Shown one piece after another: positions 1 through 39,828 of a DNA stretch of 39,828 nt. The stretch is from Pelagibius sp. Alg239-R121 (lineage in GTDB: Bacteria > Pseudomonadota > Alphaproteobacteria > Kiloniellales > Kiloniellaceae). The translations under genes and the position numbers were made by a program. The stretch is taken from contig NZ_CAMZOF010000019.1 of NCBI RefSeq assembly GCF_947331435.1, positions 1 to 39,828 on the forward strand, given 5' to 3'. Position 1 is the first letter of the stretch. Each line of letters starts with the position of its first letter. The notes beneath the pieces are model-generated. The model saw only the letters and a list, made by a program, of their open reading frames with translations, was not told the origin of the DNA and ran no database searches.

Positions 1-81
1 TTCCGCCGCGACGCCATGAAGAAACCTGTCGCCGTCGCAGGCATCGACCCCAACGACATGCGGCCACAGCCTTCTCTCTAA
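1..81 (+). CDS. C-terminal 26 codons of an unidentified protein (cut by window edge)
   Basis: Frame 1 is open from the first base and ends at TAA 79-81, giving a tail that reads FRRDAMKKPVAVAGIDPNDM and a few more residues. A strong hairpin follows directly, so this is very likely a real gene end. The fragment is too short to assign a family. A cupin gene lies 121 bp downstream, beyond the terminator, so the two need not be co-transcribed. Confidence 0.55.
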   Translation, partial: FRRDAMKKPVAVAGIDPNDMRPQPSL

Positions 82-106
82 GCTGTTACCCGCAGAGACG
101 AAAAAA

Positions 107-132
107 CGAAGGCGGGTGAAATCCCGCCTTCG
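107..132 (+). terminator. Rho-independent-type hairpin after the first gene
   Basis: The arms CGAAGGCGGG and CCCGCCTTCG form a perfect 10-bp stem with a 6-nt loop. An A-run lies before it and a short T-rich stretch (tgctttgt) after it, so it could stop transcription on both strands. It separates the upstream gene from the cupin at 203. Confidence 0.8.
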
Positions 133-202
133 TGCTTTGTAGCGTCTTATACCAATCTGAACGCAAGATGCGTCAGTTACCATCCTGCCGGAAGGTACCA
201 TC

Positions 203-571
203 ATGACCGACAGAAAATTCGCCGTCGCTGCCTTCAGTGACGAACCCAAGCGCGAGGTCCGCCGCACTCTTGACGCCGAGCGCGTCGTCTCGGGCGATCC
301 GCAGCATCACACCCGTTTCTTTTTTGAGAGCGAAGACGGTGCCCTGGTCTCCGGTACCTGGACCAGCACACCCGGCAAGTGGCACGCCTTCACCGACCGT
401 GACGAATTCTGCTACATCATTGCCGGCCACTGCCGCCTGATCGACGATGAAGGCTTCGCCCGAGAATTCAAATCAGGCGACGCCTTCCTGATCCCGAACG
501 GTTTCCGGGGTTTCTGGGACGTCATCGAAACCACCACCAAGCATTTTGTAATCCGTTCGCACGAAGCGTAA
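203..571 (+). CDS. Small cupin-domain protein (Cupin_3/DUF861-like)
   Basis: This 122-residue protein consists almost entirely of one cupin barrel. A GTWTSTPGKWHAF segment, with His as a likely metal ligand, is followed by DEFCYIIAGHCRL, the conserved glutamate strand of the first cupin motif. The second motif is GDAFLIPNGFRGFWDVIE. This pattern is typical of DUF861/EutQ-like cupins, often of unknown function and often found beside amine or amino-acid oxidoreductase genes. The start is supported by GGAAGG seven bases upstream of ATG 203. The gene ends 31 bp from the convergent HEAT-repeat gene. The substrate cannot be read from sequence. Confidence 0.85.
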   Translation: MTDRKFAVAAFSDEPKREVRRTLDAERVVSGDPQHHTRFFFESEDGALVSGTWTSTPGKWHAFTDRDEFCYIIAGHCRLIDDEGFAREFKSGDAFLIPNGFRGFWDVIETTTKHFVIRSHEA

Positions 572-601
572 TGCGCGGCGTAGTTTGGGAACCGGGTATC
601 G

Positions 602-1327
602 TCACTCTACCAACCTTAGTGTGGGGTGACGATCTTCCGGGGTAAAGCTGATGCAGGCGATTCTTGCTCCGATTGGCTTGGGGCGCCTGCGCATTTCGTT
701 AAGGACCAAACGCCCTTTTTCATCATTGCAATTTTCAACAATTGCGAGACGTTCAGCGTCTAAAATAATCTCGGCCCTGCATGCCACTCCAACCGCAAAC
801 CGCCTCGCTATTGGGTTCTGATGTCGGATGAGCTGCTTCAGAGTTTCCGTGTCGACTCTTTCCGAGGAGCGAAACACTTCCGCGATTTCTTCGAATACCG
901 TTCCAGGTGCCAGTTTCGCGGCAGCCCGGGCGCCGTAAGCCAGGCGCGTGTCATCCCGGTTCCGTGCAATGGAGAGTATTGCCGCACGGTGGACAAAGGG
1001 GTCAGGGTCGCCCAGCGCCAGGAGTAATCTTCCCAGCGCCTCTTCATGTCTTACGTTAGCGCAAGCTCCCAAACCAAAAATTACATCTGACCGGATTTGT
1101 ACTGATTCGTCGTTAAGCAGCACCGTCAGTTCATCAATACAAGGCTGAAGCATATTTCCAATCTGGTTAGCGATATATGCGCCTGCCGCGACGGCTGGTT
1201 TGTAATTCGAGCAAAGCAGTTTGGACAAATTTTTGACTGGGTAGCCTCTGTAAAACGCGCCAATGAGTTCGAACGCGTCAACGTCCTCGCCTGCGAGGAT
1301 CGCTTCAATCATATTTTCGGGGGACAT
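602..1327 (-). CDS. HEAT-repeat protein
   Basis: The protein has 241 residues and is mostly helical. Repeats of HEAT/PBS-lyase type can be picked out, for example around LLNDESVQIRSDVIFGLGAC and LALGDPDPFVHRAAILSIAR, plus a third near QNPIARRFAVGVA. There is no signal peptide or membrane segment, so it should be cytosolic. Such stand-alone HEAT proteins often occur in accessory regions, sometimes as immunity proteins of polymorphic toxin systems, but no toxin is adjacent here. The helix content and a moderate cysteine count are the only other visible features. The exact function is unknown. The gene is convergent with the cupin. Confidence 0.75.
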   Translation of the reverse strand: MSPENMIEAILAGEDVDAFELIGAFYRGYPVKNLSKLLCSNYKPAVAAGAYIANQIGNMLQPCIDELTVLLNDESVQIRSDVIFGLGACANVRHEEALGRLLLALGDPDPFVHRAAILSIARNRDDTRLAYGARAAAKLAPGTVFEEIAEVFRSSERVDTETLKQLIRHQNPIARRFAVGVACRAEIILDAERLAIVENCNDEKGRLVLNEMRRRPKPIGARIACISFTPEDRHPTLRLVE

Positions 1328-1538
1328 GGTATTTCGATGCCAAATGCATCGTTAGATTTTGGATGTCACGAAGCATATTGTGGTTGCGGTCAGATATCGA
1401 GCGAAATTACAGAAAAGTCTCTAAAATCGAGTCCTGACGTCGGCTCGATGGCGATGATTGCTCACATTTCTGAAACCAGCTGACGGTGGTTAAAAGCTGT
1501 ATGGTTTGATCTCTCTTGTCTCGTTTGAGGGCAGTCCG

Positions 1539-3017
1539 TTATCCGTCCCAGCGCCCGATCGCATCGGCGATCAGTTTGACGCCCTGTTCGATCCGGTCCT
1601 TCGGGATCACGGAATAGGAGATACGTGCGAAATTGCGCGGCGGTGTCTTCGACGCGAAGAAACGCGCGCCCGGCTCGATCAGGACGCTGTCGTTCTTTAA
1701 CTCGTCCGCCAGTGCGACGCTGTCGATCCCCTCCGGCAATTCCAGCCAGACACTCGCACCACCGATGGTATCCTTGTTGACGACCTTCAGGCTTGCGGCT
1801 TCCAATGCCTTTTCCAGGATGAGCCAGCGGGCCTTGAACTCGCTGCGTTGTCGAGTGGCGTGGGCGTTGTAGTGGCCGAGCGCCAGGAAATAGGCGGTGG
1901 CGCGCTGTGTGATGCCCGGCGGATGGCGGGTCACCAGCGTGCGCAGACCGCGCGCTTCTGTGATCAGGGTTTCCGCTGCCGCGATATAGCCGAGGCGCAG
2001 TCCGGGAAAAAGGGTTTTGGAAAAACTGCCCAGATAGATCACCCGGTCCTGGCGGTCGATCGATTTCAAGGCGGGCAGGGGCGGTTTCAGGTAGTTCATC
2101 TCGTAGTCGTAGTCGTCCTCGACCACGATGAAGTCGCATTCTTCGGCCAACTCCAGCAACCGGCGGCGGCGCGATCTCGACATGTTGACGCCGGTCGGCG
2201 CGTGATGGCTCGGGGTGATGAAGACCACCTGTACACCCTCGGGAATCGCCTCCACGCACATGCCTTCCCGGTCGACGGGAACCGGCGCAACCTTGACCCC
2301 TGAGAGGCGCAGTATCTCGCGCAGCTCCGGATAGCCGGGTTCTTCGATTGCGGCGAATGCCTGAGCGCGGTGCGACATCAGCAGGTGGGCCACAATCCAG
2401 AGTGCATTCTGTGCGCCGAGGGTGACCAGGATTTCTTCCGGCCGGGCGGCGACACCACGGCCGGGCAGGCTGCGCATGACGATCTGCTTGACCAGCATGG
2501 GGTCGTCAGCGTCCCGGAAGTCCCCCGCCGCGGCATCGAAATCGCGCTTGCCGAGCGCCCGGCGCGCGCAGTCTCGCCAGGCGTCGTGCGGGAACAGGCT
2601 CTGATCTGCCTGGCCATAAACGAAAGCGTAGCGGTAGGCGCGCCAGTTGGCCGGCTTGACCTGCTCTGCGACCTCTGCATAGACCTGCGGCAGGTGTTGT
2701 GCCCAATCGACCTTGGCGGTCTCTTCCCGTTGGCTGTCGTCCGCCACCAGCCGCAGGCTTGGCGGGGTCTCCGAGATGAGATAACCACTGCGCGGCGCCG
2801 AGACGAGATAGCCGTCGGCAACAAGCTCCTGATAGGCGGCGGAGACCGTGATCCGCGCGATCTTGAGATGCTGTGCCAGCGCCCGGGTCGAGGGCAGTTT
2901 GTCCCCCGGCGCAAAGCGACCGGACCAGATTGCCCCGGAGATGGTTTCCCGCAGGCGCATCTGCAGGCTGATGGCGCTGTTCTCACTGAGGAAGATATGG
3001 CTGACGCTGATGTTCAT
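1539..3017 (-). CDS. MocR-type regulator: GntR HTH fused to a PLP aminotransferase-like domain
   Basis: The 492-residue protein starts at the ATG that reads MNISVSHIF. A longer in-frame extension to 3221 is rejected because it would run across the divergent gene at 3142. An N-terminal GntR winged helix (GDKLPSTRALAQHLKIARIT, then AYQELVADGYL) is followed by a fold-type-I PLP domain. The domain shows the VEDDYDYE motif and a Schiff-base lysine in GSFSKTLFPGLRLGYIAA. Length and domain order match the MocR/PdxR/GabR subfamily. In that subfamily the second domain senses PLP or an amine instead of catalysing transamination. The regulated gene cannot be assigned; the divergent gene at 3142 is a candidate. 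Confidence 0.9.
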   Translation of the reverse strand: MNISVSHIFLSENSAISLQMRLRETISGAIWSGRFAPGDKLPSTRALAQHLKIARITVSAAYQELVADGYLVSAPRSGYLISETPPSLRLVADDSQREETAKVDWAQHLPQVYAEVAEQVKPANWRAYRYAFVYGQADQSLFPHDAWRDCARRALGKRDFDAAAGDFRDADDPMLVKQIVMRSLPGRGVAARPEEILVTLGAQNALWIVAHLLMSHRAQAFAAIEEPGYPELREILRLSGVKVAPVPVDREGMCVEAIPEGVQVVFITPSHHAPTGVNMSRSRRRRLLELAEECDFIVVEDDYDYEMNYLKPPLPALKSIDRQDRVIYLGSFSKTLFPGLRLGYIAAAETLITEARGLRTLVTRHPPGITQRATAYFLALGHYNAHATRQRSEFKARWLILEKALEAASLKVVNKDTIGGASVWLELPEGIDSVALADELKNDSVLIEPGARFFASKTPPRNFARISYSVIPKDRIEQGVKLIADAIGRWDG

Positions 3018-3141
3018 GGCGAGAGAATAGCCGCCGCGCGAGGGTGGTGAAAGCCTTTGGCAGTGCGGACCCCGAACGGAGTTTCTTTGATGGCGAGGTG
3101 GAGACCTTGCTGTAAAAAAGCCTGCCTGAGAAAGTTGGGAT

Positions 3142-3669
3142 ATGAGCAGAAAGAATAAGAACGATCGCCGCATCGAGGTGGCATATGGCCACCTGCCAGA
3201 ATCATCACAAAGCATCGTCATTGAGTTGGCGCGCGTATTCGCGTCTCGGCAGCATGACCTCTGGTCGGGCGAGACCTATCACGCGTCATCGCTGCGGTTC
3301 GAAGAACTGGCAAAGCTGCGCGGGAAGAATCTCGACGCGCTGAGCAATGGAGAACTCGATCGCCTCATGTTCTGTGTCATGACGACGATCGGGTCGCAGC
3401 AGACAATGAAGTTTCTGTTGCCGCGTTTCTTTGCCGCTTACTTTTCTAAACCCGCTTACGGTTGGATTGCAGAACCCTGGGTTATCGTCGACCGGCTTGT
3501 TCGTGCTGACTTCGACGCCTGGCCGGAGGGGGAGCGTCAAACGGTTCTGGAGGCAATCGTGTTAGCCGCACAGATGGAGATCGATCGCGACGAAGACCAC
3601 AACTTCGTTTCGGAGGACAATCGCGCTGCCCGTGACTGGGCAAAGTCGCGATTAAACGAACTGGCATAA
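3142..3669 (+). CDS. Unidentified 175-residue soluble protein
   Basis: The product is helical, with a charged N-terminus and a mid-region reading TTIGSQQTMKFLLPRFFAAY followed by an AEPWVIVDRL segment. No signal peptide or membrane segment is visible. The FLLPRFFAAY-type segment vaguely recalls DUF6714-like accessory proteins, but this is an impression only. The start ATG 3142 has a modest purine-rich stretch (gagaaag) upstream. It is divergent from the MocR regulator gene with about 124 bp between starts, enough for a shared control region. Function unknown. Confidence 0.65.
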   Translation: MSRKNKNDRRIEVAYGHLPESSQSIVIELARVFASRQHDLWSGETYHASSLRFEELAKLRGKNLDALSNGELDRLMFCVMTTIGSQQTMKFLLPRFFAAYFSKPAYGWIAEPWVIVDRLVRADFDAWPEGERQTVLEAIVLAAQMEIDRDEDHNFVSEDNRAARDWAKSRLNELA

Positions 3670-3707
3670 TTGTTGCGATACTTGCCGATCAGTTTAAGGC
3701 ACGAGTG

Positions 3708-4142
3708 TTAACGCGCTTTCGCCGCCGTTCCGTAAGCGAAGATCTCGACACCCTGGGAAATTCTTGCGGTTTCGAAGCGGGTGTTGACGATGATCGAAAA
3801 ACCCTCGGCGGCGGCTTTTTCCTTCATGCGGAGAACGGCTTCCCGGCGCCCGCGCTCCAGCAGGTTCTCATAGCTCTTGATCCGGCCGCCGATAATGTTT
3901 CTAAACCAGGCGAGCAATGCCTTGAAACGGTCTTCCGCGACGACCGTGCCGCCGCTGACAAGTGTCACTTCTACGGCATCGAATCCCTCGGGCAGCGATT
4001 TGCCCGCAAAAACCATGAGCGCCTGAAACTGCTCTTCTCGCTGCTGAATCGATTTATAGTGCCGCCGTTCATTGAAGGTTCCGATGATCAGGCCGGCGGC
4101 AAGCAAGGCCATTGGAATGACGAAGTAAAGAACGGCACCCAC
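3708..4142 (-). CDS. YbjQ-family protein with an N-terminal membrane segment
   Basis: The 144-residue product starts with a hydrophobic segment (AVLYFVIPMALLAAGLIIG, residues about 3-21), followed by a charged linker and a YbjQ/DUF74 domain. Family hallmarks are the ALLAWFRNIIGGRIKSYENL stretch and the C-terminal VNTRFETARISQGVEIFAYG. The start is GTG. Only one base separates it from the TGA of the upstream YbjQ gene, so the two are almost certainly co-translated. YbjQ proteins form small pentamer-like rings of unclear role and were once called heavy-metal-binding. This copy would place the domain at the membrane. Confidence 0.82.
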   Translation of the reverse strand: MGAVLYFVIPMALLAAGLIIGTFNERRHYKSIQQREEQFQALMVFAGKSLPEGFDAVEVTLVSGGTVVAEDRFKALLAWFRNIIGGRIKSYENLLERGRREAVLRMKEKAAAEGFSIIVNTRFETARISQGVEIFAYGTAAKAR

Positions 4143-4143
4143 G

Positions 4144-4467
4144 TCAGGCCTCCTCGCGCTCTACAAGCACTGCGGTGCCATAGGCGAGAATCTCGGCGGC
4201 GCCGGCGGTGATGGTCGAGGTGGAGAAGCGGACGTTCAAGACGGCATTCGCGCCGGTCTCCTTGGCTTGGGTCATCATGCGCCGCAAAGCTTCGTTCCGG
4301 GCTTCTTCAAGCAGTTCGGTGTAACCCTTGAGCTCCCCACCGATAATATTTTTCAGGCTGGCAAAGATGTCGCGGCCGATGTGCTTGGACTGTACGGTAC
4401 TGCCCTGCACAAGGCCTTTGTGCTCTACAATGCGCCAGCCCGGTGCATGGTCGATGTTTGTCAGCAT
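4144..4467 (-). CDS. YbjQ-family (DUF74) protein, soluble form
   Basis: The 107-residue protein is a near-minimal YbjQ domain. It shows GWRIVEHKGLVQGSTVQSKH at the N-terminus, then LKNIIGGELKGYTELLEEAR and ANAVLNVRFSTSTI followed by the conserved AYGTAV end. No membrane segment is present. It is the first gene of a two-gene operon with the membrane-anchored YbjQ at 3708. A soluble and a membrane-tethered copy side by side suggests a hetero-oligomer or a recruited complex, which is inference. Confidence 0.85.
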   Translation of the reverse strand: MLTNIDHAPGWRIVEHKGLVQGSTVQSKHIGRDIFASLKNIIGGELKGYTELLEEARNEALRRMMTQAKETGANAVLNVRFSTSTITAGAAEILAYGTAVLVEREEA

Positions 4468-4650
4468 TAGTTGACCCCTAAGTTAAACCGGCTATTTCCG
4501 GTAGAAAAAGCCAACATTCTTTACAGGAGGCGAATCCCTGAGCAAAGCTGTTTGAGGTGTTGAACGCCAGAAAGACTCGGGCCGGCTGGGTTTGAGTTTC
4601 GCTGACAAGATTCCTTAAACGATGGCATTGCCGGGGTGGCTGAAGCCTTT

Positions 4651-5226
4651 ATGAAAAACCTGCGGGAATATGCCTCCTGGCTCAAGCTAACATTCCTGTT
4701 GGTTTGCGGTGTACCAGTTGTGATCGGCTATTTTTGGCCGCGAGAGTCGGATCAGACAGCCGGTGACTTTGCCGCGCGTTTGCGGACCATGATCGTTGAA
4801 AAGCGTGTTGACGCCTTTCAGGCTCTGCCTTGTCAACCTGCGGGCTGCATTGACGAGCAGGTTGTCGAGCAGGTTTTTGGGTCCGATGGCCGGGAAGGCT
4901 TCGTGCGACGCTTTCTTATGCGTCCAGACATTACGGTGAGAGTTTACGAGCCCTTTTCACTCGAACAGCTTATGGACGGCAGCGATTATCTTTTTCTGTA
5001 TTTTGATCCGATCGTGGCCCGCTTTGGCGAGCGCGGCTATCTGTCAGAGCGGGACCGGAGGACGCTCTGGCGGAAAAGCTACATTGAAACGCGAATCTCG
5101 CTTGATCGCGGAGAATGGCGTTTCCACGGGTCACCCTTTTTGTCGCGGCCGAGGATCGCGCCTGAAACGGAAGGGAGTTTGCTGCAGAGGGGGTGCGCAT
5201 CAACAGCCTGCCTGGCGGCGCGATGA
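4651..5226 (+). CDS. Membrane-anchored protein of unknown function, paralogue 1
   Basis: The protein has about 191 residues. A single N-terminal hydrophobic segment (LKLTFLLVCGVPVVIGYFW) is followed by an extracytoplasmic-type domain with two cysteines in ALPCQPAGCIDEQ. A GTG 15 bases upstream (4636) is an alternative start; neither has a strong ribosome site. The next gene is clearly homologous. Both share GYFWPRE, AGDFAA, ALPCxPxxCI, a GYLSExDR segment and a final WRFHxSPF/WGFYxTPF block. The two genes overlap by ATGA at 5223-5226, so they form a tandem duplicated operon. The family is not recognised. Confidence 0.7.
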   Translation: MKNLREYASWLKLTFLLVCGVPVVIGYFWPRESDQTAGDFAARLRTMIVEKRVDAFQALPCQPAGCIDEQVVEQVFGSDGREGFVRRFLMRPDITVRVYEPFSLEQLMDGSDYLFLYFDPIVARFGERGYLSERDRRTLWRKSYIETRISLDRGEWRFHGSPFLSRPRIAPETEGSLLQRGCASTACLAAR

Positions 5227-5746
5227 GCGAAAAGATGAAGCTGCTCCGCCGCATCAAACTTGCTTTTACGCTGTTGGTCGGTTTGACGGTTTTGGCGGGA
5301 TACTTCTGGCCCCGAGAAGTGACCGCGGGTGATTTCGCCGCGGAACTGCTCGGAATTGTTACGGAAGGGCGTATCGGTGAATTCCGCGCCTTACCTTGTG
5401 TGCCCAGTGATTGCATCCATGAAGAGACTGTTCAGAGGATCTTCGGCCAAACCGGCGAAACGGAATCCGTTAAAACCTTCCTCACGAGGCCCGGCATCAA
5501 GGCGAAAACTTACGGACCGTTTCAGTTCGACGAACGTGGGAGCGAAGGCAATTTCATCGTTGTTTACTACGCCCCGCGCTGGTGACGCTCGACTCGGACG
5601 GGTACCTGAGCGAAGAGGATCGCGAGGCGTTCTGGTGGACGGGTTATGTCGAGACCAGGGCTGCGCGAAAGGAAGGGGAATGGGGTTTTTATCGCACGCC
5701 ATTTTATGACGGAGCCCACCTGCCTTTTGTCGAAGACTATGGTTAG
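5223..5746 (+). pseudogene. Membrane-anchored protein paralogue 2, interrupted by a one-base frameshift
   Basis: Translation from ATG 5223 reads MSEKMKLLRRIKLAFTLL, then GYFWPRE and ALPCVPSDCIHEE, and stops at TGA 5583-5585 after VYYAPRW. In the next frame the sequence continues as VTLDSDGYLSEEDREAFWW, and on through WGFYRTPF to LPFVEDYG and TAG 5744-5746. This matches the second half of paralogue 1. One missing base near 5575 would restore a full-length protein of about 174 residues. It is either a recent inactivation or a sequencing error. The N-terminal half is an uncleaved-signal or membrane anchor type, as in paralogue 1. Confidence 0.75.
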
Positions 5747-5977
5747 TCCGGGGTTAGCTGCATGGAGTGGACCGGCTGTCTTTCCGGATCTTCCTTGCAT
5801 TGGATTTTCGGCTTACCCGGCATGCTGATCCTGGTCGCAACAGTGAGGGTCATAACAGGGAAAGCCATGACCATATGCCTGACGAAGCGGAACAAGTTTG
5901 TCGGCTTTCAACATGAGAACGGCATCGAACCTGTTCACGCGCGATACCGCAACTTCATGCAAAAGGCCATTGGCCGG

Positions 5978-6766
5978 CTACCAACAGCAGAAGCCTCCAT
6001 CCACAAGCAGGTCGACTCCGGTGCAAAATGAGGATGCGTCGCTGGCGAGGAAGATCGCCGGGCCGACCATCTCATTGACTGAGGCCATGCGGCCCATCGG
6101 CGTTTGAGTTTCAAATTCCTTGGTCTGGTGAATCATTTCAGGGCGCGTGTTCATCGGCGTTGCGGTGTAGCCCGGACTGATCGAGTTGACCCGGACACCA
6201 CGGCTGACCCATTCCATCGCCATTGACTTTGACATATGGATCACCCCCGCCTTGGACGCGTTATAATGAACCTGGTCAAGACCCTTGTTGACGATGATCC
6301 CGGACATGGAGGCGATGTTGATGATCGATCCCTTACCGTGGCGAAGCATCGCGTTTGCCTGAGCCTGGCAAGACAGGAAGATGCCCTTCATGTTGATGTC
6401 CATGAGGGACTGATACTGTTCTTCCTCCATCTCCTCGGCTGGGTTCGCGTTCGCAATGCCGGCCGCATTGACGGAGATAGCCAGCGGACCAAGGTCGCTT
6501 TCTGTTTTCGCGACCGCGTCCGTCAGCGCCGTCTTCGAGGTAACGTCGGCAGCTATGGATATCGCCTTACGTCCAGCCCCTTCGATCAACCCGACCGTAT
6601 CGTTCAGCCCGCCGTCCGTTCGCCGGTCAAGACACGCTATGTCGGCACCGCATTGGGCGAGTCCGAGGGCGATCCGCTGCCCGATTCCGCTGCCTGCGCC
6701 GGTGACGAAGGCGACGCGCCCGCTCAGGTCAAACATCTCGGGGGCGTTGAGGGCGATCTCGGTCAT
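5978..6766 (-). CDS. SDR-family NAD(P)-dependent dehydrogenase, sugar/polyol type
   Basis: This 262-residue classical short-chain dehydrogenase carries the cofactor motif TGAGSGIGQ, the NAAG motif and catalytic YNASK. It ends in LLVDGGFCCW. Length and motifs match polyol dehydrogenases such as sorbitol, arabinitol or threitol dehydrogenases. It is the last gene of the leftward transporter operon, about 20 bp after the ATPase gene. The likely role is oxidation of the imported polyol or sugar to a ketose, or interconversion with the second SDR at 14742. The aspartate after the second strand (CLDRR) suggests NAD(H) preference. The exact substrate is not readable. Confidence 0.88.
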   Translation of the reverse strand: MTEIALNAPEMFDLSGRVAFVTGAGSGIGQRIALGLAQCGADIACLDRRTDGGLNDTVGLIEGAGRKAISIAADVTSKTALTDAVAKTESDLGPLAISVNAAGIANANPAEEMEEEQYQSLMDINMKGIFLSCQAQANAMLRHGKGSIINIASMSGIIVNKGLDQVHYNASKAGVIHMSKSMAMEWVSRGVRVNSISPGYTATPMNTRPEMIHQTKEFETQTPMGRMASVNEMVGPAIFLASDASSFCTGVDLLVDGGFCCW

Positions 6767-6785
6767 ATTGTCTTGTCCTTCAAAA

Positions 6786-8279
6786 TCACGCCGTTGCGAG
6801 CTCCATTACGGACACCTCGTTTGCTTCGCTTTTGTGGAGGATCCCGGCTTGTTTTCCCTGTGCCATAACGAGGATGCGGTTCGAGACGCCGAGGATCTCC
6901 TCAAGGTCGGAACTGACGACGATGACACTCCGACCATCCTCGGCAAGCTCCTTAATGATGTCATAAATTGAAGACCGCGCGCCCACGTCGATCCCGCGCG
7001 TGGGCTCGTCCATCACGACGACTTTTGGATTTTGAGCAAGCCATTTGGCCAGAACGACTTTCTGCTGATTTCCACCAGACATTTCGCTGGCATTCTGGTG
7101 GCCCTGGCCTTTGACGCCAAAGCGCCCAATGGCAAGCTTGGCGAATTTGTTGAGCAGCCGCCCGATGACGAAGCCATTGCGCGTCACGGCGTCCTTATTG
7201 CAGTAGCCGATATTCTCAGTGATCGAATGCTCGAGGACCAAACCCTGATCCTTCCGGTCCTCAGGCACCAGCGCGATGCCGTGCCGGATCGCCTCCCAGG
7301 GATGGCGCGGCGTGATATCGCTGCCGTTCATCGTGACGCGACCCGACGCAATGGGATCAACACCCGTGATTGCCCGGACAAGCTCTGTCCGGCCGGCGCC
7401 TACAAGCCCCGCGATCCCGAAGATTTCACCCTTCTTAACGTCAAAGCTGACATCTCGGAAGTCTCCGCGAGGCGATGACAGTTTCTCGACAGCGAGCGTT
7501 ACTTCGTCATGTGGCGCAGGCATTTCCGGGAACATTCGTTCGAGGCTGCGGCCAACCATGCTTTCCACGATGGTTCTGACCGGCACGTCGCCTTTCTCAA
7601 ACTCCTGCACCTTTTCGCCGTCGCGCAGGACCACGATCCGGTCTGCGATGCGGCGGATCTCTTCTAGCCGATGAGAGATGTAAATGATGCCCACGCCTTC
7701 GGCTTTGAGTTTTTCAACCTGCTTGAACAGAAGCTCGACCTCGGCACCGCCGAGCGATGCGGTGGGCTCGTCGAGGATAAGAAGCTTTGCGTTCAGCGCC
7801 AGTGCTTTGGCGATCTCGATAAGCTGCTGATTGGCGGTCGACAGGCCTTCGACTCTTCGCGTGGCCGGGATGTTAAGGCCAAGCCGCTCGAGTTGCTCCG
7901 TGGCATCGGCGACCATTTTCCGTCGATCGACCCGTCCGAACTTCACCGGATAGCGGCCAACATAGACATTCTCGGCAATCGACAGATGGGGCAGGAGTCT
8001 CAGCTCCTGGTGGATCAGTCCCAATCCGTGATCGATGGCTTCCCGCGGGCTGGTGGGCGCGTAGGGCGTGCCCTGCCACGTCATCTTGCCGCTGGTCGGG
8101 TCGGTCGATCCGGCAATGATGCCGGAAAGCGTGGACTTTCCGGCACCGTTTTCTCCCAGCAGCGCCACAACTTCTCCCGCATATACATCCAAATCAATAC
8201 CGTGAAGGACCTCGGTCGGCCCATAGGACTTACGGATTCCGCGAAGGGACAGAATTGGCGTCGTTGCGTCAGTCGTCAT
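6786..8279 (-). CDS. Sugar ABC transporter ATP-binding protein (RbsA/MglA type, two ATPase domains)
   Basis: The protein has 497 residues with two nucleotide-binding domains. The first has Walker A GENGAGKS, signature-region LSTANQQLIEIAKAL and Walker B LLILDEPTASL. The second has a degenerate Walker A (GLVGAGRTEL), signature MSGGNQQKVVLAKWL and VVVMDEPTRGID. This asymmetry is typical of the family. The start reading MTTDATTPILSL is chosen for its position just before the first domain. A GTG five codons upstream (VNRSA) is possible, and the longer extension into the preceding gene is rejected. It sits 26 bp after the binding-protein gene and energises the permease at 9351. Confidence 0.95.
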   Translation of the reverse strand: MTTDATTPILSLRGIRKSYGPTEVLHGIDLDVYAGEVVALLGENGAGKSTLSGIIAGSTDPTSGKMTWQGTPYAPTSPREAIDHGLGLIHQELRLLPHLSIAENVYVGRYPVKFGRVDRRKMVADATEQLERLGLNIPATRRVEGLSTANQQLIEIAKALALNAKLLILDEPTASLGGAEVELLFKQVEKLKAEGVGIIYISHRLEEIRRIADRIVVLRDGEKVQEFEKGDVPVRTIVESMVGRSLERMFPEMPAPHDEVTLAVEKLSSPRGDFRDVSFDVKKGEIFGIAGLVGAGRTELVRAITGVDPIASGRVTMNGSDITPRHPWEAIRHGIALVPEDRKDQGLVLEHSITENIGYCNKDAVTRNGFVIGRLLNKFAKLAIGRFGVKGQGHQNASEMSGGNQQKVVLAKWLAQNPKVVVMDEPTRGIDVGARSSIYDIIKELAEDGRSVIVVSSDLEEILGVSNRILVMAQGKQAGILHKSEANEVSVMELATA

Positions 8280-8305
8280 AGCGCTGCGGTTCACTCCATC
8301 CGTTC

Positions 8306-9241
8306 TTAAGGATGCTTGGCTACGAACTTGGGCGAATTCGCGCAGGTCGTAAGCACGGCGTCCGGGATCTGACGTTCCGGGACCTTTTTTCCAGCCGCGA
8401 CGGCAATCGCGGAGTCGACAGCCAGGACACCCATACGCTGCGTGCTCTGCGTTGCGGTCACCCAGAACGGGCCTTTGCATTCCGAGAGATACTCCAGGGC
8501 CGCGACGTCTCCGTCATATCCGCCGATAATGACCTCGCCCGATATGCCTGCAACCTCGACTGCTTTGGCAGCGCCCATGGCGAGACCATCTGCCTGACCG
8601 AAAATCAGGGTGATCTCCGGATGGGCCTGAAGCATATTCTGTGCAATCGAGAAACCTTCGTCGGGCGACCACTGCTGGCTCCACTGCTGGGCGACAAGTT
8701 CAACGCCGGGATTTTCGTCGATGGCGCGCTTGCATCCCTTGAAGCGGTCGACTTCGGGCGTGGTTCCTTTTTGACCGTGGATGATGGCCATTTTGCCCTC
8801 ACCACCCTTCAACCTGATAATGTGATCACAGACCGCGTAGGCTGATTCGACGCTCTCTCCTGCGATGAAGGTATCGCCCGGCGCTCCCTCAGGCGTGCGG
8901 TCGACATTGATGACTGGAATGCCTTCCGCCCGTGCGAGCCGCGTTGGAACTGCCGCAGCGGCGGCACCGGCCGGGATATAGATGAACGCGTCAATTCCCT
9001 GGGTCATGAGGTCCTGCACCTGACTGACCTGAGTGGCCGTGTCGTTCTTGGCATCGACGACGATGACTTCGATCCCCTTGCTGCCGGCGTAACCCTCGAC
9101 TCCCAGTTTAATCTGATTAAAGAAGTCGGCCTGCAGGTTAGGGACCGCAAGACCAATTTTCTTAACGTCTTCGGCCAGTGCCGGTCCTGTCGTTGCGGCC
9201 AATACGGCTGTGGCGAGCAGAGCTTTCAATGTCGTTTTCAT
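8306..9241 (-). CDS. Periplasmic sugar-binding protein of a ribose-type ABC transporter (Peripla_BP_4)
   Basis: The 311-residue precursor has a clear Sec signal peptide (MKTTLKALLATAVLAATTG, cleavage after ALA near residue 23). The mature part starts KKIGLAVPNLQADFFNQIK, a hallmark of the ribose/galactose-type binding proteins. INVDRTPEG and IIGGYDGD line the predicted ligand cleft. The start at 9241 is fixed by a near-perfect ribosome site, AAGGAGGAG. Just upstream, GGTCCGA (9266-9272) and TCGGACC (9307-9313) could pair in the mRNA, perhaps tuning expression relative to the permease. The ligand is probably a monosaccharide or polyol. Confidence 0.95.
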   Translation of the reverse strand: MKTTLKALLATAVLAATTGPALAEDVKKIGLAVPNLQADFFNQIKLGVEGYAGSKGIEVIVVDAKNDTATQVSQVQDLMTQGIDAFIYIPAGAAAAAVPTRLARAEGIPVINVDRTPEGAPGDTFIAGESVESAYAVCDHIIRLKGGEGKMAIIHGQKGTTPEVDRFKGCKRAIDENPGVELVAQQWSQQWSPDEGFSIAQNMLQAHPEITLIFGQADGLAMGAAKAVEVAGISGEVIIGGYDGDVAALEYLSECKGPFWVTATQSTQRMGVLAVDSAIAVAAGKKVPERQIPDAVLTTCANSPKFVAKHP

Positions 9242-9350
9242 AAATTTCTCCTCCTTGCTATATTTGGTCCGACTTATTGCTAAGGACCTTCGAAAGCCCG
9301 ACCACTTCGGACCATCGCTGTTGGAGTGCGATCTGTTCGCGCTCCGGGTT

Positions 9351-10331
9351 TCATTTACTTCTGTGTTTGAGCGTCTCCGCCGCAACGGCCAGTACGATGA
9401 CCGTGCCGATAATCACTTGCTGCAGAAAGGGCGATACGCCGAGCAGGTTGAGGCCGTTGCGGAGCACCCCAATGATCAGTACGCCGATAATCGTGCCGCC
9501 GACGCCTCCGGTGCCGCCGGATAAACTGGTGCCGCCGATCACCACCGCCGCAATGGCATCGAGCTCATAGGCGACCCCGGAGCTCGGCTGAACCGAGTCC
9601 AAACGTGCCGCCAGCAGAATCCCGGCCAGACCGGCAAGGAGGCTGCACATCATGTAGACCATGACGGTGGTGCGCTTCACGTTGATGCCGGCCAAGCGGG
9701 CGACTTCGGGATTGCCCCCGATGGCGTACAGCGTTCGTCCACTGTGCCGGTAGCGCTGGTAAAGCAGCGCGAGCAGGAAAACGATCAACATGACCGCGAC
9801 GGTCATGGTCAGGTAGCCGCCGTAGCGGATGATTGCCGCCAGATTAAACCAGGGTGGAAAGCCGATAATCTGTGAGCCGTTCGTAATCATGTTCGCCAGG
9901 CCGCGCGCGATTGACATCATGGCGAGCGTCGCGATGAACGCCGGCACATTGAACTGCGTAACTAAGACTCCGGCGATCACGCCGTTCATGGCTGCTGCGG
10001 CCAATGCGAGTGGTATGGCCACCGACATTGGCAGGCCTGCTTCGACGTTCAGGTAACCGAGGACCATCATCGAAAGGGCCATAACTGACCCTACGGCAAG
10101 ATCAATTCCGCCGATCAGAATGACGAACGTCATACCGACGGCCATGATCCCGAGTACGGTTATCTGATCCAGAACGTTCAGGAAATTCCGGATCGAGAAA
10201 AACGAATCAGTCGCGAACGTGAGGAAAAGGCACAGCAGAAGCAGTCCGATGAGCGGACCTGTAGCGCCCCTCAGCGAAAACATTTCAACAAGGGGCCGTT
10301 TCTGCGTCCCCTTGTCCGTCATTGCCGACAT
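9351..10331 (-). CDS. Sugar ABC transporter permease (RbsC type, BPD_transp_2)
   Basis: This 326-residue integral membrane protein has about 8-10 hydrophobic segments. It carries family signatures LGIMAVGMTFVILIGGIDLA and VGS, the NVPAFIATLAMMSIARGLA region, the GGNPEVARLAGI cytoplasmic loop that contacts the ATPase, and the GGTSLSGGTGGVGGTIIG motif. The start ATG is preceded by GGGAGGA at a good distance. It is the first gene of the leftward operon, which is unusual because the binding-protein gene usually leads. A 109-bp gap then precedes the binding-protein gene. The divergent control region lies immediately upstream. Confidence 0.95.
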   Translation of the reverse strand: MSAMTDKGTQKRPLVEMFSLRGATGPLIGLLLLCLFLTFATDSFFSIRNFLNVLDQITVLGIMAVGMTFVILIGGIDLAVGSVMALSMMVLGYLNVEAGLPMSVAIPLALAAAAMNGVIAGVLVTQFNVPAFIATLAMMSIARGLANMITNGSQIIGFPPWFNLAAIIRYGGYLTMTVAVMLIVFLLALLYQRYRHSGRTLYAIGGNPEVARLAGINVKRTTVMVYMMCSLLAGLAGILLAARLDSVQPSSGVAYELDAIAAVVIGGTSLSGGTGGVGGTIIGVLIIGVLRNGLNLLGVSPFLQQVIIGTVIVLAVAAETLKHRSK

Positions 10332-10373
10332 TCATTCCTCCCTGCGTATATTTATTCACGCTTGATGAAAAAT

Positions 10374-10403
10374 ACGATAGAGGAAAATTAAGGCTTTCGT
10401 CAA
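10374..10403 (-). promoter_or_regulatory. Candidate promoter of the leftward transporter operon
   Basis: On the minus strand TTGACG (10403-10398) is followed by an 18-base spacer and TATCGT (10379-10374). The -35 hexamer lies inside the left arm of the palindrome at 10399-10420. The -10 match is only fair, so the exact hexamer is uncertain. Confidence 0.4.
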
Positions 10404-10420
10404 GAATTTGTATTCTTGAC
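10399..10420. promoter_or_regulatory. Perfect palindromic operator between the divergent sugar operons
   Basis: The arms GTCAAGAAT and ATTCTTGAC are perfect inverted repeats around a 4-base spacer. Each arm supplies TTGAC, the core of the -35 box of the promoter pointing outward on that side, so one bound repressor dimer could shut both operons. A second, looser pair, TGAATA (10437-10442) and TATTCA (10459-10464), lies downstream around the rightward -10 region. The obvious binding protein is the SorC-family regulator at 13763. Confidence 0.65.
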
Positions 10421-10444
10421 ACTTTGTACATACGCATGAATACT
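10416..10444 (+). promoter_or_regulatory. Candidate promoter of the rightward transketolase operon
   Basis: A perfect TTGACA (10416-10421) is followed by a 17-base spacer and AATACT (10439-10444), a 4/6 match to the -10 consensus. The ATG of the first gene is 33 bases further on. The -35 overlaps the right arm of the palindromic operator. Confidence 0.55.
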
Positions 10445-10476
10445 TATTAAAGAATATATATTCAGGAACAGGCAAA

Positions 10477-11295
10477 ATGGCCTCGAATCTGGAACAAATC
10501 GCCAACTGGATAAGGCGACGCGATCTACAATCCGTCTACGAAGCCGGGGCCGGGCATGTCGGCGGTGAGATGTCCGTCATTGATATTCTCACCGCACTGT
10601 ACTTCCGGATTTTGTCCGTAAATCCCGAACAGCCACAAGACCCGGATCGCGACCGGCTCGTGCTGAGTAAGGGGCACACTGCAAACGCTTTGTACGTGGT
10701 TCTTGCCAAGAGGGGATTTATCCCCCAGGACGAAATCTCGACATTCCTTAAGCCTATGAGCCGTCTCAACGGTCATCCGAATCGTACGAAGGTTCCTGGG
10801 ATCGAAACGAATACCGGCCCGCTTGGCCACGGTCTTCCCGTGGCGGTTGGAATGGCGAAAGCCGCGAAACTCGACAAGGCCGCGTGGCGTACTTTCGTCA
10901 TTACCGGAGACGGTGAGATGCAGGAAGGATCGAACTGGGAGGCCATCATGGCAGCAGCGCAATTCGGTCTCGATAACCTGACGCTCATCATCGACCACAA
11001 CCGCCTGCAACAAGGCGCGCGCCTTTTGGATACCAACAACCTCGCACCCTTTGCTCCAAAGCTCGAAGCTTTCGGTTGGGCGGTAGAGGAGATTGACGGT
11101 CACGACATGGATGCAATCTGTGCGGCCCTCTCATCCGAAACCGTTGTGAAGGGCAAGCCGAAATGCGTTGTCGCCCACACAAACAAGGGGCAGGGGATTT
11201 CATTCATGTCCGACAATGTGGCCTGGCATCACAAGGTGCCGGACAGTGTGCAGTATGAGCAGGCGATGAAGGAACTCGAAGGGACCGCGTCATGA
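10477..11295 (+). CDS. Transketolase-like protein, N-terminal (TPP pyrophosphate-binding) subunit
   Basis: The 272-residue protein corresponds to the first domain of transketolase. It shows AGHVGGEMS, KGHTANALY, ETNTGPLGHGLPVAVG and the thiamine pyrophosphate motif GDGEMQEGSNWEA extending to DHN. The AWHHKVP histidines lie near the end. The catalytic domain carrying the cofactor-activating glutamate is encoded by the next gene, with an ATGA overlap at 11292-11295 that implies coupled translation. Split transketolases of this kind include the apulose-4-phosphate enzyme AptA/AptB as well as many of unknown substrate. The context supports a dedicated catabolic ketolase, not the housekeeping pentose-phosphate enzyme. 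Confidence 0.92.
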   Translation: MASNLEQIANWIRRRDLQSVYEAGAGHVGGEMSVIDILTALYFRILSVNPEQPQDPDRDRLVLSKGHTANALYVVLAKRGFIPQDEISTFLKPMSRLNGHPNRTKVPGIETNTGPLGHGLPVAVGMAKAAKLDKAAWRTFVITGDGEMQEGSNWEAIMAAAQFGLDNLTLIIDHNRLQQGARLLDTNNLAPFAPKLEAFGWAVEEIDGHDMDAICAALSSETVVKGKPKCVVAHTNKGQGISFMSDNVAWHHKVPDSVQYEQAMKELEGTAS

Positions 11296-12260
11296 ATGCG
11301 CCCGCCGCAAATGTTGCGCTCCATGATTGCCGGGACGCCTTTGTGGCCACGCTTGAACGGCTAGGGGAAGAAGACCGTAACGTGGTCGTCGTCTGCAACG
11401 ACTCTGTTGGGTCGTCAAAGGTTTCCGGTTTCCAGGATCGCTGGCCGGAGCGGCTGATCAATGTCGGAATCGCGGAACAAAACATGGTCGGGGTGGGCGC
11501 CGGACTGGCCAATGGAGGCAAGATCCCATTTGTTTGCGCCGCATCCTGTTTCCTGACCGGGCGGGCTTTGGAGCAGATCAAGGCGGACGTGGCCTATTCC
11601 GACACCAACGTAAAGCTGGTGGGTATCAGTTCAGGCATGGCCTACGGCGAGCTTGGAGCGACCCATCACTCCATAGAGGATTTTGCCTGGATAAGGGCGC
11701 TTCCGAATGTTCCCGTAATTGCGCCGGCAGACAGAGTGGAAACAGCGGCAGCTGTTGCCTGGGCCAAATCCTATGACGGGCCCTGCTTCCTTCGCCTCAG
11801 CCGCGTCGGAGTGCCCGACCTGTTGCCGGAAGACCATGTATTCGCGTTGGGCAAGGCCGACCGGATTTGCGACGGAGGGGATGTGACCCTGATTGCCAAC
11901 GGCACACTCACTCATCGCGCCATGACGGCGGCGGCTCTACTGAAAAAACGCGGTTTATCTGCGCGGGTGCTGAACATGGCGACAGTCCGGCCCATAGACG
12001 GTGATGCGATCGTCGAAGCGGCGCGCGAAACCGGTGCGATACTGACCTGTGAAGAACATACCGTTTTCGGCGGGCTTGGCAGCGCCGTAGCGGAGGTTGT
12101 GGTCGATGAATTTCCGGTGCCGATGAAGCGGCTCGGCGTGCCGGGTGTCTTTGCGCCGACCGGATCAGCTAACTTCCTGCTCGACGAATTTGGCATGTCG
12201 CCGGAGGGAATTGCCGAAAGTGCCGAGGCGCTGGTCAAGCGCAAGCGGCACAGCGATTAG
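11292..12260 (+). CDS. Transketolase-like protein, C-terminal (pyrimidine-binding and C-terminal domains) subunit
   Basis: The 322-residue protein contains the transketolase pyrimidine-binding domain, with the invariant glutamate in NVGIAEQNMVGVGAGLA that protonates thiamine diphosphate. The transketolase C-terminal domain follows (RVLNMATVRPIDGDAIVEAA, then CEEHTVFGGLGSAVAE). It must pair with the 10477 product to form an active site. Its ATG lies inside the stop region of the upstream gene (ATGA). The kinase gene follows after 10 bp. Together they would cleave a ketose phosphate and transfer a two- or three-carbon ketol unit to an aldehyde acceptor; donor and acceptor are not known. Confidence 0.92.
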   Translation: MNAPAANVALHDCRDAFVATLERLGEEDRNVVVVCNDSVGSSKVSGFQDRWPERLINVGIAEQNMVGVGAGLANGGKIPFVCAASCFLTGRALEQIKADVAYSDTNVKLVGISSGMAYGELGATHHSIEDFAWIRALPNVPVIAPADRVETAAAVAWAKSYDGPCFLRLSRVGVPDLLPEDHVFALGKADRICDGGDVTLIANGTLTHRAMTAAALLKKRGLSARVLNMATVRPIDGDAIVEAARETGAILTCEEHTVFGGLGSAVAEVVVDEFPVPMKRLGVPGVFAPTGSANFLLDEFGMSPEGIAESAEALVKRKRHSD

Positions 12261-12270
12261 GGACGAGACG

Positions 12271-13731
12271 ATGACCAGTGCAATCCTCGCAATTGATCAG
12301 GGAACGACCAACAGCAAGGCAATCCTGATTTCCGAAACCGGTGACGTCATTGCACGTGGTTCCGCAGCCGTCGACATTGCCCACCCCCGGTCCGGTTGGG
12401 TCGAGCAGGACGCGAATGAAATCTGGTCCAGCCAGCTTTCGGCGATCCTTGACTGCCTATCGGCCGCGCCCGGAACCTCTGTCGAAGCGATCGGAATTTC
12501 AAACCAACGCGAATCCGTGCTGGCCTGGGACCGGAAAACCGGCGAGCCGATTGGTCCCGTGATTTCCTGGCAGTGCCGGCGGACCGCCGATGCTTGTGGC
12601 CGCATTGCGAACGCCGGCCATGGGCCTCTGGTTTTGGACCGCACGGGCCTGCCGCTCGATCCGATGTTCCCGGCGACAAAGCTCGCCTGGTTGATCGAGA
12701 ACTGCGCGCGCGGCAGGGGGCCGGAAGAGATTTGCCTTGGTACCGTAGATGCCTGGCTTGTGTGGAACCTTTCAGGCGGGACGGTGCATGCGACCGATGC
12801 CTCGAACGCCTCGCGCACGCAACTCCTCAACATAGAGCATCAAAGTTGGGACGAGACGCTCCTTGAGCTTTTTGGCGTGGATGCCGGTTATCTGCCCGAA
12901 GTGCACGACAGCTCCGGACTTCGCGGCGTGACGTCCGGTGTGACGGGGCTGAGCGATGGTGTGCCCATTACGTCGGCCATTGGTGATTCCCACGCGGCTC
13001 TTTTTGGTCAAGGGGCCTTCGCAACGGGCGACAGCAAGGTAACTTTCGGCACCGGCTCGTCGATCATGACGGCGATAGGTGGTTTCGAGGCGCCGCCAGA
13101 GGGATTGACGACAACAATTGCCTGGGCGCTGTCCGGTCAACCAACCTACGCGTTCGAGGGGAACATCCTCGTCAGTGCGTCGATCTTTCCCTGGACCGCG
13201 GAACTTCTGGGTCTTGGGAGTGTCGACGCCTTGATGTCGCTCGCTGAAACCGTCCCTGACAGTTCAGGGGTTTCACTCGTTCCTGCCCATGTCGGTCTCG
13301 GCGCTCCACATTGGAGCACAGAGGCCCGCGGACTGATCTCAGGCTTTTCCTTTGGTTCCGGTCCGGCTCATGTCGCCCGTGCGGCGGCGGATAGCATGGC
13401 TCTGCAGGTCTACGATGTGTTTCAGGCCATGGGAGCGTCTGGCGGAGCAGGTATGCTTTTTGTCGATGGCGGGCCGACCAAGAATCCCTTCCTGATGCAG
13501 ATTCTGGCGAACATCCTCCAACGCCCAATCGCAATTCGTGACGCCGCCGAGGCATCAGCGCTGGGGGCGGGCTATCTGGCCGGCCTGGCGGCTGGTTTCT
13601 GGCCGAGCCGTGAAGCGATCGCCGCGCTCATTCCAGATGCACATAGCGTCGAGCCCAATCCGGCCTGCGAAGCGCGGGATCGCACCCTTGCAGAATGGAA
13701 GAGTTCCGTTGAACGGGCTTTGATGTCATAA
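12271..13731 (+). CDS. FGGY-family carbohydrate kinase, glycerol-kinase-like but probably not a glycerol kinase
   Basis: The 486-residue protein starts at ATG 12271, which reads MTSAILAIDQGTTNSKA. A longer in-frame extension lies inside the transketolase gene and is rejected. It shows the first ATP motif DQGTTNSKA, the substrate strand NQRESVLAWD with ISWQCRRT, GDSHAALFGQ, and the C-terminal VDGGPTKNPFLMQILANIL. Compared with E. coli GlpK, the residues for Arg83, Glu84, Trp103 and Asp245 are kept. Tyr135 is replaced by Met (DPMFPATK), Gln246 by Ser (GDSHAA), and the Phe270 region reads GTGSSIM. These changes should open the pocket for a larger ketose or polyol. It would phosphorylate the ketose made by an SDR. 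Confidence 0.9.
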   Translation: MTSAILAIDQGTTNSKAILISETGDVIARGSAAVDIAHPRSGWVEQDANEIWSSQLSAILDCLSAAPGTSVEAIGISNQRESVLAWDRKTGEPIGPVISWQCRRTADACGRIANAGHGPLVLDRTGLPLDPMFPATKLAWLIENCARGRGPEEICLGTVDAWLVWNLSGGTVHATDASNASRTQLLNIEHQSWDETLLELFGVDAGYLPEVHDSSGLRGVTSGVTGLSDGVPITSAIGDSHAALFGQGAFATGDSKVTFGTGSSIMTAIGGFEAPPEGLTTTIAWALSGQPTYAFEGNILVSASIFPWTAELLGLGSVDALMSLAETVPDSSGVSLVPAHVGLGAPHWSTEARGLISGFSFGSGPAHVARAAADSMALQVYDVFQAMGASGGAGMLFVDGGPTKNPFLMQILANILQRPIAIRDAAEASALGAGYLAGLAAGFWPSREAIAALIPDAHSVEPNPACEARDRTLAEWKSSVERALMS

Positions 13732-13762
13732 ACGGCAACGATTTCAACGAGGATCCTGCCCT

Positions 13763-14755
13763 ATGTCGCGACTGAACGAGCTCCGCCTAATCGCAAGAGT
13801 GGCGCAGATGTACCACCTTGAAGGCCGCCGCCAGTCTGATATTGCGCAGCATCTCCGTATTTCCCAGGCCACCGTCTCGCGCATGCTGAAAAAAGCCCAG
13901 CAGGAAGAGATCGTCCGGACAACAATCGTTGCGCCTCCGGGGACCTATACCGATCTCGAGTCAAAGCTAAGGGAGCGTTACGGTCTATCCGAAGCGATTG
14001 TGGTCGAATGCAGCGAAGACCGCGATGGTGCGATCATGGCACGGATTGGCGAGGCGGCTGCGCATTTCCTCGAAGCCACACTGCAGTCTGATGAGATCAT
14101 TGGGGTATCGAGCTGGAGCGAGACCATCCTGAAAATGGTCCAGAACATTGACCCGGGGAAGGCGAGCAAGGCGAAGTATATTGTTCAAACGCTCGGCGGC
14201 ATGGGCGATCCGGCTGTCCAGACCCATGCCACGCAGCTTATCACCCGTCTCGCGCGTCTTACCGGCGCCGAGCCGCGGCTGCTTGCGGCGCAGGGTGTCG
14301 CCCAGTCTCGCGAGGCCAAACTGGTGATGCTGAGCGACCCCTATGTCCGCGAGACCATGGATCTTTTCCCGAAAATTACCCTCGCGATCCTGGGGATCGG
14401 AGGAATCGAGCCGTCCTCGATGCTGGCACGAAGCGGCAACGTCTTCTCGTCGAATGAGCTCCGAGACGTGACGGATGCCGGGGGTGTGGGTGAGTTTAGT
14501 CTTTGCTTCTTCGACACCGAAGGGCGGACAGTGAAGACGCCGCTCAGTGACCGCGTGATCGGGGTTTCGCGTGAAGAACTCGGACAGGTAGAGAGGGTTG
14601 TCGCTCTGGCAGGCGGACAGTCCAAGGCAAACGCAATCAGGGGGGCGCTCTGCACCGGTGTGATCGATCTCCTGATCACGGACAAATTCACTGCTGCACG
14701 GTTAACCGGAGCCGAAAACTCTATTGTCGGAGAGGTCGAAGATGAAGCGGTTTAA
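13763..14755 (+). CDS. SorC/DeoR-like sugar-binding transcriptional regulator
   Basis: The 330-residue protein has an N-terminal helix-turn-helix, about residues 10-45 (MYHLEGRRQSDIAQHLRISQ, then ATVSRMLKKA). A SorC-type sugar-phosphate-binding domain follows, with GVSSWSETI, QTLGGMGDP and LAILGIGGIEPSSML. Proteins of this family are usually repressors relieved by a phosphorylated sugar intermediate. It lies in the operon it probably controls, 31 bp after the kinase gene and overlapping the SDR at 14742. The palindrome at 10399-10420 is the best candidate target, giving negative feedback relieved by the kinase product. Confidence 0.92.
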   Translation: MSRLNELRLIARVAQMYHLEGRRQSDIAQHLRISQATVSRMLKKAQQEEIVRTTIVAPPGTYTDLESKLRERYGLSEAIVVECSEDRDGAIMARIGEAAAHFLEATLQSDEIIGVSSWSETILKMVQNIDPGKASKAKYIVQTLGGMGDPAVQTHATQLITRLARLTGAEPRLLAAQGVAQSREAKLVMLSDPYVRETMDLFPKITLAILGIGGIEPSSMLARSGNVFSSNELRDVTDAGGVGEFSLCFFDTEGRTVKTPLSDRVIGVSREELGQVERVVALAGGQSKANAIRGALCTGVIDLLITDKFTAARLTGAENSIVGEVEDEAV

Positions 14756-15527
14756 GGAAAAGACAGTCGTCGTCACTGGCGGCAACAAAGGTATCGGTTT
14801 GGCCATCGCCCGCCGGTTCGGAAACGAGGGTGCCAGATTGGCGATCGCTTCGGTGGAGTCCAACGTCGTTGAGGCCGCAAGGAGTCTGGAAGACGAGGGA
14901 ATTGCGGCACGCGGTGTCGTCTGTGACGTCACCGATAAAGAGGCCGTCAGGGCCCTCTACGACGAGGCCGAAGACGCCTTTGGCGGCGTAGACATATCCG
15001 TGCAGAATGCCGGCATCATCACCATCGCCAAGGTTGAGAACCTGACCGAGCAGGAGTGGGATTCGACGATGGACGTCAATACCAAGGGCGTCTTCCTCTG
15101 CTGTCAGGAGGCGATCGCGCGCATGCGCGCGTCCGGCAAGGGCGGTCGTCTCATCAACACGGCATCCGGACAGGCGCGGGACGGTTTCATCTATACCCCG
15201 CACTACGCGGCGTCGAAATTCGGAGTCATGGGTTTGACCCAGAGTCTCGCCAAGGAAGTCGCCCTTGAGGGCATCACGGTGAACGCGATCTGTCCTGGAA
15301 TCATCCAAACAGATATGTGGGACTACAACGACAAAGTCTGGGGCGAAATGCTGGGAGACTACGGTCCCGGCGAGCTTATGGCATCGTGGGTGGAAAACAA
15401 TGTCCCAATGAAACGTCCAGGATCCGGTGCCGACGTTGCTGGCCTGGTTACCTTTCTAGCCAGCGCCGACGCGACATATATCACGGGGCAGACGATCAAC
15501 GTGGATGGCGGTCTGATTATGTCTTGA
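14742..15527 (+). CDS. SDR-family dehydrogenase, second of the sugar locus
   Basis: The 261-residue short-chain dehydrogenase has TGGNKGIG (cofactor loop), the NAG motif (VQNAGIIT), a catalytic serine in NTASGQ and YAASK. It ends TGQTINVDGGLIMS. An upstream TTG at 14724 could also start it, but ATG 14742 has GGAG at a suitable distance. It overlaps the regulator gene by 14 bp. It is clearly different in sequence from the SDR at 5978, so the pathway may need two oxidation or reduction steps, or one enzyme for each of two related polyols. Family similarity is to sorbitol or galactitol 2-dehydrogenase-type enzymes, but the substrate is unproven. Confidence 0.9.
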   Translation: MKRFKEKTVVVTGGNKGIGLAIARRFGNEGARLAIASVESNVVEAARSLEDEGIAARGVVCDVTDKEAVRALYDEAEDAFGGVDISVQNAGIITIAKVENLTEQEWDSTMDVNTKGVFLCCQEAIARMRASGKGGRLINTASGQARDGFIYTPHYAASKFGVMGLTQSLAKEVALEGITVNAICPGIIQTDMWDYNDKVWGEMLGDYGPGELMASWVENNVPMKRPGSGADVAGLVTFLASADATYITGQTINVDGGLIMS

Positions 15528-15794
15528 TGCCTTGCCGGGTAGTTGGGTTCACAGCTTGACGGGTCTACGCTAAGCCGTGCCGTCGCTTATACTATGCACT
15601 CGGCGTCCGCTGATCCGTTGCAGACGCACCGGCGCTTCGGTGAATCTCATTCCAGGTTGCCGCCGACAGGGAGATATCTTTGCCGGTCGCGGATCTGCCC
15701 TTTATCAAAGACTATGGTTAGTCTGTCGCGTGTCTATCTAAGCGGCTTATGATTTTAAGCAAAACCTTTGTAGCCAACAGCGGTTCTCCCCAAC
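15528..15794. other. Intergenic patchwork with two gene remnants
   Basis: No intact gene. Positions 15642-15686 match 17968-18012 in 42 of 45 bases. That is the 3' end of the Ldh-family gene, in the same orientation (minus-strand reading GKDISLSAATWNEI). Positions 15695-15725 match 5720-5750 in 27 of 31 bases, the 3' end of the frameshifted paralogue (plus-strand reading LPFIKDYG then TAG, against LPFVEDYG). Two unrelated gene tails thus lie side by side, a sign of past rearrangement. Confidence 0.6.
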
Positions 15795-16490
15795 ATGAAC
15801 TATAAAAATAGTCTCAAAGAGATCTACGACGGCATCTGGTCCCGGGCCCGTGATAAGGCGTTGCGCAACGAAATGGCATCTGACTTGCCGCCGGACGTTG
15901 GCGAAACCAGATGGGGGTTAAGCTTTGTTCTAAGAGTTCCGTTTCTGAATTGTATTGAGGCGCTTAGCACTGATCTCATTGCCAGGGCCGGTCCCGGACA
16001 TCTTTGTTACGATGCCGGCAATTTCCATATGACGCTGCGTTCGCTCGAAGGTTATCGGGGCGCCATTGCGCAGGATGACGACCATGCCCTGCTTTATGTC
16101 GAGCGAGTGATCGATCTCTTGCCGATGCTGCGAGGCTTGACCATCACACTTCGCGGGCTGACGTGCGGAAATTCATCGGCTTTGGTGCAAGGTTGGCCGG
16201 ACGGCGATCTTCAGCCATTTCGTCTGGCTCTATTCCATGCACTCGAAGATGTTGAGATAGCAATTCCCAGCGGCGAAGTTTCTCCCGAGCGCGTGCGGAA
16301 CACGACACATGCGTCGCTGTTGCTGATGAACGGAAAGCTCTCAGATCCCGCGGGCTTTGCCCGTATCATCGACGACAATCGCGCCACGAATTTTGGATCC
16401 TTTACGCCAGACGCGGTGGAACTGGTCTGCTATCGCCGGACTGCGCAAAGTATTGGTGTCGAGCCTATCGCTTCGATTCCCATTGGTTAG
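15795..16490 (+). CDS. 2H phosphoesterase-like protein (RNA ligase/cyclic phosphodiesterase fold)
   Basis: The 231-residue protein contains two HxT/S motifs about 110-120 residues apart: HMTL in the segment GNFHMTLRSLEGYR and HASL in RNTTHASLLLMNG. This paired arrangement defines the 2H phosphoesterase superfamily, whose members include 2'-5' RNA ligase-like LigT/ThpR enzymes and cyclic nucleotide or ADP-ribose phosphodiesterases. No signal or membrane segment is seen. The rest of the sequence is not close to a named subfamily, so the substrate is unknown. The gene appears to stand alone, after the remnant-filled gap and before a TRAP binding-protein gene. Confidence 0.65.
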   Translation: MNYKNSLKEIYDGIWSRARDKALRNEMASDLPPDVGETRWGLSFVLRVPFLNCIEALSTDLIARAGPGHLCYDAGNFHMTLRSLEGYRGAIAQDDDHALLYVERVIDLLPMLRGLTITLRGLTCGNSSALVQGWPDGDLQPFRLALFHALEDVEIAIPSGEVSPERVRNTTHASLLLMNGKLSDPAGFARIIDDNRATNFGSFTPDAVELVCYRRTAQSIGVEPIASIPIG

Positions 16491-16658
16491 AAGCCGGCCA
16501 CTCCCGCAGCCCTGCAAGGCCAAAGCGTAGCCAAGATTCAGTCCCCACTGGAACCTTGTCTAGTTTTGCGACAGGATCACAAAGCACAACCCAGCCGATA
16601 AAAGTGCGATCGCGACCGTTCGAGATTTATACGACTAGAATATCGCAGGAGATGCGAC

Positions 16659-17762
16659 ATGAAACGACGCAAGTTTCTGAAGAGTGCTGCCGCGGGCGCA
16701 GCTGCAACAACAGCCGCCGCGGCGTCCGCCACCAGTCTGGTGGCACCCGTCATAGCCAAAGAGCAGATCGAATGGCGCATGGTCACGCCGTGGCCGAAGA
16801 ACGCGCCGGGTGTCGGCGTCAATGCCCAGCGGCTCGCCGATCGCATCACTGCCATGAGCGGTGGACGACTAACGGTGACGCTATACGCAGGCGGCGAACT
16901 GGTGCCGCCCTTCGGCGTTTTCGATGCGGTGCGCGATGGTGCTGCGGAAATGGGACATGCCACGCCCTATTACTGGCAGGACAAAAGTAAGGCGCTGCAT
17001 TATTTTACCGGACTGCCGCTCGGTCTGACAGCCTGGGAAAGGGCCGGTTGGCTTTACTACGGTGGTGGGCAGGAACTCTGGGACGAGGTCTACGCGGAGT
17101 TTGGATTAAAGGCTTTCTTCGCAGGCAGCAGCGGTGTGCAGGCCGGCGGCTGGTTCCGCAAGGAGATCACGGGCCTTGCCGACCTGCAGGGTTTGAAAAT
17201 GCGTATATCCGGCCTGGGCGGTGAAGCGCTGGCGCATCTCGGTGTCATGCCAGTCCGAACGCCACCGGGTAAGATCTTCGCCGCTATGGAGAGCGGCGAA
17301 GTCGATGCTGCCGAATGGATCGGGCCCTGGAACGACCTGGCCTTTGGTCTGCACAAGATCGCCAAGAACTATTACTTGCCGGCGTTCCACGAGGGCGGTC
17401 CCGCCCTCGAAGCGCTGGTCAACAAGGACCTCTACGCGTCACTGCCAAGCGACCTGCAGGTCATCGTTGCTGCGGCCTGTTCAGCGGCGGCCAACGAGAC
17501 TTTCGCCGACTTCACATATCACAACAGCGTCTCGTTGGATCCCCTGGTGGAGGAACACGGCGTGATCCTACGCGAATGGCCGGACGAGGTGGTGATCGCA
17601 CTGGGCAAGGCAACCAATGACGTCATTGAAGATTTAGCCGCGACTGACGCCATGACCAAGAAGGTCCACGCTTCCTACAGTTCCTACCTGCAGGACGCGC
17701 GCAAGTGGAGCGCAGTTGGCGACCAGCGCTTCCTGGCCATGCGCGAGAAAGCTTCAGATTGA
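16659..17762 (+). CDS. TRAP transporter substrate-binding protein (DctP family, 2-oxoacid/TakP-like), orphan
   Basis: The 367-residue precursor begins MKRRKFLKSAAAGAAATTAA, a Tat-like signal with RRKFLK. The mature domain begins EWRMVTPWPKNAPGVG. The family-typical arginine-containing block GLADLQGLKMRISGLGGEAL, a GGELVPPFGVFDAV segment and the DAAEWIGPWNDLAFGLHKIA region follow. These features fit the TakP-like subfamily that binds 2-oxo or hydroxy acids. CAGGAG sits nine bases before the start. No DctQ or DctM membrane subunits lie within the window, so the membrane partners must be elsewhere. The convergent Ldh-family reductase gene points to a 2-hydroxy/2-oxo acid ligand, by inference. 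Confidence 0.9.
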   Translation: MKRRKFLKSAAAGAAATTAAAASATSLVAPVIAKEQIEWRMVTPWPKNAPGVGVNAQRLADRITAMSGGRLTVTLYAGGELVPPFGVFDAVRDGAAEMGHATPYYWQDKSKALHYFTGLPLGLTAWERAGWLYYGGGQELWDEVYAEFGLKAFFAGSSGVQAGGWFRKEITGLADLQGLKMRISGLGGEALAHLGVMPVRTPPGKIFAAMESGEVDAAEWIGPWNDLAFGLHKIAKNYYLPAFHEGGPALEALVNKDLYASLPSDLQVIVAAACSAAANETFADFTYHNSVSLDPLVEEHGVILREWPDEVVIALGKATNDVIEDLAATDAMTKKVHASYSSYLQDARKWSAVGDQRFLAMREKASD

Positions 17763-17917
17763 CCCTGCTTTTCAAGCCCGACTTCCTGCAGATCAATGGA
17801 CCAGTGCAATCGTCATCAGCTTCGACTTCGTGCAGAGTGAGTACGTTCCCGGGCTCGCCGCATCCTCTGCGGTGGGTTTCGCGACGAGAGGGCGGTTCAG
17901 ATTTGCGCGTGTCTCGG

Positions 17918-18979
17918 TTAGAAGCGTTCCGACTCTAAATTCAATCCGAGCCTCTCGACGATACCCTGGATCTCATTCCAGGTTGCCGCCGGCAGGGAGA
18001 TATCCTTGCCGGCATTTCTGGCACGTTGATCGCGTTCGCGCTCGCCCGGCACTTCGACCCGGTCGAAACCGGGCGCGGGTGGGCAGTCGCGCAGCTCGGA
18101 CAGGACTTCCTCGGCGGCGTTCTGCAGGGCGCCGCTTTCCCGGTAGCGGCTGCAGTCGAGGGCGATCATCAGCCAGTTGCATTCGGTTGTGGTGGGGCCG
18201 AGCATGGCTTCAGCGATCATTTCGGCGACGACGGCGAGGGCGTAGCCCTTTGCGCCGCCTGCGGTCAGGATGGCGCCGCCCCGAAAATAGTCTTCCGGAT
18301 CGCAGGTTGGATGACCGTCCTTGTCGATCAGCACGCCTTCGGGCAGAGATGTTCCGGCAATGCGCGCACCGTAAACCCATCCCGCGGCGGCGGCCGAAGT
18401 GGCGAAATCCAGAATGACCGGCCCCCGCGCACCACCTGGAATCCCCATACAGTAGGGATTGGTGGGTAGCAGGGCCTTCGCCCCGCCGTAAGGTGCGACG
18501 AGCCGCCAGTTCTTGCGCCCGCCGCCGCCGATGATGATGGCAAGGCAGCCATTCTCCGCCGCCGCTTCGGCAAAAGCACCGAGCCGCCCGGTGTGTCCCA
18601 CGTTGCGCAACGCCACGGCCGCAAGACCGTTCGCCTTTGCCTCAGCCGTCACATGCGCAGTTGCGAGCTGCATGGCGGGAATACCGATCGCACCATGGCC
18701 ATCAACCTCCCAGGCACCCTGAGAGTTTTTCAACAACTCAGGCCGCGTATCGGCTTGCAAATAGCCGTTGTCGTAATAGCCGGCATATTGAATGATCCGC
18801 CAGGTGCCGTGAGATTCGACGCCCGAGTCATCGGCCTCGATCAGATGCGCCGTTACGGCCTCTGCGATGTCGGTCGGGCAGCCCTTTGCCATCAGCACCC
18901 CGCGAACGCAGTTCTCGATCGTATCACGGGGAATGGATTGGCGGACGAGATCCGCCTCATATTTACTCGCAGGCTGCAT
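17918..18979 (-). CDS. Ldh family (malate/L-lactate dehydrogenase fold) NAD(P)-dependent oxidoreductase
   Basis: The 353-residue protein starts at the ATG reading MQPASKYEADLV. A longer frame to 19222 would overlap the neighbouring gene and lacks conservation features. The family hallmark ESHGTWRI (SHG with catalytic His), the NVGHTGRLGAFAEAA block, NPYCMGIP, VILDFATSAAAAGWV and GGAKGYAL are all present. The fold is unrelated to classical lactate dehydrogenase. Members reduce or oxidise 2-oxo acids such as malate, sulfolactate, ureidoglycolate or piperideine-2-carboxylate. It is convergent with the orphan TRAP binding protein, with about 155 bp between. A fragment of a second copy lies at 15642. 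Confidence 0.88.
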   Translation of the reverse strand: MQPASKYEADLVRQSIPRDTIENCVRGVLMAKGCPTDIAEAVTAHLIEADDSGVESHGTWRIIQYAGYYDNGYLQADTRPELLKNSQGAWEVDGHGAIGIPAMQLATAHVTAEAKANGLAAVALRNVGHTGRLGAFAEAAAENGCLAIIIGGGGRKNWRLVAPYGGAKALLPTNPYCMGIPGGARGPVILDFATSAAAAGWVYGARIAGTSLPEGVLIDKDGHPTCDPEDYFRGGAILTAGGAKGYALAVVAEMIAEAMLGPTTTECNWLMIALDCSRYRESGALQNAAEEVLSELRDCPPAPGFDRVEVPGERERDQRARNAGKDISLPAATWNEIQGIVERLGLNLESERF

Positions 18980-19130
18980 CACTGATTCGGACCCTGTTTG
19001 CCATTGCGGCATTCCGGGCGAGGGTATCGTCTGTGGCGGTGTCTCTCCAAGCAATTCTCGGTGCGAGGCTTTTTTCCAAGCCGCCCGAGTGATTGCCGCG
19101 AGGGTACCTGTAAAAATTTTGACGGGTGTC

Positions 19131-20084
19131 TTATTGCTGCTTTTCGTCTTCGGAAGCTTCCGATAGCTCAGGAGTCCACCCAGTGGTGGTTTTGAAGGCG
19201 ACAGAAATGAAGGTTGTGACAAACATCAAAAAAAGAAAACGCAAAAAAGTCTCAATAACTGAAACTTCAAGAAATTCGAATTCGAGTACATAATCCATGT
19301 CGTATATAAATAAATTATATAACGAACAAAGCAGTATCAGTGGCGAGGTGGTTAGGTAATAGCTGGTCAGGCGTGAAAGGAACTGTCCGTGGCGGTCGTG
19401 ACTGTTTTCTCTGTGAGTATATTTTGATCCCGTCGCATCGGCGGGAAGAAAGAAACCGCGCCAGGCGAGACCGGGTCCGATAAAGATAGCAAATAAGGGG
19501 ATGTAGTCGGGAAAGGAGAATGACATCCTTCCGCGAAGCCATGATGAAGAGCCATCATCGCCTTCTTCACCTGCAGGCAGGACATCAAGAGGCGAAGTTC
19601 CCGGCTGATAGTCCAGCATCAACAAAAAAAGATAAAGCATGCAAAGACAGGCCCAGGAAAGTGCCCACAAAACCGCTGAAGGGATGACAACGCCCGAGAG
19701 CCAAGCTGTGAAATATTTCAAATGAACTCTGGTGAGGAATTTCGGCAGGGACCCGATGCCGGCATCCAGATCGTACAGAACGATGCAGTGCCAGTTGACG
19801 GCAAAAGTGATGTAGATGAGCGCGTAGGCTACAATCGACAGATGCGATATAACATCGGCGTATTCGGTGTAATAGATTCCGGTCGAATCCTGCTGAATGA
19901 GCCAGTGCACGAATTCAAGCAGCAGGTACAGCAGCGCGAAGCCACCTGGTAGAAGCAGCGCTGCGGGAATGAAGCGCACGCGGTCAAATACGATCAGGTA
20001 AGTGTCGATTGCGGTCTTCACAATAGGCAGCCGGGGCCGGTACTTCCGTTGTGTGGGTACCGCGGACTCCGTCACTCTTGCCAA
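19131..20084 (-). CDS. Integral membrane protein of unknown function
   Basis: The 317-residue protein has six or seven strongly hydrophobic segments, including FIPAALLLPGGFALLYLLLE, LSIVAYALIYITFAV, VVIPSAVLWALSWACLCMLY and a C-terminal ETFLRFLFLMFVTTFISVAF. A hydrophilic loop rich in Gly, Asp and Ser lies mid-protein, and the tail is acidic (ELSEASEDEKQQ). Local base composition is AT-richer than in the neighbours. No family is recognised. It might belong to broad YIP1-like or DUF-type membrane proteins, but no signature supports a name. It is transcribed towards the Ldh gene. Confidence 0.7.
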   Translation of the reverse strand: MARVTESAVPTQRKYRPRLPIVKTAIDTYLIVFDRVRFIPAALLLPGGFALLYLLLEFVHWLIQQDSTGIYYTEYADVISHLSIVAYALIYITFAVNWHCIVLYDLDAGIGSLPKFLTRVHLKYFTAWLSGVVIPSAVLWALSWACLCMLYLFLLMLDYQPGTSPLDVLPAGEEGDDGSSSWLRGRMSFSFPDYIPLFAIFIGPGLAWRGFFLPADATGSKYTHRENSHDRHGQFLSRLTSYYLTTSPLILLCSLYNLFIYDMDYVLEFEFLEVSVIETFLRFLFLMFVTTFISVAFKTTTGWTPELSEASEDEKQQ

Positions 20085-20722
20085 GCCTTACAGCAGAGCA
20101 ATCTGGCGGTCTCCCAAGTAACTAAACTTGGCAAGCTGCAATGCTCAAATCTGGCCGCCGTTACCATTGCCTGCATTTTTAACCGTCTGCTTGACGATGC
20201 CAAATCCAATCTGCGATCGGTAGCTCCGAAGTCTTCTGTTTCGAACTGAATATGAGTGACCGCCGGTAGGATTTGTTATGCAGTCAAGCTATCAAGGATT
20301 GACGTCGAATAAAAGCCGTGTCTGCCACTCCACACACGACTGCGCCATCTTAGTTCTCTGCCGTTGGCGGCCCGTATTCTTCAAAAGCCCTGTGAAGCAG
20401 ATCCATAATGAGAAGCGCCTTAACTTCACGTGCTGTCAGGATATCCAGGTTTCTGCCCGACCCGAGAATAGCGTTCAGGCACTAAGTCGAGAGATCCTGT
20501 GTTTTGCATTCCGTCCCAATGACTTTGCCAGCGGTCCCGTTTCCAGCCCGCAAAGTTGATTTCGCGTCCAAGCCTCCGACCTACAGAGAACGCCGCGGCG
20601 AAGGGAGTGCTGACACCCTGCCAGGTGGCTCAACCTAGGCTTCAATACCCGGTCTGCAGAGACACTCGGGGCAAGGAATTTGAAGTGATCGATAACAGCG
20701 TCACATCGTAAGGACACGACTC
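20085..20722. other. Intergenic stretch with a possible gene remnant
   Basis: I see no complete gene in these 638 bases. On the minus strand 20350-20481 is open and reads coding-like (segments NAILGSGRNLDILTAREVKA and LHRAFEEYGPPTAEN) between stops, without a usual start codon. It looks like the end of a lost gene. The right end carries the ribosome site of the MAPEG gene (TAAGGA, 20708-20713). Confidence 0.35.
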
Positions 20723-21133
20723 ATGGAAACAGCTTATTTTTATCTCGCGCTGAGCGGGATGCTGACGGTTCTCCTTTGGACACCCTATATCCTCGCCCGG
20801 GTGTTCGTCTGGGGGCTGCCGACTTTTTTGAACAATTACCCTGCCGGTTTTCCGGTCGAGCAGCCTGCGCCACCGCTCTGGGCGGAGCGCGCAAAGCGGG
20901 CCCATCTCAATATGGTCGAAACAATGCCGGCATTCGTTGCCGCCGTGGTTGGCGTGGCCTTGTTGGGGAGTGAAGCGTCAGGACCCGTCGTCGGACAGTG
21001 GGCGCAGATTTTCTTCTTCGCACGCATTGTACATGCCGTGGTCTACACCCTGGGCATTCCTTACCTCCGCACCCCGACTTATCTGGTGTCCTGGGCTGCC
21101 GTGTTGATCATCGGGTTTCAGGCTATCGCCTGA
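20723..21133 (+). CDS. MAPEG-family membrane protein
   Basis: The 136-residue protein has four hydrophobic segments and the family signature ERAKRAHLNMVETMPAFVAA near residues 55-75. That segment corresponds to the glutathione/eicosanoid-type membrane enzyme motif (RAHxNxxE). The end reads YLRTPTYLVSWAAVLIIG. Eukaryotic MAPEG proteins are membrane glutathione transferases or leukotriene/prostaglandin synthases; most bacterial members are uncharacterised. The start has TAAGGA ten bases upstream. It is convergent with the methyltransferase gene at 21242. Confidence 0.9.
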   Translation: METAYFYLALSGMLTVLLWTPYILARVFVWGLPTFLNNYPAGFPVEQPAPPLWAERAKRAHLNMVETMPAFVAAVVGVALLGSEASGPVVGQWAQIFFFARIVHAVVYTLGIPYLRTPTYLVSWAAVLIIGFQAIA

Positions 21134-21241
21134 AGCTTTTGATGAAGAGAAGGGCCGCGCCGTCATCCCCCTCTCGACGTGGCGGTCCTTCTCAAACGAC
21201 ACCTCTTGCAAACAACGCGCCGCCCGTCTGGGCTTTTTGCC

Positions 21242-22129
21242 TCACACGACTTTTTGCAGTTCGGCCATATGATCGGTGCGAATGCCGCAGCAGCCACCGA
21301 TTACCTGTACACCGCGTTCAAGCCACCGCCTGGAATGCGCCGCGTAGTCCTCGGGCAGAATGGTATCGTCGAAGACCCACTTGTGGTTCACGGACTTTCC
21401 CGTATGCGCATAAACGCCGATCGGTCCAGGCCAGTGATCGGCCATCACGTCGAGACAGGCGTCGATATGTTTGACCTCGCTGTGCATGATGCTGACAAGG
21501 GGAACGTCGTTCGCCTTGAGTGCCGCCAGGGCATCGATCAGAGGTTCGCCGTTCCTCAGGCACATTGTCCCGGATTCGCCGGGTTCGCAGGTAAGACCGA
21601 CCCAAACCGGCAAGCCACTGCTCCGGGCCGCTTCGAGCGTGACCAGCATGCGGTCGATGTCAATCATCATCTCGGTCATCAGGAGATCGGCGCCGGCCTT
21701 GCGCATGATGGCGGCTTGTTCCGTGATATCGCCGCGCAGTTGATCGAGCGGCGGATGCTTTCCGATCCAGGACCAGTAGGAAATTCCGCCGGCTACCAAA
21801 ACCTCTTCGCGCTGCATCTCCTCTCGCGCTTCGACCGCCAGCTCGACCCCGCGCCGGTTCAGCAATTCGAAGTGCTCTTCGACACCGCCGTCCTGTAAGG
21901 CATGCCGATGGGTCGCAAAGGTGTTGGAAATGACGATCTCGGCACCAAGGCGAATGTAGTCCTTGTGGATGTCCTTCACGATGCCGGGATGGCTTAGCGC
22001 GCCGCCGCCGTTCCAGGCGTTGTCGAGTTGCGGGACACCGCGCCGTTCGACCTCGGTGCCGGTGGCGCCGTCGATGAGGACGCGTCCGCCGTTGCTGAGC
22101 CGTTGCATAATCTGATCGTAACGCGACAT
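21242..22129 (-). CDS. Homocysteine S-methyltransferase-family protein
   Basis: The 295-residue protein starts at the ATG reading MSRYDQIMQRLSNGG, preceded by GAGAGGGA. An N-terminal IDGATGTEVERRGV, then EIVISNTFATHR, lies in the barrel. The three zinc-binding cysteines of the family are visible: one in GLTCEPGESG and two in GGCCGIRTDHM at the C-terminus. It would transfer a methyl group to homocysteine or a related thiol, from S-methylmethionine, betaine or another donor. The donor cannot be decided from sequence. It lies 109 bp after the LysR gene on the same strand. Confidence 0.9.
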   Translation of the reverse strand: MSRYDQIMQRLSNGGRVLIDGATGTEVERRGVPQLDNAWNGGGALSHPGIVKDIHKDYIRLGAEIVISNTFATHRHALQDGGVEEHFELLNRRGVELAVEAREEMQREEVLVAGGISYWSWIGKHPPLDQLRGDITEQAAIMRKAGADLLMTEMMIDIDRMLVTLEAARSSGLPVWVGLTCEPGESGTMCLRNGEPLIDALAALKANDVPLVSIMHSEVKHIDACLDVMADHWPGPIGVYAHTGKSVNHKWVFDDTILPEDYAAHSRRWLERGVQVIGGCCGIRTDHMAELQKVV

Positions 22130-22238
22130 GGCGGTTCCCTCTCTGCTTTGCTGGAAAGACAGGTCAACAAATCTAGGTATAGCGCTTACTGGAAACTGTC
22201 TATCTTCACAGAGCGCATCCAATATCTGGTTGTTTCCG

Positions 22239-23099
22239 TTACGGCCATTCCCCGGTCAGATCCTTGATCCAGGCGCGGGCGGATTTGAGGTGAAGGATAT
22301 CGCGGTCCTGGCGGTGAAACAGCATCCACAAGGGTTGTTCCAGAATTGTATCGCCGATAGGCGTTAATCCCGGATCGGCATCCGCAATGAACCTGGGCAG
22401 CAGGGCGCGCGCGACGCCGGATGCGGCAATTTTCTGAATGGTTTCAAATTGATGAGCCTGGTAGCGCAAACCAGACGGGCCGGCGAGTTCAAGCATCGTC
22501 TCGCTCCCGCTGCTGCGTGAATAGCGCTCGATAAGGCCGGCCCAGGGCAGGCTTTCCGGATCACGTCCGGGGGCGCAATAGATCCCATACTCAAGGCTTC
22601 CGATCTGTTCCGCCTCGATCCGTGCCGTGTCAAATTTGGTCACGCCTGGGCCGTCGTCAATGCGTATAGCGATGTCGGCCTCCCGCCGTGCAAGAAACGC
22701 CTTACTGGCCGTGGCGATCAGTTCGACCTTGATCCGAAGGTTTTTGGTCAGCCTGTCCATCGATGGCGCGAGCAGATTGGTGACAACGAACGGGGGTGCC
22801 GTGATCCGAAGCTCACGCCACACTGCGCCGAGTTCGTCCACCGCCGACTGCTGTTCCGCGCCCCGAAGCGCCTCCGCCGCCGTTTCAATGTGCGTCAACA
22901 GCTCCTCGCAGCGGCTGGTCGGATGCAGCCGTTCGTTCTCACGCACGAAAAGTTCGTAACCGACCTCCCGCTCCAGCTGCTTCAGGCGCCGGCCCACCGT
23001 TGTTGAATCGATACGCAAGGCCTTTGCGGCCGTGGCGTAGGTTCCGTGACGAAAAACCGCCAGGAGCGTGTGCCATTGATCCCATGCGATCATATCCAT
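22239..23099 (-). CDS. LysR-type transcriptional regulator
   Basis: The 286-residue protein has an N-terminal LysR helix-turn-helix: WDQWHTLLAVFRHGTYATAA, then STTVGRRLKQLEREVGYELF. An effector domain follows (LRITAPPFVVTNLLAP) and a C-terminal half ending RAWIKDLTGEWP. The start is taken at the ATG reading MDMIAWDQW because AGGTGAG lies just upstream; the second Met three codons in is possible. The unusually short TVGRRLKQLE linker resembles the subgroup that regulates neighbouring divergent genes. Candidate targets are the secreted protein at 23293 and the methyltransferase downstream. Confidence 0.9.
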   Translation of the reverse strand: MDMIAWDQWHTLLAVFRHGTYATAAKALRIDSTTVGRRLKQLEREVGYELFVRENERLHPTSRCEELLTHIETAAEALRGAEQQSAVDELGAVWRELRITAPPFVVTNLLAPSMDRLTKNLRIKVELIATASKAFLARREADIAIRIDDGPGVTKFDTARIEAEQIGSLEYGIYCAPGRDPESLPWAGLIERYSRSSGSETMLELAGPSGLRYQAHQFETIQKIAASGVARALLPRFIADADPGLTPIGDTILEQPLWMLFHRQDRDILHLKSARAWIKDLTGEWP

Positions 23100-23161
23100 C
23101 TCACCTTTTATCGATTGATGCAGATCGGGCTGCAAGGTCTGAATTGCTCACCTTTTTATAG

Positions 23162-23208
23162 GCTGCGTCAACGCAGCTCGTTGGCTTAATTTTGCACATC
23201 GACGTGCA
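23162..23208. promoter_or_regulatory. Inverted repeats in the LysR divergent control region
   Basis: GCTGCG-TCAA-CGCAGC (23162-23177) and TGCAC-N6-GTGCA (23193-23208) are two perfect short inverted repeats between the LysR gene and the divergent gene at 23293. LysR proteins typically bind such paired sites. There is no direct proof that this one does. Confidence 0.4.
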
Positions 23209-23292
23209 GTGGCGCAAGTGACAGCATGTGGAGGATTTGCAAGGAAGGATGGAAAGGCTGCAGACCGTTTCATCCAATACAAGGAGGATAAA

Positions 23293-23682
23293 ATGACCCG
23301 GATCTTGGCGAAAACCAATTGGGCAGGGTGGCTGATGGCCAGTTTTGCCACTGTCATGCTGTTGCTGCCGGTTACGCTGAAGGCAGCGGACAAACCGACC
23401 GCCGCCGAGTTAACAGAAGCCGTGAGCGATCATACCTATCAGGGCAGCATGAGTGCCGCGAATTCAGGATTTGCCGAATACTACGCGCCCGACGGTGCGA
23501 TCCGCGCCGACGGCTATACCGGAAAATGGCGGGTGGAGGACGGTCTCATGTGCTTTCAATACGGCGACAAGCCCGAGAGATGTTTCGGCGTCGAACTCCA
23601 CGGTCCTTCGATGACCATGTTCAAGGACGGAGAGATCGACGGTAATGGCATGCTGATCCCCGGGAACCCCAGCAAGTTTTGA
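23293..23682 (+). CDS. Small secreted protein of unknown function
   Basis: The 129-residue precursor has an N-terminal signal (AGWLMASFATVMLLLPVTLK, cleavage probably after KAA near residue 32). The mature part is about 97 residues and contains FAEYYAPDGAIRADGYTGKW followed by DGLMCFQYGDKPERCFGVEL. Its two cysteines could form a disulfide. The pattern of a small beta-rich domain with MCFQY...CFGV resembles a family of periplasmic proteins of unknown role found in alphaproteobacteria. The start is fixed by AAGGAGGA four bases upstream. It is divergent from the LysR gene and probably controlled by it. Confidence 0.8.
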   Translation: MTRILAKTNWAGWLMASFATVMLLLPVTLKAADKPTAAELTEAVSDHTYQGSMSAANSGFAEYYAPDGAIRADGYTGKWRVEDGLMCFQYGDKPERCFGVELHGPSMTMFKDGEIDGNGMLIPGNPSKF

Positions 23683-23691
23683 CGCCCGGAT

Positions 23692-23736
23692 GCGGCGGTG
23701 GGTTCGCTTCACGGCTGTCTTGCTCAAGACCGCCGC
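23692..23736. terminator. Long-loop hairpin between convergent genes
   Basis: GCGGCGGT (23692-23699) and ACCGCCGC (23729-23736) pair over 8 bp with a 29-base loop. It lies between the end of the secreted protein gene and the end of the DUF1062 gene. No T-run follows, so terminator function is uncertain. Confidence 0.3.
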
Positions 23737-23753
23737 CCGGTCACTTGATTACA

Positions 23754-24455
23754 TCACGCCATATGCTCATCGTCCCAAGGGGCAGCCGCCCGTGCGATGC
23801 GGAATGCGTCGGCCTCGCGGGAAAGGTCCATACGGATCATCACCTGATCGGCGGCGGGCCGGCGGACCCTGTGCCGGCCGTCGAGAGTTGCGGCAAGGCG
23901 TCCGGTTTGTTCCAGCTTCCGGACACGGGCGCGCGGCAACCTCAGTTCCCTGGCGAGCAGGCGGTCCGTACGCAGGGTGATGGGAACAGGCACCGAAAGA
24001 GCAATCTCCAGGCCAGCCCAGGGTGATGTCGGTGTCCTAAATTCGGGCAAACCAAGGTGGGTCTCCAGATCTGCCGACGTATGACCGGCCGAAAGGATTT
24101 TCTTATCCACCAAGACATCAGAATCCACTTCAACCCGTGCAGCGAAGCGGAGCAGGTCCGCCAGATCGAAAGCCAGCGTCTCAGCCAGCGCGCTATCGTT
24201 GGATTGCAACGCGCTTAGGAACGATGGGTCGAGTGTTTGAATATGCCGGCGTTCGATCAGCGGCCGTTTCCAACTGGTCTCACAGGCAATGCAACGGTAG
24301 AGCAGCCAGGCATCCAGCCGCTTGCCGCTGGCATTGATCCGGAATTTGCCGCTGCTTTGAAAGGCTTCGGGCTTGCCGCAGCCGCTGCAGGGCAGCCACG
24401 GCCGGGGCGCGGTAATGGGTTTCACGGTCCAGCGGACGGAGAGTAGGGAGGACAT
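23754..24455 (-). CDS. DUF1062 family protein with an N-terminal zinc ribbon
   Basis: The 233-residue protein starts LLSVRWTVKPITAPRPWLPC. It carries two CxxC pairs, CSGCGKPE and CIACETSW, flanking the family block FRINASGKRLDAWLLYRC. This order is characteristic of DUF1062. A LRLPRARVRKLEQTGRL segment in the C-terminal half may be a nucleic-acid-binding helix pair. The function of the family is unknown; zinc binding by the four cysteines is inferred. It is convergent with the secreted protein gene. Confidence 0.88.
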   Translation of the reverse strand: MSSLLSVRWTVKPITAPRPWLPCSGCGKPEAFQSSGKFRINASGKRLDAWLLYRCIACETSWKRPLIERRHIQTLDPSFLSALQSNDSALAETLAFDLADLLRFAARVEVDSDVLVDKKILSAGHTSADLETHLGLPEFRTPTSPWAGLEIALSVPVPITLRTDRLLARELRLPRARVRKLEQTGRLAATLDGRHRVRRPAADQVMIRMDLSREADAFRIARAAAPWDDEHMA

Positions 24456-25033
24456 CTCGTTTCGGTCTTCCTGTTGGAAGTCCGCCGAGATGGCGATTGA
24501 AGAACCAGAACAGGGTTCCGATTGATCGGAACGAGCTCGAAGTCACGGGATCCGGTGCGGCGATTGAGTCGCTATTGAAAAATAGCTGGCGGCGGAACAA
24601 TTGCGTTCAGCGGGAACCCGAAGCCAAACCAGGCGTGGCGGAAGGCGGGGTCCGCGTAGGGCGTGCCATACCGGTCTCGAACCGCCACCTCGGCGAACGC
24701 ATGGCATAAAGCCTGACCGCCGCCCTCAACAGGGCGCGGTCACGCAGCACGAGGATCAGAGCGTTTTGCGTCTTCTTGGACACACAAAGCCTCAAAATTG
24801 CGCCTAAGTCAGCAGGCGAGATCAGCAATTTGCTGATTGAGAGGCAGTGAATTTTGAGTCCGTTTGAACGCAAATTGCTTTAGTGGTGAGACCGGCGATT
24901 ATGATGGCAAAGCCCTGCTCCGATAGCTGGCGCCAAGCGGCGCAGATACGGGAATGTACCGAAACCTGGAAAAAGCTGGCAAGCGGTTATCTCCGCAAAC
25001 GCGGCTTTAGGCAGATTTTGATGTAAAAAATAT
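24456..25033. other. Intergenic stretch without a recognisable gene
   Basis: Short open frames here (for example plus-strand 24497-24709, containing ELEVTGSGAAIESLLKNSW) lack a ribosome site and do not resemble a family I can name. The right end turns AT-rich and holds the promoter at 25034. The stretch may contain decayed coding DNA. Confidence 0.35.
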
Positions 25034-25062
25034 TTGACATTAAGTCGTATATTTTTTACTAA
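25034..25062 (+). promoter_or_regulatory. Candidate promoter of the membrane protein/HTH pair
   Basis: TTGACA (25034-25039) lies in an AT-rich stretch, followed by a 17-base spacer and TACTAA (25057-25062). The ATG of the membrane protein is 31 bases further on. The -35 is perfect, the -10 only fair. Confidence 0.5.
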
Positions 25063-25093
25063 CTGTCTAGTTCAGCAGACATGCAGAGGAACC

Positions 25094-25540
25094 ATGACTT
25101 ATCAGGAAAAAGGTATCGCCATCGCATTGAGCATCTTGGTGCTTATGTACGGCATCTATGGCGTTGCGCTCTATCAGATGTTTCAGGACGGGCGATTTGA
25201 GTCGTCGGATGCAACCAGTCTGCTGGGGAAATCCATCCTGGCGCTGATGGCTGCGGTCGTCGTGGTCACCGTGGCCGTGCGGATCGGCGTGACAATTTTC
25301 GATGCTATCGCTGCCCGCGACGCCAATCCTGTCATCGCCGACGAGCGCGACAAGCAGATCGAACTCCGGGGCCTGCGCATTTCCCATTTCGTCTTCGCTG
25401 CTGGTTTTGTCCTTTCCATGGTTGCCCTGGCTCTGGGGCAATCACCTTTTGTGGTCATCAACTTGGTCATTGTCTCGCTCGGCGCAGGTGAGGTCTCCGG
25501 CAGTCTCGGGCAGCTTTACCTCTACCGGCGGGGCGTTTGA
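25094..25540 (+). CDS. Small four-helix membrane protein paired with an HTH regulator
   Basis: The 148-residue protein has four hydrophobic segments (near IAIALSILVLMYGIYGVALY, ILALMAAVVVVTVAVRIGV, FVFAAGFVLSMVALALG and VVINLVIVSLGAG). A DERDKQIELRGLRIS cytoplasmic loop lies between the second and third. This DERDxxIxxRg loop recurs in small membrane proteins encoded next to a compact Xre-type HTH gene. The start is supported by AGAGGA. The HTH gene begins three bases after the stop. The pair probably senses membrane or envelope state, which is inference. Confidence 0.8.
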   Translation: MTYQEKGIAIALSILVLMYGIYGVALYQMFQDGRFESSDATSLLGKSILALMAAVVVVTVAVRIGVTIFDAIAARDANPVIADERDKQIELRGLRISHFVFAAGFVLSMVALALGQSPFVVINLVIVSLGAGEVSGSLGQLYLYRRGV

Positions 25541-25543
25541 AGA

Positions 25544-25792
25544 GTGGGTAAGCGCCACGTTCGCAACAACATCCGCAGCCTGCGCTTCCATAATGGGGAG
25601 ATGACGCAAAAGGAGTTGGCGGAAAAAACCGGCGTCACCCGGCAGACGATTGTCGCCATTGAGAAGGCGAAGTACGCGCCGTCCCTCGAGCTGGCCTTTC
25701 TTATCGCCCTGACCTTTGGTGTGCCGCTGGAGGAGGTATTCTCCTATGAGCCCGATGAGGTTGGGATGACTGCGAGTCTGGAAAAAGATTGA
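25544..25792 (+). CDS. Compact Xre-family HTH regulator
   Basis: The 82-residue protein is almost entirely a Cro/C1-type helix-turn-helix: MTQKELAEKTGVTRQTIVAI, then EKAKYAPSLELAFLIALTFG. A short acidic tail follows. It starts with GTG three bases after the membrane protein gene, so the two are co-translated. Length and the FGVPLEEVFSY ending match the YozG-like subgroup that pairs with small membrane proteins. It likely represses its own promoter at 25034. Confidence 0.9.
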   Translation: MGKRHVRNNIRSLRFHNGEMTQKELAEKTGVTRQTIVAIEKAKYAPSLELAFLIALTFGVPLEEVFSYEPDEVGMTASLEKD

Positions 25793-25843
25793 CTGGTTAT
25801 TAATTATGTCCCTTGAAATACTATTGATGAAGGGCATGCTGCC

Positions 25844-26188
25844 GTGACGCACAAGACGAACCTGTTGAATGATCTACCGTCAGCCGCAACCGGAGAAATA
25901 TTTGAAACGCTTCTGCAGCGACCGGGCGTGAAGTTGGAGCGTATTGTTTCCCACGGTCAATCCACACCCGACGGCGAATGGTATGACCAGGAGCAGGATG
26001 AGTGGGTGATGTTGCTGACCGGCGCCGCGCGCCTGACGATCGAGGGAAAGGCGGATCTTGATCTCACAGCCGGCGATGCTCTTTTGTTGCCGGCTCACTG
26101 CCGGCACCGCGTCGCCTGGACCGATCCCACCCGTGCAACCGTCTGGCTGGCGCTGCATCTTGGCGGTATGACGAAGGAGACGGCCTGA
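25844..26188 (+). CDS. Small cupin-domain protein
   Basis: The 114-residue protein contains a single cupin. DEWVMLLTGAARLTIEG is part of the first motif (E and G positions kept) and GDALLLPAHCRHRVAWTDP the second, with His as a likely metal ligand. It starts with GTG 25844, about 50 bp after the HTH gene, and may be transcribed with it. Such proteins are often annotated only as cupins. Substrate and metal are unknown. Confidence 0.82.
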   Translation: MTHKTNLLNDLPSAATGEIFETLLQRPGVKLERIVSHGQSTPDGEWYDQEQDEWVMLLTGAARLTIEGKADLDLTAGDALLLPAHCRHRVAWTDPTRATVWLALHLGGMTKETA

Positions 26189-26331
26189 CGCCTGACTACA
26201 GTCTGTCAGTTTGTTGAATGCTCTGGTTCATCGCGAGGTTTCCGAAACAGCCGCCGGCAAACATGGGATGCGCGCTGTGCTTCTCTGGCGGCAGTGCCTC
26301 GAATTAGCGGCGACTCTAATCGGAGGTGTCT

Positions 26332-27519
26332 CTAATTGGGGGCGGCGACAAAGGGGGCTGGACTGTCCGGCCAAACGCCGAGCCATTCCGACTGGTAGTC
26401 CGGGTCGTGTAAGAAGAGCCAGCTGCGTTTGGTCAACTTTCCCGCCTGCAGGGTCTCCCGGATGATGGAGACGGCAGCCTTGAGGTCAGTCACCGCCAGA
26501 TCGATGTAGGAATAGCGCAGGCCGGTGCCGCCACCGATTATACAGCCCATGCTCTTTAAGGCATCATTTAGCGCATCTTCGATGGCGGAGCGGTCCTCAA
26601 AGATCTCCTGATCCAGATCCTCCGCTGCGCCGTCCATTTTGAGAAACAGGAAGCTTTCCCCCTTGCTCGAAAAGCGCTCGGCGGAAAAGCTGTTTCTCTG
26701 ACCATGCATGGCCTGGAACAGAGGCGCGGAAACAAAAGGTGCTACAAAGAGATCGTCCTTGAAGTCGTAGTCGTCCTGCTTCTCGGGTTCCAGTTCCAGC
26801 ATGACCCATTCTTGCTCTTCCGCGAACTCAGAATAAGGCTGGTCGGGGAGGGACGCCTTGATCTCCGCAATGCGGGTATCGAAGTCAGCCCTGAAATCTT
26901 CAATCGGTGACTGCTCGATATCCGGCCTTTTCAAAAAGCCGAACAGGCGGCCTTTCGGCAAGACACGCACATCGACAAATCCAACCCACCTTTCAGTGAT
27001 TTCTTCCCCCAGAAGCTGCGCCGTCAGCAGCCAGAGCTTGTTGATCTGTTCGTCCTTGGGGTCATTGAAGGGCGTGTAGTACGTAATATCGATTTGATTG
27101 AGCTCGTTTAACTCGGTTTTGAACTTGATTTCGGATAGATCCTGCCAACCCGCCCTGTAGGATAACATAGTCGACGCCATCTCCAGATTTTCGGGCAGCC
27201 GGTGGCCATAGAATTCGAATTTTTCAAGCACGGGTGCTTCCTGCAGGATGGCACGGATCAGCGGCCGCAGTTCTCTTCGCCCCTCAGGCGTGATTACCAG
27301 CCGATGTGGCTTGACCAGTCCCGGGCCGAATTCCCACATGATTTGCGCATGAACGGCCTGCAGGCTGCTTTGCATCCACTGCGGCAGGTCGAAGGCACCG
27401 TCATCGTCTGGCGAAAAAGATTCAAGGATCTTAACCTGATTTTCCTCAAAGGCCGTCCACCAGTTCTTGACGGCCTGCTTTTGATCTTCCGTGACAGATA
27501 CGAACGACGTCTCAAACAT
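26332..27519 (-). CDS. Unidentified 395-residue protein (DUF695-like impression)
   Basis: The protein is acidic, without signal or membrane segments. The N-terminal third contains LQAVHAQIMWEFGPGLVKPH, then RLVITPEGRRELRPLIRAIL and APVLEKFEFYGHRLP. This pattern recalls proteins with a DUF695-like region, but I cannot confirm it. The C-terminal part includes a Gly-rich GCIIGGGTGLRYSYIDLAV block. It lies 78 bp downstream of the papain-like gene at 27598 on the same strand, so the two may work as effector and partner. Function unknown. Confidence 0.65.
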   Translation of the reverse strand: MFETSFVSVTEDQKQAVKNWWTAFEENQVKILESFSPDDDGAFDLPQWMQSSLQAVHAQIMWEFGPGLVKPHRLVITPEGRRELRPLIRAILQEAPVLEKFEFYGHRLPENLEMASTMLSYRAGWQDLSEIKFKTELNELNQIDITYYTPFNDPKDEQINKLWLLTAQLLGEEITERWVGFVDVRVLPKGRLFGFLKRPDIEQSPIEDFRADFDTRIAEIKASLPDQPYSEFAEEQEWVMLELEPEKQDDYDFKDDLFVAPFVSAPLFQAMHGQRNSFSAERFSSKGESFLFLKMDGAAEDLDQEIFEDRSAIEDALNDALKSMGCIIGGGTGLRYSYIDLAVTDLKAAVSIIRETLQAGKLTKRSWLFLHDPDYQSEWLGVWPDSPAPFVAAPN

Positions 27520-27597
27520 AAAGTTTTCCCCGATTCGGATTCAGCCGTCACTGTGCCCGAAAGCGAGACCCAAATCGACCTTAAGACTCCATCTTCT

Positions 27598-28137
27598 TCA
27601 GACGATCATGCAGTTGCAGCTAAGCTTCGCGTTTCCTCGGATTTTCGGAAAGTCGTCCGGGCATTTGAAGTAACCGACAAAGATGTCATAGTTGGTCGCC
27701 CAACCTTGAATTCTGGCCGTATCGAGGTGGCGCAACATCGAAGGATTCCGCTTGAACATCGCGTCGTAATCCAGATCCACTGTGTGCGGTGGATTAGTTG
27801 CGTCGTTGATCGGCTTTTCCCAGCTGTCCAACTTTGTTGGAGAAAGCGCGCCCAGCTTATGAGACCAGTCGCCACTGCCATCCTCTATGCGTCGTAGCCA
27901 GTGATAGGCGTCGGTGTCACTGCTTGATGTCATCAGCGCCACCAGGTGCTCGCCGGCCTTGAGCATTGGTGGCGTATGGCCCAGGACGGGATCGAGGCCA
28001 TCGGCACAGGCAGCATCGGTTAACTCCGCCCGATCTGTCGATTTGTACAATCTGCCGCCCAGTTCGCCGGGTTGAAGCTTGAGATCCTTTGTGTAGCCGC
28101 AGGCATAGGCGTAACAGTTTTGCGTTCCCATTGTCAT
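27598..28137 (-). CDS. Papain/NlpC-like protein of unknown function ending in a Cys-rich tail
   Basis: The 179-residue protein begins MTMGTQNCYAYACGYTKD. A NCYAY cysteine at residue 8 is followed by LKLQPGE, a HLVALMTSSSDTDAYHWLRR segment with His, and DWSHKLG. A Cys near the N-terminus, then His in a YHW context, suggests a papain-like or NlpC/P60-like cysteine hydrolase. This is from pattern only, with the third residue not certain. The C-terminus ends in CNCMIV, a short Cys-rich tail. GGGAGA precedes the start. No signal peptide is seen. Confidence 0.6.
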   Translation of the reverse strand: MTMGTQNCYAYACGYTKDLKLQPGELGGRLYKSTDRAELTDAACADGLDPVLGHTPPMLKAGEHLVALMTSSSDTDAYHWLRRIEDGSGDWSHKLGALSPTKLDSWEKPINDATNPPHTVDLDYDAMFKRNPSMLRHLDTARIQGWATNYDIFVGYFKCPDDFPKIRGNAKLSCNCMIV

Positions 28138-28395
28138 TTGATGTCTCCCGGTCGACAGTCACCTCTCTACGCAAAAACGATCAAGAAGGTGAATCTATCG
28201 CTACGCTGTTACAGTGGAGTCTGATGTTGGGATGCCGCATGAGGATACGATCCATCAAGTTTGCATAGCCTCATGCAAAAATTTTTGGAACTGGTGGTCT
28301 CAGCCCCCACCGCTTTATTACAAGTCGCAGAGGTATCGACTCATCCCGGTGATATCTCAGCAAACCGGTATTCTATGACAGGATGGAGTTGGAAA

Positions 28396-28767
28396 ATGGA
28401 TCTTGGAAATTTCTCGGTCAGCCTCGCGGTGAAGGATATTTCCGCTTCGTGCGGGTTTTACGAAAAACTCGGCTTTGCGATGATCGGCGGTGACGCGGAC
28501 CAGGGTTGGCTCATCATGAAAAGCCCCAGCTGTGTGGTCGGCCTGTTTCAGGGCATGTTCGAAAAGAACACTCTAACCTTCAACCCCGGCTGGGATTCCA
28601 CCGGCCAAACGCTCGACAGCTTTACCGATGTCCGGGATATCCAGAAGAAGCTTAAGGCGGACGGCGTGGCCTTCGTGAGCGAAGTTGACGAAACCACGTC
28701 CGGTCCAGCAAGCTGCATCGTGATCGATCCCGACGGTAATCCAATCCTCCTCGACCAGCATGTTTAA
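28396..28767 (+). CDS. VOC (glyoxalase-like) superfamily protein
   Basis: The 123-residue protein starts at ATG 28396, supported by GGAG seven bases upstream. The longer frame to 28261 has no such support. It shows the betaalpha pattern of a single vicinal-oxygen-chelate domain: FSVSLAVKDISASCGFYEKL at the start, then DQGWLIMKSPSCVVGLFQGM and a DPDGNPILLDQHV end with a probable metal-ligand acid. VOC members include glyoxalases, dioxygenases and antibiotic resistance proteins; the subgroup cannot be fixed here. It stands alone. Confidence 0.85.
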   Translation: MDLGNFSVSLAVKDISASCGFYEKLGFAMIGGDADQGWLIMKSPSCVVGLFQGMFEKNTLTFNPGWDSTGQTLDSFTDVRDIQKKLKADGVAFVSEVDETTSGPASCIVIDPDGNPILLDQHV

Positions 28768-28925
28768 CGGGAAAGGCATATTTGATTGGGACAGGGTGAT
28801 TTAGGGGTGACTGTTTTAAGAGAGAATGGCGCGGAGGTGATGGAGACCGGCGTTGTTCATCGCGTCGCGTTATAGCGGGTCCCGTACTTCTACCAAGTCT
28901 TCCAAGCAACAGATTGAGCGCCAGA

Positions 28926-29789
28926 ATGATCAACATCACCTCCGTCAGCGATCACAAATCTGCCCTTGGCGAAGGCCCACTGTGGGATCCCGCTCTGAAC
29001 GCACTTTACTGGGTCGACAGCCTGGGTCCGACCCTTTACCGCCTGGACCACGCCAGCGGGCGAGTCAGGACCTGGCGCTTTCCCACCAAGACCATCGGCA
29101 GTCTGGCGGTTCGGGAAAGGGGCGGCCTGATCCTTGCCATGGACCACGGCTTTTACAGCTTCTGCCTTGAAACAGAACGGCTGGAGCTCATCGCTGAACC
29201 TCTGGCAGGCCGCGCCGGAATTCGCTTCAATGACGGCAAGGTCGACAGGAACGGGGCCTTCATTGCCGGCGCCATGAACATCAACCAAGACGACCATGAC
29301 AATTGTCCGGCTTTTCGCCTCAACCCGGATCACTCGCTTGAGGAAATTCTCGACGGCTTCAACGTTTTTAACGGCCCCTGTTTTAACGGGGCCGGCGACA
29401 AGCTCTACCTCACCGGCCGTGTGGACGGCGTGATCGAAGTGTTTGATTATCCGGCGAGCGGATCGCTTCCCGCGGCGGAACATTTCTATGCGAAGGCCAT
29501 ACCCGATGGTGCAACCGTCGATGCCGAGGACCACATCTGGAGCGCGCAATGGACCGAGGGCTGTCTGCTCCGCCTCACCCCCGAAGGCGAAGAAGCCGCC
29601 CGCATCGAGCTGCCGGATCAAATCGTCACCAGCCTCATGTTCGGCGGCCCAGCGCTCGATCTGATCTACGTCACGACACTGGGTGCACCTCTGCGCGGTG
29701 TCACGCCGGCCAGCGCCTCGGCGGGGCAGACCTTTGTCATCGAAGGCGTGGGAGTTAAGGGCCGGGCGGAGCCGAGCTTTAAGGGGTAG
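28926..29789 (+). CDS. SMP-30/gluconolactonase family lactonase
   Basis: The 287-residue six-bladed propeller protein has the family residues in order: LGEGPLWDP (metal-ligand Glu), IRFNDGKVDRNGAF, the FNGPCFNGAGDKLYLTG segment with Asn, and DGATVDAEDHIWSAQWTEG (catalytic Asp in VDAEDH). These fit a calcium- or zinc-dependent sugar lactonase. The start is ATG 28926; a TTG four codons earlier is less likely. No sugar dehydrogenase is adjacent, so its lactone substrate is unknown, but it could serve aldonolactones made elsewhere. Confidence 0.88.
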   Translation: MINITSVSDHKSALGEGPLWDPALNALYWVDSLGPTLYRLDHASGRVRTWRFPTKTIGSLAVRERGGLILAMDHGFYSFCLETERLELIAEPLAGRAGIRFNDGKVDRNGAFIAGAMNINQDDHDNCPAFRLNPDHSLEEILDGFNVFNGPCFNGAGDKLYLTGRVDGVIEVFDYPASGSLPAAEHFYAKAIPDGATVDAEDHIWSAQWTEGCLLRLTPEGEEAARIELPDQIVTSLMFGGPALDLIYVTTLGAPLRGVTPASASAGQTFVIEGVGVKGRAEPSFKG

Positions 29790-29907
29790 CGGTGATCGCG
29801 GGTCGATCTCTGCCGGACTCGGTCGGTCCAGTCAGATCTGTGCACCGGACGTGCGCAATTGTGAGGCGTCCGGTAGGACATTATTGGATTTGAAGGAGTT
29901 CGAACCC

Positions 29908-30252
29908 ATGGCAGTAGAGGATAGCGCCGACTCCCGCCCGGTCTTGGTGTTGATCACGGTTCCCGACCGAGAGGTCGCTGGAAACATCGCAACGGCCTTG
30001 GTCGAAAAACGCTTTGCCGCCGCTGTCCACGTTGCAGAGATTGCCTCCGTCTACCGCTGGCAGGACGCAGTTCACCAGGGTGGCGAAGTCGTTCTCACCG
30101 TTAAGACGGTCGCCGCTCGATTTGCGGATATTGAAGGTCTGATTGACGAAAGTCATCCCTACGATCTGCCGCCGGTCATCCAGATCGACATTGAGCGGAC
30201 GAAATCGGGATATGCGCAATGGATCGTCGAGAACGTCTCTGGGAACAGCTAG
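29908..30252 (+). CDS. cutA: CutA1-family protein
   Basis: The 114-residue protein carries the CutA core: LVLITVPDREVAGNIATALV, a CutA-like EIASVYRWQDAVHQGGEVVL strand pair and the ESHPYDLPPVIQIDI signature (canonical HPYxxPxII). It ends GYAQWIVENV. CutA1 forms a very stable trimer and was linked to divalent metal tolerance, though its true role is unsettled. AAGGAG lies nine bases before ATG 29908. A longer upstream frame is rejected because the conserved domain starts at this ATG. Confidence 0.9.
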   Translation: MAVEDSADSRPVLVLITVPDREVAGNIATALVEKRFAAAVHVAEIASVYRWQDAVHQGGEVVLTVKTVAARFADIEGLIDESHPYDLPPVIQIDIERTKSGYAQWIVENVSGNS

Positions 30253-30262
30253 TCTTGTAACG

Positions 30263-31240
30263 ATGAAACAGATCAAGTTGCAGCAGGTCGCGAAAATCCC
30301 GCCTTCGCCTAAGGGCTTTGAGTTTGTTTCGGTCAGCGTATCGCTGAAGGGCGAAGCGTTGTTTCTCTACCGCGACAAGAAGTCGAGCGCCTTTATCGGT
30401 AGGCGGGGCGAAAGTCCTTCGCCGAGGCCATCGGTCAGCGCTGGCGGGCACATCGAGTTTAACTACAAACTGATTGTCACGGACGGGGAGGTTTCAGAGG
30501 AAATCGCTCTTCCGCCTCTGGACTTTGCCTTTCCTCAGGTTGATCTCCTCAGCGATGGATCGCTGGTCATCGTGAACGCATGGGCTCAATGGAAATCGAA
30601 AGAAGAGCATCACCTGAATGGCCTGATCCATAGTCGGACAAGCGGTCAACAAAGCAGGTTTTATGCGGGTGACGCCATCAACGAAATCGGAGTCGATGGA
30701 ACGGACCGAATTTGGGTTTCTCACTTTGACGAGGGAGTCCGTGGCATCGTTATTACCCAAAGTAAGGATGGTACTTTTGACTTTAAGGAGGAGCCGGGCC
30801 TAATTGGCCGCGAAGGCCTCAACTGTTTCGATAGCAACGGCACTCTGATCTGGCAGCACGATCAGTCTGAGCGGTACATCGGCGACTGTTATGCCCTCAA
30901 CGTTGCGGACGCAGCCGCCCATTTCGTCTTTGAGCCGGATTTCGATCTCGGTACGGTTTCCAACAACTTTGCCAGCAGCTATCGGAAGGTCGGCCTGAAT
31001 GCCTGCAATTGTTTCGCGATTTCCTCGGATCGCGCTCTCTTTGTCCGCGGTCGTCGCCGGTCGGTAAGGGCCGTGTATCTGATGAACCTGGAGGCAGCGG
31101 CGACACCCGGACTCAGGAAGTGCCAACTGGTCTTGCCCAATGGAAAGCCACTGAAGAGCGGTCGCGCGGTCGGCCGCGGTCAGTCACTGCATCTTTTTAC
31201 CAAAAAGGAATGGTATAGAGTCAGAGTTGAGGACATATAG
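30263..31240 (+). CDS. Unidentified beta-propeller-like protein
   Basis: The 325-residue protein shows repeated beta-rich blocks of about 40 residues: FVSVSVSLKGEALFLYRDKK, LLSDGSLVIVNAWAQWKSKE, VDGTDRIWVSHFDEGVRGIV and FAISSDRALFVRGRRRSVRA. These suggest a propeller fold, though no clear WD motifs are present. It begins 10 bp after CutA and so may share its transcript. Similar propeller-like proteins occur in gene arrays around polymorphic toxin immunity genes. No function can be given. Confidence 0.65.
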   Translation: MKQIKLQQVAKIPPSPKGFEFVSVSVSLKGEALFLYRDKKSSAFIGRRGESPSPRPSVSAGGHIEFNYKLIVTDGEVSEEIALPPLDFAFPQVDLLSDGSLVIVNAWAQWKSKEEHHLNGLIHSRTSGQQSRFYAGDAINEIGVDGTDRIWVSHFDEGVRGIVITQSKDGTFDFKEEPGLIGREGLNCFDSNGTLIWQHDQSERYIGDCYALNVADAAAHFVFEPDFDLGTVSNNFASSYRKVGLNACNCFAISSDRALFVRGRRRSVRAVYLMNLEAAATPGLRKCQLVLPNGKPLKSGRAVGRGQSLHLFTKKEWYRVRVEDI

Positions 31241-31294
31241 CGCAGATATTTGGTATGACCGCAACGCCCCGCGGATAGACCTTGCCAACCGGTC

Positions 31295-31591
31295 TTGGAC
31301 TGGCTGTGTTTCCTACCGGGCGTCCAGCCGCTCTGTTCCCTCGCGGAGGAACTCGATGCGGTGACTTCCAAGAGCGTCGCAAGCCTCGAAGACCTGTCTC
31401 ATCTGAACGACATCGTCGGCAGCGACCGGCGTATTTTCGATTTCACATCCCAGATCATCCTGCAGAGTTTCCGACCGACGTGCCCCTTCGACACGCCGCA
31501 GGAATACGTCGTTCCGATACACCCGAAAACCGCAAGCGAGGCCTTGAAGCCTCACGAGGTGAATCTTGACAAGGAAAGAGCAATCGATTGA
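31295..31591 (+). pseudogene. Possible truncated gene fragment
   Basis: The frame runs 98 codons from TTG 31295 to TGA 31589-31591, with coding-like composition (segments CSLAEELDAVTSKSVASLED and ILQSFRPTCPFDTPQEYVVP). A stop 33-38 bases upstream rules out a longer frame. There is no good ribosome site, and the next gene starts inside its end. It is either a small gene or the tail of one that has lost its start. Confidence 0.35.
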
Positions 31592-32459
31592 ACAAACCCT
31601 AAACGAACTTGGTTATGACCCTTTGGCGGTGTTGGGTCCGAAAAACGCCCACTGCGTGCCCGATGGGCGCTGCAAATTCGACGATTCCCTAAAAGTGCTG
31701 GAGCGTCATGGCGCAGAGCTTCTGCTGCCGTTCCTGGAGTCCGAAGACCTCAAAACACTCCTTGACGCACTTCATGTCTTTTCGGAAATGCGCAGCAGCG
31801 GAGAAGTGTTGATTGGACCGGCGCTTCGGTATATCGGCCATCCTCATCCAAGCGCCCGCTGGTACGCTTTGGACGGACTGCTCTTGTACTTGCGCAGACT
31901 GCCGCCGAAGGTACTCACCTTGGGCTTGTGCCTGGCGAACGATAGGTGTTTCAGAGTCCGGAAAAAAGTTATCGAGTACATCGCCGGAATCCCGTGTGAA
32001 AAAATGGAGGTTGCCTGTTCTTGTTTACCGCCGTTCGTTCCGAGTGATCCGCATCGGGATGGGCTCACTCTCCTACTGCAACCGGAAGCGACGGGATCAC
32101 TGATAGAACGGATTGCCGATGAGGACAGTGTCGTTGGTTGCTATATCGGCGCAGCGATCCTCAAAGCGGCCAAATCAGGTGACTTCGCTACAATCGGCAA
32201 TGATTCTTCAGTTTGCGAAGAAGTTGTGTTCTTGCGAGCGAAGCTGGACCTGATGAGAGAATCAGCTGCCTGGCGAAGTAAATTTGCCGGGCCTTACGAC
32301 TATGTCTTCGAGGTTTGTCCCGAAACCCTGAAGATTAAAGGTGATCTGGACGGTTACGGGGAAATCTCGAACGAAGATCTGGAGCAAGCGATGGGTGAAC
32401 TCGAAGACAGCGTGAAGGCGCGGCGGTTCGAGCAATTGGACAGGCTGCCAATGACTTGA
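31566..32459 (+). CDS. HEAT-like repeat protein
   Basis: The 297-residue protein has helical repeats: LLPFLESEDLKTLLDALHVF, IGHPHPSARWYALDGLLLYL and NDRCFRVRKKVIEYIAGIPC. It starts at TTG 31566, with GAGGTG five bases upstream, overlapping the fragment before it. The C-terminus ends in LEDSVKARRFEQLDRLPMT. Repeat style and context, among other accessory proteins, resemble polymorphic-toxin immunity proteins of HEAT type. No toxin gene is in view, so this stays an inference. It ends at a strong hairpin terminator. Confidence 0.7.
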   Translation: MTRKEQSIEQTLNELGYDPLAVLGPKNAHCVPDGRCKFDDSLKVLERHGAELLLPFLESEDLKTLLDALHVFSEMRSSGEVLIGPALRYIGHPHPSARWYALDGLLLYLRRLPPKVLTLGLCLANDRCFRVRKKVIEYIAGIPCEKMEVACSCLPPFVPSDPHRDGLTLLLQPEATGSLIERIADEDSVVGCYIGAAILKAAKSGDFATIGNDSSVCEEVVFLRAKLDLMRESAAWRSKFAGPYDYVFEVCPETLKIKGDLDGYGEISNEDLEQAMGELEDSVKARRFEQLDRLPMT

Positions 32460-32498
32460 GGTGCTAAGGAATAGGTTCAGTTGGAGATAGGTTGAATA

Positions 32499-32538
32499 GC
32501 GGGCACTTGCCGGCGATTCTTCACCGGCAAGTGCCCGC
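32499..32538. terminator. Strong bidirectional hairpin between convergent genes
   Basis: GCGGGCACTTGCCGG (32499-32513) and CCGGCAAGTGCCCGC (32524-32538) form a perfect 15-bp stem with a 10-base loop. It sits exactly between the stops of the plus-strand HEAT gene and the minus-strand gene. No T-run follows, but the symmetry and position fit a shared terminator. Confidence 0.7.
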
Positions 32539-32540
32539 CT

Positions 32541-33149
32541 CTATGCGATCTTCTCCAATCGCGCGGTGTTAGACAGGGGGGCGCTTTCAAGGAAAGGACT
32601 AACGCGCGTCGTCATACCGTCGAGGGACGGGCCATAAAGGTAGAGCGCGGTCTCGTTCGGCAACTCCCGACTGCTCTGAACCTGCCCATCGCTTTCAAGC
32701 AGCTGCGTAAGCTCGTTTCTCAGTTTTTCGATCTCGCCCTGCCAGGCGTCGCCGTCGCTCGAGCCGCTCGCGTCGATATAGATGGCCAGCCCTTCGTTTA
32801 CGCCGAACGGAATTTTCCGATCGTCGCTAAGGACGAGAAAAGAGCCCCTGGGCGCGCCGCATCCTTCCAGATACCGGGTGATCTTTTCCAACACCTGATC
32901 CGAGACCTCGGTTAAGCGAAGACTGAAATGGCAATTCAGAACTTCGCCCTTTTCATCCATCTTGGACCCTGCTGGCTCGTCCATGTCCACCATGCCGAGT
33001 CCGTTGGCTTCCATGAAATCATCGAGTGGAATTTCGTAGAGGTCCGACCTGTCAAGCGGGAGGAGCCGGGCGTTGAGATTCACCAAGACGTGGTTCCTTC
33101 TCTGACTCCCTTCCTTGCCGAACAGTTTGTCAGCTAAGAAACCCAACAA
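32541..33149 (-). CDS. Unidentified accessory protein of a widespread immunity-like family
   Basis: The 202-residue protein starts at TTG 33149, chosen because GGAGGA lies six bases upstream; an ATG far upstream lacks support. It shows VLVNLNARLLPLDRSDLYEI, then a CHFSLRL block and GCGAPRGSFLVLSDDRKIPF, followed by GVNEGLAIYIDASG and ETALYLYGPSLDGM. This order recurs in proteins found beside polymorphic-toxin immunity genes, but the family has no firm name that I can give. It is cytosolic and convergent with the HEAT-like gene. Confidence 0.7.
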   Translation of the reverse strand: MLGFLADKLFGKEGSQRRNHVLVNLNARLLPLDRSDLYEIPLDDFMEANGLGMVDMDEPAGSKMDEKGEVLNCHFSLRLTEVSDQVLEKITRYLEGCGAPRGSFLVLSDDRKIPFGVNEGLAIYIDASGSSDGDAWQGEIEKLRNELTQLLESDGQVQSSRELPNETALYLYGPSLDGMTTRVSPFLESAPLSNTARLEKIA

Positions 33150-33332
33150 GCTCGTTCCTCCACTTTTCTTCCTGCCTGAACGTGCAAGGTTAGTGCGGTG
33201 CGCTAAGCCGCTCAAAGTAATTTTTTCTCTGCTGTTGCTGTCCGGGATTCCGGGCGCTCGGAGACGCATATTCTTGCGCGTGACGCGGACGCTCGAAGGC
33301 TACTCCTCAAAGCGACACGATAGCAATTGGCT

Positions 33333-34532
33333 TCAGGGCCGCAAAATCTGCTGAAGAATCCCGAACTCGTTGAACATCATCCATTCCTGCTCCACGCGTC
33401 CGTCCTTCATCTTCCATTGGCTTATGCCCCAGAGGTTGACCTCGCGGCCCGTGGGCTCGCCGTAGGGGCCGTTGCCCTTGTGCGTGCCCTGCGCGCCCCA
33501 GCGTATCGAGACCTGAAAGCCTTCCTCGGGATTGCCCATCCAGTAGAGGTCGTTCACCTGAAGACTGATGTCCGGGAACATGGCGACCATGGACATGACG
33601 AACGACCGCAACTGGCCGGTGCCGCGATAGACCCGGCCGGTTGAGCCCTGCACAACCACGTTCGGTTGGTAGACCTGATCGATGGCGCCGAAATTGCGGC
33701 GGTTCCAGATATTTTGGAAAGCGGCTTCGACGAAGGCCTTGATGTCGCCGTCAGGTGAGTCGGGAATGGGAACCGCCGCCGGTTTACCCTGTCCCTCCAG
33801 GCGTCGCGGCTCGCTGGCCATGAAGTTGGGCGGAAGCCCCGTCGATGAGTTTTGCGCGGCAAAGCGACGGGCGGTCTCCACAACGTCGAAGCCAAGCTGC
33901 TGCAGCAGCCCGGCGGTGTCGTAGATAACGTGCTCGTGGAAAATCTCGTTGTCCCGGGCGACGCAGTTGGCGATGCACCAAAGCTGAACCCGTTTGCCTG
34001 TCGGCGGCCCGAAGCGGCTGAAGCCCGTATTGGTGCCCAGGATCTTGGTGCGGTGCGAGGTGTGGAAACCAAGCGTCTCGTTTCCGGCCCAGATCACTTC
34101 GTCCGCGACCAGGCGAATATCCGGAAAGGCGTTGTTGGTGTGCACCGTGTCAGCAACGATCTTGTCGCGGCCGTACTGAAGGCCCAGGTCGTCCCAGACT
34201 TTGCAGTCATGACTGTAGGTGTCGTAGATGTAGCCGATGTCCTTCTCTTCCCAGATGCGGTGGGTGATGCGGACGATGTAGTCGACGATGTTGATATACT
34301 GCGGCTCGAAACCACGCATCGGCTGGCGAATCAGATCTTCAGGCGGATGGGCGAGAAAATTGTCGGTGCCGCCGCGCCGGTAACTGTCCAGAGAGATACT
34401 GTAGTCGGACGGCATGAGCTCTGCGCCGAGAGCCTCCATCTGAGCCGGCGTTGCTGTCGAACCTTCCTTTCCAGGCCCCGGCTTAGGGCCGGCGTGCCCA
34501 CGTTTCTGCACGTCCCCGAGCGCTTCCGTCAT
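33333..34532 (-). CDS. Two-domain SnoaL/NTF2-like protein
   Basis: The 399-residue protein starts at the ATG reading MTEALGDVQKRGH, which has GGGAGGT upstream; the longer frame to 34712 is rejected. Two tandem NTF2-like barrels are visible. The first is near ITHRIWEEKDIGYIYDTYSH with IWAGNETLGFHTSHRTKILG. The second is near VEAAFQNIWNRRNFGAIDQV with YWMGNPEEGFQVSIRWGAQG. Such double SnoaL proteins may act as isomerases, hydrolases or binding proteins. The substrate is unknown. Two palindromes in its upstream region suggest it has its own regulator. Confidence 0.82.
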   Translation of the reverse strand: MTEALGDVQKRGHAGPKPGPGKEGSTATPAQMEALGAELMPSDYSISLDSYRRGGTDNFLAHPPEDLIRQPMRGFEPQYINIVDYIVRITHRIWEEKDIGYIYDTYSHDCKVWDDLGLQYGRDKIVADTVHTNNAFPDIRLVADEVIWAGNETLGFHTSHRTKILGTNTGFSRFGPPTGKRVQLWCIANCVARDNEIFHEHVIYDTAGLLQQLGFDVVETARRFAAQNSSTGLPPNFMASEPRRLEGQGKPAAVPIPDSPDGDIKAFVEAAFQNIWNRRNFGAIDQVYQPNVVVQGSTGRVYRGTGQLRSFVMSMVAMFPDISLQVNDLYWMGNPEEGFQVSIRWGAQGTHKGNGPYGEPTGREVNLWGISQWKMKDGRVEQEWMMFNEFGILQQILRP

Positions 34533-34561
34533 GACAACCTCCCACTGCATTCTTACGTTTT

Positions 34562-34601
34562 TGCATACGTATGCATAGCATAAGGCAATAATTGCATGCA
34601 A
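34562..34601. promoter_or_regulatory. Two palindromes upstream of the SnoaL gene
   Basis: TGCATACGTATGCA (34562-34575) is a perfect 14-bp palindrome and TTGCATGCAA (34592-34601) a perfect 10-bp one, with the TGCAT core repeated. They lie 30-70 bases upstream of the SnoaL start in AT-rich DNA, placed as an operator over its promoter. The regulator is not encoded next to it. Confidence 0.5.
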
Positions 34602-34669
34602 GACTCGGGAAACCGGGAGGGCAGTTGCCGAGCGCGCCGCAGGTCCGAGCGCTTCCCTTACGATCTTAA

Positions 34670-35005
34670 TCAGCAAACTCCTGTCGAGCTGCGCCCATGG
34701 CCCGTTGCCCACTTTTTATATACCCGTTGCATCTCGGCACGGTTGACCCCGACCGACTCCAAGGCCTGTTTGTCGCTGATCCCGACACCGTGCAGCAGGT
34801 CGTTGAGAGCATTGTTTACAGCTAGGTAAACCGCCGATCCCTCGTCGCTATCATCGAGCTGCGGCCAGGCTTCGAGCAGCCGCACCATGTGGCTCTCTTC
34901 GAGGCCCATCCGTGCGGAGAAGCCGGCGCCGATATAGATCAGGCTCGCCTGCATTGCGCGGCGGACCACTTCACGTTCTTCATGGGTTAAGGATGCAAGT
35001 GTCAT
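34670..35005 (-). CDS. Small protein of unknown function downstream of the slipin gene
   Basis: The 111-residue product begins MTLASLTHEEREVVRRAMQA and continues LEESHMVRLLEAWPQLDDSD, then VYLAVNNALNDLLHGVGISD. The LTxEEREVVRRA opening and VNNALNDLL block are seen in many uncharacterised small proteins of bacterial genomes. It has no signal or membrane segment. It follows the slipin gene on the same strand after about 150 bp, and could be part of the same transcript. Function unknown. Confidence 0.65.
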   Translation of the reverse strand: MTLASLTHEEREVVRRAMQASLIYIGAGFSARMGLEESHMVRLLEAWPQLDDSDEGSAVYLAVNNALNDLLHGVGISDKQALESVGVNRAEMQRVYKKWATGHGRSSTGVC

Positions 35006-35155
35006 ATTTCATCACTTCTGATTTCTCTGTTGTTCGAATCCTCCTTTTCCAAACCGTGAGGCCGGAAGCGTTGCCGCTCCCGGCCCTGCCGGCGGCCCGG
35101 ATCTGCCTGATCCCGACCGCCGGCATCCTCGGCATCTCCGGCACACGCAAAGGGG

Positions 35156-36283
35156 TTACCCCTTGCGCGGCCGGATCCGCACCAGGTCGTCGAGCACGCC
35201 ATCCATGCCGTTTCCGACGATGACGTTGCCGACCTTTTCGGAGACCTTCTCCAAGGCCTCCAGCTCCTTCAGCCGCAACAGGATGGGGTTGTCCTCCATC
35301 AGCTTCGCGGTGTTCAGGAGCGACCGCGTCGCGGCGGTCTCCTCCCGCCGCTTGATGACGTTGGCCTGCGCGGTCTTCTCCGCCTCGATGACCCGGTTCA
35401 TCAGCTCCCGCACGTCTCCGGGCAGGATGATGTCCTTCACACCGACGGAGGGGACCTGCAGTCCCGCGTCGCCGAGCTTTGGCAGCAGCAACTCAGCCAC
35501 CGCCGCGTTGATGCCCAGCTTGTCGCCGAGCACCTCTTCCAGCGTCCGGGTGCCGATGACCTGCCGCAGAGCGAACTGCAGCTCCTTGTACAGGAAGTCC
35601 CGCAGGTCCGCGGTCAGTGCCACAGCCTTGACCGGGTCCGCGACCCGGTAGACGGCAGTGACGTTCGCCCGCAGGCCGATCCGGTCCTTGGTCAGGACCT
35701 CCTGGCCGGTGACCTCCAGAGTCTGCAGCCGCAGATCGAAGGTCACGACGTCGATGCGCCGCAGCGCCTTTACAAAGGCGTACCGGCCCGGCGTGAGCTG
35801 CTTAACCAGCACGCCGTCGACATAGAGCAGACCGACATGGTCGGAGACCACCTCGGCCACCGCGACCAGTTCCCGTGCACCCAGCCGCACCAGGGGGGCG
35901 ACCAGCCGCTCGGGCAGCTCGATGTCGGTCACCGCGTCAAGCACTTCGACGGTCATATCCCGCAGCCGCCTGGCGTAAAACGCCACGCTGCGCGGTGCGA
36001 CCAGACCGGCCAGCTTGCCGTCGGCGTACACCAGCCCCATCTCGCCGTCGCCCATATCGGCGGCGAGGAAGTGGGTTTCAACGACCTGCCGGTGGGTCAG
36101 GTAGAGCGCGGCCAGCGCCGGTTCCTTCACGGGCATGGCCCGCAGGTCCAGCTTGATCACTTCAAGCGTGCCCCGTCCCCGCAGAAAGCGGTACACGCCC
36201 GGCTCCAGCGCCTTCTCGAAAGCCCGGTTCCGATACAGGAGACCGAGCTCGTAGTCTGCAATCTTCTCGGTCTTGTAAACCAT
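35156..36283 (-). CDS. Slipin (SPFH/Band 7 domain) family protein
   Basis: The 375-residue protein starts at the ATG reading MVYKTEKIADYELG, with AAAGGA eight bases upstream; an in-frame extension to 36580 has no support. The SPFH domain is visible as LGLLYRNRAFEKALEPGVYR and DLRLQTLEVTGQEVLTKDRI, then NVTAVYRVADPVKAVALTAD and LDDLV near the end. No clear N-terminal membrane helix is seen, unlike typical stomatins. The long N-terminal part doubles the ALEPGVYRF motif (second copy QLTPGRYAFVKAL). Slipins are known from bacterial RNA-repair operons with Ro and tRNA-like RNAs. This gene has two tRNA-like sequences upstream. Confidence 0.85.
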   Translation of the reverse strand: MVYKTEKIADYELGLLYRNRAFEKALEPGVYRFLRGRGTLEVIKLDLRAMPVKEPALAALYLTHRQVVETHFLAADMGDGEMGLVYADGKLAGLVAPRSVAFYARRLRDMTVEVLDAVTDIELPERLVAPLVRLGARELVAVAEVVSDHVGLLYVDGVLVKQLTPGRYAFVKALRRIDVVTFDLRLQTLEVTGQEVLTKDRIGLRANVTAVYRVADPVKAVALTADLRDFLYKELQFALRQVIGTRTLEEVLGDKLGINAAVAELLLPKLGDAGLQVPSVGVKDIILPGDVRELMNRVIEAEKTAQANVIKRREETAATRSLLNTAKLMEDNPILLRLKELEALEKVSEKVGNVIVGNGMDGVLDDLVRIRPRKG

Positions 36284-36696
36284 CGAACTGTTCCTTTCTT
36301 TTTTCTCTTCTCTTCTTCTTTTTGTTTTCTGTCTTTTCTCGTCCTTCGCGAGGGACCGGAACCGAAGAAAGTTCCAATAAAATAAAATCAGGAATACCGG
36401 AAGAACCCCGGCGCCGGTTGCTGGACGGTCCCGGCGTTCTCCCTCCGCCGTCCGGGCGGGCCTCCGGGGTGCCGTCCGCTGGACGGCTACGCTCCGAAGA
36501 GCGAAACCTTCCAACGGCACGGCGTGCCGGAAACCCTTGCGGGCGATGTCGGAGAGCGCAGTGGAATCGCACGGAAGCAATCCGATACCTGGCCTGCACC
36601 CTGCGCAGAAGCGAACGGCAAAACCATCCTCTACCGGCCGGGCCGGCCTGGCGCTCTTCCGGCATCCTTCGTCTTTGATCAGCGTGATAGGCTGAG
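36284..36696. other. Slipin leader region with a polypyrimidine tract and a UUCG hairpin
   Basis: Positions 36291-36344 form an almost pure pyrimidine tract on the plus strand, so the mRNA reads polypurine just before the slipin ribosome site. At 36490-36503 the minus strand reads CGCTC-TTCG-GAGCG, a perfect UUCG-tetraloop hairpin. Several GGACGG/CCGTCC copies at 36422-36486 could pair. No gene is seen. This would be the spacer transcript between the tRNA-like RNAs and slipin. Confidence 0.5.
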
Positions 36697-36766
36697 TGTG
36701 ATGGAGGGATTCGAACCCTCTACACCTAGATTATGAGTCTAGTGCTCTACCCAATGAGCTACATCG
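36697..36766 (-). tRNA. tRNA-like sequence B, CAU anticodon, defective acceptor stem
   Basis: D arm (GCTC/GAGC), anticodon stem CTAGA/TCTAG with loop CTCATAA (anticodon CAT, U33 kept), and T arm GAGGG/CCCTC with loop TTCGAAT are all intact. The acceptor is not: only GATG/CATC, the inner four pairs, form. The outer positions fall on the CCA of the preceding tRNA-like sequence and do not pair. No CCA follows it. A truncated tRNA-Met/Ile-like gene or a tRNA-like non-coding RNA are both possible. Confidence 0.5.
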
Positions 36767-36845
36767 TGGTGCCAAACACGGGGATCGAACCCGCGACCTC
36801 CGGACATCGTCTGCCCGGCGCTCTCACCATCTGAGCTAGTTCGGC
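36767..36845 (-). tRNA. tRNA-like sequence A with encoded CCA and abnormal anticodon loop
   Basis: The acceptor stem GCCGAAC/GTTTGGC is complete (7 bp with one G-U), and an encoded A-CCA end follows. D arm GCTC/GAGC and T arm GCGGG/CCCGT with loop TTCGATC are normal. The anticodon arm is not: CCGGG/TCCGG leaves a 9-base loop (CAGACGATG). With a sixth C-G pair it leaves a 7-base loop AGACGAT lacking U33. No anticodon can be assigned with confidence. The next tRNA-like sequence begins immediately at its CCA. Confidence 0.5.
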
Positions 36846-37438
36846 CAACCAGGTACCCTGGAGCTCGATACACGCACAGCATATTACGAACGCCGAACGC
36901 GCCGGTCGGATATACAGAATCCGAACCATAGAGCGGGCATGCCGGCCAACGCCGGCATTAAAGTACCAAACGAATGAAGGCTCCTGATCCTCTCGCGAGG
37001 GATGCCTGTTGTCGTTCTTTATGTCTGTAAATGTTTCATGATCGTCCTGCCTCCGTTGCTTTGTTGAGCCGGAGCAGGACACGCGCAGAACGCGGGTCTA
37101 GACCCCGGTTGTTGTGGCCCAGTTTGCTGGGCAGATAGATAGTTCCCGTATCATTTGCGGGCTTTCTCTTGCGCGTTGACCGGCGGCGTTATTGCGACCG
37201 GGAGGCAGGGTATATGCCGGAACACATTCCTAAATCAACCGCTAATCTGTACGCGTTCGGCGAAAAGACCGATTGGGAAAGATGGAGCGCGCTGGGTTTG
37301 AGGAATATTGCGCGAGGGAGGGGAGCGACTGTCTGTTGATTACTTGGCGCGCGAGCGACTGCGGCGGGACAAGCAGGCTGCCTGCACCGAACGTAGGGAT
37401 TGTTTCTTGGGCAGGTTTGGGTCAATAGACTAGCGGTT
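36846..37438. other. Intergenic stretch with hairpins, no protein gene seen
   Basis: Perfect hairpins are present at 36939-36958 (ATGCCGGC-CAAC-GCCGGCAT) and about 37117-37133 (GCCCAG/CTGGGC), and a perfect palindrome GGGTCTAGACCC at 37094-37105. A minus-strand sigma-54-like element is at 37204-37219. The stretch would be the leader of a minus-strand transcript carrying the tRNA-like sequences. The right part, 37220-37438, shows nothing recognisable beyond the weak start region of the MFS gene. Confidence 0.45.
37204..37219 (-). promoter_or_regulatory. Possible sigma-54 promoter for the tRNA-like/slipin transcript
   Basis: On the minus strand the sequence is CGGCATATACCCTGCC, with GG and GC separated by exactly ten bases and the GGCA and TGC cores of the -24/-12 consensus. 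It lies about 360 bases upstream of the first tRNA-like sequence. Sigma-54 control with RtcR is known in RNA-repair operons. A chance match is possible. Confidence 0.25.
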
Positions 37439-38644
37439 ATGACCAAGCCCGTTCCCGCATCTCCCTCTCGCGAGCTGATCGTTCAGGCGTTGATCCTTTC
37501 TCTCGGGGCTGCGGTCGCGCTGGGCTTTTCGCGCTTTAGCTATGCTCTGTTGCTGCCGGCCATGCGCACCACACTGGATTGGAGCTATGCCGAAGCGGGG
37601 AGCCTGAACACCGCCAACGCGCTGGGCTATCTGATCGGAACACTCACCACGGCGCGGCTGGTGGCGCGCGTGGGGATCGGGCAGTGTTTCTGGGTCGCTT
37701 TGCTGTTGACCGGCGCGGGCCTCTTTGCCACGGGTCTGACGGAAAACTTTGTCGCCTTGCTGAGCATCCGGCTGCTCACCGGCATTACCTGCGCCTACAC
37801 CTTCATATCGGGTGCCACCCTGGCGTCGCATCTGGCCAAAGACGGTCACGGTGGCCTGGTTCTCGGCCTCTATTTCGGTGGCGTCGGCACCGGCATATTT
37901 CTGGCCGGCCTGGGATTACCGCAGGTGATGGAATACGACGCCGGGCTCTGGCCCTATCCATGGCTGGCGATGGGCATCCTCACCTTTATTGCGGTTTTTG
38001 TGGCCCGCCCCGTCGCACTTAAGGTGCCCACCGATAACCCCCATGCCGCAAAGGCAGCGCCCTGGCGCTTCCCGACCCAGCTCTTGCCATCGCTCACCGC
38101 CTACGCTCTGTTCGGCCTGGGTTACATCAGCTACATGACCTTCATCATTGCCTACCTGCGCTCGGGGGCGGTGTCGACCTGGGCCATCACGGCATTTTGG
38201 CTGCTGCTCGGCGTCAGTGTCTTTGCGTCCGCTTTCGTGTGGCAGGGCCTGCTCGACAAAGCCAAGGCCGCAGGCTATGCGCTGGCAAGCGTCCTGGCGG
38301 TCGTCGCGCTCGGGACGGCGCTGCCGCTGGTTTCCACCTCGCTTGTCGCCGTGCTGATCTCGGGCGTGCTGTTCGGCGGCGCATTCCTGACCGTGGTCTC
38401 GGCGGTGACCAATATCGCCAGATGTGCTCTGCCAACCCATGCCTGGGCCGGCGGCATCGCCTTGTTCACACTGCTGTTTTCCATTGGCCAGACCATCGGC
38501 CCGATGGTCGCCGGCGTCTTGGCCGACCGGTCGAACTCCTTCACCTCCGGCTTCGCCCTGTCAGCAAGTTGCCTGGCGATCGCCGCGGCTCTGGCGCTGA
38601 TGCAAAAGGCGCAGGATGCCCCGCAATCCGAGATCGTCCGCTGA
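37439..38644 (+). CDS. MFS transporter, YbfB/YjiJ family
   Basis: The 401-residue protein starts at ATG 37439, shortly before the first helix LILSLGAAVALGFSRFSYAL. About twelve hydrophobic segments follow. The typical ALGFSRFSYALLLPAMRTTL, the AEAGSLNTANALGYLIG segment and a second-half LFGLGYISYMTFIIAYLRSG match the YbfB/YjiJ group of the major facilitator superfamily. It probably exports or imports a small solute with proton coupling; the substrate is unknown. The ribosome site is weak (tagcgg). It is convergent with the small exported protein gene, 22 bp apart. Confidence 0.9.
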   Translation: MTKPVPASPSRELIVQALILSLGAAVALGFSRFSYALLLPAMRTTLDWSYAEAGSLNTANALGYLIGTLTTARLVARVGIGQCFWVALLLTGAGLFATGLTENFVALLSIRLLTGITCAYTFISGATLASHLAKDGHGGLVLGLYFGGVGTGIFLAGLGLPQVMEYDAGLWPYPWLAMGILTFIAVFVARPVALKVPTDNPHAAKAAPWRFPTQLLPSLTAYALFGLGYISYMTFIIAYLRSGAVSTWAITAFWLLLGVSVFASAFVWQGLLDKAKAAGYALASVLAVVALGTALPLVSTSLVAVLISGVLFGGAFLTVVSAVTNIARCALPTHAWAGGIALFTLLFSIGQTIGPMVAGVLADRSNSFTSGFALSASCLAIAAALALMQKAQDAPQSEIVR

Positions 38645-38666
38645 TCTCATTCTGACGGTGTTCTGA

Positions 38667-39104
38667 TTAACGCGTAGTGTTCGACTCTATCATCTGTTTG
38701 ATGAAGTATTCGGCGCCTATACGGCCCGACTCGCTTAGTTTCATGTTGCCTTTGAAATTCGACCGTACGCCGCCGGACTGGCCGATGTAGATCACCTCCT
38801 GGAAGGGCAGCGTGATCTTAGCGCGGAGTTTGTAGAGGTCGACGAGTCCTGGTCCGGCAGCGTCCAGAATTGCTTTCAGCTTCCGGAACGTTTGATCGTT
38901 CACATGGACTTCCACGTACTCAGTTGCAGAGGATTCGATGTTCTCTTTTGTAATCGCAAGGAAGGTCTCGGCGTCAAAAGGAATGTAATGAATCCGCACG
39001 GTTTCGCTCTCCGGCATTTGACCCGCGGCGGGCAGGGGCATCTGAAACAGGAGCGCAAGAAATAGAAACGCCGCGCAAGGGGCGAAAGGTAATTGTCTGA
39101 TCAT
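38667..39104 (-). CDS. Small exported protein of unknown function
   Basis: The 145-residue precursor starts at the ATG reading MIRQLPFAPCAAFLF and has a signal segment (CAAFLFLALLFQMPLPAAG, cleavage near AAG). The mature part contains RIHYIPFDAETFLAITKENI and a LPFQEVIYIGQSGGVRSNFK segment. An in-frame extension to 39221 is possible but would precede the signal. No family is recognised. A Cys in the hydrophobic segment (APCAAFL) is not in a lipobox context. It is divergent from the repeat-protein gene at 39393. Confidence 0.65.
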   Translation of the reverse strand: MIRQLPFAPCAAFLFLALLFQMPLPAAGQMPESETVRIHYIPFDAETFLAITKENIESSATEYVEVHVNDQTFRKLKAILDAAGPGLVDLYKLRAKITLPFQEVIYIGQSGGVRSNFKGNMKLSESGRIGAEYFIKQMIESNTTR

Positions 39105-39286
39105 CTGAAATACGAGTCCTGAAAATGAATAAGATTTCGGAGATAAACTGAGAGAGTCCTCCATCAATAGGTCAGAATTTGGGCGTTGGCGGGTCCTTCT
39201 GGGATAAAAGAACCCGGCCAAGGCTTAGAGTATGTGTTGCTGCTCAAACAACTAAGGCAATAATTATCTGATCTAATTTACACTAT

Positions 39287-39315
39287 TTGGTTGGTTATGG
39301 TTAACATGATATAGT
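39287..39315 (+). promoter_or_regulatory. Candidate promoter of the secreted repeat protein
   Basis: TTGGTT (39287-39292), a 17-base spacer and TATAGT (39310-39315, 5/6 match to -10) lie in the AT-rich gap upstream of GTG 39393. The leader would be about 70 bases. The gap 39105-39392 otherwise holds no gene. Confidence 0.5.
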
Positions 39316-39392
39316 TCCAAACAGATCAAATATTTCGATCGTCCGGCTTTTCATTTTTGACGGTTGAGACATTTTTTTGGGGAGTATTGCAA

Positions 39393-39828
39393 GTGAATAA
39401 ACCACAGATTTTCTTATCAGTATTTCTCTTTGCCGGTATTATCTCAACCGCAAGCGCGGCGCCTGTTTACTGGAACCTGTTCAACATCGAGGGTGAGTCC
39501 ACCTTGAGTTCCTCGCTCATCACTTACGATTCGCTGACTGACATGCTGAACGACGAAAACCGTACGGGTGTGCTTGTACCGGACGGTCAGAGCTCCGGGC
39601 AGTTCGCCGGCAATGTTGTGGGCACCGGTTCCGACGGCAGCAGCTATTGGAACCTGTTCAACATCGAGGGTGAGTCCGCCTTGAGTTCCTCACTCGTCAC
39701 CTATAATTCTCTGACTGACATGCTGAACGACGAAAACCGTACGAGCGCGTCTGTACCGGACGGTCAGAGCTCCGGGCAGTTCGCCGGCAATGTTGTGGGC
39801 ACCGGTTCTGACGGCAGCAGCTATTGGA
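39393..39828 (+). CDS. Secreted protein made of tandem 59-residue repeats (cut by window edge)
   Basis: The frame starts at GTG 39393, with GGGGAG eight bases upstream, and reads MNKPQIFLSVFLFAGIISTA followed by SAAPVYW, a clear signal peptide with cleavage near ASA. The mature part consists of repeats beginning YWNLFNIEGES, containing LTDMLNDENR, VPDGQSSGQFAG and NVVGTGSDGSS. Two complete copies are present and a third starts at the edge, in frame and without a stop. The repeats are rich in Ser, Gly, Asp and Asn with no cysteines. This fits a surface or extracellular protein. Family and C-terminal anchoring are beyond the window. Confidence 0.85.
   Translation, partial: MNKPQIFLSVFLFAGIISTASAAPVYWNLFNIEGESTLSSSLITYDSLTDMLNDENRTGVLVPDGQSSGQFAGNVVGTGSDGSSYWNLFNIEGESALSSSLVTYNSLTDMLNDENRTSASVPDGQSSGQFAGNVVGTGSDGSSYW
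39471..39828 (+). repeat. In-frame tandem 177-bp repeat
   Basis: The repeat tgg-aac-ctg-ttc-aac-atc starts at 39471, 39648 and again at 39825, a period of 177 bp (59 codons). Copies 1 and 2 differ only by scattered substitutions, several silent, while the segment after ACTGACATGCTGAACGACGA is nearly identical. The high DNA identity implies recent duplication or gene conversion. Confidence 0.9.

What the first reader, a model, noticed from the sequence alone, without database searches (positions are those of the whole stretch)
36697..36845. Two abutting abnormal tRNA-like sequences upstream of a slipin gene
On the slipin strand, two tRNA-like folds abut with no spacer. A has a full acceptor stem and encoded CCA but an anticodon loop of 9 bases, or a 7-base loop lacking U33. 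B has normal D, anticodon (CAU) and T arms but an acceptor stem of only 4 pairs, whose outer positions overlap the CCA of A. They sit about 410 bases before a slipin gene in the same direction. Slipins occur in RtcR/RNA-repair operons with Ro protein and tRNA-like YrlA RNAs, and RtcR responds to damaged tRNA. Here the repair genes rtcB, rtcA and rsr are absent, so a reduced or different slipin/tRNA-mimic system is possible. The link to RNA repair is inference.
Basis: partly seen in the sequence, partly recalled or inferred. Interest (0 to 1): 0.75.

Follow-up and report, generated by a model that had tools for sequence, protein, structure and literature searches.

The report
tRNA-mimic RNA beside a slipin gene
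Two tRNA lookalikes and a bare anticodon hairpin form one conserved RNA in front of a cage-type (slipin) protein gene, seen in several bacterial phyla and often near a tRNA-repair ligase gene; its anticodon letters change unusually fast between relatives, as bait for tRNA-cutting enzymes might, but that role is untested.

Summary
In detail: two abutting tRNA-like cloverleaves lie 412 nt upstream of a slipin (SPFH/Band-7) gene, A with an abnormal 9-nt anticodon loop, B with a 4-bp acceptor stem. They are not decayed tRNAs. Rfam finds the pair upstream of the slipin in 12 of 12 relatives, and a tRNA-like module was parsed in 121 of 126 upstream regions from proteobacteria, cyanobacteria and planctomycetes. 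Stems covary strongly.

New here: a bare anticodon stem-loop follows B in 88 of 121 loci against about 0.1 expected; 12 of 36 distinct loops equal real tRNA anticodon loops. In close pairs B's triplet differs about three times as often as four-fold sites (22/48 against 514/3246). rtcB lies in the same locus in 16 of 18 gamma and 32 of 35 Firmicutes loci, but in no alpha, cyanobacterial or planctomycete locus. RtcR is absent in 12 of 13 and Ro in 13 of 13 genomes tested.

Best reading: a tRNA-mimic RNA of a Ro-less RNA-repair module, probably bait for anticodon nucleases. That mechanism is inference; leader-sensor and vault-like RNA-cage readings remain open.

The parts
36862..36975 (-). 5' conserved domain of the RNA (ATTCGTTTGGTACTTT box, G/C-rich hairpins)
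   Evidence: conserved between 13 alpha loci; helices in the RNAalifold consensus of 10 loci of the own family
36767..36845 (-). tRNA-like module A: full acceptor stem, encoded CCA, 9-nt anticodon loop
   Evidence: anticodon stem of A modules 91.7% paired against 55.8% shuffled, with a parser that favours pairing
36696..36768 (-). tRNA-like module B: D, anticodon (CAU) and T arms, only 4 acceptor pairs
   Evidence: covariation on alignment A3; variable triplet
36679..36695 (-). bare anticodon stem-loop mimic TCAGC-CTATCAC-GCTGA
   Evidence: helix 5
36391..36667 (-). 3' structured domain closed by a long-range helix (36650-36667 with 36391-36409)
   Evidence: conserved in alpha loci; RNAalifold consensus
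36358..36375 (-). hairpin GGAAC...GTTCC between RNA and slipin
   Evidence: read from the alignment of alpha loci and present in the consensus
35156..36283 (-). slipin gene (SPFH/Band-7 protein with N-terminal beta repeats)
   Evidence: Pfam PF01145 97.8 bits; orthologues; AlphaFold2 model and Foldseek

Best explanation
The segment encodes a conserved structured RNA of a Ro-less, RtcR-less RNA-repair module. It displays anticodon stem-loops (tRNA-like B and one or two bare hairpins) on or beside tRNA-like bodies, next to a gene for a slipin of the cage-forming SPFH family. Most likely it acts as bait: tRNA-cutting toxins (anticodon nucleases) bind or cut the mimic loops instead of, or before, essential tRNAs; the cut ends are of the kind that RtcB re-seals, so the bait can be reused; slipin holds or concentrates the RNA. 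Shown here: the RNA fold, its conservation and position, the fast change of the triplets, exact matches to real tRNA loops, and neighbourhood or co-occurrence with RtcB. Inferred: transcription, cutting, re-sealing, slipin binding, and the toxins themselves.
For: Recurrence: two tRNA hits in each of 12 of 12 relatives with upstream DNA; the thirteenth (G026, split gene) shows the same pair by ARAGORN (one hit) and by eye; a tRNA-like module in 121 of 126 upstream regions. An RNA model (B plus third hairpin) over 385 alpha genomes put three slipin loci on top (94.3, 89.8, 87.0 bits); the first two were training rows, the third is new, and a second new slipin locus scored 72.1 bits. Covariation: 99.8% of cells paired, score 0.576 against 0.173 shuffled and at most 0.122 slid. 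Third hairpin in 88 of 121 loci against about 0.1 expected. 12 of 36 distinct third-hairpin loops, 71 of 101 occurrences, are exact real tRNA loops (permutation mean 6.0; 68 of 20000 reach 12). B triplet: 22/48 differences against 0.158 at four-fold sites, p about 1e-6. rtcB in the locus in gammas and Firmicutes; strong RtcB 12/14 against 11/44, p 8e-5, or 12/14 against 16/44 with weak matches, p 0.002; own RtcB sits with RlaP, Hen1 and Pnkp. Anabaena slipin alr0740, rtcB and a 26-tRNA array are repressed by TrcR, and are reported there as rising under chloramphenicol (PMC10272220, passages read).
Against: No expression, cleavage or binding data exist for this RNA. A's loops are mostly not anticodon-like: 1 of 11 distinct 7-nt loops is real, and in the Xanthomonadaceae set 32 of 57 are 4 nt long. 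In that set only 27 of 51 distinct 7-nt B loops keep U33, and its third-hairpin matches alone do not beat permutation (4128 of 20000); nor do B of alphas (2355) or B of that set (1339). Cyanobacterial loops scarcely vary (3 distinct in 8 loci). RtcB was not found in two of 14 slipin genomes, G010 (98% complete) and G018 (86%). rtcB is in the locus in 0 of 15 alpha, 0 of 8 cyanobacterial and 0 of 3 planctomycete loci. Four-fold sites in GC-rich genes may themselves be constrained, and a mutational hot spot is not excluded.
Confidence: 0.42

Rival explanations
1. Leader sensor: the RNA is the 5' leader of the slipin (and rtcB) transcript; when an anticodon nuclease cuts one of the displayed loops, the leader refolds or is processed and slipin/RtcB output changes.
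For: In the loci examined the RNA is upstream of slipin and on the same strand; in alphas conserved structure runs on close to the slipin start; no terminator-like site on this strand in 36200-37450.
Against: In 6 of 8 Nostoc loci a TrcR-consensus site lies between RNA and slipin, so slipin may have its own promoter there; in 32 of 35 Firmicutes loci rtcB is upstream of slipin, so a leader could not control it there; no sigma-70-like promoter was found in the scanned region (0 found, 0.4 expected), which leaves the transcript start unknown.
Confidence: 0.25
2. Structural RNA of a slipin particle (vault-like or Y-RNA-like): tRNA-like modules recruit tRNA-handling enzymes to an SPFH cage, as YrlA recruits PNPase to Rsr; the anticodon loops vary for another reason.
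For: The slipin model matches stomatin and HflK/C and, over about 430 alignment columns, Major Vault Protein (best E 3.9e-10); the Firmicutes RNA resembles YrlA (33.2 bits); Ro is absent, so slipin could replace it.
Against: Does not by itself explain triplets that differ more than synonymous sites or exact real anticodon loops. The MVP match has TM 0.37-0.45 and rmsd 15-16, stomatin ranks above it, and MVP itself contains an SPFH-like part (recalled).
Confidence: 0.2
3. Spare or stress tRNAs: the genes make working tRNAs used when tRNAs are damaged, like the Anabaena trn array.
For: In 7 of 8 Nostoc loci ARAGORN calls two adjacent CAU tRNAs, in the eighth CAU and AAU; Anabaena slipin and a tRNA array share a repressor.
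Against: In alphas and gammas B is held to a 4-pair (in some rows 5-pair) acceptor with covariation in 46 of 46 rows, and many A loops are 4-6 or 8-9 nt.
Confidence: 0.08
4. Decaying tRNA pseudogenes left by an integration event.
For: Abnormal loops and stems.
Against: Conservation at one position across phyla, strong covariation, and two new slipin loci found by the RNA model.
Confidence: 0.02

Closest known systems
YrlA / bacterial Y RNAs of rsr-yrlBA-rtcBA RNA-repair operons (Rfam RF02553)
   Same: tRNA mimic encoded with rtcB; the Firmicutes form has the YrlA arm order (T arm, capped acceptor, D arm; 33.2 bits in one locus)
   Different: No Ro/Rsr gene and mostly no RtcR in the genomes tested; anticodon arms are present and variable, whereas the YrlA tRNA-like domain is described as resembling D, T and acceptor arms (PMC8394870, passages read); the window RNA scores 18.6 bits against a cut-off of 69
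RtcR-controlled rtcBA operon (E. coli, Salmonella)
   Same: RtcB ligase; response to tRNA damage as the theme (PMC7790460, passages read)
   Different: RtcR absent in 12 of 13 genomes tested and not found in any of the 95 stretches; extra slipin and RNA
Anabaena TrcR regulon (trn array, rtcB, slipin alr0740)
   Same: slipin, RtcB and tRNA genes under one stress repressor; TrcR-like sites near Nostoc slipins
   Different: 26 tRNA genes on a plasmid versus two tRNA-likes and hairpins; TrcR was not looked for in proteobacteria here; the Anabaena locus itself was not examined
Eukaryotic vault (MVP, TEP1 with TROVE, vault RNA; recalled)
   Same: MVP-like slipin fold next to a structured RNA
   Different: Only a partial fold match of the protein; no particle shown; no TROVE protein found
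Phage tRNAs that counter anticodon nucleases (recalled, no call)
   Same: extra tRNA bodies offered against tRNA cutters
   Different: those are whole tRNAs; here the loops sit on bodies that look non-functional, in a chromosomal repair-linked locus

Membership tests
Functional tRNA | 7-bp acceptor stem and CCA end | tested here: not met
   B has 4 acceptor pairs and no CCA; A has both in the window, but CCA is not kept in all relatives (read)
Functional tRNA | 7-nt anticodon loop with U33 | tested here: not met
   A: 9-nt loop, or 7 nt without U33; B meets it in the window
YrlA Y RNA (RF02553) | score above Rfam gathering cut-off (69 bits) | tested here: not met
   18.6 bits in the window; 33.2 bits in Firmicutes L107, the one Firmicutes locus tested at low threshold
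YrlA Y RNA (RF02553) | Ro/Rsr (TROVE) partner in the genome | tested here: not met
   0 of 1 own, 0 of 12 others; of 14 control genomes Deinobacterium chartae rang
RtcR-regulated RNA-repair operon | RtcR activator | tested here: not met
   absent in own genome and in 11 of 12 others; E. coli control rang
RtcB-associated RNA-repair module | rtcB in the locus | tested here: inconclusive
   16 of 18 gamma and 32 of 35 Firmicutes loci and 1 of 1 Desulfobacterales locus, but 0 of 15 alpha, 0 of 8 cyanobacterial, 0 of 3 planctomycete; not in this window
RtcB-associated RNA-repair module | rtcB in the genome | tested here: met
   own genome yes; 12 of 14 slipin genomes
Slipin / SPFH | Band_7 domain and SPFH fold | tested here: met
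Anticodon-nuclease decoy | is bound or cut by an anticodon nuclease and protects cells | not testable with these tools
   needs a wet experiment
Vault-like particle | cage assembly containing the RNA | not testable with these tools
   only a partial fold match of the protein

The most novel reading that the evidence does not exclude
An apparently unnamed, widespread RNA class displays rapidly diversifying anticodon loops, is bound by an MVP-like slipin cage and is re-sealed by RtcB: a reusable, evolving bait library against tRNA-cutting toxins, related to Y RNAs but freed from Ro.
Probability: 0.3. Interest if true: 0.95.

Novelty: new variant of a known kind. Interest (0 to 1): 0.83.

Why it matters
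Why RtcB loci carry slipins and tRNA mimics is an open question. If this RNA is bait, bacteria would be evolving anticodon loops as targets rather than decoders, and a slipin/RtcB/RNA partnership that spans phyla would have an explanation. The reading can be tested directly, because each genome names the loops to try. Even if the bait idea fails, a conserved RNA with two tRNA-like domains, matched in Rfam only as plain tRNA, whose anticodon triplets differ more than synonymous sites, needs explaining.

Tried and rejected
Pseudogene reading: contradicted. A as an anticodon mimic: not supported. Sigma-70 promoters and terminators near the RNA: no promoter-like site, two terminator-like sites on the other strand against 1.3 expected. 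RNA model R1 as a stand-alone detector: it rings in 385 of 385 alpha genomes at E <= 1e-9 because ordinary tRNAs fit it. Of the 30 loci fetched, 4 lie upstream of a slipin (two of them training rows) and the other 26 are ordinary ARAGORN tRNA genes. Automated parsing of a Firmicutes anticodon hairpin failed (only 2 seven-nt loops, neither real), so the hairpin AGAC-CTGTCAA-GTCT seen by eye in some rows is not counted as evidence. A GNRA cap on the permuted acceptor was found in 13 of the 20 loci where a cap could be parsed, of 35 Firmicutes loci. The VIA-align look at the vault match was not available. Prior art: ten searches; no title or abstract start in their listings describes a slipin with a tRNA-like pair. 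The listings are capped, and the papers were not read except passages of PMC10272220, PMC9938897, PMC7790460 and PMC8394870. Burroughs and Aravind 2016 and Santamaria-Gomez 2021 are not held; Chen 2014 and Sim and Wolin 2018 were not looked up. Prior mention there cannot be excluded.

Biases to weigh. The parser picks the best-pairing stem, which inflates paired percentages; 'B' there means the last module before slipin, and in at least two loci with a 4-nt loop (L174, L192) this is probably an A module. The 46 rows were taken from 55 with a 7-nt B loop and a third hairpin, so helix 5 is paired by selection. The loci are one family, so counts are not independent; 90 of the 101 were read upstream, one of them for 226 nt only. 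The disjoint-pair test uses 20 pairs, of which 16 had 7-nt loops on both sides and 4 were dropped for loops of different length. Real loops came from two genomes only. The control (0 of 16 loci with an ARAGORN tRNA within 1.5 kb) holds 15 distant SPFH genes and one 45-residue remnant of the true slipin (L029, genome G007). G007 was counted as lacking the slipin; counting it as having it gives 12/15 against 11/43, p 0.0004.

Full report
CHECK. ARAGORN and Rfam confirm two abutting tRNA-like sequences at 36696-36845 on the minus strand; the abnormal features (9-nt loop in A, 4 acceptor pairs in B, encoded CCA in A) are read from the sequence. The slipin (PF01145) starts 412 nt downstream.

RECURRENCE. 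The slipin was sought in 58 genomes, the own one and 57 relatives: 14 including the own have a strong match (E <= 1e-70). In 12 of 12 relatives fetched with upstream DNA (L006-L017), Rfam finds two tandem tRNA hits upstream on the slipin strand. The thirteenth (G026) has its gene split over two contigs; its upstream part shows the same arrangement by eye, and ARAGORN calls one of the two. A scan of a collection of 84,980 species genomes gave 80 loci, the best of 99: by record title and similarity 15 alpha, 18 gamma, 8 cyanobacterial, 3 planctomycete, 35 Firmicutes, 1 Desulfobacterales. A family-wide search around Pseudoxanthomonas mexicana gave the slipin in 101 of 297 genomes; upstream DNA of 90 was read. 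A tRNA-like module was parsed in 121 of 126 upstream regions (alpha 18/18, other gamma 6/7, cyanobacteria 8/8, planctomycetes 3/3, the family set 86/90). A control of 16 other SPFH loci, 15 of them distant, had no ARAGORN tRNA within 1.5 kb. In the other direction, a covariance model of B plus the third hairpin over 385 alpha genomes put three slipin loci on top (94.3, 89.8, 87.0 bits): two are training rows, the third is new (slipin 40% identical), and a second new slipin locus scored 72.1 bits; the other 26 of 30 fetched loci are ordinary tRNA genes.

STRUCTURE. On 46 aligned rows all five helices hold: 99.8% of cells pair, 16 of 23 pairs change on both sides, covariation score 0.576 against 0.173 shuffled and 0.018-0.122 slid. 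B's acceptor keeps its 4 pairs in every row, with a fifth possible in some. RNAalifold on 10 loci of the own family shows cloverleaf A, cloverleaf B, the third hairpin and a 3' domain closed by a long-range helix. At Rfam's cut-offs only tRNA is matched in the window and in 24 related loci.

ANTICODON LOOPS. In alphas, 16 of 18 B loops have 7 nt: 14 distinct, 13 different triplets, T33 in 13, A37 in 12. In the Xanthomonadaceae set: 68 of 86 have 7 nt, 51 distinct, 30 triplets, T33 only in 27. A bare hairpin with a [CT]TNNNA[ACT] loop lies within 90 nt 3' of B in 88 of 121 loci, against a summed expectation of about 0.1 from shuffles. Without any loop pattern, 101 hairpins with 7-nt loops occur within 60 nt in 98 of 121 loci; 12 of 36 distinct loops (71 of 101 occurrences) exactly match one of 56 anticodon loops of real tRNAs from this genome and P. 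mexicana, for example CTGTCAC = Asp, CTTTCAC = Glu, CTGTAAA = Tyr. Column permutation gives 6.0 on average and reaches 12 in 68 of 20000; with triplets kept and flanks shuffled 7.8, in 537 of 20000. For B, 13 of 70 against 7.2 (281 of 20000). For A there is no such signal (1 of 11). In subsets the test is weak: third hairpin of the family set 4128, B of that set 1339, B of alphas 2355 of 20000; the third hairpin of alphas holds (231 of 20000).

RATE. In disjoint nearest pairs, 22 of 48 triplet positions differ while 514 of 3246 four-fold sites of the slipin gene differ (p about 1e-6); 4 of the 20 pairs differ in loop length and were left out. Over all pairs of the family set, triplets differ 0.30, 0.41 and 0.68 at four-fold divergence 0.09, 0.12 and 0.28, while the anticodon stem differs 0.03, 0.05 and 0.20. 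Selection for change or a mutational hot spot could cause this; relaxed constraint alone should not exceed the synonymous rate, unless four-fold sites here are themselves constrained. In cyanobacteria the loops hardly change.

RNA REPAIR LINK. tblastn with E. coli RtcA, RtcB and RtcR over 95 stretches: among the 80 loci, rtcB lies in the same locus as slipin in 16 of 18 gamma (after slipin in 15, before it in L067), 32 of 35 Firmicutes (before slipin), and the Desulfobacterales locus (with rtcA), and in 0 of 15 alpha, 0 of 8 cyanobacterial, 0 of 3 planctomycete; RtcR in none. In the 58 genomes, strong RtcB (E < 1e-100) occurs in 12 of 14 slipin genomes and 11 of 44 others (p 8e-5); with weak matches 12 of 14 and 16 of 44 (p 0.002). 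Within the own family 8 of 10 and 0 of 13, or 3 of 13 with weak matches. The own RtcB lies with RlaP, Hen1 and Pnkp domains. TROVE is absent in 13 of 13 genomes and RtcR in 12 of 13. In Anabaena, slipin alr0740, rtcB and a tRNA array are repressed by TrcR, and the paper reports, from an earlier study, their rise under chloramphenicol (PMC10272220, passages only); 6 of 8 Nostoc loci carry TGTAGTAT, the TrcR-like site named there, between RNA and slipin (no chance expectation computed).

FIRMICUTES FORM. Within 700 nt upstream of slipin, 29 of 35 loci show two T-arm motifs. In the aligned loci the first is followed by a hairpin-capped acceptor and a D arm, the order of a circularly permuted tRNA; Rfam YrlA scores 33.2 bits, E 2.5e-5, in the one locus tested. 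This suggests kinship with Y RNAs but is below the curated cut-off. A gene family found in 31 loci nearby gives, for the one member tested, a weak WYL match just under the cut-off (21.7 against 21.8 bits).

SLIPIN. The AlphaFold2 model (mean pLDDT 85, pTM 0.61) has beta repeats, an SPFH domain and a long helix. Foldseek's best matches are stomatin, HflK/C and QmcA; Major Vault Protein matches over about 430 columns (best E 3.9e-10, TM by query 0.37-0.45, rmsd 15-16), so only parts superpose. A sequence profile finds stomatin, QmcA, HflK/C and flotillin, not MVP.

MECHANISM. I commit to bait/decoy (about 0.42): displayed loops that look like tRNA anticodon loops, fast turnover, and a ligase for the expected cut ends. 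Transcription, cutting, re-sealing and slipin binding are inference. A cleavage-gated leader (0.25) and a vault- or Y-RNA-like particle (0.20) fit much of the same evidence and may combine with it.

NOVELTY. tRNA mimics in RNA-repair operons are known (YrlA), so I file this as a new variant; the anticodon display with fast triplets, the slipin partner and the absence of Ro set it apart. Ten searches of the held library listed nothing that describes it by title or abstract start; key papers were not held or not read.

Noticed in passing
L103:474-5377: Desulfobacterales locus slipin-rtcA-rtcB with six ARAGORN tRNA genes close behind.
   Followed up: no
L126, L100, L099, L124 just behind slipin: Firmicutes loci carry tRNA genes about 0.1-0.2 kb after the slipin end; may be mere context.
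   Followed up: no
L068:7213-8016, also L080, L088: Lysobacter and Pseudoxanthomonas loci have an extra ORF of 256-290 aa between slipin and rtcB; the L068 one has no Pfam match.
   Followed up: partly
L069, L077, L084: In three Nostoc loci the CAU pair is about 2.5 kb upstream of slipin and a separate tRNA-like with loop TGTATCG lies near the slipin.
   Followed up: no
L132 (G000:C7:317000-336900): Own genome has an RtcB-RlaP-Hen1-Pnkp RNA-repair cluster; ARAGORN finds no tRNA-like there.
   Followed up: partly
G000:C2:720504-720564, C15:116674-116734, C1:389604-389674: Three further weak tRNA-like hits (about 37 bits) in the own genome, two of them at contig ends.
   Followed up: no
G059:C7:515244-515792: Lysobacter sp. 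cf310 has a full RtcR match besides the slipin/RNA locus.
   Followed up: no
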